A stretch of DNA of 64,000 nucleotides from Antrihabitans auranticaus. GTDB lineage: Bacteria > Actinomycetota > Actinomycetes > Mycobacteriales > Mycobacteriaceae. The DNA lies in NCBI RefSeq assembly GCF_016481275.1, contig NZ_JAEMNW010000004.1, positions 124,001 through 188,000 on the forward strand, written 5' to 3'. The notes under the pieces were generated by a model. The model ran no database searches and was not told the origin of the DNA. It saw only the letters and a list, made by a program, of their open reading frames with translations. Below are positions 1 through 64,000 of this stretch, piece after piece; the first letter of the stretch is position 1, and each line of letters starts with the position of its first letter. A program made the position numbers and the translations under genes.

Positions 1-1
1 G

Positions 2-349
2 GCGGCCGGTGTCGACTTCGCGGTCCGAATGACCAAGGACGACTTCGTCGGCAAAGAGGCTCTGGAGAGGGCTGCGCCGCCCGCAAAGATCTTGCGCAGC
101 ATCGTGTTCGACGAACCGTCGGCAGTCGTGCTCGGCAAGGAACCGGTCTTCGTCGGCGGAGAGTGCGCAGGCTACGTCACCAGTGCCGGCTACTCCGCGA
201 CCATCGGCCGGAGCATCGCCTACGCGTGGTTGCCAGCAGCGACCGCGCCAGGAGACCCCGTCGAGGTCGACTATCGCGGCACCCGCTACACCGCCGCCGT
301 CCATGCGGAGCCCGTCGTGGACCCCGACATGTCCAGAATTCGGAGGTAG
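2..349 (+). CDS. GcvT-like aminomethyltransferase, C-terminal fragment
   Basis: The reading frame is already open at the window edge, so only the last 115 residues are seen. They match the C-terminal beta-barrel part of the GcvT / dimethylglycine-oxidase folate-binding family: a [10 protein letters not shown] segment, then [20 protein letters not shown], close to the family pattern G.vTSg.ySPtlg.sIA.a.v. Such proteins transfer a one-carbon unit from an N-methyl or aminomethyl group to tetrahydrofolate. The next gene is a sarcosine-oxidase-type flavoenzyme 4 bp downstream, so this copy probably serves betaine/dimethylglycine demethylation rather than the housekeeping glycine cleavage system. 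Whether it is a stand-alone GcvT or the tail of a larger dehydrogenase fusion cannot be told here. Confidence 0.8.
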
Positions 350-353
350 CGAC

Positions 354-1502
354 ATGGCACATGCGACCTCCGGCTACGACGTCATCGTCATCGGGCTCGG
401 CGGAATGGGAAGCGCCGCTGCGTATCACCTCGCCGCGCGCGGTCAGCGCGTGCTGGGCCTGGAGAAGTTCACGCCTGCGCACGACAAGGGCTCGAGCCAC
501 GGTGGTTCTCGCATCATCCGGCAGTCCTATTTCGAGGACCCGGCATACGTTCCGCTGCTGCTCCGGTCCTACGAACTCTGGGAGAAACTGGCGCACGATG
601 CCGAGCGTGAGGTGTACCGCCTGACGGGCGGACTCTTCATCGGACCGCCGGACTGCCTCACGGTCGCGGGCAGCCTGCGCGCAAGCCGTGAATGGTCTTT
701 GGAGCACGAGGTTCTCGACGCCGGGGAACTGCGGCGGCGCTTCCCGAACTACACGCCGAACGACGGTGATCTCGCTGTCTACGAAGCCAAGGCCGGCTTC
801 GCACGGCCGGAGCTGACCGTGCAGGCGCACATCGACCTCGCCCTTCGCGCCGGTGCGACGTTGTCCTTCGGTGAGGAGGTGCTCGGCTGGAAGGAGACCG
901 GTACCGGCGTCACCGTCACGACGTCACGCGCTACCTATTCTGCTGGCCAGGTGGTGATCTGTCCCGGCGCGTGGGCGCCACAGTTGTTGGCGGAGTTCGG
1001 AATTCCGATCACCGTCGAACGTCAGGTGCTCTATTGGCTCGAGCCGGTCGGCGGTACGGCCGCGTTCGAAGGCCAGCCGATCTTCATCGACGAGAACGCT
1101 TCCGGGATGCAGATCTACGGGTTCCCCGCCATCGACGGACCTGCCGGCGGCGTCAAGGTCGCCTTCTTCCGCAAGGGCATCGAATGCACTCCGGAGACGA
1201 TCGACCGCGTCGTACACCCACACGAAATACAGGAAATGCGCGACCGGGTCGGTGAGCTGCTGCCCGCGCTCGACGGTCCGAGCGTTCATTCGGCAACCTG
1301 CATGTACTCGAACACCCCCGACCAGCACTTCGTCATCGCCCGCCACCCGGACTGCGCGAATGTGACTGTCGCGTGCGGATTCTCAGGACATGGCTTCAAG
1401 TTCGTCCCGGTTGTCGGAGAAATCCTCGCCGACCTCGCGACCGACGGGCGGACGAAGCACCCCATCAAGCTCTTCGATCCGCAAAGGCTGGTGACCGTGT
1501 GA
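354..1502 (+). CDS. Monomeric sarcosine oxidase / N-methyl amino acid oxidase family
   Basis: A 382-residue FAD enzyme of the MSOX/SolA family, the usual length for monomeric sarcosine oxidase. The N-terminal dinucleotide-binding motif is GLGGMG at residues 14-19, followed by the [10 protein letters not shown] segment typical of the family. Cys316 in [14 protein letters not shown] matches the cysteine that carries covalent FAD in MSOX (Cys315), and [15 protein letters not shown] near the C terminus is also characteristic. The expected reaction is oxidative N-demethylation of sarcosine or a related N-methyl amino acid to glycine, formaldehyde and peroxide. ATG at 354 is preceded by GGAGG at 342-346. 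The stop overlaps the GTG of the Rieske gene, so the two are translationally coupled. Confidence 0.87.
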
Positions 1503-2656
1503 CCGCGGCCGAACTGCCGCCCCTGACGGCACCCGCTCTGATCCCGACCCTTGGTGGCGAGTATTACTGCAGCGAAGAGATTTTCGCTGCAGAACAAGAA
1601 CACGTCTTCGAATCGATGTGGTTCTGTGCGGTGCGGACGAGTGATCTCGCGGAGCCGGGACAGTTCAAGAAGGTGCAGGTCGGGCGCGAGAGCGTGCTGA
1701 TCGTCCGGGGTAGGGACAAGGGGCTGCGCGCGTTTCTGAACATCTGCAGGCATCGGGGCGCGATGTTGTGTACCGAGTCCGAAGGTCAGGTACGCCGAAA
1801 CCTGCAGTGCCCGTACCACGCGTGGACCTACGGCCTGGACGGCAAGCTCGTCGCGGCACCGAACATGTCGACGCTCAAGGACGAGACAGGCGCGGACATC
1901 GACCGCGTCCGATATGGACTCGTGCCGGTCGCGTTGCGCGAGTGGCTCGGCTACGCCTGGGTGTGCTTGGCGGACCAGCAGCCCTCGTTCGAAGAAGAAG
2001 TCATCGGAGCGGTCACGCAGCGATTGGGCGACGCTGCGGTGATCGATCGCTACGAAATAGACGGTCTGCAGGTGGGCCGCCGCGTGGTCTACGACGTCGC
2101 GGCGAACTGGAAACTCATCGTCGAGAACTTCATGGAGTGCTACCACTGCGCGACCATCCACCCAGAACTCACCGAGGTCCTACCCGAGTTCGCGGACGGT
2201 CTCGCGGCTCAGTACTTCGTCGGCCACGGCGCCGAGTTCGGCTCGGAGATTGCCGGATTCACCGTCGACGGGAGGGCGGGGTTCGATCGTCTGCCCGGGG
2301 TCGGTGCCGATCAGGATCGCCGCTACTACGCGATCACCGTGCGGCCGACTGTCTTCGTGAATCTGGTCCCCGACCACATCATCTTCCACCGGATGTTCCC
2401 ACTCGGACCGGACCGGACAGTCGTCGAATGCGACTGGCTCTACACCTCCGATGTGGTCGCGCAGGGGCGCGACGTGTCCCGCTCGGTCGAGTTGTTCCAC
2501 CGCGTGAACCAACAAGATTTCGACGCATGTGAGCGAACACAACCGGCGATGTCCTCGCGGGCATACCGTAACGGGGGAGTACTCGTTCCCGCCGAACATC
2601 ACATCGCAGAGTTCCACGAGTGGTTGCTCGGCCGAATCGGCAACGCGAGGAGCTGA
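1499..2656 (+). CDS. Rieske non-heme iron oxygenase, glycine betaine demethylase-like
   Basis: A 385-residue alpha subunit of a Rieske oxygenase. The Rieske cluster ligands are Cys83/His85 (CRH) and Cys104/His107 (CPYH). The mononuclear iron site is visible in [16 protein letters not shown] with His216 and His221, matching the GbcA glycine betaine and carnitine oxygenase group. In this family the enzyme removes a methyl group as formaldehyde. With a choline dehydrogenase, an aldehyde dehydrogenase and a sarcosine oxidase around it, glycine betaine to dimethylglycine is the best guess. GTG at 1499 overlaps the preceding TGA by 4 bp and fits the conserved N terminus; the longer upstream frame is out of family. 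The partner reductase (GbcB type) is not in the window. Carnitine or a similar quaternary amine remains possible. Confidence 0.82.
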
Positions 2657-2657
2657 C

Positions 2658-4139
2658 ATGAACGGTGAGCCGGACCTGTTGGTCGGCGGTACCTGGAGCC
2701 ACGCCTCGGACGGCGGCACGAGGGAGATCATCAATCCAGCCGACGGCAGTGTCGCGGCGACCGTGGACGAGGCCACAGCCGACGATGCGCGCCGGGCAGT
2801 CTCCGCCGCCCGCACTACGTTCGACGCCGGAACGTGGCCGGCCACGCCGGTGGCCGAGCGTTCGGCGCTGCTGGCCCGCATCGTCGACCTGCTCGAGCGG
2901 GACAAGGAAGCGCTGGCGCGCGTCGAGACGCTGGACACCGGAAAGACCCTGGTGGAGAGCCGGATCGATATCGACGACATCATCTCGGTATTCCGGTTCT
3001 ACTCGCAGTTGGTCGGTGTCGAGGCCGACCGTCTGATCGACGTAGGGGATCCGACGGTGATCAGTCGGGTCGTGCGCGAGCCGATCGGCGTATGCGTCCT
3101 GATTGCGCCGTGGAACTACCCGCTGCTGCAGATGTCGTGGAAGATCGCGCCCGCATTGGCGGCCGGTTGCACCATGGTTGCCAAGCCGAGCGAGGTCACG
3201 CCGCTGAGCACCATCGCCTTCGTCCGTCTCGCCGAAGAGGCGGGTGTCCCCGACGGAGTGCTGAACCTGGTGCAGGGCAGCGGCGCCGTGCTCGGCGCCG
3301 CGCTCACCGACAATCCGGACGTCGACTTCATCTCGTTCACCGGAGGGCTCGCGACCGGCAGGACGATCGCAAAGGTCGCCGCCGAGCACGTGACGAAGGT
3401 GGCGGTCGAACTGGGCGGCAAGAATCCCCACATCGTGTTCGCGGATGCGGACTGGGAAAGCTCCGTCGATCAGGTGCTGACCGGCGTCTTCTTGCACTCC
3501 GGTCAGGTGTGCTCGGCGGGGACGCGGCTTATCGTCGAGGATTCCATCGCGGACGACTTCGTTGCCGAATTGGCGAATCGCGCAGAGAAGATCCGCGTGG
3601 GCAATGGGCTCGATCCGGCGAGCGAGACCGGTCCGCTCGTTTCCGAGCAGCATCGTGCCAAGGTGGAAGCCTTTGTCGAGCTGGGCATCTCGGAGGGTGC
3701 AAAGTTGGTTGCCGGTGGCACCCGGCCGAGCGATCCGGCGCTGGCGAGTGGCAGTTTCTATCGGCCCACTATCTTCGATCGCTGCGATCGATCGATGCGG
3801 ATCGTTGCGGAGGAGACCTTCGGGCCGATTCTGACGGTCGAGCGGTTCGAGACGGAAGCAGACGCGATCCGACTGGGCAACGACACCGAGTACGGCCTCG
3901 CAGCCGGGGTACGGACCTCTGACGCCGCGCGCGGCGAGCGGGTTGTGCGCGCGCTGCGGCACGGCACAGTGTGGCTCAACGACTTCGGCTACTACACCGC
4001 GGCAGCCGAGTGGGGTGGGTTCAAGAAGTCGGGCAACGGAAGGGAACTCGGGCCGACCGGGCTCGCGGAATACCAAGAGATCAAACACATCTGGCACAAC
4101 ACGGCGCCGAAGCCGGCCGGCTGGTTCAAAGGGGATTGA
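2658..4139 (+). CDS. betB: Betaine-aldehyde dehydrogenase-like aldehyde dehydrogenase
   Basis: A 493-residue NAD(P)-dependent aldehyde dehydrogenase of normal family length. The catalytic cysteine is Cys285 in SGQVCSAGTR, and the general-base glutamate is Glu251 in VELGGKNP. The segments APWNYPLLQ, KPSEVTPLS and EETFGPIL are family signatures. In this operon the likely substrate is betaine aldehyde produced by the GMC oxidoreductase two genes downstream, giving glycine betaine. ATG at 2658 lies one base after the Rieske stop, with GAGGAG at 2647-2652 as ribosome-binding site. The substrate is inferred from the neighbours; the sequence alone only establishes an aldehyde dehydrogenase. Confidence 0.83.
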   Translation: MNGEPDLLVGGTWSHASDGGTREIINPADGSVAATVDEATADDARRAVSAARTTFDAGTWPATPVAERSALLARIVDLLERDKEALARVETLDTGKTLVESRIDIDDIISVFRFYSQLVGVEADRLIDVGDPTVISRVVREPIGVCVLIAPWNYPLLQMSWKIAPALAAGCTMVAKPSEVTPLSTIAFVRLAEEAGVPDGVLNLVQGSGAVLGAALTDNPDVDFISFTGGLATGRTIAKVAAEHVTKVAVELGGKNPHIVFADADWESSVDQVLTGVFLHSGQVCSAGTRLIVEDSIADDFVAELANRAEKIRVGNGLDPASETGPLVSEQHRAKVEAFVELGISEGAKLVAGGTRPSDPALASGSFYRPTIFDRCDRSMRIVAEETFGPILTVERFETEADAIRLGNDTEYGLAAGVRTSDAARGERVVRALRHGTVWLNDFGYYTAAAEWGGFKKSGNGRELGPTGLAEYQEIKHIWHNTAPKPAGWFKGD

Positions 4140-4204
4140 TTCTTCGTTTCGAGTTCGGTCGGAACATCCAGTCCCGGCCCTCACCGCGAAAGAGGCACGG
4201 CAAC

Positions 4205-5749
4205 ATGGTAGTTACGGAACAGGGCCTGTCCGGCGACAATGGGATGGAGGATTTCGGCTACAAGGAATCCCTCGACCGCAGCATCGGCAAGTTCGCGAGC
4301 TTCGCTGCAGGCGTCAGCTATATCTCCATCCTCACCGGCACCTTCCAGCTCTTCTACATCGGATTCGGCAACGCCGGCCCAGCCTACTTGTGGTCGTGGC
4401 CAATGGTTTTCGTCGGCCAGATGGCGGTTGCCCTCTGCTTCATGGAGCTCGCCGCAAAGTATCCGGTCGCCGGCGCCGTCTACAACTGGTCGAAGATCCT
4501 CGGTAGCAAGATCGTCGGCTGGTCCTCCGGCTGGCTCATGCTGACCGCGTCGATAGTCACGTTGTCCGCCGTGGTGCTCGCGCTGCAGCTCAACCTGCCC
4601 CGACTCTGGAGTGGGTTCCAGATCATCGGTGACGGATCGGGTGCGAAAGACTTTGCTGCCAACGCCGTGTTGCTCGGCGCGCTCATGATCGTCTTCACCA
4701 CGACGATCAACGCGCTCGGTGTCCGGCTGATGGCGCGGATCAACAGCGCAGGTGTGTTCATCGAATTGATTGCAGCAGTGATGATTGCGATCATTCTGGC
4801 GATCAACATCGATCGCGGTCCGGACGTCTTCTTCAGCACCAACGGATATGGCGCGGGGGAGAGCGGCGGCTACCTGGGCGCGTTCCTGATCGCGTCCCTC
4901 GCCTCCGGCTACGTGATGTACGGGTTCGATACAGCAAGCTCGTTGGGGGAGGAAACCGTCGAACCGCGGCGCACGGCACCGAAGGCGATCCTGCGGGCGA
5001 TCTTGGCGTCGTTCGTCATCGGCGGAGCGATTCTCGTCTTCGCGATCATGGCCGCGCCCGACCTCAGTGACCCGCAACTCGGGGAAGCCAGCGGCAGTCT
5101 GCAATACATCGTCGAAGCAGTGATGTGGGGACCGCTCGGCGATATCTTCCTGATCTGCATCGTGGTTGCGGTGACCGTCTGCTCGCTCGCAGTCCACACC
5201 GCAGCGATCCGGTTGACCTTCGCGATGGCGCGTGACAACGCACTTCCGTTCGGCGAGAAGCTCGCTCGTGTCCACCCCAAGACGCAGACACCGATCGTGC
5301 CTGCTGTCGTGATCGGCGTTTTGGCCGTGCTGATCCTGGTCGTCAACGTCGGCCAGCCGAACATCTTCACGGTGCTGACATCGATCGCGATCATCATGAT
5401 CTACCTGGCCTACCTGATGGTCACCGGTCCGCTGTTGGTGAAGCGGTTCAAAGGCCAGTGGCCGCCGAAGGATCTGAAGGCAGGCGGCTATTTCACAATG
5501 GGCAGGTGGGGGATGTTCGTCAATATCGTCGCCGTCCTGTGGGGCGCAGGAATGGCTCTGAACCTCGCGTGGCCGCGCGAGGCGATCTACGGAACGCCCT
5601 GGTACAACACCTGGGGCGCGTTCGTCTACATCGGTGGCATTCTCGGTGTCGGTCTGCTTTGGTACGGCGTGAAGGGCCGCCACCATATCGGCACGCTCGC
5701 GTCACACGCGGCAGCGCCGAAAGCGGGCGCGGAGGTCGCCGATGTCTGA
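4205..5749 (+). CDS. APC-family amino acid/amine permease
   Basis: A 514-residue integral membrane protein with about 12 hydrophobic segments and the APC superfamily pattern: a first helix around GVSYISILTG, FMELAAKYPVAGAVYNWSKI after helix 2, and SGYVMYGFDTASSLGEETV, which resembles the consensus of ethanolamine, choline and GABA permeases. It probably imports the organic amine degraded by the surrounding genes (choline, betaine or a relative). ATG at 4205 has an AAAGAGG-like site upstream; a second ATG at 4244 would shorten it by 13 residues. The last 8 bp overlap the start of the choline dehydrogenase gene, so both are on one transcript. The substrate is inferred from context. Confidence 0.82.
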   Translation: MVVTEQGLSGDNGMEDFGYKESLDRSIGKFASFAAGVSYISILTGTFQLFYIGFGNAGPAYLWSWPMVFVGQMAVALCFMELAAKYPVAGAVYNWSKILGSKIVGWSSGWLMLTASIVTLSAVVLALQLNLPRLWSGFQIIGDGSGAKDFAANAVLLGALMIVFTTTINALGVRLMARINSAGVFIELIAAVMIAIILAINIDRGPDVFFSTNGYGAGESGGYLGAFLIASLASGYVMYGFDTASSLGEETVEPRRTAPKAILRAILASFVIGGAILVFAIMAAPDLSDPQLGEASGSLQYIVEAVMWGPLGDIFLICIVVAVTVCSLAVHTAAIRLTFAMARDNALPFGEKLARVHPKTQTPIVPAVVIGVLAVLILVVNVGQPNIFTVLTSIAIIMIYLAYLMVTGPLLVKRFKGQWPPKDLKAGGYFTMGRWGMFVNIVAVLWGAGMALNLAWPREAIYGTPWYNTWGAFVYIGGILGVGLLWYGVKGRHHIGTLASHAAAPKAGAEVADV

Positions 5750-7298
5750 CACCGTTTTCGACTACGTGATCGCCGGCGGCGGTACTGCCGGATGCGTGCT
5801 CGCCGCGCGCCTCAGCGAGGACCCGGATGTGACCGTCTGCCTCGTCGAAGCGGGCCCGTCCGACGTCGGAGACCGCAGCATTCTCGAACTCGCACAGTGG
5901 ATGCACCTGCTCGACTCCGGTTACGACTGGGACTACCCGATCGAACCGCAGGAACGCGGCAACAGCTTCATGCGCCACGCCAGGGCGAAAGTGCTCGGCG
6001 GCTGTTCGTCGCACAACTCGTGCATCGCGTTCTGGCCGCCCGCGGAGGGCTTGGACGACTGGGCCGCCATGGGTGCAAAGGGCTGGAACGCGACAGACGT
6101 GCTGCCCTACGTCACGCGGCTCGAGAACAACGATGCGCCGGGTGACCAGCACGGTCACAGCGGTCCGGTGCGGCTGCGTGACATCCCGCCCAACGACCCC
6201 TGTGGCGCGGCGGTCCTCGAAGCCGCTGCGGCGGTTGGGCTGCCGACCGTTGCGTTCAACCGTGGCGAGACAGTTCGCAACGGCGCCGGCTGGTTCCAGA
6301 TCAATGCGAGCGAAGACGGCAATCGAATGTCGACGTCGCATGCCTACCTGCATCCGATTCTGGGCAAGCGGCCCAATCTCGAGGTGCGTACGGGGTGCTG
6401 GGTCAGCGAGATCTTGTTCGACGATGCATTGGGCGCCACCGGAGTTCGCTATCAGCGGCCCGACCTCACGGGCTACGACACTGTGTCCGCGAAACGGGAA
6501 GTGATCGTCACGGCGGGTGCAATCGATACGCCGAAGTTGTTGATGCTTTCGGGAATCGGTCCCGCCGAGCACTTGCGCGAGATCGGCGTGGCTGTGCGAG
6601 TCGACTCGCCCGGTGTCGGGTCGAACCTCGACGACCACGTCGAAGGTCTCGTGTTCTGGGAAGCCGCGAAGCCGATGGTCACGACGTCGACGCAGTGGTG
6701 GGAGATCGGGCTTTTCACCACGATCGACGAGTCGCAGAACCAGCCGGACCTGATGATGCACTACGGCAGCGTGCCCTTCGACATGAACACGCTGCGCCGG
6801 GGCTACCCGACGACCGACAATGGTTTCTGCTTGACGCCCAACGTCACTCAGGGGCTGTCGCGCGGTACGGTCCGGCTCCGCAGCCTGGATTACCGGGACC
6901 GGCCGAAGGTCGATCCGCGCTACTTCACGGATCCCGACGGGCACGACGAACGGATCATGCTGGCCGGAATTCGGTTGGCGCGCAAGATCGCCGATCAAGC
7001 CCCGCTTCGCGAGTGGATCGCCCGCGAGCTGGCTCCGGGGCCCGACGCAACTACCGACGACGAACTGCTGGCCTACATCCATGCCACGCACAACACCGTC
7101 TATCACCCCGCGGCGACTGCCCGGATGGGAGCGATCGACGATCCGATGGCGGTGCTCGACCCCGAGTTGCGGGTGAAGGGCGTGTCCCGACTTCGCGTAG
7201 TCGACGCGTCGGCTATGCCGAAACTGCCTGCGGTGAACCCGAATATTACTGTTATGACCATGGCAGAGAAGTGCGCGGATCTCATCCGAACGACGTGA
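5742..7298 (+). CDS. betA: GMC oxidoreductase, choline dehydrogenase-like
   Basis: A 518-residue FAD-dependent glucose-methanol-choline oxidoreductase. The N-terminal Rossmann motif is GGGTAG at residues 12-17 followed by the ARLSED helix; GGCSSHNSCI corresponds to the GMC signature 1 region and GAIDTPKLLMLSGIGP to signature 2. The active-site pair is probably His455 (HPAATARMG) and Asn499 (NPNIT). It is expected to oxidise choline to betaine aldehyde, which the linked aldehyde dehydrogenase would take further. The start overlaps the permease gene by 8 bp. A different alcohol substrate is possible, but the Rieske, aldehyde dehydrogenase and sarcosine oxidase neighbours favour choline. Confidence 0.84.
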   Translation: MSDTVFDYVIAGGGTAGCVLAARLSEDPDVTVCLVEAGPSDVGDRSILELAQWMHLLDSGYDWDYPIEPQERGNSFMRHARAKVLGGCSSHNSCIAFWPPAEGLDDWAAMGAKGWNATDVLPYVTRLENNDAPGDQHGHSGPVRLRDIPPNDPCGAAVLEAAAAVGLPTVAFNRGETVRNGAGWFQINASEDGNRMSTSHAYLHPILGKRPNLEVRTGCWVSEILFDDALGATGVRYQRPDLTGYDTVSAKREVIVTAGAIDTPKLLMLSGIGPAEHLREIGVAVRVDSPGVGSNLDDHVEGLVFWEAAKPMVTTSTQWWEIGLFTTIDESQNQPDLMMHYGSVPFDMNTLRRGYPTTDNGFCLTPNVTQGLSRGTVRLRSLDYRDRPKVDPRYFTDPDGHDERIMLAGIRLARKIADQAPLREWIARELAPGPDATTDDELLAYIHATHNTVYHPAATARMGAIDDPMAVLDPELRVKGVSRLRVVDASAMPKLPAVNPNITVMTMAEKCADLIRTT

Positions 7299-7305
7299 GA
7301 CGAAA

Positions 7306-9138
7306 GTGCCGACCGAGGCCGGACTAGCGGCCTTTCTGGGCGACCACGCCCCGTTCCAGACGATGTCCCGCCGCGAGCTCGAGGAGCTCGCGGCGGAGTC
7401 GTCGGTGCAAGAGTTTCCTGCCGGCGCAATGGTCATGGACTATGCCGTGCAGGTGCCCGACGACATCTGGATGGTCTGTACAGGGCACGTCAGCCTGCAG
7501 GCGAGCGCCGACGGGTCCGCGATCGACACTGTCGAATCGGGCGGAATCTTCGGTTACGTTCCACTACTCACCGGTAGCGGTGCGGACTTTTCAGCCCGGA
7601 CGACCGAACCGAGCACGCTGATCCGATTGCCGGGCGCGCAGGTCCGTGCGCAGTTCGCCAAGCCTGCCGGTCTTGCGTTCCTCGCCTCGTCGGCATGGAA
7701 CACGGTGTCCGGGAATCGAACTCCGATGGCACCGGTGTCGGACAGCCGGCCGGTCGGCGAGCTGGTGCACGGTGCGGTGGTCTTCGCGATCCCCGACACG
7801 AGCGTGCGCGACGCCGTCGTGCAGATGACCGAGCATCGTGTGTCGTACGTGCTGATCTCGCTGCCGCGCGGCGAACTGGGTATCTTCACCGACCGCGATC
7901 TGCGGTCACGCGTCGTCGCTGCGGGCCTGCCGGTGACCGTACCGGTCGCGCAGGTGATGAGTGCGCCCGCTCGGACCGTCACCGCCGATCTGACCGCCGA
8001 GACGGTATTGATGGACATGCTCGAATGCGGGCTCCGGCACATGCCGGTTCTCACGCAACGCGGCGAGGTGATCGGTGTCCTCGAAGACGCAGACCTGCTC
8101 GCCGCCTCGGCGCGGCAAAGTTTCGTACTCCGCCGCTCGATCGGCGCAGCGAAGGATGCGACCGAGTTGCAGCGCGTCGCGCGGGAAATCACCGGCACCG
8201 CAGTCGATCTGTTCCGTAACGGCACGAAAGCAACTGCGACGAGCGCCATTCTGTCGGTCGTCATCGACACCGTGGTCCGCAGGGCGCTAGAGATTGCACT
8301 CGCAGAGACCGACAATGCGCCGACGGAGGGATTCGCGTGGCTGACGCTCGGTAGCGTCGCTCGCCGCGAGGCGATGCCCTCGTCGGACGTGGACAGTGCG
8401 CTCTCGTGGATAGATGAACTCTCCTCTGCCGGTGGCCGATTGCGCGAACTCGCGAAGCGTGTGCACGCGATTCTCGACGCGAGCGGGTTACCGGCGGACA
8501 GCAACGGTGCGGTCGCCTCAAAGCCGAAGTTCGCCCGCTCTCAATCGGAATGGGCGAAGGCGGCCGAGGGTTGGCTCGGCGACCCACTGCACGATCGCGG
8601 GCTGATCATGTCGTCCCTGCTGATTGACGGACGCGTCGTGTGGGGTGACGCAGCGTGGCAAACGGTGCCCACCGCATACCGGCGCATTCGTTCGGAGCAC
8701 CCCAATACGCTTCGTTTGCAGCTGCTCGATGCACTGTCGGGACGGGTGCGGACGCGTTCGCTGCGTGATGTTCTGTCACGGCGCGGCGGAACGTTCGACC
8801 TGAAGAATCACGCGCTGACGCCGATCGTCAACCTCGCCCGCTGGGGCGGACTGACCGCAGGAGTGGCGTCCGCGTCTACCCCGGTCCGGCTCGCGGCAGC
8901 CGCCGGCACAGGTGCGCTGAGTGATCGAGACGCGACGATTCTCGGTGAGGTTTTCACGATGCTCCAGCGCTTGCGCATGGCGCATCAGGTCGAGCAGCTG
9001 TCGGGCGGCCACAGCCCTGGCGACATCATCCTGATGTCCGAACTTTCGGCCCTGAATCGCAGTCTGCTCAACGACGCGTTGCGCGAGATCGTGGCTGTTC
9101 AGCGCCGTGTCGGGGACCTGGGGATGCCGACCGCCTAG
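7306..9138 (+). CDS. cNMP-binding / CBS-pair / DUF294 nucleotidyltransferase-like protein
   Basis: A 610-residue multidomain protein. Residues about 10-125 look like a cyclic-nucleotide-binding (Crp-type) sensor fold. Residues about 150-265 are a CBS pair, with VMSAPARTVTADLTAETVLMDM and GVLEDADLL. Residues about 290-600 are a DUF294 putative nucleotidyltransferase (GlnD-like), with GSVARREAMPSSDVDSALSW carrying the Gly-Ser and Asp-x-Asp pattern. It resembles proteins often found beside acetate or carboxylate transporters. GTG at 7306 lies 7 bp after the dehydrogenase stop, so it is part of the operon. It may sense an energy-charge nucleotide and modify or control the permease or an enzyme; the target is unknown. 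Confidence 0.78.
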   Translation: MPTEAGLAAFLGDHAPFQTMSRRELEELAAESSVQEFPAGAMVMDYAVQVPDDIWMVCTGHVSLQASADGSAIDTVESGGIFGYVPLLTGSGADFSARTTEPSTLIRLPGAQVRAQFAKPAGLAFLASSAWNTVSGNRTPMAPVSDSRPVGELVHGAVVFAIPDTSVRDAVVQMTEHRVSYVLISLPRGELGIFTDRDLRSRVVAAGLPVTVPVAQVMSAPARTVTADLTAETVLMDMLECGLRHMPVLTQRGEVIGVLEDADLLAASARQSFVLRRSIGAAKDATELQRVAREITGTAVDLFRNGTKATATSAILSVVIDTVVRRALEIALAETDNAPTEGFAWLTLGSVARREAMPSSDVDSALSWIDELSSAGGRLRELAKRVHAILDASGLPADSNGAVASKPKFARSQSEWAKAAEGWLGDPLHDRGLIMSSLLIDGRVVWGDAAWQTVPTAYRRIRSEHPNTLRLQLLDALSGRVRTRSLRDVLSRRGGTFDLKNHALTPIVNLARWGGLTAGVASASTPVRLAAAAGTGALSDRDATILGEVFTMLQRLRMAHQVEQLSGGHSPGDIILMSELSALNRSLLNDALREIVAVQRRVGDLGMPTA

Positions 9139-9151
9139 ACTGGTGTTCGAT

Positions 9152-9937
9152 ATGGCCAAACAGGACAACGAAGACAGCGGCCGGACTGCGGCGGTGCAGT
9201 CGGTCGACCGTGCGTTACTCGTCATGGAAATCCTCGCGAAGCTCGGGCAGGCCGGTGTTACCGAGATCGCCGCCGAGCTCGGCGTCCACAAGTCGACGGT
9301 CTCGCGTCTGATCGCCGTCCTCGAGTCCCGCGGTTACGTCGAGCAGCTTTCCGATCGTGGCAAGTATCGGCTCGGCTTCTCGATTGTCAGGCTTGCCGGC
9401 TCCACGAGTGCGCAGCTCGATCTGGCGAAACAGAGCCAGAGCGCATGCGACGCCCTGGCAGCGGAAGCGGGGGAGACGACCAACCTTGCGATCCTCGACG
9501 ATACGCGCGCAATCAACATCGTCGAGGCATCCGGTGCGGGCGAGATCTCGTTGCGCTCGTGGGTGGGACAGAGCTGCCCTGCGCATGCGACGTCGAGCGG
9601 CAAGGTGCTGCTGTCCGGCCTGGACCCGCGTGAGGTCCGCAAGCGCCTCGGAACAAAACTCGAAGCCTTTACCGACAACACCGTCAACCGCATCGTCGAC
9701 CTGGATGTCGAGCTCGCCCAGGTTCGTGAGATCGGCTGGGCAAGCGTGCGTGAGGAGTTGGAGATCGGCCTGAACGCAGTTGCGGCGCCGGTGCGCGACA
9801 GCACGGGCGCGGTCGTTGCGGCGCTGAGTGTTTCGGGACCGGCGTACCGCCTCGGTGTCGACCGCTTCGAGTCGGTCGCAAAAATCGCCATCGCGAGCGC
9901 GGACGACATCAGCCGCCGCCTTGGCTATATCGGCTGA
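9152..9937 (+). CDS. IclR-family transcriptional regulator
   Basis: A 261-residue IclR-type regulator. The N-terminal winged helix (about residues 12-75) contains SVDRALLVMEILA and VTEIAAELGVHKSTVSRLIAVLESRGYVE. The C-terminal effector-binding domain (about 80-255) has WVGQSCPAHATSSGKVLLSG and IGWASVREELEIGLNAVAAPV. The last gene of the catabolic run, 13 bp after the DUF294 gene, it probably controls the betaine operon in response to an intermediate. ATG at 9152 is used; an in-frame GTG at 9143 would add three residues. No operator could be assigned from one copy. Confidence 0.9.
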   Translation: MAKQDNEDSGRTAAVQSVDRALLVMEILAKLGQAGVTEIAAELGVHKSTVSRLIAVLESRGYVEQLSDRGKYRLGFSIVRLAGSTSAQLDLAKQSQSACDALAAEAGETTNLAILDDTRAINIVEASGAGEISLRSWVGQSCPAHATSSGKVLLSGLDPREVRKRLGTKLEAFTDNTVNRIVDLDVELAQVREIGWASVREELEIGLNAVAAPVRDSTGAVVAALSVSGPAYRLGVDRFESVAKIAIASADDISRRLGYIG

Positions 9938-9980
9938 TCAACGGTTCGGCTCGGCTGGGGTCGCTGGGCTTCGCCCCCCG

Positions 9981-10043
9981 GCCGAGTGTGCACTTGTCTG
10001 CGCGGTTACTCGATATTCCCGACAAGAAGTGCACTTTCGGCGT
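9981..10043. repeat. Intergenic inverted repeat, copy 1
   Basis: An imperfect inverted repeat: GTGCACTTGTC at 9988-9998 and GACAAGAAGTGCAC at 10021-10034, which pair with a three-base bulge. It is preceded by CCGAGT and followed by TTTCGGCG. A second element with the same outer bases lies at 55037-55095, so this is probably a dispersed intergenic palindrome family. It sits between the iclR stop and the riboswitch and could act as a terminator for the upstream operon, although no U-tract follows. Confidence 0.5.
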
Positions 10044-10130
10044 TGACACGGGTTGCCCGCAGCCGCGATACTAGTTGCGTATAGCGCGCTTGTTGCGTCT
10101 ACAGAAACAAACTTCATACTGCCGCACATG

Positions 10131-10305
10131 CGCGGCGGGAGATCTCCACACGTGTGGGGAGCCGAAGGAGCAACACCTCCCGGGAATCTCTCAGGCCCAA
10201 TACCGCTGCGCGCAGGCAACTCTGGAAAGCAGTGCCTATGCACTCGCCGACGGGGCAAGCGCTGACGCGTGAATCTCTCAGGCCATTCGGACAGAGCGGG
10301 AGGAG
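10131..10305 (+). promoter_or_regulatory. Tandem glycine riboswitch upstream of glyA
   Basis: Two glycine-aptamer-like units follow one another in the leader of the hydroxymethyltransferase gene. The first contains GCCGAAGGAGCAA at 10161-10173, GGGAATCTCTCAGGCCC at 10182-10198 and CAACTCTGGAAAGCAG at 10217-10232. The second contains GCCGACGGGGCAAGC at 10246-10260, GTGAATCTCTCAGGCC at 10269-10284 and GGACAGAGCGGGAGGAG closing near 10305. These are the conserved cores of the gcvT-type RNA. The second aptamer ends about 40 bp before the glyA ATG, so control could act on translation or on transcription read-through. Glycine-induced expression of glycine-consuming genes is the usual behaviour and fits glyA-sdaA. 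Confidence 0.9.
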
Positions 10306-10346
10306 CCACCCATCGCACACCCGCGTGCGTTTACGAAAGGCTCCTC

Positions 10347-11642
10347 ATGGCTCACCCAGCGACCGCCGTGCGTACCGAACTCGACACACCGCTGCGCGAA
10401 TTCGATCCGTTGGTAGCGCAATTGGTCGATCGTGAAGTCGAGCGCCAGCAGCGTGGGCTGGAAATGATCGCGTCCGAAAACTACGCACCCCTTGCGGTCA
10501 TGCAGGCACAGGGCACCGTCCTGACCAACAAGTACGCGGAGGGTTACCCAGGTCGCCGGTACTACGGCGGCTGCGAGCATGTCGACGAGATCGAGTCGCT
10601 GGCCATCGAGCGCTTGCGCGGACTCTTCGGCGCGGAATACGTTAATGTGCAACCGCATTCGGGTGCGCAGGCCAACGCCGCGGCAATGCACGCCGTCCTC
10701 CGTCCGGGCGATGCGATCCTCGGCCTGGCGCTGGCGCACGGCGGTCACCTCACGCACGGAATGAAGATCAACTTTTCCGGCCGGCTCTACGATGTCGCGG
10801 CCTATCACGTCAGGGAGAACGACCATCGCGTCGATATGGCCGAGGTCGAACGACTCGCGCACGAGCATCGCCCGAAGCTGATCGTTGCAGGTTGGTCTGC
10901 ATACCCGCGGCACCTCGATTTCGCCGAATTTCGCCGCATCGCAGACAATGTCGGTGCCTACCTCATGGTCGACATGGCGCACTTCGCCGGACTCGTCGCG
11001 GCGGGGCTGCACCCTTCGCCAGTGCCGCACGCGCACATCGTCACCTCGACGACGCACAAGACTCTCGGTGGACCGCGTGGCGGCTTTATTCTTGCAATCG
11101 AAGAGCTGCGCAAGAAGCTGGACTCCGCGGTGTTTCCCGGGCAGCAGGGCGGACCGCTCGAGCACGTAATCGCAGCCAAGGCAGTCGCGTTCAAGATGGC
11201 GGGCGAACCGGCGTTCCGGGATCGGCAGGAGCGCACGCTGGCGGGGGCGCGCCTACTGGCCGACCGGCTGCTCGCCGACGACTGCCGCCGGGCCGGCATC
11301 AGCGTCGTCAGCGGCGGTACCGACGTGCATCTGGTCCTGGTCGACCTTCGTGCCTCCGAACTCGACGGTAAGCAGGCGGAGGACCGACTGCACGACATCG
11401 GTATCACGGTGAACCGGAACGCAGTTCCCTTCGATCCCCGACCGCCGATGGTCAGTTCCGGACTGCGCATCGGCACGCCCGCGCTGGCCGCTCGAGGATT
11501 CGACGCGGACGCGTTCGCCGAGGTCGCGGATATCATCGCCATGGCGCTGCTCTCGTCGGCATCGGTCGTCGAGCTCACCGATCGGGTCGACGCACTGGCA
11601 CAACGGTTTCCGCTGTACCCCGACCTGCGCAGCCCGGCATGA
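10347..11642 (+). CDS. glyA: Serine hydroxymethyltransferase
   Basis: A 431-residue PLP enzyme interconverting glycine plus methylenetetrahydrofolate with serine. The lysine that binds PLP is Lys238 in [13 protein letters not shown]. Other family segments are [34 protein letters not shown] and [15 protein letters not shown] at 10347 comes after the riboswitch leader, with GAAAGG at 10335-10340. The stop overlaps the ATG of sdaA by 4 bp. In this setting the enzyme probably runs toward serine, using glycine and one-carbon units released by betaine demethylation. A second housekeeping glyA elsewhere in the genome is likely but cannot be seen. Confidence 0.95.
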
Positions 11643-13000
11643 CGGTCAGCGTGTTCGACCTCTTCCGCGTCGGCATCGGTCCGTCCAGCTCGCACACGGT
11701 CGGACCCATGCGCGCCGCGGGAAGGTTCCTCGAAGAGCTGAAAGCGGCTGGTGTGCTGCATGATACGACGGCAGTACGGGTCGAATTGTTTGGATCCCTC
11801 GGCGCAACGGGACGCGGCCACGGCAGCGTGGAGGCGATCGTTGCCGGCCTCTCCGGTGAGCAGCCGGAGACGGTCGATCCGGAGGTCGTCGTGACAGGCG
11901 CGGCTGCGGCGCGTCGCAGCGGAGCGTTGCTGCTCGGGGGAGTGCACCCGATCGCCTTCGCAGTCGACGACGACATCGTCCTGCACCGGCGCGAGCGGCT
12001 GCCCTTCCACAGCAACGGAATGTCCTTCCATGCGGCCGGCGAGGGTGGAGCCGAGCTCGCGCAGCATCGCTATTACTCGGTAGGCGGCGGCTTCGTCGTC
12101 GACGACGAGGCTGGCGAACCGATTACGGAGACAGTCGTCCAGTATCCGTTCGGAACCGCTGACGAATTGCTGGCGACTGCGGCGGCGACCGGGCTGCCGA
12201 TCAGCTCGCTGCTCATGGCAAACGAAATATCCTGGCGAACAGAGGAACAGGTGCGGGCGGGTTTGCTCGAGATCTGGTCGGCGATGCGTGCCTGCGTGCA
12301 ACGGGGAACGGTCGGCCGGGGTGTTCTCCCGGGGAGTCTTCACGTTCGTCGACGTGCTGCTGCGCTTCTGGCACGACTCGACGCGGAGGCGGACGAAAGC
12401 GACCCACTGCGCGCAATGGAATGGGTAACGCTGTACGCGATGGCCGTCAACGAGGAGAACGCGGCCGGCGGACGAGTCGTGACAGCTCCGACGAACGGGG
12501 CAGCGGGGATCGTTCCCGCCGTGCTGCACTACATCGACCGGTTCGGCGTCGGGTGTACCGACGATGTTGTCGTCGAGTTTCTGCTGACCGCCGGCGCGAT
12601 CGGCTTGCTGATCAAGAAGAATGCGTCGATCTCGGGTGCCGAGGTCGGCTGTCAGGGCGAGGTGGGTTCGGCTTGCGCGATGGCCGCCGCGGGCCTTGCT
12701 GCTGTGCTGGGCGGCACGCCCGAGCAGATCGAGAACGCGGCCGAGATCGGCATCGAGCACAACCTCGGCCTCACCTGCGATCCGATCGGTGGGTTGGTGC
12801 AGATCCCCTGCATAGAGCGCAACGGTGTCGCGGCGGTGAAGGCGATCACCGCTGCTCGGATGGCGATCCGCGGCGACGGGAAGCATTACGTGTCGCTCGA
12901 CAAAGCGATCCAGACAATGCGCGCGACCGGTGCGGACATGCTCGACAAGTACAAGGAGACTTCACTGGGCGGCTTGGCCGTCGCCGTCGTCGAATGCTGA
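11639..13000 (+). CDS. sdaA: L-serine ammonia-lyase (iron-sulfur)
   Basis: A 453-residue single-chain L-serine dehydratase of the 4Fe-4S class, deaminating serine to pyruvate and ammonia. The N-terminal part begins with [21 protein letters not shown]. The C-terminal catalytic part carries three cysteines spaced as the known cluster ligands, Cys338, Cys380 and Cys391 (GCQGE, TCDPIGG, PCIERN). It overlaps glyA by 4 bp and shares its riboswitch leader, so glycine should induce both and send glycine carbon through serine to pyruvate. The length and domain order are normal. Confidence 0.95.
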
Positions 13001-13208
13001 TCGCACACCACTGACGAGCGCGTGTCGAACTCGATTCGACTCCGCCGGTTCGGTCAGTCCGGGGCGGTGTCCTGCTGCCCTTCTGTCGATTTCGCAGCTT
13101 GTTCACGGGTCGCCATGCCGCCTTCGCCGCCGTGGTCGACGGGGCCCGGCGGATCAGTGAGGACCTCGGTACCGTCGTCTGCGCTGTCGGAGTCTTGCTT
13201 CCCGGTTG

Positions 13209-13709
13209 TCACGAGATGACCGCGTCTACGGCCTTCTTGAGCGCCGACGGCTGGGTGGGTGAGCGCGGCGCGTCCTTTCTCCGGTCGATCATTTCTGCGC
13301 CGATCTCCTGTAACTGTTTGCGGCTCAATTGCTTTCGAACCTCAGGAAACCACTGGTCTTCCTCTTCGTCGATATGGTGTTCGACGCTCTCGATCAGGAC
13401 GGTGGTCTTCGCGTCGAAGCGCTCCGCAGACGGCTTCATCGCTGCCAATTCCATAACCAGCAGGTCGGCAACGTGATGCTCCTCGTAGGACTCGAGAATG
13501 TCGCTTTCCAAGTCGGGGAGGAGTTTGCGCACCTGGGGATACATGCACTCGTTCTCCAGGTACGTATGGATCGTCAGTAGCTCTACGATTTTCGCGACGA
13601 TCTTGCCTTTTTGGCCTTCCGCATTCGGTCCCGCATTCTTGAACTCGCGAAAGGTCTTCTTGATCTCTTTGTGGTCGTTTTTGAGCAGGACGATTGCGTC
13701 GGTCGACAT
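13209..13709 (-). CDS. Hemerythrin/HHE-domain protein
   Basis: A 166-residue protein with a hemerythrin-like HHE cation-binding domain. Metal-ligand motifs in order are KNDHKEIKKTFREF, TIHTYLENECMYPQVR, EEHHVADLL and VEHHIDEEEDQWFPEV, followed by a lysine-rich tail with SALKKAVDAV. Such proteins bind a diiron centre and sense or buffer oxygen, nitric oxide or iron. ATG at 13709 is preceded by AGGAGAATCG, a good ribosome-binding site; the longer upstream frame has no family match. It is convergent with sdaA across about 200 bp in which no RNA or terminator was recognised. Confidence 0.88.
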   Translation of the reverse strand: MSTDAIVLLKNDHKEIKKTFREFKNAGPNAEGQKGKIVAKIVELLTIHTYLENECMYPQVRKLLPDLESDILESYEEHHVADLLVMELAAMKPSAERFDAKTTVLIESVEHHIDEEEDQWFPEVRKQLSRKQLQEIGAEMIDRRKDAPRSPTQPSALKKAVDAVIS

Positions 13710-13899
13710 CGATTCTCCTAGATAACGGTCGGCGGGCTGATGGCCGAACCTTCCGTAGTACTTCCCGTTCGAGCGCACAACGAAACTGACGACGGTGGAT
13801 CCCGCGCTGTTCGTGTCGCGATCGCTTCCCGCATAATCGACGTAGCGACCGGGTCGAAGGCTGCGGTTGCGGTTGGATCCGGATCCGAACGGAGCGCTG

Positions 13900-14796
13900 A
13901 TGAACGCACGAGGGATCGCCGCCTGTGCGGCAGTGGTGGCGATCGGTCTGGCCGGCTGCGGTTCGACCGACAGTTCCGGCTCTGTGGCCGTAGCGGATCG
14001 ACCGACGACCTCGGCCGTCGAATCGGCAGTCACCACACCACGACTCGCCTCGATGGACAACTTCCGGGATATCGCCGGTCCGGGCGATGGCTATACAACC
14101 GCGGACGGCAAGCGAGTTCGGCACGGCGTCGTCTACCGCTCCAATGCGGTCACACCGAACGAAGCGGACCTCGCGACACTGAACGGACTCGGCATCCGGG
14201 CGATCTATGACCTGCGAACGACGGCCGAAGTGACCGCGACTCCCGATACGCCGCTGCCCGGCGCAGCGTATGTGCGAGTGAACGTCATGGGCGACGCGTC
14301 GGACGGGAACCTTGCTGCAGCGGCAGCGGCACTGAGCACGCCGGAGCAGGCAGCCGACCTGCTGGCAGCGTTCAACCGGGAGTTCGTCACCAACGCCGAA
14401 CAGCGCGCGCAGCTGAAGACCCTGCTGACAGATCTTGCGGAGGGATCCGGTCCGCAGATCGTGCATTGCACTGCCGGTAAAGATCGGACCGGCTGGGCGA
14501 CGGCGTTGTTGCTGGCGGTCGCCGGTGTGCCTCGTCAGACGATTCTCGACGACTACCTGTTGACCAACGAGTATTCCCGCGCCTCGATCGACGCGACCAC
14601 TGCGCAGGTTGCGCAGGCAAAAGGCCCCGAGGCTGCAGCGATGTTCCACGTGCTGCTCGGAGTCGCACCCGAGTACCTGCAGGCCGGCTTCGACGAGGTG
14701 GACCGCACCTACGGGGGGTTCGATAACTACCTCACAGACGGGCTCGGGCTGACCCCGGAATCGGTGGCGAATCTGAAGGCGAAACTCACGCAGTAG
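13900..14796 (+). CDS. Lipoprotein tyrosine/serine phosphatase, PtpB-like
   Basis: A 298-residue phosphatase of the PtpB/LipA group. The signature loop is HCTAGKDRTGWA with catalytic Cys190, in the HCxxxKDR form typical of the mycobacterial PtpB family. The N terminus is a signal peptide ending in a lipobox, GLAGCGST with Cys20, so the mature protein is probably anchored outside the cell. NFRDIAG and the VYRSN...YDLRTTAEV region precede the loop as in the family. The C-terminal part includes a helical lid-like stretch around residues 200-250. It faces the hemerythrin gene divergently with about 190 bp between. Its substrates are unknown. Confidence 0.87.
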   Translation: MNARGIAACAAVVAIGLAGCGSTDSSGSVAVADRPTTSAVESAVTTPRLASMDNFRDIAGPGDGYTTADGKRVRHGVVYRSNAVTPNEADLATLNGLGIRAIYDLRTTAEVTATPDTPLPGAAYVRVNVMGDASDGNLAAAAAALSTPEQAADLLAAFNREFVTNAEQRAQLKTLLTDLAEGSGPQIVHCTAGKDRTGWATALLLAVAGVPRQTILDDYLLTNEYSRASIDATTAQVAQAKGPEAAAMFHVLLGVAPEYLQAGFDEVDRTYGGFDNYLTDGLGLTPESVANLKAKLTQ

Positions 14797-15092
14797 CCGA
14801 GCCCCGTGCAATGTGCCGGGTCAGTACTCCCGCAGCGGACGACTAGCGATGCATATTGCTCAGTTTGTTCTTCGTGTATTGCGCATAGTTCCACTCACTG
14901 ATCGAATTATGAAGCGGACTGCACAACCTGAAGTCCCTTCGCTGCGCTTCATCAAGCGCATGCACGTCGACGGGTTCGGCGCCACCTATCCGGTGGCCCG
15001 GGCCGTCCTCAGGCCATAAGGCGCACGACTCCGCGAAGTCGCTTGCGCGCTCCCAGTTGCACGGTGTCAACTGGTTTCGAATAGGAGTTCCC

Positions 15093-17417
15093 GTGGATCA
15101 CGCTGCAATCATCGAATATCGTGCGGACGGCGCGTCCGGCACACTCTCGACCGTTGCCGAGCGAGTGCTGTGGTTGTCCACTTCGATGATTCATCATGCC
15201 AACAGAATTCGCCCGAACCCGTCCGGTCTGAAAGTCGGCGGACATCAGGCGTCCTGTGCATCGATGGTCTCGATAATGACGTCGCTGTGGTTCGAGCAGT
15301 TGCAGCCAGGCGATCGTGTCTCGGTCAAACCCCACGCGTCGCCCGTGCTGCACAGCATCAACTATTTACTCGGGCAGTTGGACGAATCCTATTTGACGAC
15401 TCTTCGCGAATTCGGCGGCTTGCAGTCGTACCCGAGCCGCGCCAAAGATCCAGATCCGGTGGACTATTCGACGGGATCGGTCGGAATCGGTGCGACCGCA
15501 CCGATTTGGGGTGCCATGGCGCGACGCTATGTCCACACGATCAGCGGCGCGGCGGGTAAGGGCCGGCAGTACTCACTCGTCGGGGACGCCGAACTCGACG
15601 AGGGCGCGATCTGGGAAGCAATTCTCGATCCTGGTATTTCCGACCTCGGCGAGGTGGTGTGGATCGTCGACCTGAACCGGCAATCGCTGGACCGCGTGAT
15701 TCCCAACATCGCGGCGGGACGTCTGGAGAAGATGTTCGACGCCGCAGGCTGGCAAGTGATCACGGTCAAGTTCGGTACCCTGCTCGAGGAATTGTTCACT
15801 CGCCCTGGTGGTTCGGCGTTGCGGACCCGAATCCTGGACATGCCCAATCCGGAGTATCAGAGGCTGCTGCGCTGCACAGCCGACCAGCTCCGAGAACGGC
15901 TACCAGGCGAAGGAGCCGAGAGGGGCGCACTCGGTGAGCTGATTTCGCAGCTCGATGACGAAACGCTGCTGTCGGCGATCCGAAATCTCGGTGGGCACGA
16001 TCTCGCGGCTCTGTCGGCTGCATATCGGCAGATCGACGATTCGCGACCCACGGTGATCATCGCGTACACGATCAAGGGTTACGGCCTCCCTACTCAGGGC
16101 CACCCGCAGAATCATTCGTCTTTGCTCACGGTGGAGGAGTACGCGACGTTCGCGGCCGCGTTGGGCATGGACTCGCAGAATCCGTGGGGTCGATTTCCCG
16201 ACGGTTCGGCCGCGAGCGAGCTGTGCGCAAGCACCGCAGCCAAGTTGCAGCGTGAGCCTATCGACGGGGTGGCTCCGCCCGCGGTTCCGGCAGACATCGG
16301 TCGCACGCCGAAAGGCACGGCGACCACGCAAGCCGCCCTTGGCCGGGTGTTGCTCGATTTGACCAGGGAGGCACCGGAAGCCGCCCGTCGTGTCGTGACC
16401 GTCAGTCCGGACGTCAGCTCGACGACGAACCTCGGCGGCTGGGTCAACAAGGTGGGGGTGTGGTCTGCAACCGAGCGTCGCAACTGGTTTGCAGACGATG
16501 CGGAAACGATCATGCATTGGCGCGAGAAGCCGACCGGGCAGCATATGGAACTCGGTATCGCGGAGACCAACCTCGTCGGCCTGATCGGTGAGCTCGGTGC
16601 CACCTGGAGTCGCTGGGGCCAGCCGCTGTATCCGATCGGTGTCATGTACGACCCGTTCGTGGAGCGTGCACTGGAGCCGTGGTCCTACGGCATCTATGCA
16701 GGCGGTCAGTCGATTCTGGTCGGGACACCGTCCGGGGTGACTCTCGCTGCCGAAGGCGGTGCGCACCAGTCGATTACGACTCCGTCCATCGGGCTGGAGC
16801 AGCCGGGCTGCATCAGCTACGAACCTGCGTTTGCGATCGACACGGAATGGACACTGCTGGCAAGCATCGCGCGCCTCGGCAGGCCCGATGGGACGTCGGC
16901 CTACCTGCGGCTGTCTACGCGGCCAGTCGATCAAGGCCTGGCGGACGTGCCGACGGATCCGGCGGCACGCGAGCGCCGCCGGCGCCAAGTCGTCGCTGGT
17001 GCCTACGTCGTTCGCCGCACCGACGACGCGGTTGTGACCCTCGTCGGCATGGGGGCGATGATGACCGAAACCCTTGTTGCCGCAGACCGTCTCGACCAGG
17101 TCGGCGTGCCCGCCGATGTCGTGTGCGTGACGAGTCCGGGATTGTTGTTCGAAGCGATCCAGGCAAGGCAGGGCCGCGGCAGCGGTGAGACCTGGATCCT
17201 CGATCAGGTGTTCCCGGCAGCGCGGGCGACTCCGTTGGTGACCGTTCTGGACGGCCATCCGCACACGCTCGCGTTCCTTTCCGGCATCAATCGGGTCGCC
17301 AGCGTGGCGCTGGGCGTGACGCACTTCGGTCAGGTGGGTGCACTCGAGGACGTGTACAAATACCACGGCATCGATACCGACAGCATCGTTCGTGCCGCGC
17401 TGGACGTCATCGCCTGA
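15093..17417 (+). CDS. Pyruvate dehydrogenase E1-like (AceE-type) transketolase family protein
   Basis: A 774-residue thiamine-diphosphate enzyme related to homodimeric AceE but about 100 residues shorter. The N-terminal region has GGHQASCASMVSIM. The TPP/Mg motif is GDAELDEGAIWEA, closed by DLNRQSLDRV, as in AceE. The middle pyrimidine-binding part contains HMELGIAETNLVGLIGELG and the last part is a transketolase C-terminal domain. No E2 or E3 gene lies nearby. GTG at 15093 follows ATAGGAG at 15081-15087. The 296 bp upstream show no recognisable element. It could act on pyruvate or another 2-oxo acid; an orphan E1 role is inferred from the missing partners in view. It ends directly against the convergent monooxygenase stop. 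Confidence 0.8.
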   Translation: MDHAAIIEYRADGASGTLSTVAERVLWLSTSMIHHANRIRPNPSGLKVGGHQASCASMVSIMTSLWFEQLQPGDRVSVKPHASPVLHSINYLLGQLDESYLTTLREFGGLQSYPSRAKDPDPVDYSTGSVGIGATAPIWGAMARRYVHTISGAAGKGRQYSLVGDAELDEGAIWEAILDPGISDLGEVVWIVDLNRQSLDRVIPNIAAGRLEKMFDAAGWQVITVKFGTLLEELFTRPGGSALRTRILDMPNPEYQRLLRCTADQLRERLPGEGAERGALGELISQLDDETLLSAIRNLGGHDLAALSAAYRQIDDSRPTVIIAYTIKGYGLPTQGHPQNHSSLLTVEEYATFAAALGMDSQNPWGRFPDGSAASELCASTAAKLQREPIDGVAPPAVPADIGRTPKGTATTQAALGRVLLDLTREAPEAARRVVTVSPDVSSTTNLGGWVNKVGVWSATERRNWFADDAETIMHWREKPTGQHMELGIAETNLVGLIGELGATWSRWGQPLYPIGVMYDPFVERALEPWSYGIYAGGQSILVGTPSGVTLAAEGGAHQSITTPSIGLEQPGCISYEPAFAIDTEWTLLASIARLGRPDGTSAYLRLSTRPVDQGLADVPTDPAARERRRRQVVAGAYVVRRTDDAVVTLVGMGAMMTETLVAADRLDQVGVPADVVCVTSPGLLFEAIQARQGRGSGETWILDQVFPAARATPLVTVLDGHPHTLAFLSGINRVASVALGVTHFGQVGALEDVYKYHGIDTDSIVRAALDVIA

Positions 17418-18986
17418 TCAGGTCGACACGGGCTTCGCTGCAGCCGATCTCCGTTCGGTGACCGCGGCGACCCGTTCGAAGCGGTAGACGTCGTTGTCGA
17501 TCGTCCGTGCTCTGCGCTTCGCGCGGAACACGCCGCCCACCATCGCAATCGGGCTGTCGCCGTGCGAGTTTCGATAGTAGGTGTTGACGTGCTTGTTCAC
17601 TTCGGTGAAGTAGTAGGTCGCCGGCCGGACATACCTGTGCTGCGCGCGGTGATACGCGTCGTGGACGTGCTTGTGCACCTCGACCAGGGTGGCGCCGCGC
17701 TCGCGTGCCGCCTTGATCGCGGTGATCGCGTGGTCGGCGGCTCGTTCGACCTGATCGTGCCAGCCGGTCGAACCGCCGGCGTACGGACCCGAGGTCATCC
17801 ACCGGTTCGGCACGCCGGGGACCGACACTGAGTCGTAGGCTTGCATACCGTTCGCACGCCAGAACTGCGCAAGATCGAACCCGTCGCGTCCGACGATCGT
17901 GCCGAGATGGTAATCCATTGGCTCGGTGAACATTTCGTGACCGGTCGCCATGACGACGAGGTCGAGTTCGTGCTCGGCGCCACTGGCGGTGACGAGGCCG
18001 TGTTCGGTGAAGTGGTCCGCCGCCTCGGTCACGAGGTGCACGTTGTCGCGGTCGAAGGTTGGCAGGAATGCCGAGTTGAACGTCGGCCGTTTGGCGGCCG
18101 GACCGTAGTTCGGCCGCAATGCTCTGCGCGCCTCCCGGTTTCGCACTCGCGAGTACAGGTAGGGCCGGTAGAGCGCTTTGGCGACGGCGTCGAACGTCCG
18201 GCCGCCTGCAATGATCAGCGCCTTCGGTGGAGACAGCTTGGCGGCGCTCTGCGAGAAGATGTCGATTCCTATCTCACCCACGAAGTGGACGAGTGGTACG
18301 ACGCCGGGTAGCCACGTGAGGGAAAACGGGAAGCGCTGCATGGGGATACGCGGGCGTGGAAAAACCCACGGCGGTGTCCGCTGAAATACCGTGAGCGACT
18401 GCACTTGTGGAGCGATCTCGGCGATGATCTGGACGGCGCTGGCTCCGGTGCCGACGATGCCGACCCGCAGGCCACGGTAGCCGATCTCGTTGTTCCACCG
18501 GCCGGGTCGCTGGATGAGGCCGTTGTACGTGTCGAGTCCGGGGATCGGCGCGTCCTTCGGATTGAGGAAGCCGCCTGTCGCCACCACGATGAACCGTGCC
18601 GTGATGATGTCGCCCCGCGCAGTGTGCAACGTCCAATGGTGGCCGGCGTCGTCCCAGATCTGTCGTTCGATCTCGATTCCGAAGCGGAAGTGCGGGTCGA
18701 GACCGTGCCGCGTCGCGACATCGGCGTGATACCGCTGGATCTCCGCACCCGGCGGGAACAGGTTCGTCCACGTCTTGCTGCGGTCGAAGGTGAACTGGTA
18801 CAGGACAACCGGCAGATCGACACTGATGCCGGGATAGGTGTACTCGTGCCACGTGCCGCCAGGACCGCTCGCACGGTCGATGATGACGAAGTCGTCGATG
18901 CCGGCCTGCTTCAGCTTGACACCCGTGGCGATTCCTCCGGGTCCGGCGCCTATGACGACAACCTCGTGGTCCGGGGTGACACTCAT
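17418..18986 (-). CDS. Flavin-binding monooxygenase, BVMO/MymA-like
   Basis: A 522-residue class B flavoprotein monooxygenase. The FAD motif is GAGPGG at residues 13-18 followed by the GPGGTWHEYTYPG segment typical of Baeyer-Villiger enzymes; the NADPH-binding motif is GIVGTGASA at 176-184. The fingerprint between them normally reads FxGxxxHxxx(W/P). Here it is YNGLIQRPGRW at 154-164, with Tyr154 for Phe and Arg160 for the conserved His. In M. tuberculosis the related mymA sits with an SDR and a lipase, and here SDR and HSL-hydrolase genes also belong to the same apparent regulon. It is transcribed divergently from the first SDR, sharing the operator at 19069. The substrate is unknown; an oxidised lipid or cyclic ketone is plausible. 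Confidence 0.82.
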   Translation of the reverse strand: MSVTPDHEVVVIGAGPGGIATGVKLKQAGIDDFVIIDRASGPGGTWHEYTYPGISVDLPVVLYQFTFDRSKTWTNLFPPGAEIQRYHADVATRHGLDPHFRFGIEIERQIWDDAGHHWTLHTARGDIITARFIVVATGGFLNPKDAPIPGLDTYNGLIQRPGRWNNEIGYRGLRVGIVGTGASAVQIIAEIAPQVQSLTVFQRTPPWVFPRPRIPMQRFPFSLTWLPGVVPLVHFVGEIGIDIFSQSAAKLSPPKALIIAGGRTFDAVAKALYRPYLYSRVRNREARRALRPNYGPAAKRPTFNSAFLPTFDRDNVHLVTEAADHFTEHGLVTASGAEHELDLVVMATGHEMFTEPMDYHLGTIVGRDGFDLAQFWRANGMQAYDSVSVPGVPNRWMTSGPYAGGSTGWHDQVERAADHAITAIKAARERGATLVEVHKHVHDAYHRAQHRYVRPATYYFTEVNKHVNTYYRNSHGDSPIAMVGGVFRAKRRARTIDNDVYRFERVAAVTERRSAAAKPVST

Positions 18987-19068
18987 TTTCGGTCTCCTTT
19001 GTCTTCACGTCGATGTGGTGACTGCCCTCGGGCGCGGATCGATGGGGGTGTTCGGAATTATAGACACA

Positions 19069-19083
19069 ACTGTCTCAGACAGT
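19069..19083. promoter_or_regulatory. GntR-type operator, perfect palindrome
   Basis: ACTGTCTCAGACAGT, a perfect 7+1+7 palindrome, in the divergent region between the monooxygenase and the first SDR. TACGCT follows two bases downstream at 19086-19091 and could be the -10 box of the SDR gene, which would put the operator between -35 and -10, a repression position. It is one of six related sites in the window; the proposed binding protein is the GntR regulator at 20935. Confidence 0.75.
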
Positions 19084-19125
19084 GTTACGCTCGCGGCGAC
19101 ATCCAACGGAGGAGGCCCGCAGCAG

Positions 19126-20067
19126 ATGAGTGGTCGATTGTTCCGCGGTATCCGCGATCCCAAGCTCGTCCTGATAACCGGTGCGGGTGCCGGCATCGGC
19201 CGCGCGACCGCAATTCGCTTCGCCGCCAGGGGCGCGCGGGTCGTCGTACTCGATATCGACAAGGCCGGAGCTGACGAGACCGTCTCGAAGATCCTCGGCG
19301 CGGGTGGCGTCGCGGAAGCTCACAGGCTCGACGTTACCGATCAGGATGCGTGGAATCTGCTGGCGCAGAACGTCTTCGAACACCACGGAGTGCCCGACGT
19401 CCTCATCAACAATGCGGGCATCGGCGTCATCGCGCCCTTCTTCAGGACCACCGAACAGCAGTGGGATCGCCTCATGGCGGTCAACGTGGCAGGTGTGACA
19501 AACGGCTGCCGCGCGGTGGCACCGCTGATGATGACCGAGCAGCACGGCCAGATCGTCAATGTCGCATCGGGGGCCGCTTTCCTGCCCACGCCGCTGTTCT
19601 CCGCGTACGCGACGTCGAAGGCGCAGGTCCGGATGTTCTCCGAGTGCTTACGCGGCGAACTCGCACCGCACGGAGTCGGTGTATCGGTCGTCTGTCCCGG
19701 CGGTTCGGCGACCGGAATCTTCGGCACTGCGAACCTGTCGTTCGACGACGCGAACGCGGAAAAGATAGAGCGAATGCAGGCTGTCGCCGACACACTGATT
19801 CAGCGGTACGGGTCCTGGATCGCCAGCCCGGACGGAATTGCGAAAGGTATCGTCCGCGCGGTGACCTACAACCTCGGTCTGGTGCCGGTCCGACCGGACG
19901 CGTGGTTCGCCGAGCTGGCGGGGCGTTTCGCGCCGGAGTTGGTCCGTGTGGGCAGTGCCCAGATGGGACCGAAGCGCGTCGAGGCGCTCGTGCGCATCAC
20001 CGGTCGACTCGTGCCCGAGCAGGCCATCGTCGCCGCAGAGTCCTTCGCCGCCAACGCTGTCCGCTGA
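19126..20067 (+). CDS. Short-chain dehydrogenase/reductase
   Basis: A 313-residue SDR. The cofactor motif is TGAGAGIG at residues 18-25, NNAG is present, and the active-site pair is Tyr161/Lys165 in SAYATSK. Asp at the end of beta-2 (VVVLDIDKAG) suggests NAD(H) preference. A C-terminal extension of about 60 residues resembles SadH-like mycobacterial SDRs. ATG at 19126 is preceded by GGAGGAGG. It is the first gene downstream of the operator at 19069 and is followed 17 bp later by a paralogous SDR. A likely job is oxidation or reduction of an alcohol/ketone pair on the lipid handled by this island. Confidence 0.87.
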   Translation: MSGRLFRGIRDPKLVLITGAGAGIGRATAIRFAARGARVVVLDIDKAGADETVSKILGAGGVAEAHRLDVTDQDAWNLLAQNVFEHHGVPDVLINNAGIGVIAPFFRTTEQQWDRLMAVNVAGVTNGCRAVAPLMMTEQHGQIVNVASGAAFLPTPLFSAYATSKAQVRMFSECLRGELAPHGVGVSVVCPGGSATGIFGTANLSFDDANAEKIERMQAVADTLIQRYGSWIASPDGIAKGIVRAVTYNLGLVPVRPDAWFAELAGRFAPELVRVGSAQMGPKRVEALVRITGRLVPEQAIVAAESFAANAVR

Positions 20068-20084
20068 GAACGGGAGAGACCATC

Positions 20085-20885
20085 ATGTTCTTCGGAATTC
20101 GTCGACCCACATTGGTATTGGTCACCGGTGCAGGCAGCGGAATCGGTCAGGCCGCCGCAGTGCGTTTCGCCCGCGACGGCGCGACCGTGATCGCGACCGA
20201 CGCCGATCTCGCGGCAGCCGAACAGACCGTCGCCCAGATCGTCGGCGCGCAGGGGAAGGCTGTCGCTTTCCGACTCGATGTCACCGACCGATCGGCCTGG
20301 GCCGGACTCGCTACCACGGTCATCGAACGCCACGGCACGCCGGACGTACTGGTGAACGCCGCCGCGACAGCAGTCTCCGGTGGCTTCGTCGACCAGCCCA
20401 AGCCGTCCTGGGACCGGCAACTCGCCATCAACTTCGAGGGAGTTGTGAACGGCTGCAGGATATTTGCTCGTTGTATGGTCGACGAAGGTCGCGGCCAGAT
20501 CGTCAACGTCGCTTCGGTGCATGCCTACACGCCGCTGCCGATGAGCACGGCGTACAACACGGCAGCGGCGGGCATCCGAATGTTCTCGGAATGTTTGCGT
20601 ACCGAGATGGCCGGATACGGCGTCGGAGTCTCGGTCGTCTGTCCGGCAAGGAGTGCGACGGGCGACGATGTCGCCGCGCAGATCGTGCGCGTGACCAACT
20701 TCGATTGGGGAGTTGCGCCGGTACGACGCGAAGCCTGGGCGGCCTATGCCGCGTCCCGAATCGCACCGCGCCTCTACCGGTATGCCATCGCGCGGGTCGG
20801 GCACGATTTGTTACCCGATCACCGCGGCGAGTCGGGCGAAGCCGCCACACGGATTGGTGTCGAAGGCCGAAGTCGGAGATCATGA
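20085..20885 (+). CDS. SDR paralogue lacking catalytic lysine
   Basis: A 266-residue SDR-fold protein clearly related to the gene before it: shared TGAGSGIG at residues 18-25, the same order of motifs and a shared NGCR segment. The active-site YxxxK is degenerate, reading Tyr157-Asn-Thr-Ala-Ala161, so the catalytic lysine is alanine. NNAG is replaced by VNAAA. The Asp after beta-2 (VIATDADLAA) still points to cofactor binding. It may be a non-catalytic partner of the first SDR or carry altered chemistry. The frame is intact and the codon use is like its neighbours, so it is not an evident pseudogene. GAGAGA lies before the ATG at 20085. Confidence 0.8.
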   Translation: MFFGIRRPTLVLVTGAGSGIGQAAAVRFARDGATVIATDADLAAAEQTVAQIVGAQGKAVAFRLDVTDRSAWAGLATTVIERHGTPDVLVNAAATAVSGGFVDQPKPSWDRQLAINFEGVVNGCRIFARCMVDEGRGQIVNVASVHAYTPLPMSTAYNTAAAGIRMFSECLRTEMAGYGVGVSVVCPARSATGDDVAAQIVRVTNFDWGVAPVRREAWAAYAASRIAPRLYRYAIARVGHDLLPDHRGESGEAATRIGVEGRSRRS

Positions 20886-20890
20886 CCTAG

Positions 20891-20905
20891 ACTGTCTGAG
20901 ACGAT
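20891..20905. promoter_or_regulatory. GntR-type operator upstream of gntR
   Basis: ACTGTCTGAGACGAT: the left half-site and centre match the regulon palindrome, while the right half has two changes. It begins 6 bp after the second SDR stop and 44 bp before the GntR start, where an autoregulatory site would be expected. Confidence 0.6.
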
Positions 20906-20934
20906 TTGGCAACCGACGAAAGGTGACCCCGCCA

Positions 20935-21708
20935 ATGGAAGCCAAAACGGTGGTCGCCGACGTCGCCGACGAGCTTGCCCGCAGGATCGCATCCGGTGAG
21001 TACCCGCCGGGGGACCTCATGCCCTCGGTGCGCCAGGTCGCCGACGAGTTCACGATCAACCGCGCGACGGCCCAGTTGGTCCTCGGCCGCCTGGAATCGT
21101 TCGGTTTGGTCGAAGCCCAGCGCGCCAAGGGCTTTCGGATCCGCGACGTGCGCATCGAGGGCGGCGTCGATGTGTACCGCCGGCTCTTCCGGTTGTCCAT
21201 GGCGTCGGGCGAACTCGCAGTGGACCTGTTCCACGACATCGTCCTCGCCGAGCGGTCGATCGTGATGGATGCGCTGCTCGCGTACACCGAGCAGGCCGGC
21301 GAGTTCGATCATTCCGAGTTGCGTGCCGCTATCGATGAGTTGGAGACGCTGGCGCGTGCGGCGGAACCCGATCAGCCGGCGATGCTCGCCGTCGAATTGG
21401 CCATCGTCCGTAGCCTGCTCGGCGCCCTCGGTCAGACGATGCAGCGCGCGTTGCTCAACTCGATCGGCGAGATGATCCTCGACGTTCCGGAAGCCGTCGA
21501 GTCCCACTTCGCGGTCGCGGCAGACCTGCACGTACTCGTCTGGCGGTCGCTCGCCGCTGTGTGGGACTCGGGGACCGCGCCGTCGGACGCGCAACTCGCG
21601 TTGTTCGACGACATGTTCGCGATGTACCACGATCGCGTCGTCATGCGGTTCGACGAACTCGTGGGTCCTGCGGAGGAGCCCGCCGTCGGGCACGTCGCGT
21701 CCGCCTGA
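20935..21708 (+). CDS. GntR-family regulator, FadR/Mce1R-like
   Basis: A 257-residue GntR regulator. The N-terminal winged helix (about residues 5-72) has ELARRIASGEYPPGDLMPSVR and VADEFTINRATAQLVLGRLESFGLVE, the standard GntR signature. The rest is an all-alpha FCD/FadR-like ligand domain. GntR regulators of this type (Mce1R, Mce2R) control mce operons in mycobacteria. The palindrome ACTGTCTnAGACAGT occurs just upstream of this gene and before the SDR, the 21742 gene, the yrbE/mce operon, the hydrolase and the beta-propeller, so it is the obvious candidate for the shared regulator. ATG at 20935 has GAAAGG upstream; GTG at 20923 is a possible alternative. Confidence 0.88.
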   Translation: MEAKTVVADVADELARRIASGEYPPGDLMPSVRQVADEFTINRATAQLVLGRLESFGLVEAQRAKGFRIRDVRIEGGVDVYRRLFRLSMASGELAVDLFHDIVLAERSIVMDALLAYTEQAGEFDHSELRAAIDELETLARAAEPDQPAMLAVELAIVRSLLGALGQTMQRALLNSIGEMILDVPEAVESHFAVAADLHVLVWRSLAAVWDSGTAPSDAQLALFDDMFAMYHDRVVMRFDELVGPAEEPAVGHVASA

Positions 21709-21712
21709 TCAA

Positions 21713-21727
21713 ACTGTCTGAGACAGT
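21713..21727. promoter_or_regulatory. GntR-type operator, perfect palindrome
   Basis: ACTGTCTGAGACAGT, perfect around a central G. TAGCAT follows two bases later at 21730-21735, placed as a -10 box would be, and the ATG of the next gene begins only 6 bp after it. That spacing implies a leaderless or nearly leaderless transcript. Confidence 0.75.
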
Positions 21728-21741
21728 GCTAGCATCGCCGT

Positions 21742-22779
21742 ATGACTTCGAACGAAACGGCAGAGCGGTTGCTCGATGCGGCAGTCGACTACGTCGTCGG
21801 AGAGTTCAGCGGAACGAGGCTGACCGAAGTTGTCTCCCGCGAGGTCGCCGATGTCCTGAAAATGGCAGACAGGCTCGTCATCGCCGAGGTCGTCGATGCC
21901 GCAGAGGTCAAGGAGAGCATCCGGATCGCCATCGACGTGGTGGGGGAGAGTCCGGTCTTCAAGGAGGTCGCGGGCGGGTTCGCCGACGGGATCTACGATC
22001 TGTCGGCAAACGAGAGCTACCAGCTGGGCGACCTCGTCGACCGCGAGCACGTCGCGGCCTCGATCGAGAAGGTCCTGCTCATGCACACCATGCAGGATCG
22101 TATCTTCGATCGGCTCCTGGAGAGCCCGCTGGTGGCGAACGTGGCATCGTCGTTCGTCAACAGGATCGTCGGTGAGTTCGCGGAGAATACGCGCAAACGC
22201 GCAGAACGAATTCCGGGCGTCAAATCGTTGATCAAATCGGGGCAAGAGGCGACTGAGCGGGTCCGCAGTTCGGAAGGCAGGCTCGGGCAACTCGCGGGCA
22301 AGAGCGCGCAATTCGCGTTGCGCCGCACCAATAATGCCGTTCGGGATGTGCTTCGTTCGGGGTCGATGCACGACGCGGCGATGGAGATCTGGGACCTGCA
22401 GGCCAACGAACCGATCGGCAACTTGCGCGAGTTCCTGTCGAAGCAGGATCTGCACGACCTGGTTCTGATCGCGTACGAGCTCGTCGTGACGGCGCGAAAC
22501 AAGGAATACAACCAGCACGTCATCGACGCTTGCGTCGATATCGTTTTCGAGCGGTACGGCTCCTTCAGTGTGACGCAATTGCTGCGTGAATTGCGGTTGA
22601 GCGACGAGCACGTGACTCACGAGATCGTCCGGTTCCTGCCGCCGGTCGTAGCCGCATTGCAGCGAAACGGCGTGCTGGAGCGCGAGATTCGTGCGCGGCT
22701 CGAGCCCTTCTTCTACTCGGACGCGGTCGGCGCGATTCTGCTCGGTGTCGCCGACGGGAAGTCGTTGTCGGCTGTCTGA
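21742..22779 (+). CDS. Unrecognised 345-residue helical protein in the GntR regulon
   Basis: I do not recognise this family. The 345-residue product is soluble, predicted mainly helical and rich in charged residues, without signal peptide or clear membrane segments. A basic stretch lies around residues 150-195 (ENTRKRAERIPG, then SGQEATERVRSSEGRLG), and the C-terminal half has LRELRLSDEHVTHEIVRF. Nothing suggests a catalytic motif. It starts at ATG 21742 with no Shine-Dalgarno sequence, directly after an operator and putative -10 box, so translation is probably leaderless. Its position in the regulon, before an SDR, suggests a role in the uptake or handling of the lipid substrate. Confidence 0.75.
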   Translation: MTSNETAERLLDAAVDYVVGEFSGTRLTEVVSREVADVLKMADRLVIAEVVDAAEVKESIRIAIDVVGESPVFKEVAGGFADGIYDLSANESYQLGDLVDREHVAASIEKVLLMHTMQDRIFDRLLESPLVANVASSFVNRIVGEFAENTRKRAERIPGVKSLIKSGQEATERVRSSEGRLGQLAGKSAQFALRRTNNAVRDVLRSGSMHDAAMEIWDLQANEPIGNLREFLSKQDLHDLVLIAYELVVTARNKEYNQHVIDACVDIVFERYGSFSVTQLLRELRLSDEHVTHEIVRFLPPVVAALQRNGVLEREIRARLEPFFYSDAVGAILLGVADGKSLSAV

Positions 22780-22853
22780 GGCCGGGTGGCGCACCGTCTG
22801 CAGTAGGGGGGCAGGCGGTGCGGGACATGTTCGCAACACTAGAAAGGTGGACG

Positions 22854-23801
22854 ATGGCACGTCGTTGGACTGCAGACAACATCCCGGACCAGGGGGGCAA
22901 GACCGTGGTCGTGACCGGCGCGAACAGCGGGCTCGGCCTGCGCAGCGCGGAGGCGCTGGCAGCCAAGGGCGCCAAAGTCGTTCTTGCTTGCCGGAATCCG
23001 GCGAAAGCCGAGGAGGCCGCGTGGATCGTGCAGAAGGCCGCCAGCGGGCCGAAGCCGCAACTGGTCACGTTGGATCTCGCCAGCCTCGAGTCGGTGCGGC
23101 AGGCGGCCGAGGAACTGAACACCTCCTTTTCGTCGCTGGACGTTCTGATCAACAACGCCGGCGTGATGGCAGTCCCGCGCGGCGAAACTGCCGATGGGTT
23201 CGAGACTCAGTTCGGTGTCAACCATCTCGGCCACTTCGCGTTGACCGGTCTGTTGCTGCCGGCGTTGTTGCGCTCGCGGGCGCCACGTGTCGTGACCGTG
23301 TCGTCCAACGCGCACTGGGGCGGTTACGGTCTACCGACAGCCAAGGGGCGGGGCGGGGTGTACCTGCGGTATCCGGCGTACGCGCAGTCGAAGCTCGCGA
23401 ATCTGCTTTTCACCGCAGAGCTGCAGCGACGCGCGGAAAGCGCGGGGGTACAGCTACTTTCGGCCGCCGCTCATCCCGGCCTTGCCGACACGCACCTCTT
23501 CGACGGTAAGGGCGAGCGCAGCCTGTCGGGCCTCGTTACCGCTGCTGTGCAGACCGGGATGCACATGATCGCACAGCCGGATTCGATGGGTGCCTTGCCT
23601 CAGTTGTATGCGGCGACCATGCCGGATGTTCGCGGCAACACGTATCTCGGACCGTACGGACCGGTGCCGCCGCTCCAATTCCGCGGTTACCCCGACCCGG
23701 GGCTGCGCAGCCCGCTCGCACACAGTCGCGCGCTGGCGCATCAGCTGTGGGAACAGTCCGAGTCGAGCACGGGAGTAACCTACGACTGGGACTCGAAATG
23801 A
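22854..23801 (+). CDS. Short-chain dehydrogenase, retinol dehydrogenase-like
   Basis: A 315-residue SDR of the protochlorophyllide-reductase/retinol-dehydrogenase type. Motifs are TGANSGLG near residue 22, NNAGVM, and the active-site YAQSK. The Arg/Asn after beta-2 (LACRNPAKAE) suggests NADP(H). ATG at 22854 is preceded by GAAAGGTGG; a GTG at 22818 would add 12 residues without a good ribosome-binding site. It lies about 75 bp after the unknown regulon gene and converges with the kinase gene, 7 bp between stops. Many proteins of this subgroup act on hydrophobic alcohols, which agrees with the lipid theme, but the substrate is not known. Confidence 0.86.
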   Translation: MARRWTADNIPDQGGKTVVVTGANSGLGLRSAEALAAKGAKVVLACRNPAKAEEAAWIVQKAASGPKPQLVTLDLASLESVRQAAEELNTSFSSLDVLINNAGVMAVPRGETADGFETQFGVNHLGHFALTGLLLPALLRSRAPRVVTVSSNAHWGGYGLPTAKGRGGVYLRYPAYAQSKLANLLFTAELQRRAESAGVQLLSAAAHPGLADTHLFDGKGERSLSGLVTAAVQTGMHMIAQPDSMGALPQLYAATMPDVRGNTYLGPYGPVPPLQFRGYPDPGLRSPLAHSRALAHQLWEQSESSTGVTYDWDSK

Positions 23802-23808
23802 CGAGTTT

Positions 23809-25149
23809 TCAGGCCTCGCGGGACACGCGCTTGGCAAGCGCCTCGGCATAGCCCGGCACCCACCTCGCGACCTCGGCGCTGTAAGCGCCGCGTGCCTGCA
23901 GTTGGCACGCGACGCCCATGCTGGTGGTTACAGCGTGGACCGAGTCCGTCAGTTGAGCAGGAATCGTCAACTGCCGGTGCACATTCGACAGCTGCGGTGA
24001 CGTGACCGCCTGAACCTGCGTTCGCCCCCACTCCGGGGTGAACCGGAACGAGGCGGCCATGATCGGGTCGAAGACCACCCGGATGCGGTCGACGACGGCG
24101 TCCATATCGATCGGACGGTCGTCGCGTATCACGCCGTGCTTGCGGAGCATAGCCTCGATTTCGGGCGGGGTGCCGGTGAGGAAGACTTCGGACAGTTCGC
24201 GCAGCAGTGTCTGCTGATCGCCGGTCACGACCGCGCAGGCGCCGAAATCGAGTACCCCCAGCCGACCGTCCGGCAGCAGACGGAAGTTTCCCGGGTGTGG
24301 ATCGGCGTGCACGAGACCGCACCGGTACTGACTGGACAGGTTCAATCGCCAGATCAGCATGGCGGCCCGGTCGCGTTGATCCTGGGTTCCGGAAGTGATG
24401 ATGCGCGCAACCGGAATGCCGGGGACCCACTCGCTGATCAGAACGTCGCCGAACTGCCCAACTACTTGCGGGACAAGGAATTCGGGATCATCCGCGTAGG
24501 CCGCTGCGAACGCTGCCTGGTTTGCCGCCTCGTGCGCGTAGTCGAGTTCGTTCCGCAGCCGCGTGGTCACCTCGTCGACGACACGGTCGGTATCTGCTCC
24601 CGGGAAGAGGGCAGGGGCGAGGATGGCGAGCCTGCGCAATTGCGCGAGGTCGGATTCCATCGCCGTACGGATGCCCGGATACAAGACCTTCACCGCAACG
24701 GTCCGGCCGTCGTGCCAGACCGCGCGATGCACCTGCCCGAGGGATGCGGCGGCGGCGCGCCGGTCCTCGAATTCGCGGAACTCCGCCCGCCAGTCCTCGC
24801 CCATGTGCGTGCGCAGGACGTTGTGGACAGCCGACGGCAACATCGGCGGTGCGGCTTCCTGCAGGCGCGCGAGCGCCTCTCTGTGCGGACCGCCGAACCC
24901 GAGTTCGAAGATCGCCAGCAGCTGGCCGAGCTTGGCGACGCACCCTTTGAGCTCGCCAAGCACCGCGAAGAGGTGTTCGGCGGTCCGCTCTTGAAGCTCC
25001 TGCTCGACCTGTTCCCGCGGGCGGCCGAGCGCCCGCTTGCCTACGCCGACCGCGCGTCTGCCCGCGTAGGCGACCGGTATTGTCGCCAGTTTCGCGGTCC
25101 GGCGTCGGGCGGTGACGGGCATTGCTGGGCCGAACCGATCTCTGCTCAT
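23809..25149 (-). CDS. ABC1/UbiB-family atypical kinase
   Basis: A 446-residue ABC1/UbiB/ADCK-type protein. The defining KxGQ motif is seen in CVAKLGQLLA, the alanine-rich loop in AAASLGQVHRAVW, the lysine in VAVKVLYPG, then HADPHPGNF and VLDFGA for the catalytic and metal-binding loops. Family members are ATPases/kinases linked to quinone or other isoprenoid-lipid metabolism. The ATG at 25149 is chosen because it has AGGGGAGG just upstream; the longer frame from 25179 lacks one. It is followed by the MMPL gene upstream on the same strand with about 100 bp between. Its role here is not evident. Confidence 0.87.
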   Translation of the reverse strand: MSRDRFGPAMPVTARRRTAKLATIPVAYAGRRAVGVGKRALGRPREQVEQELQERTAEHLFAVLGELKGCVAKLGQLLAIFELGFGGPHREALARLQEAAPPMLPSAVHNVLRTHMGEDWRAEFREFEDRRAAAASLGQVHRAVWHDGRTVAVKVLYPGIRTAMESDLAQLRRLAILAPALFPGADTDRVVDEVTTRLRNELDYAHEAANQAAFAAAYADDPEFLVPQVVGQFGDVLISEWVPGIPVARIITSGTQDQRDRAAMLIWRLNLSSQYRCGLVHADPHPGNFRLLPDGRLGVLDFGACAVVTGDQQTLLRELSEVFLTGTPPEIEAMLRKHGVIRDDRPIDMDAVVDRIRVVFDPIMAASFRFTPEWGRTQVQAVTSPQLSNVHRQLTIPAQLTDSVHAVTTSMGVACQLQARGAYSAEVARWVPGYAEALAKRVSREA

Positions 25150-25247
25150 CTGCCCGCCTCCCCTTGTGGTCGAGGACACAGTCTATCGACTCGAAGGAGA
25201 ATTGGGTACCGCCAGTAACAGGTATCCGCGGTATCCGCCAGGCAGGC

Positions 25248-27386
25248 TCATGCGTATTCCTTCAACCCGAACTTTACGTGTAGTCGCTTCGCCCAGGCGG
25301 GAGCCCACCAGCACGCGTCACCGAGGATCCGCATGATCGCCGGCACCAGGAACATTCGGATGACGGTGGCGTCCAATACAAGTGCCGCGATCATGCCGTA
25401 CGCGATGTACTTCATCATCACGATCTCCGACAGCCCGAACGCGCCGGTGACGACGATCAAGATCAGGGCGGCAGCGGTGATGATGCCGCCGGTGTGGGCG
25501 ATCCCGTACCGGATGCACTCAGGCGTGTCGTGTCCCGCCGCGCGACGTTCGACCATGCGGGACATCAGGAATATCTCGTAGTCGGTCGACAGGCCGAACA
25601 CGATGGTGACGATGAGGATCAGCACCGCGAACATCAGTGGGCTCGGCGTGAACTCGAGCAATCCCGCCCCGTGGCCCTCGTAGAAGATCCACGTGACGAC
25701 GCCCAATGTCGCTGTGAGACTGAGGAAGCTGACCAGCGTCGCCTTGATCGGCAGGACGAACGAGCCGAATGCCAGGAACATCAGCACGAAAGAAGCCACC
25801 AGCAGGATGCCCAGCAGCCAGGGCAAGCGATCGATCAGTCCGTTGATGCTGTCACGTTCCAGCGCAGGTGTTCCCGCGATCATGACCTGCACTCCGTCCG
25901 GCGGTGTGATCGCTCGCAGCTGGGTGATCACGTCGTCGACACTGTGCGGATTGTCGCGGTCGTCCAGGCCCGCCTTGTAGACGTTGATTCCGTTCTTGGT
26001 CGCCTCGGCTACGCGGAATTCGTCGGTCAGTCCGGACACTCGACTTGCGGCCCTTCGGATTTCGCCGGCCGCCTTGTTGTCGGCACCGGCTACAACGAGT
26101 CGGATGGGTTCGGTTCGCCGGTCGGGAAACAGTTGGTCGTAGGTTTCCTGTGCGACCCGAGTCGGGTTGTCGGCGGCGAGGTACTTCTCGCTGAGCCCGC
26201 CGAATTCGACGTTCTTGAACGGAATCACCAGTGCGAGCAACAGCAGGGTGATCGGCACGCCGAGCAGCCACGGTCGCTTCATCGCCCAGTTCGCCAGACG
26301 CGACCACGTGCCCGCGTCGATCTCGGCGCCGGTCTTCGTTCTGCGCAGGAACGGCAGGCCGAGCATGTCGACCCGGCGACCGAGGATGCCGAGAATCGCA
26401 GGAAGCACGACGATCGACAGGGCGGCGGCGAGCACGATGGTCGAAATCGCGCCGTAGGCAACCGACTTCAGGATGCCGTGCGGGAAAATCAGAAGCCCGC
26501 CCAGGCAGGTGACGATGATCGATGCAGAGAATGCGATCGTGCGACCGGCAGTCGCGACGGTGATCCGCACGGCTTCATCGGGTGTTCGCCCCTCGGCGAT
26601 CTCCTCCCGGAATCGACTGACGGTGAACAGTCCGTAGTCGATGGCGAGTCCGAGGCCGATCAGCGTGACCACCGAGCTGGCGAAGACGTTGACATCGGTG
26701 AACAGCATGACCAAGCGAAGGATGCCGCCTGCGCCGAGGATGGTGAGCCCACCGATGAACACCGGCAGGGCCGCGGCGACGACACTGCCGAAGACGAAGA
26801 ACAGGAGCAGACCCACCAGCGGAAGCGCTATCAGTTCGGCGCGGCCGACGTCGGACTCCATCCCGGATTGCATCGCATCCGCGACGGGGAGCAGCCCGGC
26901 GACTTGAAGCCGGAGCCCGTCGATTGCGAGGTCGTCCTTGATCGCCTCGTAGTTGGCGAGTGTCTCGTTGCCGCCGTCGCCCGCGAGGCCGATGCTCGCG
27001 AATGCGTGCCGACGGTCGTTGTCTGCCAGGTCTTTTGCGAAGGAGCTGTCCCAAAAGCTGTCGTATCTGAGGATTTCGTCCGGATGGTCCGTGCGCAGCT
27101 GCGTGAAGTGCGCTTTCGCGGCGGCCGCGATGTCGGGGTCGTCGACGCGCCTGCCGTCCGGCGCGGTGTAGAGCGCGATGACGTCAGCGTCGGTATCGCG
27201 GCCGAACGTGTCGTCGGCGAGGATCGATCCGGCAACAGACTGGCTCGTGTCGTCGAACCAGCCCTCTTGGCTGAGCTGGTTTCCGAAGTCCATGCCGTAC
27301 AGGCCAAGTCCGCCCATGAGCAGAACTGCGAGCACTATCGACGGGTACCGGAAGGTGAAGGCGATCCGGCCCAATGCGAGGAACAT
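25248..27386 (-). CDS. MMPL-family transporter
   Basis: A 712-residue RND-superfamily MMPL protein. It has the two-fold layout of one helix, a large extracytoplasmic domain and five helices, repeated. The first helix is near residues 14-33, the first porter domain about 35-185. Helices containing GLGLAIDYGLF (first half) and FGLSTDYEIFLMSRMVE (second half) carry the Asp-Tyr pairs typical of MMPL proton relay. Such transporters export lipids or lipid-linked molecules in mycolate-containing actinobacteria. The gene is about 15 bp downstream of the lipoprotein gene on the same strand, so the two are probably one operon. The cargo cannot be read from the sequence. Confidence 0.9.
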   Translation of the reverse strand: MFLALGRIAFTFRYPSIVLAVLLMGGLGLYGMDFGNQLSQEGWFDDTSQSVAGSILADDTFGRDTDADVIALYTAPDGRRVDDPDIAAAAKAHFTQLRTDHPDEILRYDSFWDSSFAKDLADNDRRHAFASIGLAGDGGNETLANYEAIKDDLAIDGLRLQVAGLLPVADAMQSGMESDVGRAELIALPLVGLLLFFVFGSVVAAALPVFIGGLTILGAGGILRLVMLFTDVNVFASSVVTLIGLGLAIDYGLFTVSRFREEIAEGRTPDEAVRITVATAGRTIAFSASIIVTCLGGLLIFPHGILKSVAYGAISTIVLAAALSIVVLPAILGILGRRVDMLGLPFLRRTKTGAEIDAGTWSRLANWAMKRPWLLGVPITLLLLALVIPFKNVEFGGLSEKYLAADNPTRVAQETYDQLFPDRRTEPIRLVVAGADNKAAGEIRRAASRVSGLTDEFRVAEATKNGINVYKAGLDDRDNPHSVDDVITQLRAITPPDGVQVMIAGTPALERDSINGLIDRLPWLLGILLVASFVLMFLAFGSFVLPIKATLVSFLSLTATLGVVTWIFYEGHGAGLLEFTPSPLMFAVLILIVTIVFGLSTDYEIFLMSRMVERRAAGHDTPECIRYGIAHTGGIITAAALILIVVTGAFGLSEIVMMKYIAYGMIAALVLDATVIRMFLVPAIMRILGDACWWAPAWAKRLHVKFGLKEYA

Positions 27387-27401
27387 GGTCGGCGTCCCGC
27401 G

Positions 27402-27923
27402 CTAGATGCAGGCCTGCGACGGGTAGTCCGCAATCTGCAAGATTGCACACACGTCGCCCTTGCGCACCTTCCATGTTCCGTCGAGGGCGACGAACTGGAC
27501 CTGGAAGTTTCGTTCGGACGCCACCGAACCGTCCTTCTGCAGCCAGAACGTTGCGTTGAGCGTGCCGTCGCCGTTGTCCTCGACCGGATCCTTGACGCCG
27601 TACTTCGCGCCGGGGTTCTCTTCCATCGCCTTCCATAAATCGGGTGCGTCGGCCCGGAAGGACTCACCCTCTTCGATGAGCGCAAGCCGGTCTTCGTCGG
27701 GCAGGCCACGGTCGAGCACTCCTCTGATCCGCGTATCCAACTCGGCAGCGGTCGGGACCGGCGGTAGCCCTGTGCCTGCCGTGGGCCCCCCGGAGATCGG
27801 CGTCGCGGCGGCAGCGGCCAGGGTGCTGGTCGCCGGCCCGTCCTTCACGTTCGACCCAGTGCATGCGGTCAGTGCGAACGCCGCCGCCAGTCCGGCGATC
27901 ACGGTCCCGAGGCGCATCGTCAT
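27402..27923 (-). CDS. MTB12/CFP-2-like lipoprotein
   Basis: A 173-residue secreted protein with signal peptide and lipobox FALTAC (Cys21). A low-complexity Ala/Thr/Gly/Pro linker runs to about residue 50. The C-terminal domain ends in FQVQFVALDGTWKVRKGDVC and ILQIADYPSQAC, which resembles the low-molecular-weight antigen MTB12 family, with a probable disulfide between the two last cysteines. It is probably cotranscribed with the MMPL transporter and divergent from the mce operon. A role as an accessory or periplasmic chaperone of the transporter is possible but is inferred only from position. Confidence 0.75.
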   Translation of the reverse strand: MTMRLGTVIAGLAAAFALTACTGSNVKDGPATSTLAAAAATPISGGPTAGTGLPPVPTAAELDTRIRGVLDRGLPDEDRLALIEEGESFRADAPDLWKAMEENPGAKYGVKDPVEDNGDGTLNATFWLQKDGSVASERNFQVQFVALDGTWKVRKGDVCAILQIADYPSQACI

Positions 27924-28050
27924 CGTTCCTCCTGCGTGTCAGCCAGTCCGACCCAGACGGGTGTTCTCCATTCGGCGAAATTCGCCGGATTTCTCCATTC
28001 CTGGGTAACAATACAACGCCATGTGGGGCGATCTCCACGTCCCTGGGTGT

Positions 28051-28065
28051 ACTGTCCCAGACAGT
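28051..28065. promoter_or_regulatory. GntR-type operator upstream of the mce operon
   Basis: ACTGTCCCAGACAGT, one mismatch from the perfect palindrome. It lies in the 320 bp divergent gap between the MTB12-like lipoprotein and yrbEA. TAGTGA at 28068-28073 follows two bases later, as at the other sites. About 180 bp of leader then separates it from the yrbEA GTG. Nothing else was recognised in this gap. Confidence 0.72.
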
Positions 28066-28243
28066 AATAGTGAATCGAACGCCTTGATGAGATTAGATAG
28101 CCGCGCAGTGACAGCCGAATTGTCGCACCACGCTAGGTATCGGTGCGCATCTGTCTGGGTCGGATGCTCGAAAGTCCAGCGTCGGTTGCTCGAAAATCGT
28201 AGGCGACACCGCGCACCACAGCGCGAAGGAAGGGGCGAGCCAC

Positions 28244-29125
28244 GTGACAATTGCTGAGTCTCCGGTCGTGAATTCGCCGTTACGGCGGCCACAGCCGGGG
28301 ACACCGTGGTTCATCCGGATGCCGTTCGCATTGTTCGCATGGGCGTGGAACACCGTCATCGGCTCGATCGGCACGTTCGGCCGGCTCATGCTGCTCGTCG
28401 CAGACACGACGACCGGTCTCGTGAGCGAAGCGACGCGGCTCCGCCACCCGTGGAAGGAGACGCTTACTCAGGCATGGTTCATGATGAGCGTCGCGTTCTT
28501 TCCCGCGATCCTCATCGCCATTCCATTTGCGATCGTGATCCAGGCGCAAGTGGGTTCGCTCGCCGCACAGGTCGGTGCGACATCCCAGGCGGGCGCTGCC
28601 GGCGGACTCGGCGTGATCCGGCAGGCGGCACCGATGGTGTCCGGAATTCTCCTCGGCGGGGCGGTCGGCGCTGCGATCGCTGCCGACCTCGGCGCACGGA
28701 CCATCCGCGAGGAAATCGACGCGATCCGGACCATGGGTATCAACCCGAATCATCGGCTCGTCGGACCTCGCGTCGCTGCAATGCTGATTGTCGGCCCACT
28801 GCTCTGCATCCTGATCATCTTCATCGCGATGTGCACGATCTACGCGACGATGCTCATGCAGGGGGGCGTTGCGGGCGCATTCTTCAATTCGTTCGCTGCC
28901 TTTGCCTCGACGACCGACCTCTTCATCGCAATCGCCAAGACCGTGATCTTCGGGATTCTCGTCGTCTTCATTGCGAGCCAGCGCGGCATGGAGGCAGGCG
29001 GCGGACCGAAAGGTGTTGCCGACGGCGTGAATGCGGCGGTTGTGATCGGCGTCCTGACTACGTTCACCGCCAATGTGCTCATCACCCAACTCTTGTCGAT
29101 CTGGATTCCGGAGCAAGCACTCTGA
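28244..29125 (+). CDS. yrbEA: YrbEA/MlaE-family permease subunit of the Mce transporter
   Basis: A 293-residue MlaE/YrbE permease. About five hydrophobic segments follow a polar N terminus. The conserved cytoplasmic segment is DLGARTIREEIDAIRTMGIN, the EExDAl pattern that contacts the ATPase. Together with YrbEB it forms the inner-membrane channel of the Mce lipid importer, driven by an MceG-type ATPase normally encoded elsewhere. GTG at 28244 follows GAAGGAAGGGG. The stop overlaps the start of yrbEB by one base. First gene of a standard eight-gene mce operon. Confidence 0.93.
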   Translation: MTIAESPVVNSPLRRPQPGTPWFIRMPFALFAWAWNTVIGSIGTFGRLMLLVADTTTGLVSEATRLRHPWKETLTQAWFMMSVAFFPAILIAIPFAIVIQAQVGSLAAQVGATSQAGAAGGLGVIRQAAPMVSGILLGGAVGAAIAADLGARTIREEIDAIRTMGINPNHRLVGPRVAAMLIVGPLLCILIIFIAMCTIYATMLMQGGVAGAFFNSFAAFASTTDLFIAIAKTVIFGILVVFIASQRGMEAGGGPKGVADGVNAAVVIGVLTTFTANVLITQLLSIWIPEQAL

Positions 29126-29982
29126 TGGTTCCTTCCAAGCATCTCCCGTCGGGCGCCCGGTATGCAGCTCGTCTCGGTTCGCTCGCGTCCGATCCGCTCA
29201 TCGGACTCGGCCATCAATTGGCGTTCGCCTTCCAAGTCCTGCGCGCGGTTCCCCACACGGTCAAGCATTACCGCCGCCAGATCGGCGTCGTCTTCCTCGA
29301 CATCGGTTGGGGGAACGGCCGAATCATCGTCGGCGGCGGCACCGTCGGCGTCGTCGTTTTGATGGGAGTGTCGACGGGCGCGATGATCGGCATCGAGGCG
29401 TTCCGAGTCCTCGACATGCTCGGCATGGGTCCGCTCGTCGGATTCATTTCGTCGTTCGCCAATACTCGCGAACTCGCGCCCCTCGTCGCCGCGATCGGCT
29501 TCGCCTCGCAGGCGGGGTGCCGGATGACGGCCGAGATCGGGGCCATGCGCATCTCCGAGGAGATCGACGCGCTGGAAGCTACTGCGGTGCGGCCCATTCC
29601 GTTCGTCGTCACGACGCGCGTAATTGCGGGGGTGCTGATAATTGTTCCGGTCTACCTCGCGACGCTCGCGTGCAGCTACTTCGCGACGGCGTTCTTCATC
29701 AAGGTCGTGCACGGTCAGGCAGGTGGTACCTACAACCACTACTTCGAAGCGTTCCTCGTCCCGAGCGATGTCATCCTGTCCCTGCTCAAGGCCGTCATCT
29801 TCGTGGTGCTGATCATCCTGGTGCACTCCTACTTCGGCTACTACGCCAGTGGTGGCCCGGAGGGTGTCGGTGTCGCATCGGGGCGCGCGATCCGCGCCAG
29901 TCTGGTGCTGGTCATCGTGGTCGACATGTTGCTCACGCTGACGATGTGGGGAGTCGCCGGCGACGTCAGGGTGACGGGATGA
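29125..29982 (+). CDS. yrbEB: YrbEB/MlaE-family permease subunit of the Mce transporter
   Basis: A 285-residue second permease subunit. The cytoplasmic contact helix reads MTAEIGAMRISEEIDALEAT, and GCRMTAEIGAM is the typical YrbEB form. Five or six hydrophobic helices are seen, the last near VVDMLLTLTMWG. ATG at 29125 shares its first base with the yrbEA stop, and mceA begins 4 bp after its own stop, so the genes are tightly coupled. Confidence 0.93.
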   Translation: MVPSKHLPSGARYAARLGSLASDPLIGLGHQLAFAFQVLRAVPHTVKHYRRQIGVVFLDIGWGNGRIIVGGGTVGVVVLMGVSTGAMIGIEAFRVLDMLGMGPLVGFISSFANTRELAPLVAAIGFASQAGCRMTAEIGAMRISEEIDALEATAVRPIPFVVTTRVIAGVLIIVPVYLATLACSYFATAFFIKVVHGQAGGTYNHYFEAFLVPSDVILSLLKAVIFVVLIILVHSYFGYYASGGPEGVGVASGRAIRASLVLVIVVDMLLTLTMWGVAGDVRVTG

Positions 29983-29986
29983 AGCC

Positions 29987-31138
29987 GTGAACAGATTCGA
30001 AGATCTCTCCGGCCGTGGCCTGAAAAGGCCGCAGCTCTTGGGCATCGGGGTCGGCGGCGCGGTCGTCCTCACCGCGATCGCCCTCGTCTTCTCGATGTAC
30101 ACCCAGGGCAAATTCACCGACGTGTTCGAGGTGAATATCGAGTCTGCACAGCTCGGCGAGGGCATAGTCGCCGGGTCCGACGTCAAGATGAACGGACTCC
30201 GGATCGGCCAGGTCACCGAAGTCCAGACCCTCGGCGCCCAAAGCCAGCGACTCCGCATCGCGATCGATCCGAACGAAGCCGAACACATCACCGAGAATCT
30301 CAACGCACGGTTCGTCTCCTCGAACACGCTCGGGATGAGTTCGGTCGAGCTCTTCTACCTCGGCGCGCCGGGAAAACCGCTCGAAGCCGGCGGAACTATC
30401 GAGCTACCTGCGGACAGTCGCACGATCACCGTCACGTCGATGATCCGCAAGATCACCCGTACTTTCGACCGGATCGACACCGATGCCGCCGGACGCGTCG
30501 CGGAAACCATGATGTTCGAAGGCAGTTCGGCCGGCATCGCCAACATGATCCGGACCGCAATCGAACTCGGTCAGATCGAGGTCGGCGACGAAATGCTGGT
30601 CGGCCTGGACCCGCGTCCCACGATCGATTCGGTGACCAAGCTCAGCAAAGAAGCGGTGCGGATGACCAACGACGCACTGGACGGGTTCCGGTCGATGCGT
30701 GACCGACTCGATTATCTTGTCGCGCACGGCGACGACGAGGCGGCGATCGTCAACTTCATCTCGATCGTCACCGGAGACGCCGGCGCGGCGATCTACCGCC
30801 AGCGCAGCGGGGTGAACAAGTGGGTCGACGCCATTGTTTCGATGACCAGTCCGCTCACGACCGGTGCCAGCGGAATTGCGGGGTTCTACAACCGATTGCC
30901 GCACTTGCTCGACCGCGTCGACCAGTCATTTGTCCGCAACACGGACGGGACGGTGTCGTTCCAACTGCAGGTGATTTTGGCGAGCATGCCCTATCTCGCC
31001 GGTGACCCGGCGTCGGTGGGTGTGGGAAGGCCTGCGGTAGGGCCGATTCCGGGTCTGCCCGGAGTCGCACTGCCGACGATTCCGCTGCTTGGGCTACCGC
31101 TGCCGGGCCTGCCCGTTCCAGGAGGTGTGCCCCGATGA
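29987..31138 (+). CDS. mceA: MceA-family lipid-uptake protein
   Basis: A 383-residue Mce protein. One N-terminal helix (about residues 18-38) is followed by the MlaD/Mce domain with VNIESAQLGEGIVAGSDVKM and NGLRIGQVTEV. A helical region follows and the C terminus is a Pro/Gly/Leu-rich tail typical of MceA. It would form part of the hexameric periplasmic tube that carries lipid from the outer membrane to YrbEAB. GTG at 29987 lies 4 bp after yrbEB; the end overlaps mceB by 4 bp. Confidence 0.92.
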   Translation: MNRFEDLSGRGLKRPQLLGIGVGGAVVLTAIALVFSMYTQGKFTDVFEVNIESAQLGEGIVAGSDVKMNGLRIGQVTEVQTLGAQSQRLRIAIDPNEAEHITENLNARFVSSNTLGMSSVELFYLGAPGKPLEAGGTIELPADSRTITVTSMIRKITRTFDRIDTDAAGRVAETMMFEGSSAGIANMIRTAIELGQIEVGDEMLVGLDPRPTIDSVTKLSKEAVRMTNDALDGFRSMRDRLDYLVAHGDDEAAIVNFISIVTGDAGAAIYRQRSGVNKWVDAIVSMTSPLTTGASGIAGFYNRLPHLLDRVDQSFVRNTDGTVSFQLQVILASMPYLAGDPASVGVGRPAVGPIPGLPGVALPTIPLLGLPLPGLPVPGGVPR

Positions 31139-32142
31139 ACTCGGTTCGGGTATCGGCGATCAAGCTCGGCATCGCCACGGCGGTGATCGCACTGATGGCC
31201 GCAATGCTGGTGACCGTTCTGCGGACGCCGGTCAAAGGTACTACGGGACAGACGTTCACCGCGTTGATCGAGGACGTCTCCGGCTTGCACAGGGGCGCCG
31301 ATGTTCGGATGGCGGGTGTCCAGGTCGGCAAGGTCACCGACATCGAGCTTGACGGCACGGTCGCCGCGGTGACCTTCAACGTCCGAGACGATCAGGTGGT
31401 CTACGACAACACGGTCAGTGCCGTGCTCTTCCAATCGTTGGTTGGACAGCGCTATCTCGCGCTGCTGCAGCAGGAGGCTCCCGGCGCTCGGCTCGAGTCG
31501 GGATCGACGATTCCGCTGGAACAGACCCAGTCGTCGTTCGACATATCCGAGCTGTTCGACGCCGTGCGACCCATCTTCGAAACGGTGTCGAGCGGAAGCG
31601 TCGACGACTTCCTGCAGAATCTGTTGCTGCTCGTCTCGGGCGACGGCCGCGGTCTGGGTCCTGTTCTCGACGATCTCGACAAGATCATTTCCGTTGCGGC
31701 CGATCAGGATCCGATCGTCACGGCGATAGCCGACAACCTCGCTTCGATGGTGGACCGGTTCGAGGGCAAGGCGCCGTTGCTCGATCAGATGATCGACCGC
31801 ACGATGGCCATGCTCGACCAGGTGCACGGGCACACGGACCTCCTGAAGTCTTTGCTCGACACGGGGGTACCAGGCCTCGGGGTGGTCCTGCCGTGGGTCG
31901 ATCAGATCTCGGCGCTCTACTACGACAACTTTCCCGGCTTCGACAGGCTCTACAACGAGTACGTGCCATCGGTAGCGATTTCGCTGATTCGGCAGACCCT
32001 TGCTGCTGTCCCGCTTGCGGCGACGACGCTCAACGGGCTCTTCCTTGATCAGCGCTCCGGGCAACGGTGGAGTTGCCTTGCCGGACTGCCGATCCCGACA
32101 ACTGTCCTGGTCGGCACGGAACGAATGGAACTCTGCAAATGA
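31135..32142 (+). CDS. mceB: MceB-family lipid-uptake protein
   Basis: A 335-residue Mce protein with an N-terminal helix (residues 9-25) and the Mce domain at about 35-115, including LIEDVSGLHRGADVRMAGVQ and VGKVTDIELDG. The rest is helical and ends in a two-cysteine segment around RWSCLAGLPIPT...ELCK. ATG at 31135 overlaps the mceA stop; the stop overlaps mceC in the same ATGA manner. Confidence 0.92.
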   Translation: MNSVRVSAIKLGIATAVIALMAAMLVTVLRTPVKGTTGQTFTALIEDVSGLHRGADVRMAGVQVGKVTDIELDGTVAAVTFNVRDDQVVYDNTVSAVLFQSLVGQRYLALLQQEAPGARLESGSTIPLEQTQSSFDISELFDAVRPIFETVSSGSVDDFLQNLLLLVSGDGRGLGPVLDDLDKIISVAADQDPIVTAIADNLASMVDRFEGKAPLLDQMIDRTMAMLDQVHGHTDLLKSLLDTGVPGLGVVLPWVDQISALYYDNFPGFDRLYNEYVPSVAISLIRQTLAAVPLAATTLNGLFLDQRSGQRWSCLAGLPIPTTVLVGTERMELCK

Positions 32143-33137
32143 AGGCGCGCACGACAGACGAGCAGCGGCGATTCGAGTTCCGGGTCGGAATCGCTGCCAT
32201 CATGGTCACTGTTGTCGCCCTACTTGTCGGGGTCGGCGCCGCGGTGATTCCCTTCGGCGAGACCGTTTATCGGGCCGACTTCGCCACCTCCGGCGACGCT
32301 CGCATCGGCGACGAGGTCCGGGTGGCGGGTATTCCGCTCGGCTCGGTGCGCAAGGTGATGCTCGTCGGCGATCACGTCGAGGTCGAGTTCGGACTTGACA
32401 GCGCAGTGCATCTCGGCGAAGAGACGGCCGTCCATATCAAGGCACTCACCCCGATCGGGGGTCGCTATCTCGATGTGAAGCCGGCCGGTGCGGGCGATGC
32501 CGCGGGGAAAATCATTCCGCGTGAACGCAATACGACGCCGTTCGACCTAGGTTCGGTATTCGAGGAGTCCGCGCCTGCGCTGATGAAGCTCGACGGAGGC
32601 AAACTGCGGCAGTCGATTGCGAAGCTGGCGGGTGCATTCGAAGAGCAGCCGGAGGCTCTGGAAAAGATCCTCCAGAACGTCAACGAGCTCTCGGCAATTG
32701 CCTACGCGCGCAAGCAGCAGCTCGAGCGTTCGTTGAAAGTGAGCACCGAGTTCTTCGAGGTCATGTTGAGCAAGGTCGATCGCCTCGGCAGGGCGGGGGA
32801 CCAGCTGGTCGAGCTCTATCGCGATCTCTCGGCGCGCAGAGAACAGATCGTCACCTTCGCCTCCCAGATCCGCAGATTGTTCGACCACATCACCATTCCC
32901 GTCGGCCTGTTCCACGAATTGATCGAGCCGACGTTGGAGCAGGGGTACGACAGCTTGGACAAAGCGGTCGTCGAGTTGCTGGCACACAAGGACGAACTCG
33001 ATCGGTTCAGCACAGAGATCGCCCCAGTACTCGAATGGTTCTCCCAGCACTCCGAGAACCCGTACGTGACAGTCGACCATTCGGGCGCGACGGTGACCGG
33101 CACGCAGTTGTGCCCCGCGGGGACACCGGGATGCTGA
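32139..33137 (+). CDS. mceC: MceC-family lipid-uptake protein
   Basis: A 332-residue Mce protein. The N-terminal helix spans about residues 14-34, then the Mce domain with YRADFATSGDARIGDEVRVA and GIPLGSVRKV. A long coiled helix follows, with KLRQSIAKLAGAFEEQPEAL and repeated charged heptads, as expected for the central tube. The protein ends in a short cysteine pair, LCPAGTPGC. ATG at 32139 overlaps the mceB stop by 4 bp, and mceD begins inside its last codons. Confidence 0.92.
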   Translation: MKARTTDEQRRFEFRVGIAAIMVTVVALLVGVGAAVIPFGETVYRADFATSGDARIGDEVRVAGIPLGSVRKVMLVGDHVEVEFGLDSAVHLGEETAVHIKALTPIGGRYLDVKPAGAGDAAGKIIPRERNTTPFDLGSVFEESAPALMKLDGGKLRQSIAKLAGAFEEQPEALEKILQNVNELSAIAYARKQQLERSLKVSTEFFEVMLSKVDRLGRAGDQLVELYRDLSARREQIVTFASQIRRLFDHITIPVGLFHELIEPTLEQGYDSLDKAVVELLAHKDELDRFSTEIAPVLEWFSQHSENPYVTVDHSGATVTGTQLCPAGTPGC

Positions 33138-34273
33138 CGGTGAAGCGCGTGACTGGCAACAAGTACGTGGTGGCGATGCTTCTCGTCGTCGCCCTCGCGA
33201 CGGGAGCCGTTGTGACCGTCACAGGCAAGGGGTACTACGACGCACACCGGGGCCCGATACCGATCTGCGGGTACTTCCGCGACGCGGTAGGCCTCTACGA
33301 GGGAAACAAGGTGACGATGCTCGGCGTCCAGATCGGGAACATCACCGAGATCGAGCCGGTCGACGATCATGTCCTCGTCCGAATGGATGTGGACCGCAAG
33401 GCAACACTGCCCGCCGAACTGGGCGCGGTGACCATCGCGAGCTCGATCGTCACCGACCGACGTGTCGAGCTGACGCCCGGATATACCGGCGGTGCGACTT
33501 TCGACTCGAGCGCGTGCATTCCACTCGAGCGCACTCGAACGCCGGTCGGATTCACCGAGTCGATGCGTGCGATCACGCAGCTGTCCAACGACATCACCGG
33601 CAAGGACGAAAACGCGCCACTGCAGGCGCCGCCGCCGGACGAGCTCAGCCATGCGATCAATGTGCTTGCAGGACAGGTCGAATCGGTTGCCGAGCCGTTG
33701 AACGGTTCGATCAAGAACGTCTCCGGACTGCTGGGTGACAGCGCGTCGGCGGCCAACTTCATTCTCCGTCAAGTACTCGACAACGTCGGCAAGATCTCGC
33801 AGGGGCTCGACGCAGGCAACTCGGGTGCCGAGTTCACGTTGTCCGCTGCGGCGGACGCAGCGAATATCCTGACCGAGATCATCCCGGACATAGTCCGGAT
33901 CACGCACGACGTCTCGGTGTGGGTTCCGACGATCGCGCGGTTCATCTACAGGTGGGGAGAGCCGCTCGTTGCCGGCGCGGACTACGCGTACCCGCACGTC
34001 CACACCTTCTTGAGCAACGTGCCCGCGGCTGTCGACGTGCTGCGGCAGATCCCGCCTGCTGCACAGAACATGATGAGGATGTTCGATGAGGACCTGGGCG
34101 CGGGCAGGCTGCAATACCGGCCGCCGAGCTTCCGGGTGAATCCGCAACTCGCGCAGGATGTCTGCATGATCGCCGTCCAGGTCTATCCGGCATGCAATCG
34201 TGACTTCACCACCGGCGGCGCGATGGATCTCGGCATCGTGCAGTTGATCCTCGCCGCTGCAGGGCAACGGTGA
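33131..34273 (+). CDS. mceD: MceD-family lipid-uptake protein
   Basis: A 380-residue Mce protein with an N-terminal helix (about residues 12-32) and a Mce domain starting ICGYFRDAVGLYEGNKVTML and GVQIGNITEIEPV. Long helical segments follow, with a conserved C-terminal Cys pair (QDVCMIAVQVYPACN). ATG at 33131 overlaps mceC by 7 bp; a GTG at 33140 is an alternative. The 3' end overlaps mceE by 4 bp. Confidence 0.9.
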   Translation: MLTVKRVTGNKYVVAMLLVVALATGAVVTVTGKGYYDAHRGPIPICGYFRDAVGLYEGNKVTMLGVQIGNITEIEPVDDHVLVRMDVDRKATLPAELGAVTIASSIVTDRRVELTPGYTGGATFDSSACIPLERTRTPVGFTESMRAITQLSNDITGKDENAPLQAPPPDELSHAINVLAGQVESVAEPLNGSIKNVSGLLGDSASAANFILRQVLDNVGKISQGLDAGNSGAEFTLSAAADAANILTEIIPDIVRITHDVSVWVPTIARFIYRWGEPLVAGADYAYPHVHTFLSNVPAAVDVLRQIPPAAQNMMRMFDEDLGAGRLQYRPPSFRVNPQLAQDVCMIAVQVYPACNRDFTTGGAMDLGIVQLILAAAGQR

Positions 34274-35397
34274 CGTCGATGCTGCGACGAGTTGCTCTCA
34301 TTGCCGTCCTCGGTGCATTTCTTGCCGGATGCGCTGTTCGGCCTCTCGACCTCCCACTGCCGGGAACGCGCATGAGTGGGCCTACTTACCGGATCGACGT
34401 CGAGTTCGGCAGCGTACTCAACCTGCCGCTGCGAACTCGCGTCGAACTCAACGGCGCGGTCGTAGGTATGGTCGAAAACGTCGACGTCCGTTCGGATCCC
34501 GACGCGTCCGTACCGTCGCTGGCTGCGGACAAACAGCCGTCCTACCTCGCGATCGCGACACTCCAGATCGACTCGAAGGTCGAACTACCTGCGGAAACGA
34601 CCGTCGAAGTGCGTCAGCACACGCTGTTCGGCGACTTGTTCATCGGACTGAACCTCCCCGAAAAGCCCTCGGGGCGAACGCTTACCGATGGCGACACGAT
34701 TCCGATCACGCAGACGCGGCCAGCGGACGCGCTCGAGGACTACATGATCGCCGTCGTAGGTTGGGTGAACGGCGGATCGATCCCGTTCATCCAAAACTTC
34801 CTCACCGACGTCAACAGTGCGTTCCCGCAGCGCCCAGCAGATTTCGAGAAGTTTCTCCAGAAGTCGACGCTGACATTGCATCGGATTGCCGAATCGAACG
34901 ACCAGCTGGCGCAGGTGCTCGACCACGCGAGCCAGGTGATCGATGTAGCTGGGCAGGCAGAAGACTTGTGGCGCTTCGTCTTCGCCGATACTCCGGTGCT
35001 GCTGGACGTGGTGTTGCGCGTACTTCCCGACCTCGTCACGTTCGTCCGGGGCATCCGTGACATCGGCGCATGGGGCGGTGAGGTCGGCGATGTGCGTGCT
35101 CAGTCCGTCACCGATGCCCTCGGCGCGTGGACGCCTGTACTGCAGTCGATCATCATGTCGCCCAACACAATTCCGAAGAACATGGCAGCAATCGACGCGC
35201 TACTCAGCAACAAGATCGGCCCGTTCCTTGCCGCGAACGGCCGGCCCAACATCATCGTCTCCGACGTCGTACCCCAGACGCCGGCGAGCGCTCTGACCGG
35301 TGACCAGGACAAGGACGCGCGAATCATCGCCGCCAACGAGCAGGCGTTCCGCGACAAGGTCACGCCCGTACTGCGGATGCTTGGGTTCGTTCGATGA
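34270..35397 (+). CDS. mceE: MceE-family lipoprotein
   Basis: A 375-residue Mce protein that, as usual for MceE, carries a lipoprotein signal: hydrophobic helix at residues 8-19 and lipobox FLAGC with Cys21. The Mce domain begins TYRIDVEFGSVLNLPLRTRV, with NGAVVGMVENVDV. It would anchor one subunit of the Mce hexamer by lipid. GTG at 34270 overlaps the mceD stop by 4 bp, and its own stop overlaps mceF. Confidence 0.92.
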   Translation: MTSMLRRVALIAVLGAFLAGCAVRPLDLPLPGTRMSGPTYRIDVEFGSVLNLPLRTRVELNGAVVGMVENVDVRSDPDASVPSLAADKQPSYLAIATLQIDSKVELPAETTVEVRQHTLFGDLFIGLNLPEKPSGRTLTDGDTIPITQTRPADALEDYMIAVVGWVNGGSIPFIQNFLTDVNSAFPQRPADFEKFLQKSTLTLHRIAESNDQLAQVLDHASQVIDVAGQAEDLWRFVFADTPVLLDVVLRVLPDLVTFVRGIRDIGAWGGEVGDVRAQSVTDALGAWTPVLQSIIMSPNTIPKNMAAIDALLSNKIGPFLAANGRPNIIVSDVVPQTPASALTGDQDKDARIIAANEQAFRDKVTPVLRMLGFVR

Positions 35398-36347
35398 GGG
35401 GGAAGATTGCCGTCTCTGCGGCCGCGATGGTCGCGCTGGCGCTGGCAGGTGCGTCCTATCTCGTGGTCGGCGTCTTCAAGTACGACCCGGGGGAGTCGAC
35501 AGTCCATCTCGTCGTCGAACTACCGAGTTCCGGTGGGCTCATGGAGACATCGCCGGTCACCATGAACGGTCTGCAGATCGGCAAGGTGACTGCGCTGGAC
35601 GAGAGCATGAGCGGTGTCGTCGCAGACCTCGCGGTCGAATCGTCCTACCCGATCCCCATGGATTCGGTTGTGACTGTTGCCAACTTGTCCGCAATCGGCG
35701 AGCAGTACTTGAATTTCGCGCCGAAGACCGCGCAGGGACCGTATTTCGCCGACGGTGCACGGATTTCGGGCAGCCAGGTCGTGCCGCCGTTGACGATAAC
35801 GCGAGCGCTCAACGGGCTCGACGACCTCATGGGACAGGTTCGACCGGACGATATCAACAGGCTGTTGCGTAGTGCCGATGTCGCGGTCGACGGTGTTCGG
35901 CCCAATATTGCGCGACTCGTTCACGCAGGCAGCATGTTCGCGACGACGCTTCGGCAGAACAGGGATCTCGTGTCCCGCCTGCTGCAGTTCGTCGCCGGCG
36001 CGTCGGCGGCGTCCGGGGAGTCGCAGGAAGCGGCGGCCGAGGCCATCGGACGGCTCGGGGCGACACTGATTCCAGAACTGCCTGCCTTGATCGACGACGC
36101 GATCACGATCGTCGATTCGAGCGGCGGAACGAAGATCGCTCCCTACACGCCGCTGTTGAGCAAGCTCATCGGCTACATCGAGCTTTTGCTCGGCCCGGAC
36201 ACCGAGCCGATCCTCGACATCCTGCAACCCGTCCTGTTCGACCCGATCCGCAGCCTGCCGATCGACGCGAACAAAGTGATGGACGTTCTCCTGCAGGCTT
36301 TTCCGAACGGACACGGGATGCGTTTGCTCGTGGAAATACCGAAATAA
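35394..36347 (+). CDS. mceF: MceF-family lipid-uptake protein
   Basis: A 317-residue Mce protein, the sixth and last of the set. An N-terminal helix (about residues 5-24) precedes a Mce domain with HLVVELPSSGGLMETSPVTM and NGLQIGKVTALDE. The C-terminal half is helical. ATG at 35394 overlaps mceE by 4 bp. The Mce-associated gene follows 9 bp after the stop. No MceG ATPase lies in the operon, which is normal since one ATPase usually serves several mce loci. Confidence 0.92.
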   Translation: MRGKIAVSAAAMVALALAGASYLVVGVFKYDPGESTVHLVVELPSSGGLMETSPVTMNGLQIGKVTALDESMSGVVADLAVESSYPIPMDSVVTVANLSAIGEQYLNFAPKTAQGPYFADGARISGSQVVPPLTITRALNGLDDLMGQVRPDDINRLLRSADVAVDGVRPNIARLVHAGSMFATTLRQNRDLVSRLLQFVAGASAASGESQEAAAEAIGRLGATLIPELPALIDDAITIVDSSGGTKIAPYTPLLSKLIGYIELLLGPDTEPILDILQPVLFDPIRSLPIDANKVMDVLLQAFPNGHGMRLLVEIPK

Positions 36348-36356
36348 GGAGGCACA

Positions 36357-37064
36357 GTGCCGACGAAGAACATCACCAACGGATCGATCGTCAAGTCCAG
36401 GCTGACAGGGGACGAGGACGTCGTGAATATCGACGACACCGTTTCCGAACCCGAGGCTCCGAGGACTGGCAAGAGTTGGCGTGAACTCGGTGTCCGAATC
36501 CCGGTACTCGTCGTGGCTGCGGCGGTCCTCCTTGCGCTGGCGCTGACGAGCGTCCTCGGCTACCTGTACTGGAGCGCATCGGACCGCAGTAGTGACCTCG
36601 AGGGAACCGTTGCGGCGCAACGGCAGACGGAGCAGAACCGCGCGGCGGCGTTGACCGCGGCGACCAACTTCATGACCACGGCCAACAACATCGATTACCA
36701 GAACCTCGATCCGTGGTTCAAGCAGATGACAGACGGCTCGACCGGCGCCTTCCGCGACTCGTACGAACCAGTGAAGAGTGGCATCGGCGAAGTGATCAAG
36801 GCGTCGCAACTCAGGATCGCCGGCACAGTGAGCCAGGCTGCGATCTCCAGTCAGACCGACAACTCAGTCCGGGTACTCGCCCTGGTCGACCAGACGATCC
36901 AGTCGGTGAAGCTCACCCAGCCGACCCAGGTAGCGACCGCGATGTACGTCGACCTGATGCTGGAAAACGGGGTGTGGAAGGTCTACGGCATGAATCAGGG
37001 GGCGGATCAGACGGTTCCGTCGGCGGGTGCTCCTGCGGACCTGGTGCCTGTGCCGGGGGAGTGA
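36357..37064 (+). CDS. Mce-associated membrane protein (Mam/Mas)
   Basis: A 235-residue protein with a polar N terminus, a single transmembrane helix (about residues 49-71), and a periplasmic domain with AATNFMTTANNIDYQNLDPW and a C-terminal beta region (DLMLENGVWKVYGMN). This is the layout of Mce-associated (Mam) proteins that stabilise the Mce complex. GTG at 36357 is preceded by AAGGAGG at 36346-36352. It closes the mce operon; the repeat array follows directly. Confidence 0.87.
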   Translation: MPTKNITNGSIVKSRLTGDEDVVNIDDTVSEPEAPRTGKSWRELGVRIPVLVVAAAVLLALALTSVLGYLYWSASDRSSDLEGTVAAQRQTEQNRAAALTAATNFMTTANNIDYQNLDPWFKQMTDGSTGAFRDSYEPVKSGIGEVIKASQLRIAGTVSQAAISSQTDNSVRVLALVDQTIQSVKLTQPTQVATAMYVDLMLENGVWKVYGMNQGADQTVPSAGAPADLVPVPGE

Positions 37065-37085
37065 TTGGACTGGCGGGGGTCAGCC

Positions 37086-37700
37086 GTGGTGATCACGAGG
37101 GAATGGTCCGCGGCGCGCCGCGTGGGCGAGTCTTTTGGTCGTGATCGTCGGGGCCAGGCTTGGTGATCACGAGTGAATGGTTCACGACGCGCCGCGTGGG
37201 CGAGCCTTTTGGTCGGTCTGGGCGTGGATGGGGCTGCAGCGCAGACCTTTTGCTCGTGATCATCGGGGGTGCGAGGGCCAGGTGTGGTGATCACGAGTGA
37301 ATGGTTCACGACGCGCCGGGCAGGCGAACCCTTTGTTCGTGATCATCGGGGTGCGAGGGCCGGTGTGCTGATCACGAGTGAATGGTTCACGACGCGCCGG
37401 GCAGGCGAACCCTTTGTTCGTGATCGTCGTAGGGGTCGGCGGGGTGGGCAGAGGTCGCTGAGTCCCGCCGCGGTGATCACGAGTGAATGGTCCGTGACGC
37501 GCCGCGCGGGCGAGCCTTTTGTTCGTGATCATCGGGGGTGCGAGGGCCCAGCCGTGGTGATCACGAGGGAATGGTTCACGACGCGCCGAGTGGGCAAGCC
37601 TTTTGCTCGTGATCATCGTGGGTGCGAGGGCCCAGCCGCGACGACCCCGACTGAATGGTTCTCGACCCGCCGACGAGATAAGCCCTTGCCCGGCGACCAC
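37086..37700. repeat. Array of hairpin-forming intergenic repeats (six units plus one decayed)
   Basis: Between the Mce-associated gene and the hydrolase, a unit of about 55-60 bp recurs at roughly 37088, 37162, 37287, 37368, 37472 and 37555, with a decayed seventh near 37640. Each begins GTGATCACGAG(T/G)GAATGG and ends near CTTTTG(T/C)TCGTGATC; two are near identical. Outer arms GATCACGA/TCGTGATC and inner arms GGTTC/GAACC and GCGCC/GGCG give each unit an extended imperfect hairpin. Periods vary (about 74 to 125 bp) because linkers such as GTGCGAGGGCC differ in length. The whole unit is conserved, unlike CRISPR spacers. No gene is supported here; frames through the array encode repetitive low-quality peptides. 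It may end mce transcription or protect mRNA ends. Confidence 0.85.
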
Positions 37701-37712
37701 CCGGACCGGTGC

Positions 37713-38714
37713 TCAGGAGGGGGTTAGTACCGATCGGTGGAAAGCCTCGATCACTCGGAATGCTGCGCGACCCTCGGGAAGTACGTCGGCGAGGACGGGG
37801 AAACCGTGGATCTGGTGGTCCCAGATCTGCAGGCGGCATGGCACATTCGCCGCGGCGCAGCGTTGCGCGAGTCGCTCGGCGTCCGACAGCAGCACCTCGC
37901 TCGCGCTGCAGATGATCAATGTCGTTGGCAGGCCGTCGAACTCGTGGTTGACCGGAGACCACGCCGGATCGAGCGTTCCGTCCTTGGCGTAGCCCCAATC
38001 CAGGATCACTTTTACCGCGCGTGGCGAGAGGATCGCGTCCCTGTTGGCGTTCGGGTGCGCCAGTCGCGCGGTGCTGTCGAGATCGCCCGCCGGGCTGATC
38101 GCGGTGATTCCGCCGGGGACGGGCAGGCCCGCGTCGCGCGCTGCGATCGCGACCGCGAAGGCCAGGAAGCCGCCTGCCGAGTCGCCCGAGAAGATTATCT
38201 TGCGCGCGGGAAAGCCTTGGGCAAGTAGATGTTTGTACGCATCCAGGCCATCCGCGACTGTGTCGGTGATGTGGTAGTTCGGCAATCGCCGATAGGCCAC
38301 GTTGAGAACCGGGGCTCCGCTCGCCATCGCCATTCGTCCCAGGAGTCGGCGGTACGCGTTGAGTCCGCCTGCAATGAATGCGCCACCCTGGAAGAACAGC
38401 ACCGCACCGGCGTCTGACGCATCGGGTCCCTGCTGGTCTTGGTGCCAGATCCATTCGGCTCCACATCGATTCAGGGCGAGACGTCGACGACGAGTGCCGC
38501 GCATCAGCGGGAGTGGTGCGGCGGCGAGGTCCGCGAAGTTGGCGATCCGGAAGATCTGTGGGTGCGGACGCGGGCTGAATTCGCCGAGGCGGCCTGCCAA
38601 TTCGAGCCCCGCGCGTGCAGTTGCAAACGCCAAGGGATAGACGATCCTCGCGGGCACGCTCGGCCGGTGGAGTCTCTCGATCGTCAGTGATGACGTGGTG
38701 GCAGTGCTGGTCAT
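37713..38714 (-). CDS. HSL-type alpha/beta hydrolase (lipase/esterase)
   Basis: A 333-residue alpha/beta hydrolase. The nucleophile elbow is GDSAGG at residues 177-182 with Ser179. The catalytic His is probably in DHQIHGFPVL near residue 300, and YRRLPNYHITDTVADGLDAY matches the YRLAPE segment of the hormone-sensitive-lipase family. The oxyanion-hole motif, normally HGGG, reads Gln109-Gly-Gly-Ala112. The ATG at 38714 is preceded by GGAGGG, and a perfect regulon operator sits 30 bp upstream. It resembles the lipase (LipR type) that accompanies MymA in mycobacteria and could hydrolyse esters made by the monooxygenase at 17418. The 3' end abuts the repeat array. Confidence 0.85.
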   Translation of the reverse strand: MTSTATTSSLTIERLHRPSVPARIVYPLAFATARAGLELAGRLGEFSPRPHPQIFRIANFADLAAAPLPLMRGTRRRRLALNRCGAEWIWHQDQQGPDASDAGAVLFFQGGAFIAGGLNAYRRLLGRMAMASGAPVLNVAYRRLPNYHITDTVADGLDAYKHLLAQGFPARKIIFSGDSAGGFLAFAVAIAARDAGLPVPGGITAISPAGDLDSTARLAHPNANRDAILSPRAVKVILDWGYAKDGTLDPAWSPVNHEFDGLPTTLIICSASEVLLSDAERLAQRCAAANVPCRLQIWDHQIHGFPVLADVLPEGRAAFRVIEAFHRSVLTPS

Positions 38715-38743
38715 GGGTTACCCTCCGAACTCACGGAATTCGA

Positions 38744-38758
38744 ACTGTCTCAGACAGT
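38744..38758. promoter_or_regulatory. GntR-type operator upstream of the hydrolase
   Basis: ACTGTCTCAGACAGT, a perfect copy of the regulon palindrome, 30 bp upstream of the hydrolase ATG on the opposite strand. It lies in the 408 bp divergent gap (38715-39122) that also contains the weaker site at 38979; nothing else was recognised in the gap. Confidence 0.75.
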
Positions 38759-38978
38759 GTATGTGAGGCGCAGCGCTAGAGCCGACTTCGGTGTGTTCGG
38801 TCACGCCTCGGGCGCCGCATCGACGCCGAACTTGCAACCGTTCGGAGTGGCGGTTCGTCCGCCAAATGACCTGCGTAGCAATGAAGAAGCCGCGTGCGGC
38901 GCTCATCTGACCAGTCCGTAAATGCGGGCGTTGCGGTCGAGCGGGGCGCGAATCCGTGAGAACGGGTGTGTATATGCA

Positions 38979-38993
38979 ACTGTCAGGAACAGT
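38979..38993. promoter_or_regulatory. Degenerate GntR-type operator before the beta-propeller gene
   Basis: ACTGTCAGGAACAGT keeps the outer ACTGT and ACAGT half-sites with the same 15-base length, but the inner bases differ from the consensus. It lies 130 bp upstream of the secreted beta-propeller gene. It is listed as a weaker member of the site family. Confidence 0.45.
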
Positions 38994-39122
38994 AAACTCT
39001 CAGCCGTTCAATCTGCTGAATACGACGCTGGACGTCTGGCCTCAGCGCCCACAAGGGCATCGCACTTCGAGGTCGCACTGCATCGATTGCCGGGAAGATC
39101 CCGGATGAGGAGAACCACAACG

Positions 39123-40217
39123 ATGAACCGAAATATCGCCGCGCTCGCCAGCGCACTGCTTGCCGTCCTTGCGACGGTAATGGTGCCCGCGACTGTGAGC
39201 GCCCATCCGTCGATTCCCGGCAGCACCAGCGGCGACGGCCTGATCTGGGTGCCCAGTGCCGGCATCGGCTCTATCCAGGGCATCGATCCGGTGACCAAGC
39301 AGGTCGTCAAGACTGTGCAGGGCGCCGCTGACCACCCGGTGGTGATCAAGGCCAACGCAGACGGCACGCTGCTGTTCACGAACAGCTTCGGTCCGCTCAT
39401 CTGGGAAGTCAGCGTCACCGACGTCCGGACCGGGCAGATCATCAAGCGGATCCCGACGTTCGGCAACGCCTGGGCGGTGACAGCGATGTCGCACGACCAC
39501 AAGTACCTCTACGTGCCGACCTCCCTGAGCGCGGTCCAGGTCATCGATACCAGCACACTGGAGACGGTCCGCGTCATACCGGTCCTGTTCCCGCCGGGCG
39601 GGCCGATCCATCTCGAGGTCGCGAAGGACAACAAGTCCTTCTATGCCATGCATTTGGCAGGTTTCATTACCAAGTACGACGCCGTCACGGGCGCTCCGCT
39701 CGCACCGCCGCTGTGGGGGTACGGCATCGGCCCAGGCTGGGGTGGGCTGTCCGAGAACGGTGACACGTTGTACGCGATCAACCTGTTCTCCGGCGTGACC
39801 GCAATCGACACCGCGGGCTGGTACGTCAAGCGCGTGCAGTTCTCAGGACTGGTGTCGGGTCCCGTGTCGGCGACGCTGACCCCTGACGGCGAACGCCTGT
39901 GGGTATGCAACTGGGGCGACAACCTGATCCTGGTTTACGACGCACACACGATGGAACTCATCCACAAGGTGAAGTCGAACGGCCTGCCCATCTACGCCGG
40001 ATTCTCGGCTGACGGAAAAACGGCCTACGTGAGCAACCTCGGCCCGTCGTCGGACAAGATTCCCGACTACCTGTTCCCGGCCAAGCTTGCTCAGGTCGTG
40101 TACCCGATCCTGAATCCCGAAGGTTCGACGTTGGATTTCTACGACACCGCGACCATGACGATCACCGATCAGGTGACCGTGAACAACGGCCCGATCGCCG
40201 GCGTCTACCCGCGGTAG
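39123..40217 (+). CDS. Secreted YncE-like beta-propeller protein
   Basis: A 364-residue exported protein. A signal peptide with hydrophobic core at residues 6-24 ends in VSAHP, a good cleavage site. The mature part is built of repeated short beta blades of the YncE/PQQ-like type, for example VIDTSTLETVRVIPVL, TAIDTAGWYVKRVQ and LTPDGERLWVCNWGDN. Such propellers bind ligands or partner proteins outside the cell; no catalytic motif is seen. ATG at 39123 has AGGAG at 39108-39112; an in-frame ATG at 39105 would add six residues. A degenerate operator upstream may place it in the GntR regulon. It is followed by a clear terminator. Confidence 0.8.
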   Translation: MNRNIAALASALLAVLATVMVPATVSAHPSIPGSTSGDGLIWVPSAGIGSIQGIDPVTKQVVKTVQGAADHPVVIKANADGTLLFTNSFGPLIWEVSVTDVRTGQIIKRIPTFGNAWAVTAMSHDHKYLYVPTSLSAVQVIDTSTLETVRVIPVLFPPGGPIHLEVAKDNKSFYAMHLAGFITKYDAVTGAPLAPPLWGYGIGPGWGGLSENGDTLYAINLFSGVTAIDTAGWYVKRVQFSGLVSGPVSATLTPDGERLWVCNWGDNLILVYDAHTMELIHKVKSNGLPIYAGFSADGKTAYVSNLGPSSDKIPDYLFPAKLAQVVYPILNPEGSTLDFYDTATMTITDQVTVNNGPIAGVYPR

Positions 40218-40234
40218 AACTGTCTCGTGTCCGA

Positions 40235-40270
40235 ACCGAAAGCAGGCTTGCCGGCGGGCCTGCTTTCGGT
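40235..40270. terminator. Hairpin terminator after the beta-propeller gene
   Basis: ACCGAAAGCAGGC at 40235-40247 pairs perfectly with GCCTGCTTTCGGT at 40258-40270 around a 10-base loop. It lies 18 bp after the stop and separates the lipid island from the lanthipeptide cluster. No long U-tract follows. It could serve the convergent FHA gene as well. Confidence 0.75.
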
Positions 40271-40323
40271 CTGATGTTCAGGGATTCCCCGGCTCTGCCG
40301 CCGGCGACCGCCGGGCTCCAACA

Positions 40324-40968
40324 TCAGGTGCGCAGCATCGCCAGTGTGACCGCGCCGCGGCGCAGGGCTTCATTCGCCAGACGCACGCGCCGGTCCCCCT
40401 CCGCCGGGATCCCGAACTTGTCGTACATGTTCTGCAGATGTTGCTTGACGGCCGCATCCGTGACGACCAATTCGAGTGCCAATTGCCGCGTCGACGCAGG
40501 TACGGGAAACCCATCGCTGGAAACCAGCGGCCGACAGAGCGCGAGCAGGACGTCGAGTTCGCGCGGCGTCAGCCGGGGCGGTGCGACGAAAGTTTCGACG
40601 GACCGGGTCGGTTCGTCGCCGAGTGTGCTGTCGAGACGACTCCGGTCCCAGAACACCAAGCGTGACTTGCCAATTCGCATCTCGTCGCCGGAGCGAAGGA
40701 CGCGCTCGCCGGCAACCTTCTCCCCATTGACATAGGTACCGTTCCGGCTCCCGATGTCGCGAAGCGACCACGCCGATCCGTGAAACTCGAGCACAGCGTG
40801 GAGGCGGGAAACGGTCGCATCGTGGTCGATCGAGACCACATTGGTCGCCGCTTTACCGATCGTCACAGTTCTGCCGGTCGACACAGTGTTGCCGATCGTC
40901 GCAGTGTGTTCGGTCAACGAGAAAAGCTCCCGTCCAGACGGTCGCCAGATCTCCAGGTGGGAAGCCAT
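40324..40968 (-). CDS. FHA-domain transcriptional regulator with C-terminal HTH
   Basis: A 214-residue protein. Residues about 25-95 form a forkhead-associated phosphothreonine-binding domain with VSRLHAVLEF, WSLRDIGSRNGTYVNGEKV and RSGDEMRIGKSRLVF. Residues about 125-210 look like a winged or LuxR-type helix-turn-helix (LTPRELDVLLALCRP, then VTDAAVKQHLQNMYDKFGI). It stands divergently at the edge of the lanthipeptide cluster and probably controls it, with the FHA domain reading a Ser/Thr kinase signal. The kinase is not in the window. ATG at 40968 faces the exporter operon across about 125 bp. Confidence 0.8.
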   Translation of the reverse strand: MASHLEIWRPSGRELFSLTEHTATIGNTVSTGRTVTIGKAATNVVSIDHDATVSRLHAVLEFHGSAWSLRDIGSRNGTYVNGEKVAGERVLRSGDEMRIGKSRLVFWDRSRLDSTLGDEPTRSVETFVAPPRLTPRELDVLLALCRPLVSSDGFPVPASTRQLALELVVTDAAVKQHLQNMYDKFGIPAEGDRRVRLANEALRRGAVTLAMLRT

Positions 40969-40970
40969 TC

Positions 40971-41020
40971 GCCAATTCTATTTGGCAGGGGCGCAAAACT
41001 CTGTGGGGAGAAGTCCCCCA
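40971..41020. promoter_or_regulatory. Two short inverted repeats in the divergent lanthipeptide-cluster promoter region
   Basis: GCCAATTCTATTTGGC at 40971-40986 (arms GCCAA/TTGGC) and TGGGGAGAAGTCCCCCA at 41004-41020 (arms GGGGA/TCCCC) lie between the FHA regulator and the exporter genes. Either could be an operator for the FHA-HTH protein. No second copy was found to confirm this. Confidence 0.35.
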
Positions 41021-41095
41021 TCTGGCAGCTTCCCCGCGAGGCCCCCATGCTCCTCCAACCCCTGACACATGACCATGACTCCGGGGAGCAAGCCG

Positions 41096-41545
41096 ATGGA
41101 ACCAGGCACCGACGCCGTTGCGATGGAGCGGGATTCGATCTTTCGTCAGGGCTGGCGCGACAGTCGTTCCGCGTCGAAGGGGCCGGGCAAACTGCTCGAG
41201 CAGCCGCGGTGGATCACCACGGGACTCGTCGCCCTCGGTGCACTGTCGCTTGCAGGGGTGGCCGCAGCGAACGCGGTGACCGTTGCCCGCACCGAGGCGC
41301 TCACCGCCGTGACGCAAGGCGACTCTGTCGTGGCAATGCGGTCCGGCGAGCCGGCTCCCGACCTGGGCACCGTCGCCGAGTTTCGCGACGCGTCGGGCAT
41401 GTCGTGGCCCGCGATCGTCATCGAGGTGACGACGACGCAGGTGCACGCGCAACTGGACGGTCCGCGCTCGCTGGTGGTCGGCGAACTCGTCGTTCCCGCG
41501 GCCGAGGACCGGCTGATCGACATCCTCGTGCCGAGGCTCTGGTGA
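41096..41545 (+). CDS. Small single-pass membrane protein of the lanthipeptide exporter operon
   Basis: A 149-residue protein with one transmembrane helix (about residues 43-62: LVALGALSLAGVAAANAVTV) and an outside domain ending in VHAQLDGPRSLVVGELVVPA and IDILVPRLW. No family is recognised with certainty. Its place directly before a C39 ABC exporter, with overlapping stop and start (TGATG), is that of a membrane-fusion (HlyD-like) partner, but it is much shorter than typical ones. ATG at 41096 has GGGGAG 8 bp upstream; an in-frame ATG at 41069 would add nine residues. Confidence 0.65.
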   Translation: MEPGTDAVAMERDSIFRQGWRDSRSASKGPGKLLEQPRWITTGLVALGALSLAGVAAANAVTVARTEALTAVTQGDSVVAMRSGEPAPDLGTVAEFRDASGMSWPAIVIEVTTTQVHAQLDGPRSLVVGELVVPAAEDRLIDILVPRLW

Positions 41546-43683
41546 TGCCGCGCCGAGGCTCGATTCCGTTCGTCGCGCAAGCAGAGGTCGCCGATTGCGG
41601 TGCCGCCGCGTTGGCCATGGCGCTGGGCTACCACGGCCGCCATGTCTCGTTGGCCGAGATGCACGAAGCCACCGGCACCGGACGCGATGGAATCGACGGC
41701 CGTCGACTCGCCGAAGCCGCCGCTACCTACGGTTTACGTGCTCGCGGGGTTTCCACCGAACTCGACGACCTGCGCGTGCTGCCACGTGGCACTGTATTGC
41801 ATTGGAGCTCGGCTCATTTCGTCGTTCTCGACTCGGCGTCGAAGCGCGGGGTAACGATCGTCGATCCCGCCGTCGGACGCTGCAGCGTCTCCTGGAGCGC
41901 CGCCAGCGACCTGTACAGCGGTGTCGCGATCATGCTCGAGCCGACCGACTCCTTCGTCGCGGGCGGCCGCCGAGCGCCGGGTGCACTGCATCACGCGCGC
42001 CGGTTGCTGACCCGCTCGAGCGGGATCGGCTCGGTACTGGCGACGTCGGTCGTCGTGCGGATAATGGCACTGGCCGTGCCCGTACTCACCGGCCTGGTCG
42101 TCGACCGCGTGGTGCCGAACGGCGACGGTCACCTCCTGAAGGTGCTGGGCGCCGTGATGGCCGCCCTCATCGCGTATTCGGTTGCCGCGAGCTACCTTCG
42201 GGCCCATCTGCTGCTCCGGCTGCGCAGTCGGCTCGATATCACCATGACGCTGGATTTCCTCGAACATCTCGTGGATTTGCCGTACGCGTTCTTCCTGAAG
42301 CGGTCGTCGGGTGACCTGATGATGCGGCTGCGCAGCAACGCGACCGTTCGTGAGATCTTGACGACCGGCACCCTCGCGGCGCTGCTCGACGGCGCGCTCG
42401 CGACGCTGTATCTGGTTGTACTCGTCGTGCTGTCGCCTGTGCTCGGGATGCTCGTGGCAGTTCTCGGTGCAGCCCAGGTGACGGTGTTGCTGGCAGCTCG
42501 ACGCCGCAACCAGCATCTGATGGGGGAGGCGCTGGCGACGGAGGCGCACTCGCAGTCCTACGCGTACGAGATGTTCTCGGCAGTCGAGACGCTCAAGGCC
42601 GCGGGCGCGGAACGACGCGCCGTCTCGCATTGGACCAACTTGTTCGTCGCAGAACTCAACGTCTCGCTGCGACGCGGTCGCCTCGAAGCCCTCGTGGAGA
42701 CCGCGATCCATGGCCTGGCGCTGCTGTCGCCGATCGCTGTCCTGCTCGTCGGGGCTCACCTGGTTGGCAGCGGTGCTTTGTCGCTCGGTTCCATGCTTGC
42801 GCTGGCTGCCCTCGCGTCCGCCTTTCTCGAGCCCCTGGGCGTCCTCGTTGCGACAGCGCTGCAGGTGCAGTTGCTCGGCAGCTACCTCGCGCGCCTGGAC
42901 GACGTCTTCAACACGCCGACCGAGACAGCCGGGCGTGAGCTGCGACATGCGCCCGATCTGGCCGGATCCGTGCGTGCCGAAGGGCTGGGCTTCCGCTATC
43001 AGCAGGACGGTCCGGCGATCGTCGAAGGCGTCGACCTCGCCGTGTCGCCCGGCCAGGTCGTGGCAATTGTCGGGCGGTCCGGATCCGGCAAGTCCACGCT
43101 CGGCCGGCTGCTGCTCGGCCTGTATCCGCCGTCGTCGGGCCGCGTGCTGATCGACGATCTGGACATCTCGACCTTGCACCCGCGAGGCCTGCGCTCTCAG
43201 ATCGGCGTTGTCACGCAGGACCCCTATATTTTCGGACTCTCGATCCGCGACAACTTGCTCATGGCAGACCCGAACCTGCCGATGCACCAACTCGAGGAAG
43301 CCGCAGAGGCGGCCGGAATTCTCGACGACATCAACGCAATGCCGATGGGCTGGGAAACCGCTCTCGTCGACGGTGGGGCGTCGCTGTCCGGGGGACAGCG
43401 ACAGCGACTCGCCCTGGCGCGAGCACTTGCACCGCGCCCGCGGATCCTGTTACTCGACGAGGCAACGAGCAGCCTCGACACCGTCACCGAGGCAAGGGTG
43501 CACGCCAATATCGCGCGGCTCGGCTGCACTGTCGTCGTCATCGCACACCGGCTCGCCACCGTGATCGACGCCGACCACATCGTTGTGCTCGACGCGGGCC
43601 GGGTGGTGGAAGCCGGTACCCACTTCGAACTCGTCGCCGCAGACGGCCATTACGCCCAGCTCGTTGCCGGGCAACTCGTGTGA
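41545..43683 (+). CDS. C39 peptidase-ABC exporter for the lanthipeptide
   Basis: A 712-residue bifunctional exporter. The N-terminal C39 peptidase has Gln12, Cys18 (AEVADCGAAALAMAL), His91 (SSAHFVVL) and Asp107 (VDPAVG), a complete catalytic set. A six-helix transmembrane domain occupies about residues 155-440. The ATPase carries Walker A GRSGSGKST at about 510-518, the signature LSGGQRQRLALARAL, and Walker B RILLLDEATSSLD. It should cut the leader of a double-glycine peptide while exporting it, and the precursor at 46889 has exactly such a GG site. ATG at 41545 overlaps the upstream stop; LanB follows 13 bp later. No separate LanP protease is needed. Confidence 0.9.
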   Translation: MPRRGSIPFVAQAEVADCGAAALAMALGYHGRHVSLAEMHEATGTGRDGIDGRRLAEAAATYGLRARGVSTELDDLRVLPRGTVLHWSSAHFVVLDSASKRGVTIVDPAVGRCSVSWSAASDLYSGVAIMLEPTDSFVAGGRRAPGALHHARRLLTRSSGIGSVLATSVVVRIMALAVPVLTGLVVDRVVPNGDGHLLKVLGAVMAALIAYSVAASYLRAHLLLRLRSRLDITMTLDFLEHLVDLPYAFFLKRSSGDLMMRLRSNATVREILTTGTLAALLDGALATLYLVVLVVLSPVLGMLVAVLGAAQVTVLLAARRRNQHLMGEALATEAHSQSYAYEMFSAVETLKAAGAERRAVSHWTNLFVAELNVSLRRGRLEALVETAIHGLALLSPIAVLLVGAHLVGSGALSLGSMLALAALASAFLEPLGVLVATALQVQLLGSYLARLDDVFNTPTETAGRELRHAPDLAGSVRAEGLGFRYQQDGPAIVEGVDLAVSPGQVVAIVGRSGSGKSTLGRLLLGLYPPSSGRVLIDDLDISTLHPRGLRSQIGVVTQDPYIFGLSIRDNLLMADPNLPMHQLEEAAEAAGILDDINAMPMGWETALVDGGASLSGGQRQRLALARALAPRPRILLLDEATSSLDTVTEARVHANIARLGCTVVVIAHRLATVIDADHIVVLDAGRVVEAGTHFELVAADGHYAQLVAGQLV

Positions 43684-43696
43684 CAAGGAGCTTGCA

Positions 43697-46600
43697 ATGC
43701 CTGAATCGTTCGACGCCCAATTCTTCGTGCTGCGCGCCCCGCTGCTGCCGCTGGAGGAACTGGACAAGCTGCGCGCCGATCAAACATATTGGCGCACATT
43801 GGTTTCCCGTCCGGACGTGCGGGAGGCGTTGTACCTGGGGTCGCCCGCACTCACGCGGCGGCTCGACGACGACGATCCCGACGATCGGGTCGTTGCCTCA
43901 CTGACCGCATATCTGGTGCGGATGTGCACCCGGGCAACACCTTTCGGACTCTTCGCCGGCTGCTCGCTGGGCACGGTCGGTGCCGATACAGCCTTGCTGG
44001 TCGACGGTCCTGAGGGGACCACCCGGCGCAGCCGGCCCGACACCGAGGTGCTCACGACGCTCGTCGAGCGGCTCGTTGCCGACCCCGCAACACGGCCTTC
44101 GATGGCGGTTGAGCCCAACTCCAGTCGCTATCACGCGGCCGGTGCGCTGCGGCTGATCGAGAGCCGGTGGCAAAAAGACCGTCGCACACATCATTTGGTC
44201 GTCGTCGAGGACGACGCGCCGTTGCGGTTCGCGCTCGAGGCGGCGACAGGTGGTGCTGTCGTCGATGACGTCGTCAAGGCTGTCGCCGCACAGGTGGAGG
44301 TGGATCTCGACGAGGCGCGCGACTACGTCGACGCGCTCGTCGCGGCGAAGGTGCTCACGCCCGTGGCCGAGCCGACGGTGACCGGTCCCGAGCCGCTGGC
44401 GCACGTACTCTCGTCCCTGCGCGGGCACGATTCGACGGTGACCGCGTTGGCGCGTGTATCGAGCGAACTCGCCGCACTGGACGCGGCGGGGCTCGGCAAT
44501 CCGCTCTCGTCCTACGAATCCGCTACGGCGACACTGCGCGAGTTCGCCGACGGCAACGACGCCCACCTGATCCAGGTCGACCTGCACCGCAAAGGGTCGG
44601 GCCTGACGCTCGGCTCCGACACCGTCGACCTGATCACCAAGGGATTGGCGCTGCTGCACAAGGTTTCCCCGAGTTCCGAGGACCCGGCCCTCGCGCGCTT
44701 CAAAGCAGAATTCGCGGCGCGCTACGCAGACCGCGAGGTTCCGCTGATGGAAGCGCTCGACGAGGAACTCGGTATCGGTTTCGACCGGTCGCACCACCCG
44801 GCTTCCGACGAATCACGGTTGCTCGCCGGCCTCGACCTCGGTGGCGAAGCACAGCCGTCCGAGTTCGGCGCCCGCGACGCGGTGCTGCTCGACGTGCTGC
44901 TCCGCGCGCGCGAAAGTGATTCCACCAGTATCGAACTGGATGCCGACCTGATCAAGCGGCTGGAGCCGCCCACGCGGTTGCCGTTGCCCGACGCCTTCGC
45001 GGTGAGCGCCAATCTGCTAGGCAGTGGCGTCGAGATCGAGAGCGTCTGCGGCCCCTCCGGCGCGGAACTGCTCGGGCGGTTCTGCCACGGCGACGCCGCA
45101 TTGGAACAGGCGGTGCGCGCACATTTGCGCGCCGAAGAAGCCCACGCACCCGGCGTCGTGTTCGCCGAACTTGTTCACCTGCCCGAAGGGCGCATCGGCA
45201 ACATCCTGACCCGCCCCGTGCTTCGGGGCCACGAGCTGATCCTGCTCGGCCGCTCGGGCGCGCCGACGGACCGCCAGATCGGCGTCGACGAGTTGACCGT
45301 TCGCCTCGACGGCGACCGGATCGTCCTCTTCTGCCCGCGACTGGGCGCCGAAGTGCGACCCCGGCTGACAACTGCGCACAACGCGGCCTGGCGAGGGTTC
45401 GGGGTCTACCGGTTTCTCGCGGCACTGCCGGGCGACGGAGTGGCCGACGCATTCGGCTGGAACTGGGGTGCGTGCGCGTCCGCGCCGTGGCTGCCGCGCG
45501 TGACCGGCGCCGCGGGCTCCGTCGTGCTCAGCCGAGCCCGCTGGCGTCTGTCGGCGGCGGAAATCGCCGCCGTCACCGGCCGTGACCCGGTCGCCGCTTG
45601 GGCTGAATTGGCCAGCCGGCGCGGCCTTCCCACCGAACTGCTCATCGTCGACGGTGACAACCGCCTGTACATCGATACCGCAAGTGCCGCACTGACTTCG
45701 ATGGCCGCCAAGGTGTTGCGTGGGCGCACGTCCGCACTCGTCGACGAGGTCCTGTCCACCGGCACAGCGGTCGGCCCCCAAGGCCGCTTCGAGCACGAAC
45801 TGATCGTGCCGTTCGTTCGCCGCGCCGAGCCTGAGGCAGCGCCGGACCAGCGGCCGACCGGCGCCGCGACCGCCGTGCGTCGGACGTTCACTCCAGGCGG
45901 TGAGTGGCTCTACCTCAAGGTCTACACGGGGACGGCGACGGCAGACCGAGTTCTGACCGGCGCTCTCGGACCTGTGCTCGCCCAACTCGCCGACGCGGGC
46001 GTCGCGGATCGGTGGTTCTTCCTTCGCTACGGCGACCCCGACCACCACCTGCGGGTTCGTCTGCACGGCGAACCGTCGGCACTGCTCGGTGCGGCCATGC
46101 CCGCCCTGTCCGATGCGCTGGCACCACGGATCGAGGACGGCACCGTGTGGAAGATCGTGGTCGATACCTACCAACGCGAGATCGAACGCTACGGCGGTGA
46201 CGCCGGTATCGAACTTGCCGAGCAGATCCATGCGGTCGACAGCGTCGCCGTCATCGCTGCGCTGCCCTTGCTGGACGGTGAGGAGGACGCGCGGTGGAAG
46301 CTGTGCCTGTATGCGACCGATCGGCTGCTGGCCGACGCCGGGCTGGACATCGCGGCACGGCGCGCCTGGGTCAGGGACGCTGCCGCCGGATACCGAACCG
46401 AGTACCCGAACGCTCCCGGGCTCGACCCGGGCATCGGAGCGCGCTGGCGCACCGAGCGTGCCGATCTCTCACGGCTTCTCGACGACACCGTCGATCATCC
46501 GTGGGAACCTGTGCGCGAGGTGTTCCGGGAACGATCTGTCGGATTGGCGCCGCTGTTCGCCGAGTTGGCAGCACGACGTGACCAGTTGACGGCGCCGTAC

Positions 46601-46735
46601 CTCGATGTTGTGCGCAGCGTCAGCCACCTGAACTCGGTGCGGCTGCTCCGCTCGGCCGCTCGTACCCACGAACTGGTCCTGCTGAGCTTCCTGGAGCGCT
46701 ACTACGGGAGCCGGCTCGCGCGTGGCCTGTCGTGA
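43697..46735 (+). CDS. lanB: Full-length class I lanthipeptide dehydratase (LanB)
   Basis: A 1012-residue LanB, the size of NisB-type enzymes. The N-terminal glutamylation domain (about residues 1-700) has the family motif RATPFGLFAG at 79-88. The C-terminal elimination (SpaB_C) domain, about 728-1005, includes EWLYLKVYTG and WFFLRYGDPDHHLRVRLHG. In this family glutamyl-tRNA supplies Glu to Ser/Thr side chains, then elimination gives dehydroalanine/dehydrobutyrine. Both halves are on one polypeptide, unlike split thiopeptide-type enzymes. AAGGAG at 43685-43690 precedes the ATG. The precursor gene follows about 150 bp downstream. Confidence 0.9.
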   Translation: MPESFDAQFFVLRAPLLPLEELDKLRADQTYWRTLVSRPDVREALYLGSPALTRRLDDDDPDDRVVASLTAYLVRMCTRATPFGLFAGCSLGTVGADTALLVDGPEGTTRRSRPDTEVLTTLVERLVADPATRPSMAVEPNSSRYHAAGALRLIESRWQKDRRTHHLVVVEDDAPLRFALEAATGGAVVDDVVKAVAAQVEVDLDEARDYVDALVAAKVLTPVAEPTVTGPEPLAHVLSSLRGHDSTVTALARVSSELAALDAAGLGNPLSSYESATATLREFADGNDAHLIQVDLHRKGSGLTLGSDTVDLITKGLALLHKVSPSSEDPALARFKAEFAARYADREVPLMEALDEELGIGFDRSHHPASDESRLLAGLDLGGEAQPSEFGARDAVLLDVLLRARESDSTSIELDADLIKRLEPPTRLPLPDAFAVSANLLGSGVEIESVCGPSGAELLGRFCHGDAALEQAVRAHLRAEEAHAPGVVFAELVHLPEGRIGNILTRPVLRGHELILLGRSGAPTDRQIGVDELTVRLDGDRIVLFCPRLGAEVRPRLTTAHNAAWRGFGVYRFLAALPGDGVADAFGWNWGACASAPWLPRVTGAAGSVVLSRARWRLSAAEIAAVTGRDPVAAWAELASRRGLPTELLIVDGDNRLYIDTASAALTSMAAKVLRGRTSALVDEVLSTGTAVGPQGRFEHELIVPFVRRAEPEAAPDQRPTGAATAVRRTFTPGGEWLYLKVYTGTATADRVLTGALGPVLAQLADAGVADRWFFLRYGDPDHHLRVRLHGEPSALLGAAMPALSDALAPRIEDGTVWKIVVDTYQREIERYGGDAGIELAEQIHAVDSVAVIAALPLLDGEEDARWKLCLYATDRLLADAGLDIAARRAWVRDAAAGYRTEYPNAPGLDPGIGARWRTERADLSRLLDDTVDHPWEPVREVFRERSVGLAPLFAELAARRDQLTAPYLDVVRSVSHLNSVRLLRSAARTHELVLLSFLERYYGSRLARGLS

Positions 46736-46888
46736 CGTGCATGCCGTTCGACACGGCACGCGGCGCCAAAATCATTGTTTACCAAAAGATTCCGGAAAAA
46801 AATTGTCTCCCCCGGACCGGCCGGCTGCTCTTACTTATGAGCGAGGCCCACGGGGGCAACGCCGACACAACACCCACAAGGAGAAGAA

Positions 46889-47038
46889 ATGAACACCAAC
46901 CGTGACAAGCTTGCCCTTCGTCGCAGCAGCATCCGTTCGCTGACGGTCGACGAGCTGCGGACCGCACATGGCGGCAAGCCCAAGTTCTCGGAGCACGGCA
47001 CCCAGTGCGCGACGTCCGACAAGTGCAAGACCAAGTAG
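46889..47038 (+). CDS. lanA: Lanthipeptide precursor peptide (LanA), 49 residues
   Basis: A short gene encoding 49 residues. Residues 1-29 form the leader: KLALRRSSIRSLTVDEL, then TAHGG, the pattern L..eTiR.Lt.deL..v.GG of class I leaders with a double-glycine site. Cleavage after Gly29 would leave a 20-residue core beginning KPKFSEHG, with Cys40 and Cys46 (core 11 and 17) and Ser34, Thr38, Thr42, Ser43 and Thr48 as dehydration candidates. Two thioether rings are possible, for example Thr42 to Cys46 and Ser34 to Cys40. The core is basic and has no long hydrophobic run. AAGGAGAAGAA lies directly upstream. Placement between LanB and LanC supports the call strongly. Confidence 0.87.
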   Translation: MNTNRDKLALRRSSIRSLTVDELRTAHGGKPKFSEHGTQCATSDKCKTK

Positions 47039-47079
47039 TTCGACGGTCTTAAGCCTGAGTGAAGTCGACACACCCCCCG

Positions 47080-47109
47080 CCGCCCCATGGCCCACCGGCC
47101 ATGGGGCGG
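47080..47109 (+). terminator. Strong hairpin after lanA
   Basis: CCGCCCCATGGCC at 47080-47092 and GGCCATGGGGCGG at 47097-47109 form a perfect 13-bp stem with a four-base loop, followed by a short TTG. It lies 41 bp after the precursor stop and before the sigma factor. A partial terminator here would make lanA mRNA more abundant than the downstream sigma/lanC message, a common arrangement in peptide clusters. Confidence 0.7.
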
Positions 47110-47224
47110 TTGTCGTGTGCGCGACGATACTTGCCGCGGGGACAGGAAATCCTTCCCTGTCAGGGGGTCGATTCTCGTGCTCGGGAGATTCTGCTACGAG
47201 TGACTTTTGCGGACCATTACGTCC

Positions 47225-47971
47225 ATGACATCGACATCCGGACGCAGCCACGGCGAGTGTCCCACTGACGCCGACCTGGCCAAGGCCGCCGCGGCCGGCG
47301 ACCGCACCGCGTTCGCCGCGATCTATCAGCGATACTCCGTTCGGCTGCACAAGTATTGCGTGACGGTCGTGCACGATCATCATCTCGCCGCGGACTGCGT
47401 GCACGATGCCTTCTGCGCGGCGGCAACAGAGCTGCCGAGGCTACGGGACCCGGACAAGCTGGCCCCGTGGCTGTATGCGATCACTCGGCGGAACGCATTG
47501 CGCGCCTTGCGTCTTCGACACCGTGAAGCCGCCAGCGACGAAGTTGCCGACAGCCCTTCGGCCGAGCCGGAGCCGTTCACCGTCGCATCACGAAACGAGC
47601 TGGCGCACTTGCTGACCCAAGCCACCGAAGGCTTGCCGGAGCGGGATCGCCGGGTGCTGGAGCTCACCTACCAGCAGGGCCTCACCGGCCCGGAGCTCGC
47701 AGCTGCCCTTGGTATCAGCCATGATTCGGCGAAGAAGTTGCTACAGCGAGTACGTGCGACAGTCGAGCGATCCATCGGCGCACTGTTGGTCGTGCGCCGC
47801 GCCGACCTGAACGGCTGCCGGACGTTGGCCGCGACGCTGGCCGGTTCGGACGGGAAGTTCACCGTCCTGCTCCGCAAACGCGTTGCGCGCCATATCGAGT
47901 CGTGCGCGCCCTGCGACGACTATCGGCGCAGCGTCTTCAACGCGGCCACCATCTTGCGCGATGCGGCCTGA
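47225..47971 (+). CDS. ECF-type sigma factor with C-terminal CxxC (zinc-finger-like) motif
   Basis: A 248-residue sigma-70 family protein. Region 2 (about residues 25-90) has FAAIYQRYSVRLHKYC and the AADCVHDAFCAAATELPRLR helix; region 4 (about 130-185) has LPERDRRVLELTYQQGLTGP and LAAALGISHDSAKKLLQRVR. The last 60 residues end in ARHIESCAPCDDYRRS, with Cys227 and Cys230, reminiscent of zinc-binding anti-sigma (ZAS) heads that are usually separate proteins. Placement inside a lanthipeptide cluster, overlapping lanC by 11 bp, suggests it drives cluster transcription. ATG at 47225 is chosen; the longer TTG-started frame lacks support. Confidence 0.82.
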   Translation: MTSTSGRSHGECPTDADLAKAAAAGDRTAFAAIYQRYSVRLHKYCVTVVHDHHLAADCVHDAFCAAATELPRLRDPDKLAPWLYAITRRNALRALRLRHREAASDEVADSPSAEPEPFTVASRNELAHLLTQATEGLPERDRRVLELTYQQGLTGPELAAALGISHDSAKKLLQRVRATVERSIGALLVVRRADLNGCRTLAATLAGSDGKFTVLLRKRVARHIESCAPCDDYRRSVFNAATILRDAA

Positions 47972-49118
47972 CTCGGTGTCGCCGTGGCGTGGGCTGCTGC
48001 GCGCGGAGGAACGCGAGCGTGCATTACGGGTCGTCGACGACATCGCGCGGCGGCTGGGTTCGCTGCACCCCGAGGACCTCAACCCGGCACTGTGCGACGG
48101 TTCGGCGGGAATCGCTCTCGCACTCGCGCATGTATCTCTCGCGACCGGCGGCGATCGGGCGACTGCCGACGATTTCCTCTGTTCGGCCTATGACACGCTC
48201 GGCGCGGCCCCTGCCGCTGCGGGCCTCAGCCTTGCCTCCGGAGCGTGCGGTGTCGGGTGGGTCGGCGCGCACTTCGACCGGCTCGCGGGAGTGGAACCGA
48301 CATCCGGCGACATGGACGACCTGTTGCTCCCGCTGCTCGAGGAGTGGGACGGGCCGTGGGAACTGTTCTACGGGTTGGTCGGCTTCGGGGTCTACGCGCT
48401 GGAAGCCGGCGGCGGCTGCCTGGCTCCCGTGCTCGCGCGGCTGTCCGAGATCGCCGTCGACGACTGGGTTACCGACACCCTCACGCTCTTCGGCCCCACT
48501 TCGCGGCGCCCACCGCGGTACGTCGATCTCGGGCTGGCGCACGGGGTGCCCGGCGTGCTCGCGCTGACGAGTGCGGCGGCGCGGTCGGGCGACGGCCGGG
48601 CCAGTGCACTGGTCGCGTCGGCCGCACGATGCTTGCTCGCACACGAATTTCGGCACACCTCGCTGGACAGTCGCTTTCCGGCGACGATCGAACCCGGTGT
48701 TGAGCCCACGCCGACCCAGGTGGCGTGGTGTTACGGCGACGCCGGTGCGGCGCTGGCACTGGCTGCCGCAAGCGCTGCGCTGACGGACCCCGATATCGGT
48801 GCCGCCGCGGCTCGCGCTGCCGCAGCGGCCGCGACGCGGTCCTACGAGACCTCGGGCGTGGCCGGTCTCGGACTGTGTCACGGAACGGCCGGAGTCGCAC
48901 ACACCATGGGCAGGCTGGCGTGCCATGAGGAGTCCGTCACACCGGCCGCGCGGGAGTGGGCGCTACGGCTGCTGCACGAGGCCGAATCCGGACGGTTGCC
49001 CGAAACCCCGGGCGTTCTCGACGGACAGGCGGGCGTAGCGCTGGCGCTGCTCGCCGCGGCGACCGATATCGACCCGACGTGGGATCGCGTCCTGTTGTTG
49101 TCGTCCATCGGTTCGTAG
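47961..49118 (+). CDS. lanC: Lanthionine synthetase C-like cyclase (LanC)
   Basis: A 385-residue LanC cyclase that joins cysteine thiols to dehydrated residues. The barrel has the glycine-rich repeats LCDGSAGIALALAHV, LASGACGVGWVGAHF and DLGLAHGVPGVLAL. The zinc ligands are Cys257 (WCYGDAGAAL), Cys306 and His307 (LCHGTAGVAH), a complete set. ATG at 47961 overlaps the sigma-factor gene by 11 bp. It is the last gene of the cluster; no immunity (LanFEG or LanI) gene is seen. Confidence 0.92.
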   Translation: MRPDSVSPWRGLLRAEERERALRVVDDIARRLGSLHPEDLNPALCDGSAGIALALAHVSLATGGDRATADDFLCSAYDTLGAAPAAAGLSLASGACGVGWVGAHFDRLAGVEPTSGDMDDLLLPLLEEWDGPWELFYGLVGFGVYALEAGGGCLAPVLARLSEIAVDDWVTDTLTLFGPTSRRPPRYVDLGLAHGVPGVLALTSAAARSGDGRASALVASAARCLLAHEFRHTSLDSRFPATIEPGVEPTPTQVAWCYGDAGAALALAAASAALTDPDIGAAAARAAAAAATRSYETSGVAGLGLCHGTAGVAHTMGRLACHEESVTPAAREWALRLLHEAESGRLPETPGVLDGQAGVALALLAAATDIDPTWDRVLLLSSIGS

Positions 49119-49158
49119 CTGCCGAGCGGTCGGAAACACAGTATCCGGACTCGCAACG

Positions 49159-49204
49159 ACGACCTGGGACTTCGGAGGTACGACCTGGGATTCCGAAGGA
49201 ATCC
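49159..49204. repeat. Short tandem repeat and hairpin between lanC and tRNA-Lys
   Basis: ACGACCTGGGACTTCGGAGG at 49159 is repeated imperfectly from 49180, a 21-bp period. GGATTCC (49188-49194) and GGAATCC (49198-49204) form a 7-bp hairpin with a three-base loop. It may end transcription of lanC or of the convergent tRNA. Confidence 0.4.
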
Positions 49205-49227
49205 GCAGGTAGATCGGTATTTCTTGG

Positions 49228-49300
<73 letters not shown>

Positions 49301-49589
49301 GAAACCGTGCGGGAGAGACCATAACAGGATCGGGGCTCGGAAGTGAAATCCGTTTGGGTTGCGGGTGTGTTTCGGTTCGGTGCGGGCTGTAACGATCCGG
49401 GTCCGCCGCCCCATTTCAGTGATAGAAGTCCCAGGGCTGCAACGTACTTGTGATTGGTTCGCGGGCTCTGGTGCTGGCAGAATAGGGGCTTGCACACGGT
49501 CTCGACGCGCAGTCCCTCAGGGGATGGGGAAAGCGCATTTGGGTCGACGCAGACGTGGCAGCTGAGTGAGAACATGAAGCGGAGTTCGC

Positions 49590-50819
49590 ATGAAACTATG
49601 TCGCGGCAGTGATCGACGGACCACGACCCGGATAAAGACCGCGCTCATCGCGGTCACGGTGTCGTTTGCCGGCATCGCCATGTTGTCCGGGTGCACCGTG
49701 GGCAGCGAGGACGCAGCGCCCGCGTCCGCGCCCATCGATTCGAATCCTTTGACCGAGCTGATGAAGCCGAAGGTGACATCGGTCGTCAAGGACGGTGACG
49801 TCGGCATTTCGCCGAGCGTTCCGATAAAGACCGAGGTCGCGGACGGAAAGTTTGCCGCCGTCACCTTACTGACTCCCGACGGAACGCCTGTTCAGGGCGC
49901 CATCGCGCCGGACGGAAAGTCCTGGCAGAACACCGAACCGCTCGGCTACAACCGGGAGTACACGCTGACCGCTGAGGCGTTGGGCCTCGGCGGCTCGACG
50001 TCGGCCCGGATGGTCTTCACGACGAGCGTGCCGGACAACTTGACCAAGCCCTACCTGAACCCCGGAGACAACGCCGTGGTCGGCATTGCGCAGCCGGTGG
50101 CGATTCAGTTCGACGAGGTGATCCCGGACCGCCTGGCGGCGCAGCAAGCCATCACCGTCGTCACGGACCCGCCGGTCGAGGGCGCGTTCTACTGGGTCAA
50201 CGGACGTGAGGTCCGGTGGCGGCCCGAGAACTTCTGGAATCCTGGGACAAAGGTCACAGTCGACGTCAACGTCTACGGCAAGGACCTGGGCAACGGCGTC
50301 TTCGGGTCGGAGGACATCAGCACGCATTTCACGATCGGTGACGCGGTGATTCTGACCGCCGACGACAACACGAAGGAAGTTGTGGTCACGCGCAACGGCG
50401 AGGTGATCAAGACGATGCCGACGTCGATGGGCAAGGCGGGCGACGAGACGCCCAACGGCACCTACATCATCGCCGACCGGCACGAACGCATCATCATGGA
50501 CTCGTCGACGTACGGCGTGCCCTCGGACTCACCCGATGGGTACAAGACGCCCGTCGACTATGCGACGCGCATGTCCTACAGCGGCATCTTCCTGCACTCG
50601 GCGCCGTGGTCTGTCGGGCAACAGGGCTACTCGAACGTGAGTCACGGGTGCTTGAACCTGAGTCCAGCCAATGCGATCTGGGTCTTCAACAACACCAAGC
50701 TCGGCGATGTCGCAATCGTTAAGAACACGAGTGGGGGCACCCTTTCGGGCACTGACGGGCTCGGCGACTGGAACATTCCGTGGTCGGAGTGGAAGGCGGG
50801 CAACGCGGGCCAGCAGTAG
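49590..50819 (+). CDS. L,D-transpeptidase lipoprotein
   Basis: A 409-residue cell-wall L,D-transpeptidase that would make 3-3 cross-links in peptidoglycan. A signal peptide with lipobox MLSGC (Cys35) is followed by two Ig-like domains (about residues 60-250) and a YkuD catalytic domain (about 255-385) with HSAPWSVG and SHGCLNLS, catalytic Cys354. This is the layout of LdtMt2/LdtMt5 (LppS). ATG at 49590 has GGAG upstream. The 289 bp between tRNA-Lys and this gene show nothing else. A strong terminator follows. Confidence 0.92.
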
Positions 50820-50836
50820 CCGCGCAGAGTCGAAAC

Positions 50837-50877
50837 AGGCGAGGCCGGTTCTCCATTTCGGAGAACCGGCCTCGCCT
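50837..50877. terminator. Bidirectional intrinsic terminator
   Basis: AGGCGAGGCCGGTTCTCC at 50837-50854 pairs perfectly with GGAGAACCGGCCTCGCCT at 50860-50877 around loop ATTTC; 18 bp stem followed by TTT. It lies between the transpeptidase and the convergent tRNA-His. Confidence 0.93.
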
Positions 50878-50881
50878 TTTG

Positions 50882-50955
50882 GGTGAGTGACGGGACTCGA
50901 ACCCGCGACATTCAGGATCACAACCTGACGCTCTACCAGCTGAACTACACCCACC
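50882..50955 (-). tRNA. tRNA-His (GTG)
   Basis: A minus-strand cloverleaf with acceptor GTGGGTG/CACTCAC plus the extra G-1:C73 pair typical of tRNA-His, D arm GTTCAGCTGGTAGAGC, anticodon loop TTGTGAT (anticodon GTG) and T arm CGGGTTCGAGTCCCG. CCA is not fully encoded. Confidence 0.95.
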
Positions 50956-51040
50956 ACGGCTCGTTCCGGGCTGGGCCCCAAACTTGCAGCGCCGTCGATA
51001 CTAGCGTGCGAAGTGCGTCGCCCGCCAATCGTTAGCCGTC

Positions 51041-51646
51041 TCAGGCCTTCCTGTTGGCAAGATCACTCGCAACGGCCGCGATTTCCGACGTCGACGGACC
51101 GGGCTCGGCAACGAACGCGGTGCGGCGGTAGTACTCGAGCTCGCGGATCGACTCCTGGATGTCCGCGAGTGCACGGTGTGCCAGACCCTTTTCGGGCTGA
51201 CCGAAGTAGATGCGTGGGTACCAGCGGCGGCACAGTTCCTTGATCGAGCTGACGTCGATCATCCGGTAGTGCAGGTATGCGTCGAGTTCGGGCATGTCGC
51301 GCGCGATGAATCCGCGATCTGTCGCGATGGAGTTACCCGCCAGCGGCACGGTTCCGGCGACCGGAACGTGCTCTCGGATGTACTCCAGAATTCGCTTCTC
51401 CGCGTCGGCGAGGCTGACCGTCGACCGCCGAACCTCGTCGGTGAGACCTGACTTGCGGTGCATCTCCGTGACGACATCGGGCATGTCGTCGAGCGCGGCA
51501 TCGTCAGCGTGGATGACTATGTCCACGCCGTCGCCGAGGATGTTCAATTCGCTGTCGGTGACGAGCGCGGCGACCTCGATGAGCTTGTCGGTCTCGAGTC
51601 GCAGCCCGGTCATTTCGCAGTCGATCCACACCAATTTGTCTTGCAC
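51041..51646 (-). CDS. orn: Oligoribonuclease
   Basis: A 201-residue DEDDh 3'-5' exonuclease that degrades nanoRNA and pGpG. Exo I is [11 protein letters not shown] with Asp9 and Glu11. Further motifs are [20 protein letters not shown] and [14 protein letters not shown] at 51646 gives an N terminus that aligns with known Orn; the longer frame reaches into the upstream promoter region. It is divergent from the DUF853 ATPase gene and downstream, on the same strand, is tRNA-His. Confidence 0.95.
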
Positions 51647-51774
51647 CGGACCCACAGTAGTCACGCCTAAACGTGGACGTGCTGCGGTCCTCGTGTTGGC
51701 GACCGTCCGATCGTCGGCAATCGTCGGCTCGGCGTAGCCCACGACGTGAGTTCGGCACCGCTAAGGTACGTGGA

Positions 51775-53418
51775 ATGACGACTCCCGACGAGAAGCTTGC
51801 CGCCGCCCGCAAGGCTGCAGCAGAGGCCGCGGCCGCTTTGGAGGCCGCCGAAAAGGAAGCTGCCGCACAGCAACAGGCCGCCGCACCGAGCTCGGGTGGA
51901 TCCGAGAAAGCGCAGACCATCGCGGCGGGGTATGCCTCGGAGGGTGCCGCGCTCGAGCTGGGGACCGTCGTCGTGGACGGCGTTGTCGATCCGCAGGCGC
52001 GCGTCCGAATTCCGCTCGCAACGGTCAACCGGCACGGCCTCGTTGCCGGCGCGACCGGTACCGGCAAGACCAAGACGTTGCAGGGAATCGCCGAGCAGTT
52101 GTCGCGGGCAGGCGTGCCGGTCGTCCTGGCCGACGTCAAGGGCGACCTGTCAGGTTTGTCGAAGCCCGGCGAGTCGAACGACAAGATCAGCACACGGGCG
52201 ACCGAGACCGGCGCGACGGACTGGGCACCCGCGGGTTTTCCGACGCAGTTCGTGTCCCTCGGCACCGAGGGTATCGGCGTGCCGATCCGTGCCACCATCA
52301 CGTCGTTCGGCCCGATCTTGCTGAGCAAGGTGCTGGGGCTCAATGAGACTCAGGAGTCGACTCTCGGGCTGATTTTCCACTGGGCCGACACCCAGGGCCT
52401 CGCGTTGCTCGACCTGAAGGACCTGCGTTCGGTTATCCAGCATCTGACGAGCGACGAGGGCAAAGCCGATCTCAAGGGCATCGGTGGCGTGTCCTCGGCG
52501 ACGGCAGGCGTCATCCTTCGCGCGTTGGTCAATCTCGAAGCCGACGGCGGCGACACCTTCTTCGGCGAGCCCGAACTCGATACCGAAGACCTGTTGCGAA
52601 CGGTCGGCGGCAACGGGATCATCACCCTCTTCGAACTCGGCGCGCAGGCCGCGCGGCCTGCGATGTTCTCGACGTTCCTGATGTGGGTTCTCGCTGACCT
52701 GTTCCAGACGCTGCCCGAGATCGGTGATGTCGACAAGCCGAAGTTGGTTTTCATCTTCGACGAGGCTCATCTGCTGTTCGCCGATGCGTCGAAGGCGTTC
52801 AAAGATCAGGTCGAGCAGACCGTCAAGCTGATCCGCTCGAAAGGAGTCGGTGTCTTCTTCTGCACGCAGTTGCCGACCGATATCCCCAACGAGGTGCTCT
52901 CGCAGCTGGGGGCGCGGATTCAGCACGCGTTGCGAGCGTTCACTCCGGACGACCAGAAGGCGCTCAACAAGACGGTCCGCACGTATCCGAAGACGGATGT
53001 CTACGACCTCGAAAAGGCGCTGACCTCTTTGGGAATCGGCGAGGCCGTCGTGACCGTGCTCTCCGAGCGCGGCGCTCCGACGCCCGTTGCGTGGACGCGC
53101 CTCCGGCCGCCGCGTTCGCTGATGGACACGATCGGCGCAGATGCAATCAAGGCTGCCGCGATGTCCAGCCCGCTGGCGGGTAAGTACGGACAGACCATCG
53201 ACCGCGAGTCGGCCTACGAGAAGCTGAGCGCCAAGATCGCGGCGACCCCCGAGCCGCAGGACGCGCCGCCGCCACCCCCGCCACCTGCGCGCGACGAACC
53301 AACGGCTGCCGAGCGGATCATGAAGAACCCGGCGGTCAAGAGCTTTCTCCGGTCGGCCGCGTCGGCGGCGGGACGTGAGATCAGCCGGAGCATTTTCGGG
53401 ACACGACGAAGGCGATAG
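51775..53418 (+). CDS. DUF853/HerA-like ATPase
   Basis: A 547-residue P-loop ATPase of the HerA-FtsK type. An Ala/Glu-rich coiled-coil stretch (residues 1-45) precedes the ATPase: Walker A GATGTGKT at 92-99, Walker B LVFIFDEAH with Asp329-Glu330. PPPPPPPARDEPTAAERIMK begins a proline-rich segment before the C-terminal tail. It corresponds in position and type to Rv2510c next to orn in M. tuberculosis, as I recall. Its function is unknown. It converges with the cmrA-like gene, 7 bp between stops. Confidence 0.87.
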   Translation: MTTPDEKLAAARKAAAEAAAALEAAEKEAAAQQQAAAPSSGGSEKAQTIAAGYASEGAALELGTVVVDGVVDPQARVRIPLATVNRHGLVAGATGTGKTKTLQGIAEQLSRAGVPVVLADVKGDLSGLSKPGESNDKISTRATETGATDWAPAGFPTQFVSLGTEGIGVPIRATITSFGPILLSKVLGLNETQESTLGLIFHWADTQGLALLDLKDLRSVIQHLTSDEGKADLKGIGGVSSATAGVILRALVNLEADGGDTFFGEPELDTEDLLRTVGGNGIITLFELGAQAARPAMFSTFLMWVLADLFQTLPEIGDVDKPKLVFIFDEAHLLFADASKAFKDQVEQTVKLIRSKGVGVFFCTQLPTDIPNEVLSQLGARIQHALRAFTPDDQKALNKTVRTYPKTDVYDLEKALTSLGIGEAVVTVLSERGAPTPVAWTRLRPPRSLMDTIGADAIKAAAMSSPLAGKYGQTIDRESAYEKLSAKIAATPEPQDAPPPPPPPARDEPTAAERIMKNPAVKSFLRSAASAAGREISRSIFGTRRRR

Positions 53419-53425
53419 GGGCGGG

Positions 53426-54229
53426 TCAGCCGCCGAGCTTCTTGTAGAAGTTCCCCACGATCGGTGCAACGAAGGCGCGAGGACTGTACTGCCCCGCCAC
53501 GGACATGCCCTTGCTGAGTATGCCGGGAACGACGCGCATCTTGTTGCGCGCCAACGCATCCAGTGAGACGCGAGCCGTGTACTCGCTCGAGATCCAGAGG
53601 AAGTCCGGTACGAGCTTGTCGACGATCGACGCGTCGGCGGGGTCGGGGATTTCGGTGCGGACCGGTCCGGGCGCCAGCAGCGTCACGTGCACACCGGTGT
53701 TCTTGAGTTCGCCGCGAAGTGACTCGGCGAAGGTGTTAGCGAATGCTTTTGTTGCCGCGTAGGTTGCGTTGTTCGGAATCGGCATATTGCCTGCGGCAGA
53801 GCCGCTGATCAGGATTCCGCCGGCGGCACGCTGCAGCATTCCCGGTAGGACTGCCAGCGTGAGGTCGTGTACCGCAACAGCATTCAGCTCGACCTGATCG
53901 CGCTCGTAACCGGGATCCAGGCCGGCGATCGGACCGAACGTCGCGATGCCCGCGTTGTTGCAGAGGATCGAGATCTCGCGATCGGCGAGCTCGGCAACGA
54001 ACTCGGTGCGGCGCTCGCGGTCGGCGAGGTCGAGCGGCCGAACCTCGGCCTCGACGCCGTACCTGGCGCGCAGCTCGGTCGCCAATGCTTCGAGCAGGTC
54101 ACCGCGGCGCGCGACAAGGATGAGGGAGTACCCGCGCGCGGCAAGTTCCGTGGCGAGGGCAACGCCGATTCCTGACGATGCACCGGTGACGACGGCGCGG
54201 CTTTCGGCTGTGGGGGAAGGCAGACTCAC
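53426..54229 (-). CDS. cmrA: SDR, CmrA-like mycolate reductase
   Basis: A 267-residue SDR with TGASSGIG near residue 15, NNAGIATFGPIAGLD, and the active-site YAATK in NATYAATKAFANTF. The stretch RMRVVPG-like ending (NKMRVVPGILSKGMSVAGQY) and overall length match Rv2509/CmrA, which reduces the beta-keto precursor to mature mycolic acid. Genome order with orn and the DUF853 ATPase supports this. The ATG at 54229 lies 10 bp from the stop of the acyltransferase gene upstream on the same strand. The assignment relies on recalled similarity. Confidence 0.8.
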   Translation of the reverse strand: MSLPSPTAESRAVVTGASSGIGVALATELAARGYSLILVARRGDLLEALATELRARYGVEAEVRPLDLADRERRTEFVAELADREISILCNNAGIATFGPIAGLDPGYERDQVELNAVAVHDLTLAVLPGMLQRAAGGILISGSAAGNMPIPNNATYAATKAFANTFAESLRGELKNTGVHVTLLAPGPVRTEIPDPADASIVDKLVPDFLWISSEYTARVSLDALARNKMRVVPGILSKGMSVAGQYSPRAFVAPIVGNFYKKLGG

Positions 54230-54238
54230 GTCGACAGG

Positions 54239-55015
54239 CTAGCCCGTGCGGTCCGCGGCCTGTTGCTCGAGGAGCGTCTGGATCAACTCTTCGACGGCAT
54301 GCTTGGTCCGGTCGCGCACAACGCGAACGTCGTGGTCGTCATCCGTGAATCCGGCTGTCTCGATTGCCTCGCCGAAGGCGAAGTACAGCGTCTGTGGCCG
54401 CGGCAGGGGAGTGGGCCCGATTCCGCGCACGATCGGCCATGCCGCGTCCCAACGTCCGCCGAACCGTTCGACGATCTTCTTGACCGGCGTATAGAGCGCA
54501 CTGTCCGCGTCGACGACCACGTCGAGGCTGTCCTCCGCACCCACCGCCGCGAACGGAACGATGGGGCAACCGGCCTCGATCGCCATGCGTGCGAATCCGG
54601 TTCGTTGCTTCCAAATCAGTTGGTATTTCTCATTTTTCCGCTTGGCGACCTCGCGTGCCCCGCCCGGATAGACCAGAACGGCCTCGCCAGCAGCGAGCAT
54701 TTCGCGGCACGCGTCACGGGTGCCCTCGACCGCGCCCATCCGCGTCAGCAGATCGCGCCACCCGGGAATGCCGAAGTGCAGCCGATCGGCGAGACCACGC
54801 GGAAAGCGCCCTGTCTTCCGTTCCAACTCGAGGAACATGACGGGCATATCGACGAACGCGAGAACCGAGTGGTTGCCGACCAGCAAAACGGCGCCCTCAC
54901 GCGGCACGTTGTCGAGCCCGAACCAGCGGGGTTTGAAGAGCTTCGTCCACGGCGCAAGCGCGCTGCGCAGGAGCTTGATATCGCGTTGCGACGGCTGGTC
55001 ATCGGTGACGGTCAC
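54239..55015 (-). CDS. PlsC-like acyltransferase
   Basis: A 258-residue lysophospholipid/diacylglycerol-type acyltransferase. GNHSVLAFVDMPVMF holds the substrate-binding His of the family, although the spacing to Asp is seven rather than the usual five. YPGGAREVAKRKNEKYQLIW and RTGFARMAIEAGCPIVPF correspond to motifs II-III of the diacylglycerol acyltransferase-like subgroup. It precedes the cmrA-like gene by about 9 bp in the same direction, so a shared lipid-envelope role is likely. The acyl acceptor is unknown. Confidence 0.82.
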   Translation of the reverse strand: MTVTDDQPSQRDIKLLRSALAPWTKLFKPRWFGLDNVPREGAVLLVGNHSVLAFVDMPVMFLELERKTGRFPRGLADRLHFGIPGWRDLLTRMGAVEGTRDACREMLAAGEAVLVYPGGAREVAKRKNEKYQLIWKQRTGFARMAIEAGCPIVPFAAVGAEDSLDVVVDADSALYTPVKKIVERFGGRWDAAWPIVRGIGPTPLPRPQTLYFAFGEAIETAGFTDDDHDVRVVRDRTKHAVEELIQTLLEQQAADRTG

Positions 55016-55036
55016 GACGCCACCCTAACCCCAACG

Positions 55037-55095
55037 CCGAGTGTGCAGTTGCTGTCGCATCGGCCGAGTGCGCGCGACAGCAACTGCACTTTCGT
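55037..55095. repeat. Intergenic inverted repeat, copy 2
   Basis: TGCAGTTGCTGTCGC at 55045-55059 and GCGACAGCAACTGCA at 55074-55088 form a perfect 15-bp stem. The element begins CCGAGTG and ends TTTCG, the same outer bases as copy 1 at 9981-10043. It lies between the acyltransferase start and the fadH stop and may serve as the fadH terminator. Confidence 0.6.
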
Positions 55096-55108
55096 CAAGA
55101 TCGGGAGC

Positions 55109-57690
<2,582 letters not shown>

Positions 57691-57704
57691 GCATCAGAAT
57701 TTAT

Positions 57705-57734
57705 ATGCACCTAGGTGCCTATGCAACTAAGTGC
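57705..57734. promoter_or_regulatory. Probable PadR operator (two half-related palindromes)
   Basis: GCACCTAGGTGC at 57707-57718 is a perfect 12-bp palindrome, and GCAACTAAGTGC at 57723-57734 is an imperfect second copy, both preceded by AT. Their 16-bp spacing places them on one face of the helix, consistent with a PadR-type site in the divergent padR/MFS promoter. Confidence 0.7.
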
Positions 57735-57815
57735 GTACTAAGCACGCCGACACCTTGGCGTGCCATACCGCAGTACGACGCTGCGGCGCAGTGTTCTCAC
57801 CTAGGCTCCCGTTTC

Positions 57816-59162
57816 ATGGACACCACGGCGCCCGCAGGGATAGGCGAAGCCGCGACACGCAGGCAAATCGGCGCATGGGGATTGTGGGACTGGGGCTCGT
57901 CGGCCTTCAACGCGGTGATCCTCACTTTTGTGTTCTCGGTCTATCTGACGGACAAAGTTGGAGACGATCTGCCCGGACCGGTATCGGCGAGCACATGGCT
58001 CGGCTGGTCGTTGGGCATCGCGGGCTTCTTCGTCGCGGTGCTTGCCCCGGTAAGTGGGCAGCGGTTCGATGCGTCGGCGAAACGAAAGCGCTCGCTGGGC
58101 CTACTGACCGCGGTGACAGTCGCTGCGATGGCCGGCATGTTCTTCGTCGGCGACACTTATAAGTACCTGTGGCTGGGCCTCGTTCTACTCGGCGTCGGAA
58201 CCGTTGTGTTCGCGATTGCCGAGGTGCCCTACAACGCGATGCTGCGCCAAGTTTCTACGCCGGCGACAATCGGCCGAGTCTCCGGATTCGGTTGGGCGAT
58301 GGGCTATTTCGGTGGCATCGTGCTGCTGCTTATCTGCTACTTCGGATTCATCGCAGGCGATGGCGACACACGCGGTCTGCTCGGCATCACCACCGACGAC
58401 GGCATGAACATTCGCCTCGTCGCGATCCTTGCGGCGGTCTGGTTCGCGGTGTTCGCCCTCCCCGTGCTGTTCACCGTCCCTGAACTGCCGCCGAGTGCGG
58501 CTGACACAGAGAAGGCCCAGGTCGGTTTCATCGCGTCGTATCGCCTTCTGTGGCACGACGTGCGCGACCTTTGGGCTGCCGACCGGCGGACCGTCCACTT
58601 CCTCATTGCGAGTGCTCTCTTCCGCGATGGCCTCGCTGGTGTGTTCACGTTCGGAGCGGTGCTCGCCGTCAGTGTGTATGAAATCGCGGACGCCGATGTT
58701 CTGCTGTTCGGAGTTGCTGCGAATGTGGTCGCAGCCCTCGGTGCTGTAGTTGCCGGGCGCTTCGACGACCGCGTCGGCCCCAAGCTGGTTATCACAGTGT
58801 CGCTCGTGAGCATGATCGTGGCCGGCGTGATTCTGCTGGTTGTGTCCGGTCCGCTGATGTTCTGGGTCTTCGGCCTTCTGCTCTGCCTGTGGGTCGGTCC
58901 GGCGCAGTCGTCGTCGCGAACGTTCCTCGCACGGCTCACACCACCCGGCCGCGAAGGCCAGATGTTCGGCCTCTATGCGACGACCGGTCGCGCCGCCTCG
59001 TTCATCGCACCTGCGCTGTTCGGGCTCTTCGCGTTTGCGTTCAGCAACGACCGTGCGGGAATCGTCGGAATTCTGGTCGTTCTGGGGCTGGGCCTTGCGG
59101 CTTTGTCGATCGTCCGAGCGCCGGACCCGGAGGCTATCGCCGGGACGGACGCCACCCGGTAA
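57816..59162 (+). CDS. UMF1/Atg22-like MFS transporter
   Basis: A 448-residue membrane protein with about 12 helices, of the UMF1 (vacuole effluxer Atg22-like) MFS branch. LWDWGSSAFNAVILTFVFSVYLTD and AEVPYNAMLRQVSTPATIGRVSG-type segments are characteristic. It would export or import a small organic molecule; the substrate is not known. ATG at 57816 is about 80 bp from the PadR sites. Its 3' end overlaps the convergent TetR gene by 29 bp. Confidence 0.85.
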   Translation: MDTTAPAGIGEAATRRQIGAWGLWDWGSSAFNAVILTFVFSVYLTDKVGDDLPGPVSASTWLGWSLGIAGFFVAVLAPVSGQRFDASAKRKRSLGLLTAVTVAAMAGMFFVGDTYKYLWLGLVLLGVGTVVFAIAEVPYNAMLRQVSTPATIGRVSGFGWAMGYFGGIVLLLICYFGFIAGDGDTRGLLGITTDDGMNIRLVAILAAVWFAVFALPVLFTVPELPPSAADTEKAQVGFIASYRLLWHDVRDLWAADRRTVHFLIASALFRDGLAGVFTFGAVLAVSVYEIADADVLLFGVAANVVAALGAVVAGRFDDRVGPKLVITVSLVSMIVAGVILLVVSGPLMFWVFGLLLCLWVGPAQSSSRTFLARLTPPGREGQMFGLYATTGRAASFIAPALFGLFAFAFSNDRAGIVGILVVLGLGLAALSIVRAPDPEAIAGTDATR

Positions 59163-59751
59163 CGCCGACCAGGATCAATCGCAACTGTTTCCCCGACCGT
59201 GCAAGTACGTCGTCGCGGTCGACCGGACTGGCTGCCAAGTAGGTCGCCATCGCATTCATCATTGCCGAAACGATGAGGTCCGCCGCCATTTCCAGGTCGT
59301 CGGTGTCCCATTCGTCGGTGACCGGCACGCGTGCGAGATCGACGGTGAGTTCGCGGACGATCAGCGTCAGCTCCGACTCGATCGCGTTGCGGACGACCGC
59401 GGAACCGCTGAAACGCTCGCGGTAGAGGAAGCGGAACAGTTCCGGGTTTGCCAGCATGTGCTTGGAAAGAACCTCGAGCGATTGCCGGGCGCTCGACGTG
59501 CCCGACGTCTTACGGGCGTCGCGCAGCATCAGGCGCAACGCGCGAATGCCGTCGTTGACCAAGGCCAGGCCGAGTTCGTCGAGTGATGCGAAATGCCTGT
59601 AGAACGCCGTCGGCACGAGCCCGGCGGACCGTGCGATCTCGCGGAGACTCACGTTCGCGAACCCGCGATCCGACGAGAGTTCGAGCGTGCCATCGAGCAG
59701 AGCTTGCCGTGTTTGCTCCTTGCGCTCAGCCCGTGTGCGCGCCTCAGTCAT
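59134..59751 (-). CDS. TetR-family regulator, DesT/MadR-like by context
   Basis: A 205-residue TetR regulator. The N-terminal helix-turn-helix has RQALLDGTLELSSDRGFANV and SLREIARSAGLVPTAFYRHF, followed by a ligand domain with LRLMLRDARKTSG and FLYRERFSGS. It is divergent from the ferredoxin reductase/desaturase operon, as DesT and related regulators of desaturases are, and probably responds to acyl-CoA. A candidate operator is GTACAGCTGTGCAC in the shared gap near 59762-59775. The ligand is inferred from context. Confidence 0.88.
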   Translation of the reverse strand: MTEARTRAERKEQTRQALLDGTLELSSDRGFANVSLREIARSAGLVPTAFYRHFASLDELGLALVNDGIRALRLMLRDARKTSGTSSARQSLEVLSKHMLANPELFRFLYRERFSGSAVVRNAIESELTLIVRELTVDLARVPVTDEWDTDDLEMAADLIVSAMMNAMATYLAASPVDRDDVLARSGKQLRLILVGVTGWRPSRR

Positions 59752-59761
59752 GGATTACAGC

Positions 59762-59875
59762 GTACAGCTGTGCACTGCGTCACATCCCGCTGTGCGCGTC
59801 GACGGGATCACTGGTTTTGCCAGTTGACAGTTGGGTGGGTCTGGATGTCACACTTATTTCGGTGCACGGATGTGC
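59762..59875. promoter_or_regulatory. Divergent tetR/desaturase promoter region
   Basis: GTACAGCTGTGCAC near 59762 is an imperfect palindrome, and GTGCAC...GTGCAC pairs occur near 59861-59876. TTGACA at 59824-59829 is a good -35-like hexamer for the reductase gene, though no convincing -10 follows at standard spacing. Assignment of an operator is tentative. Confidence 0.4.
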
Positions 59876-59900
59876 ACTGAAATCTTTCAGGAGTCAGCCC

Positions 59901-61019
59901 ATGACCTCTATTCTGCCGAAGCGACTCGCGCGACCGCGTCGTCTGGCTGGCAACAAGCTGCTTTCCCTCGTGGAAACGATGGCCACGCCGCACCAGCTCG
60001 ATCGCTACCTCGAACTCGTCAACCCAATGGCTTCGGTGCGCGATCTGCGCGCCGAGGTCACCGATGTTCTTCGACAGACCGACGACACCGTCACGCTCAC
60101 CCTGCGGCCGACCTGGCAGTGGGATGGATTCGAGGCGGGTCAGTTCGTTCAGATCGGCGTCGTCATCAACGGCGTTCGCCACACTCGCTGTTATTCGCCG
60201 GCATGCTCGCAGTATCGCGCAGACGGACGCATCGAGCTGACGATCAAGGCGCACCCCGAAGGCCTTGTGTCCCAGTACCTTCACGCACACGCTGCGCCCG
60301 GCTTGATCGTCAGCCTGACCCAGGCGTCGGGTGTCTTCGCGATGCCTGCGGAGCGACCGGAAAAGGTTCTCCTCATCAGTGGTGGCAGCGGCATCACGCC
60401 GGTGCTCGCCATGCTGCGCACCCTCGTCGACGAGGGTCATCAAGGACCGATCACGTTCCTGCACTATGCGGACAAGGCGGCCGACGTACCGTATCGCGAC
60501 GAGCTGCAACATATTGCAGCGAATCGGCACAACGTCGAGGTCGTCTTCGCTTACACGGCGCAGCCCGAGTCGAGCGGACTATCGGGCTTCTTCGGAATCG
60601 AACACCTCGAGCATGCCGCACCGTGGCATGCCGACGCCGCGACCTACCTGTGCGGTCCGCCCGGGCTGATGAAGGGTGTCCGCACACTGTTCACCGAGTT
60701 GGGTCTCGAAAATCGTTTATACACCGAGGAATTCGCGCCAGCGATCGCAGTCGGCGACGACGATGCGACAGGAACCATTTCCTTCACGGCCAGCAGCGTC
60801 GAAGCGGAGAACAATGGCGGCACACTGCTCGACCAGGCCGAAGCCGCCGGTTTGACGCCCGAGTACGGCTGCCGGATGGGAATTTGCTTCTCCTGCACCG
60901 CCGTCAAGACCAGTGGGTGCACGAAGAACCTGAAGACGGGGGAGACGGACAGCGATCCGGATCAGCCTATCCAGCTTTGCATTTCGGCCGCCGTCGGCGA
61001 CGTCGCCATCGAAATCTGA
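59901..61019 (+). CDS. Ferredoxin reductase-type electron donor for the desaturase
   Basis: A 372-residue flavodoxin-reductase/ferredoxin fusion. The FAD-binding part has RCYSPAC, the NAD(P)-binding part GGSGITPVLAMLR, and the C-terminal 2Fe-2S ferredoxin domain has YGCRMGICFSCTAV with a last Cys in QLCIS. This is the domain order of Rv3230c, which feeds electrons to DesA3. ATG at 59901 has CAGGAG 8 bp upstream. The desaturase gene follows 27 bp later. Known partners in mycobacteria desaturate stearoyl-CoA at position 9. Confidence 0.9.
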   Translation: MTSILPKRLARPRRLAGNKLLSLVETMATPHQLDRYLELVNPMASVRDLRAEVTDVLRQTDDTVTLTLRPTWQWDGFEAGQFVQIGVVINGVRHTRCYSPACSQYRADGRIELTIKAHPEGLVSQYLHAHAAPGLIVSLTQASGVFAMPAERPEKVLLISGGSGITPVLAMLRTLVDEGHQGPITFLHYADKAADVPYRDELQHIAANRHNVEVVFAYTAQPESSGLSGFFGIEHLEHAAPWHADAATYLCGPPGLMKGVRTLFTELGLENRLYTEEFAPAIAVGDDDATGTISFTASSVEAENNGGTLLDQAEAAGLTPEYGCRMGICFSCTAVKTSGCTKNLKTGETDSDPDQPIQLCISAAVGDVAIEI

Positions 61020-61046
61020 CCAACCACCACAGACAGGGACAACATC

Positions 61047-62225
61047 ATGTCCGTATTGACCTTGCCCACACCTTTGTTGCGGGGCAACAAGATTCGAATC
61101 AAGAAGGATCAGGCCGCGCCGGTCGTCCTTACTGCCGCTCAGGTCGAGGAGATCGGCAAGGAGCTCGACGCGCTGCGCCAGCGGATCGTCGACGATCTGG
61201 GCGACAGCGACCGCGAGTACATCTACAAGATCATCAAGGCCCAGCGAGGTTTCGAGGTCGCCGGACGTGGCCTCATGTACCTCGGCTTCCTGCCTCCGTT
61301 CTGGCTGGCCGGAGTCGCGGCACTAGGGGTGTCCAAGATTCTGGACAACATGGAGATCGGCCACAACGTCATGCACGGCCAGTACGACTGGATGCGTGAA
61401 GATGGCCTGAATTCCCGTGTGTTCGAGTGGGATACCGTGTGCCCCGCAGACCAGTGGCGGCACTCGCACAACTACATGCACCACACCTACACCAATATCC
61501 TCGGCATGGATCGCGACATCGGCTACGGCATCCTGCGCATGGATGAATCCCAGAAGTGGAATCCCTACTACCTGGGCAACCCGGTCTGGGCGTTCCTGCT
61601 GATGGTCTTCTTCGAGTGGGGCGTGATGATGCACGATCTCGAGGCCGAGAACGTCGTGCAGGGCAAGCGCAAATGGAGCGACGTAAAGCCGATCCTGCAG
61701 GGCTGGCGGCGCAAGGCCGGCAAGCAGGTGTTGAAGGACTACGTCGTCTTCCCGTTGCTGACCGGTCCGCTGTTCCTTTCCACTCTGCTCGGAAACGCCG
61801 CGGCGAACCTGGTTCGCAACCTGTGGACGTACTCGATCATCTTTTGTGGTCACTTTCCCACTGGTGTACAGACGTTCACCCAGGACGAGACCGCGGACGA
61901 GACCCAGGGTGAGTGGTACGTGCGCCAGATGCTCGGTTCAGCGAACATCACCGGCGGAAAACTCTTCCACATCATGTCGGGCAACTTGAGCCACCAGATC
62001 GAGCACCACCTGTTCCCGGACCTGCCCGCGCACCGCTATCCGGAGATTGCTCCGGAGGTCGAGGCGCTGTGCAAGAAGTACAACCTTTCGTACAACAAGG
62101 GTGGCTTCTTCAAGCAGATCGGATCGGTCTGGGCGAAGATCTTCAAGCTGGCTCTACCGCCTTCGCTGGTCAGGCCCAGTTCAGCGCCCGGTGTTATTCT
62201 TCAACGTCACAACGCCGCAGCCTGA
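61047..62225 (+). CDS. desA3: Membrane acyl-CoA delta-9 desaturase, DesA3-like
   Basis: A 392-residue membrane fatty-acid desaturase. The three histidine boxes that bind the diiron centre are HNVMH, HSHNYMHH and HQIEHH. Hydrophobic segments flank them. The preceding gene is the matching reductase, and the divergent TetR gene is a likely acyl-CoA-responsive repressor, so the pair probably makes oleoyl from stearoyl chains. ATG at 61047 lies in an AGGGACAAC context. A small gene follows 16 bp after the stop. Confidence 0.9.
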   Translation: MSVLTLPTPLLRGNKIRIKKDQAAPVVLTAAQVEEIGKELDALRQRIVDDLGDSDREYIYKIIKAQRGFEVAGRGLMYLGFLPPFWLAGVAALGVSKILDNMEIGHNVMHGQYDWMREDGLNSRVFEWDTVCPADQWRHSHNYMHHTYTNILGMDRDIGYGILRMDESQKWNPYYLGNPVWAFLLMVFFEWGVMMHDLEAENVVQGKRKWSDVKPILQGWRRKAGKQVLKDYVVFPLLTGPLFLSTLLGNAAANLVRNLWTYSIIFCGHFPTGVQTFTQDETADETQGEWYVRQMLGSANITGGKLFHIMSGNLSHQIEHHLFPDLPAHRYPEIAPEVEALCKKYNLSYNKGGFFKQIGSVWAKIFKLALPPSLVRPSSAPGVILQRHNAAA

Positions 62226-62241
62226 GGGGTACGCAGAGATC

Positions 62242-62454
62242 ATGGTCGGAAAGTTCGAGAGCAACAAAGATATGATTCAGGACCTCACTGAGTCGGCCGC
62301 GACCCGTGTCGGCAACATTGCCGGAATCATCACCGAAGCCGTCAAGGATGTCACTCGCGAAATCGGCGATTTGATCACCGACGGCCTCGAGATGCGGGAA
62401 GCCACGAAAAAGGCGCAGGAAGATCGGTCCGACTCCGACGATTCTGAAGTCTGA
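62242..62454 (+). CDS. Small acidic helical protein of the desaturase operon
   Basis: A 70-residue protein of unrecognised family. It is predicted as a long amphipathic helix (TRVGNIAGIITEAVKDVTRE, then IGDLITDGLEMREATKKAQE) with an acidic Ser/Asp-rich end. No signal peptide or membrane segment is seen. It lies 16 bp after the desaturase stop and before a terminator, so it is likely the third gene of that operon. It could stabilise or regulate the desaturase at the membrane, but nothing shows this directly. Confidence 0.65.
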   Translation: MVGKFESNKDMIQDLTESAATRVGNIAGIITEAVKDVTREIGDLITDGLEMREATKKAQEDRSDSDDSEV

Positions 62455-62469
62455 ACCTCAACCCATCGC

Positions 62470-62503
62470 GAATGGCCGTCCCGGTGAATCGGGGCGGCCA
62501 TTC
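62470..62503. terminator. Hairpin terminator after the desaturase operon
   Basis: GAATGGCCGTCCCG at 62470-62483 pairs with CGGGGCGGCCATTC at 62490-62503, with one mismatch and a six-base loop. It stands between the small acidic protein and the convergent methyltransferase stop at 62512, so it can serve both. Confidence 0.8.
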
Positions 62504-62511
62504 GTCGTTGT

Positions 62512-63030
62512 TCAGGCGATCTCAGCGGTGACGCACAGCGTTGTTCCCGAGGGCAAATCTGCGATCGCCACGTTCCGAACGCCGAAACCGTTGTCGTTCA
62601 AGACTGCCGACAACCGGTCGGCGATCGATGGCACGTGACCCGGCTCGAGGGGTTGGTAGCTGAGGAACAGCAGTCCCCCGCGCGTGAGGCGCGTACGGAG
62701 GGCCGCAAGTTCGCGCGCCGGTTCGCCCCTGGCGAAGACTGGTACGTGGATGCCGAGAACCTTGTCGAATTCGCCGGTCAGATCCAGGTCAGCGAGTTCG
62801 GCGCAATGAAACGTCGCGACGCCGGACTCGACGAAAGCAGCATTGCGTCTTGCCGCGGCCGCCACCATCTTTGGTGAACGGTCGACACCCACTATTCGAC
62901 CGCCGTCGAGCTGTTCAGCAATCAGAGTCACTGCGACACCGTGCCCGCAACCGACCTCCAGGACGCGGTCGGACGGGTCGACGCGCATGGTCTCTACAGC
63001 CCACGCAATCCGGTCGGCGGGACCTGCCAC
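62512..63030 (-). CDS. SAM-dependent methyltransferase, class I
   Basis: A 172-residue methyltransferase. The SAM-binding motif I is VLEVGCGHGVAV, followed by IVGVDRSPKMVAAA (motif II acidic end) and GGLLFLSYQP later. GTG at 63030 is proposed because it overlaps the crotonase stop by one base (TAGTG) and begins the fold properly; the longer frame runs inside the upstream gene. The substrate is unknown. Confidence 0.75.
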   Translation of the reverse strand: MAGPADRIAWAVETMRVDPSDRVLEVGCGHGVAVTLIAEQLDGGRIVGVDRSPKMVAAAARRNAAFVESGVATFHCAELADLDLTGEFDKVLGIHVPVFARGEPARELAALRTRLTRGGLLFLSYQPLEPGHVPSIADRLSAVLNDNGFGVRNVAIADLPSGTTLCVTAEIA

Positions 63031-63773
63031 TACGCCTTGTCCGTGTTGTGGCCGAGTCGCGACGCAAGGTCGTCCGGCATTCCGAACGGCAGCACGCGCT
63101 CGAATTCGAGCGCTTGGGCGCGATCGGTTCCGGTGTGATGGGCGAACAGGGCTTTGTAGATCCGGTTGGTCCCCGCGGAATTCGCCAGGATCTGCGCGGC
63201 GAGCTCTTCGACGGCCAAGTCGAGCCGGTCGTCCGTCGCGCAATGGTCGACGAGACCGATCTCATCGGCCGTACGGCCATCGATGCGCTTGCTGGTAAAG
63301 CTCAATTCTTTTGCTTTGGAACGTCCTACGCGTTCGGGTAGCCGGACCGACATTCCCCAGACCGGCGCGAGACCCCATTTGCCGTGCGTGTCCGCGAACT
63401 GCGCAGACTGCGCGGCGACGAGCAGATCGCAGCCGAGTGCGAGTTCGAGACCGCCCGTCATGCAGTGGCCGCGAATTTTCGCGATCGTCGGATACGGAAG
63501 GTTCTCGAGCTGATCGATGACCGCGGCCGCGTGCCGGAGATGATTCGGGTCTTCCGTTTCGGTCAGGGCCCCCAAATCGTGTCCAGCGCAGAAGGATCGG
63601 CCGGCGCCGGTCAGGACGAGACAGCGCACGTCCGGATCCGCGGCGTGCGTGGTCAGGTGTCCTTCGAGTTCCGCGAACATTCCGGGGGTCAATGCGTTGA
63701 GCTTGTCCGGACGATTGAGAGTGAGCGTCGCTACGCCGTTCGAAATCGAGCTCAGCACAAGTGGTTCGGTCAT
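63030..63773 (-). CDS. Enoyl-CoA hydratase/isomerase (crotonase) family protein
   Basis: A 247-residue crotonase. The oxyanion-hole segments are FCAGHDLGAL and HCMTGGLELALG. The first catalytic Glu of enoyl-CoA hydratases is conserved (Glu110 in GGLEL), while the second position, in the FADTHGKWGLAP stretch, is His130 instead of Glu. Hydratase activity is therefore uncertain and an isomerase or other crotonase reaction is possible. ATG at 63773 starts the family N terminus. Its stop shares one base with the GTG of the methyltransferase gene, so the two are coupled. Confidence 0.83.
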   Translation of the reverse strand: MTEPLVLSSISNGVATLTLNRPDKLNALTPGMFAELEGHLTTHAADPDVRCLVLTGAGRSFCAGHDLGALTETEDPNHLRHAAAVIDQLENLPYPTIAKIRGHCMTGGLELALGCDLLVAAQSAQFADTHGKWGLAPVWGMSVRLPERVGRSKAKELSFTSKRIDGRTADEIGLVDHCATDDRLDLAVEELAAQILANSAGTNRIYKALFAHHTGTDRAQALEFERVLPFGMPDDLASRLGHNTDKA

Positions 63774-63783
63774 TTCGGCCCTC

Positions 63784-64000
63784 TCAGAATCCGCGCAGCT
63801 GCGCGCGTAACGGTCCTCCGACCTGGAACTTACCGCCACCTTCGACGAGTGTGCCTGCATCTACCGGGGCAAATCCCATGTCGGACGTCAGTGCAGCAAC
63901 AGCGAGCTTGGCCGCGTTGTCGTCGCCGGCGAGCATCATCACGCGCCGCCAACCGTCCACCTGAGGGTCGGCGGCGAGATCGGCGGCGGTGTACGTGCAG
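63784..64000 (-). CDS. NADP-dependent F420 reductase-like protein, C-terminal part
   Basis: The frame enters from the right window edge and ends at TGA 63784, so only the last 71 residues are present. They include WRRVMMLAGDDNAAKLAVAA and ALTSDMGFAPVDAG, which resemble the C-terminal part of F420H2:NADP oxidoreductase-like dinucleotide-binding proteins common in actinobacteria. The nucleotide-binding N terminus lies outside the window, so the call is tentative. It lies 10 bp upstream of the crotonase gene, in the same direction. Confidence 0.65.
   Translation of the reverse strand, partial: CTYTAADLAADPQVDGWRRVMMLAGDDNAAKLAVAALTSDMGFAPVDAGTLVEGGGKFQVGGPLRAQLRGF

What the first reader, a model, noticed from the sequence alone, without database searches (positions are those of the whole stretch)
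40324..49118. Class I lanthipeptide cluster with an embedded sigma factor and FHA regulator
Seen: full-length LanB, LanC with a complete zinc site, C39-peptidase ABC exporter, a 49-residue GG-leader precursor, an ECF-like sigma factor and a divergent FHA-HTH protein. Established: LanB, LanC and C39 exporters are the core set for class I lanthipeptides with double-glycine leaders. Inference: the combination of sigma factor and FHA control, no two-component system and no recognised immunity gene, next to a mycolate-type chromosome, may be an undescribed lanthipeptide family.
Basis: partly seen in the sequence, partly recalled or inferred. Interest (0 to 1): 0.88.

Follow-up and report, generated by a model that had tools for sequence, protein, structure and literature searches.

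The report
Mycolata lanthipeptide cluster with own sigma
An actinobacterium carries a compact, apparently self-regulated gene set that should make and export a small sulfur-bridged peptide, and mycobacterial relatives carry the same machine without the bridge-forming enzyme and almost without cysteines in the peptide, which suggests one family that can make bridged or unbridged products.

Summary
Best reading: a class I lanthipeptide pathway of the GG-leader/C39 type, in a clade that my samples found only in Nocardiaceae and Mycobacterium. The sigma looks pathway-specific: GTCnCC-N18-TCYTAC stands before a lanA in 8 of 8 sigma-bearing loci, and the window's version occurs once in the 6.5-Mb genome. 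Its tail holds C-x24-HIESCxxC, like a zinc anti-sigma motif; the cluster has no separate anti-sigma gene. The surprise is in the relatives: LanC and cores with 2-3 Cys go together in 4 of 4 Nocardiaceae genomes, while 11 mycobacterial genomes with 63-69% identical LanB have no stand-alone LanC, and of 22 precursors read there 20 have no Cys and 2 have one; 14 of 22 are Gly-Thr repeats. I infer dehydrated, non-thioether peptides there. ECF control of a class I lantibiotic and GG-leader class I precursors are both known already. No product was seen and no chemistry was tested.

The parts
40324..40968 (-). FHA domain protein with C-terminal HTH-like region, divergent regulator
   Evidence: Pfam FHA E 2e-17; relatives beside 5 of 14 intact loci
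   Evidence: no Pfam hit; relatives in 14 of 14 intact loci plus L091; model of modest confidence, pLDDT 67; no accepted fold match
41545..43683 (+). C39 peptidase - ABC exporter
   Evidence: Pfam Peptidase_C39, ABC_membrane, ABC_tran
43697..46735 (+). LanB dehydratase with glutamylation and elimination domains
   Evidence: Pfam; aligns with NisB; residues recalled as essential are invariant in 9 relatives
46805..46834 (+). bipartite promoter motif GTCTCC-N18-TCTTAC of the cluster sigma (inferred)
   Evidence: single match in the own genome
46889..47038 (+). LanA precursor, GG leader (29 aa) and 20-aa core with 2 Cys
   Evidence: only family member in the genome at E <= 1
47079..47110 (+). hairpin after lanA, 14-bp stem, possible attenuator
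   Evidence: stem of 14 or more after 14 of 19 lanA genes; no T run follows, and the terminator scan does not list it
47225..47971 (+). ECF sigma factor with C-x24-HIESCxxC tail
   Evidence: Pfam; tail in 8 of 8
47961..49118 (+). LanC cyclase
   Evidence: Pfam LANC_like; 80% to L030, 64% to L031 and L037
49225..49300 (-). tRNA-Lys next to the cluster, site of gene turnover (context)

Best explanation
A complete class I lanthipeptide pathway. LanB glutamylates Ser/Thr of the LanA core with glutamyl-tRNA and eliminates glutamate to give Dha/Dhb; LanC adds the two core Cys to two of these, giving two thioether rings; the C39 domain cuts after Gly-Gly and the ABC part exports the 20-residue product, perhaps with the small membrane protein. 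The cluster's own ECF sigma drives lanA from a promoter that is unique in the genome; some transcription passes the hairpin after lanA into sigma and lanC, giving feed-forward control. The sigma's zinc-like tail stands in for a separate anti-sigma, and FHA may bring in Ser/Thr-kinase input. Shown: gene set, motifs, conservation, motif uniqueness. Inferred: all chemistry, the wiring, and any use of the product.
For: Domain calls; LanB residues invariant and aligned with NisB; LanC zinc-site residues kept in 8 aligned LanCs; LanC and multi-Cys cores together in 4 of 4 Nocardiaceae genomes; LanA under purifying selection; lanA promoter motif in 8 of 8 sigma-bearing loci, 11 strict sites in 194 kb against 0 in 297 kb of 16 sigma-less sources, one match in the own genome, none in two Antrihabitans without the cluster and none in two Smaragdicoccus-group genomes without the sigma; sigma tail in 8 of 8.
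Against: No product or transcript is known. The motif was learned from the same loci it was counted in. In the 15 genomes only 9 of 25 matches lie in the cluster, and 7 reversed-pattern controls match; the own genome has 3 control matches. A sigma-70-like site also stands before lanA at 46748. The strict motif is not before the window's small membrane gene, and the hairpin lacks a T run. Sigma is absent from 6 and FHA from 9 of 14 intact loci. Zinc binding and FHA input are untested.
Confidence: 0.75

Rival explanations
1. The window's product is not thioether-bridged: LanC is idle here and the peptide acts as a dehydrated linear peptide, as inferred for the mycobacterial relatives.
For: Relatives with the same LanB, exporter and leader do without LanC.
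Against: LanC is kept with its zinc-site residues and at 64-80% identity in the related loci; the core keeps 2-3 Cys in 4 of 4 LanC-bearing genomes.
Confidence: 0.07
2. In mycobacteria the LanB-modified peptides are cyclised by an unlinked LANC-domain enzyme, or LanB stops at glutamylation, so that the Cys-free branch is not a dehydrated-peptide class.
For: G656 has a LANC-type domain in an 880-aa frame on another contig; two precursors have one Cys.
Against: 10 of 11 genomes show no LANC domain at all (G474 and G686 are under 90% complete); the elimination-domain residues are invariant in the aligned mycobacterial LanBs (5 of the 9 rows); 20 of 22 precursors have no Cys to cyclise.
Confidence: 0.2
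3. The sigma factor is a general stress sigma that happens to sit here; lanA is read mainly from a housekeeping promoter.
For: Sigma-70-like site at 46748-46775; motif matches outside the cluster in mycobacteria, 16 of 25 matches over 15 genomes.
Against: Sigma and motif occur together; a single match in the own genome, at lanA, and in A. stalagmiti.
Confidence: 0.15

Closest known systems
Class I lanthipeptides with GG leaders and C39 proteases (Bacteroidetes, LxLxKx5L leaders; PMC7268733, passages read)
   Same: LanB, C39 exporter, GG cleavage site, leader LALRRSSIRSL fits the pattern with R for K
   Different: Actinobacterial clade with dedicated ECF sigma, small membrane protein and, in some loci, FHA; a Spirosoma cluster with 33% identical LanB has two LanC genes, HlyD, and a histidine kinase and response regulator nearby
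Microbisporicin cluster (PMC4973701, passages read)
   Same: Actinobacterial class I lantibiotic under a pathway-specific ECF sigma; putative attenuator after the precursor gene
   Different: MibX has a separate membrane anti-sigma MibW and motif GAACC-N15-GCTAC, and does not act on the mibA promoter; here the motif stands before lanA and no anti-sigma gene is seen
Cyanotins / prochlorosin-type precursors lacking Cys (PMC7268733 and PMC11251773, passages read)
   Same: Precedent for Cys-free cores beside lanthipeptide enzymes
   Different: Those are substrates of LanM-type synthetases; the mycobacterial loci have LanB with the cyclase gone
ECF sigmas with C-terminal extensions: CorE, ECF48/52/53 (PMC8999054, passages read)
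   Same: Regulatory or metal-binding tail fused after region 4
   Different: Short tail with C-x24-HxxxCxxC and, from the sequence, no TM segment; group not assigned here

Membership tests
Class I lanthipeptide pathway (window) | LanB with dehydratase N and C domains | tested here: met
Class I lanthipeptide pathway (window) | LanC with zinc-site Cys, Cys, His | tested here: met
   role of the residues recalled
Class I lanthipeptide pathway (window) | precursor with leader and a core holding Ser/Thr and Cys | tested here: met
   5 Ser/Thr and 2 Cys in the core
Class I lanthipeptide pathway (window) | (methyl)lanthionine in the product | not testable with these tools
   no product known
NCBIfam NF038153 class I lanthipeptide leader | score above curated cut-off of 22 bits | tested here: not met
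   window precursor no match; 3 of 10 family precursors at 13.5-17.7 bits
Lanthipeptide (mycobacterial relatives) | LanC-type cyclase and Cys in the core | tested here: not met
   no stand-alone LanC in 11 genomes; 20 of 22 precursors without Cys, 2 with one
ECF sigma with zinc anti-sigma (ZAS) tail | HxxxCxxC with an upstream Cys/His ligand, zinc-dependent | tested here: inconclusive
   motif present in 8 of 8 (spacing); zinc not testable; comparison with RsrA-type spacing recalled
HlyD-type adaptor (small membrane protein) | family profile or fold match | tested here: not met
   no Pfam hit; best PDB fold matches are rotary-ATPase barrels at E 1.3e-3, not accepted

The most novel reading that the evidence does not exclude
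One GG-leader LanB machine has moved between two chemistries within the mycolic-acid bacteria: with LanC it makes thioether-ringed peptides (window, A. stalagmiti, Smaragdicoccus group); without LanC, in mycobacteria, it makes Gly-Dhb repeat peptides, a LanB-only class of dehydrated ribosomal peptides that LanC-anchored genome mining cannot see. In most of these loci it is switched by a dedicated ECF sigma with a built-in zinc/thiol tail.
Probability: 0.45. Interest if true: 0.8.

Novelty: new variant of a known kind. Interest (0 to 1): 0.6.

Why it matters
If right, the window's cluster is the bridged end of a family whose other end has dropped the bridge: a natural experiment on what LanC and cysteine add. 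It predicts repeat-built, dehydrobutyrine-rich peptides in mycobacterial relatives, which mining anchored on LanC-domain proteins (as in PMC7268733) would miss. It also offers a minimal regulatory unit, one sigma and in the own genome one promoter match, whose signal can be tested directly.

Tried and rejected
Phage or plasmid origin: no support. The precursor has no match in 72,556 plasmid records at E <= 1; the best listed LanB matches there are 34% identical or less. The cluster's G+C is somewhat above the rest of the window (0.655-0.715 in 1-kb bins from 41001 to 49000, against 0.595-0.681 elsewhere), which I did not explain.

A fast-evolving LanC (39% beside LanB 70%) was my error: LanC had been translated in the wrong frame. 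Searches are superseded for LanC.

HlyD identity of the small membrane protein: not accepted. A single loss of LanC in mycobacteria: neither shown nor excluded (AU p 0.053). Left att site of a tRNA-Lys island in the window: none found. Rfam in 40000-50000: only the tRNA. A PDB search with the sigma model was not run (model pLDDT 76, pTM 0.44).

Literature: searches returned no paper; some searches listed 10-25 papers each of more, with nothing on this family in the rows shown; only open PubMed Central papers are held. Rows dropped: the fragmented G686 (L091, L092) is in the tallies but not in the trees; L119 is in neither tree; L117, L100 and L090 are not in the second tree. The precursor profile search covered 9 of the 11 mycobacterial genomes; G474 and G686 were searched by pattern in the fetched stretches only.
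Full report
WHAT IS THERE. The window lies in a 6.5-Mb genome that shares its genus code with G001; G001's contig has the length of the Antrihabitans stalagmiti contig found by name, so the genus is very likely Antrihabitans. LanB is 88% identical to that copy. The small membrane gene overlaps the ABC start at 41545 and sigma overlaps the LanC start at 47961. LanB aligns with NisB (4wd9) over profile positions 19-855. R75, R79, T81, D115, D295, R786 and R831 fall on residues that I recall as essential in NisB; R13 and H977 lie outside the printed alignment and are matched from recall. All nine are invariant in 9 relatives, 5 of them mycobacterial. The zinc-site residues of LanC are kept in 8 aligned LanCs.

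PRECURSOR. LanA is MNTNRDKLALRRSSIRSLTVDELRTAHGG / KPKFSEHGTQCATSDKCKTK. At E <= 1 it is the only member of its family in the genome. Among 13 aligned precursors, 11 of the 29 leader columns are invariant, GG among them; the Cys-bearing cores share FS[DE]HG[ST]xCATSD[KR]C. Whole-gene dN is below dS in 8 of 8 pairs tested; the margin is small in one (first precursor of L080 and L083, 0.09 against 0.13), whose core alone has dN above dS. Ring placement is not predicted with confidence; Ser14-Cys17 is the closest pair (inference).

WHO ELSE HAS IT. LanB of this clade: 4 of 101 genomes (own included); 9 loci in the named genome collection from 23 pattern hits; 5 of 401 genomes of the family sample (own included; 13 of 401 have any match); 11 of 396 Mycobacterium genomes (22 of 396 have any match; one of the 11, G686, is split over two contigs). 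At E <= 1e-60 the order and class samples gave 8 of 298 and 4 of 296 genomes, own included; apart from the own genome the best score 803-923 bits, against 1575 or more for full-length clade members, and served as outgroups. Two of four Antrihabitans genomes lack the cluster.

THE SPLIT. Pfam LANC_like is found in 5 of the 15 genomes that hold the clade: the 4 Nocardiaceae genomes, in the cluster, and G656, in an 880-aa frame on another contig. tblastn with the correct LanC finds it in L030, L031 and L037 and in none of L080-L089, L091 and L092. Core Cys number 2-3 in the 4 LanC-bearing genomes. In the 11 mycobacterial genomes I read 22 precursors: 20 in the table, one more printed there from L087, and one on another contig of G689. 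Twenty have no Cys and two (L081, L087) have one. Fourteen of 22 hold GNGTG or GTGTG, such as RGNGTGTGTGNGTGTGTGNGTGTGTRR; L084 and L085 have repeats around GTSVINPSGG, and L092 Gly-Ser repeats. The leader is shared. In the outgroups, LanC is present in L115-L118; Cys-bearing GG precursors were read in L116-L119, none by my pattern in L115; sigma, FHA and the small membrane gene gave no hit there at E <= 0.01. So LanC and Cys are likely ancestral to the wider group. But the trees put the LanC-bearing loci inside the LanC-less ones; holding the LanC-less rows together costs 10.8 log-likelihood units, AU p 0.053. Repeated loss, or loss and regain, is possible. These are few evolutionary events, so 4 of 4 against 0 of 11 (one-sided p 0.0007 if independent) overstates the evidence.

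CONTROL. Eight of 14 intact loci carry the sigma. In all eight GTCnCC-N18-TCYTAC stands before a lanA: 11 strict sites in 194 kb of sigma-bearing sources (8 before lanA, 3 before the small membrane gene), none in 297 kb of 16 sigma-less sources, 0.1 expected; the looser form gave 22 against 6, 3.5 expected. The pattern was learned from the same loci. In the own genome the window's version matches once, at lanA, with 3 matches of the reversed control. With one more base, 15 genomes gave 25 matches and 7 controls: A. stalagmiti one, at lanA; the two Antrihabitans without the cluster and the two Smaragdicoccus-group genomes none; mycobacteria 24, of which 8 lie in the cluster, and those of the sigma-less G451, G474, G670 and G689 lie outside it. 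So the motif is specific in Antrihabitans and less so in mycobacteria. A hairpin with a stem of 14 or more follows 14 of 19 lanA genes examined; it has no T run. The sigma tail C-x24-HIESCxxC is in 8 of 8. FHA relatives lie beside 5 of 14 intact loci (window, L030, L080, L083, L087). S2-37 (L038, L088), which has no sigma, has an FHA-BTAD regulator and a Ser/Thr kinase near its cluster.

PLACE IN THE GENOME. The cluster lies beside tRNA-Lys. The order tRNA-Lys, L,D-transpeptidase, tRNA-His is kept in all four Antrihabitans genomes. The cluster DNA shared with A. stalagmiti is 40330-49105, with other genes on both sides there. G002 holds two extra copies of the tRNA-Lys 3' end, so this is a turnover site; the domain calls in the cluster show no mobility gene.

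KNOWN OR NEW. GG-leader class I precursors with C39 are known from Bacteroidetes (PMC7268733), ECF control of a class I lantibiotic is known (PMC4973701), and regulatory ECF tails are known (PMC8999054); I read passages of these, not whole papers. New as far as my searches went: the mycolata clade, its sigma/promoter pair, and the LanC-less branch. For the window alone the verdict is a new variant of a known kind.

Noticed in passing
L129:4454, L129:6440, L129:13590 (G002): Two extra 42-bp copies of the 3' end of tRNA-Lys lie upstream of the intact tRNA-Lys, as attachment-site repeats of integrated elements would; tRNA-Lys may be an integration hotspot in Antrihabitans.
   Followed up: partly
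L133:4542-4763 (G689): Orphan precursor on another contig with the same leader, a long Gly-Thr repeat, then eight Pro and TKVIFW.
   Followed up: no
L038:2085-6376: FHA-BTAD regulator and a Ser/Thr kinase with kelch repeats stand next to the cluster of S2-37, which lacks the sigma.
   Followed up: partly
window 47140-47157: Near-palindrome AGGAAAnCCTTyCC upstream of the sigma gene, conserved in 7 of the 8 upstream stretches printed; possible operator.
   Followed up: no
window 33035-36347: Three neighbouring MlaD/Mce-type genes, part of an mce-like operon.
   Followed up: no
L093, L094 (G484, G760): Other Mycobacterium genomes hold distinct class I clusters with LanB about 30% identical and their own LanC.
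   Followed up: no
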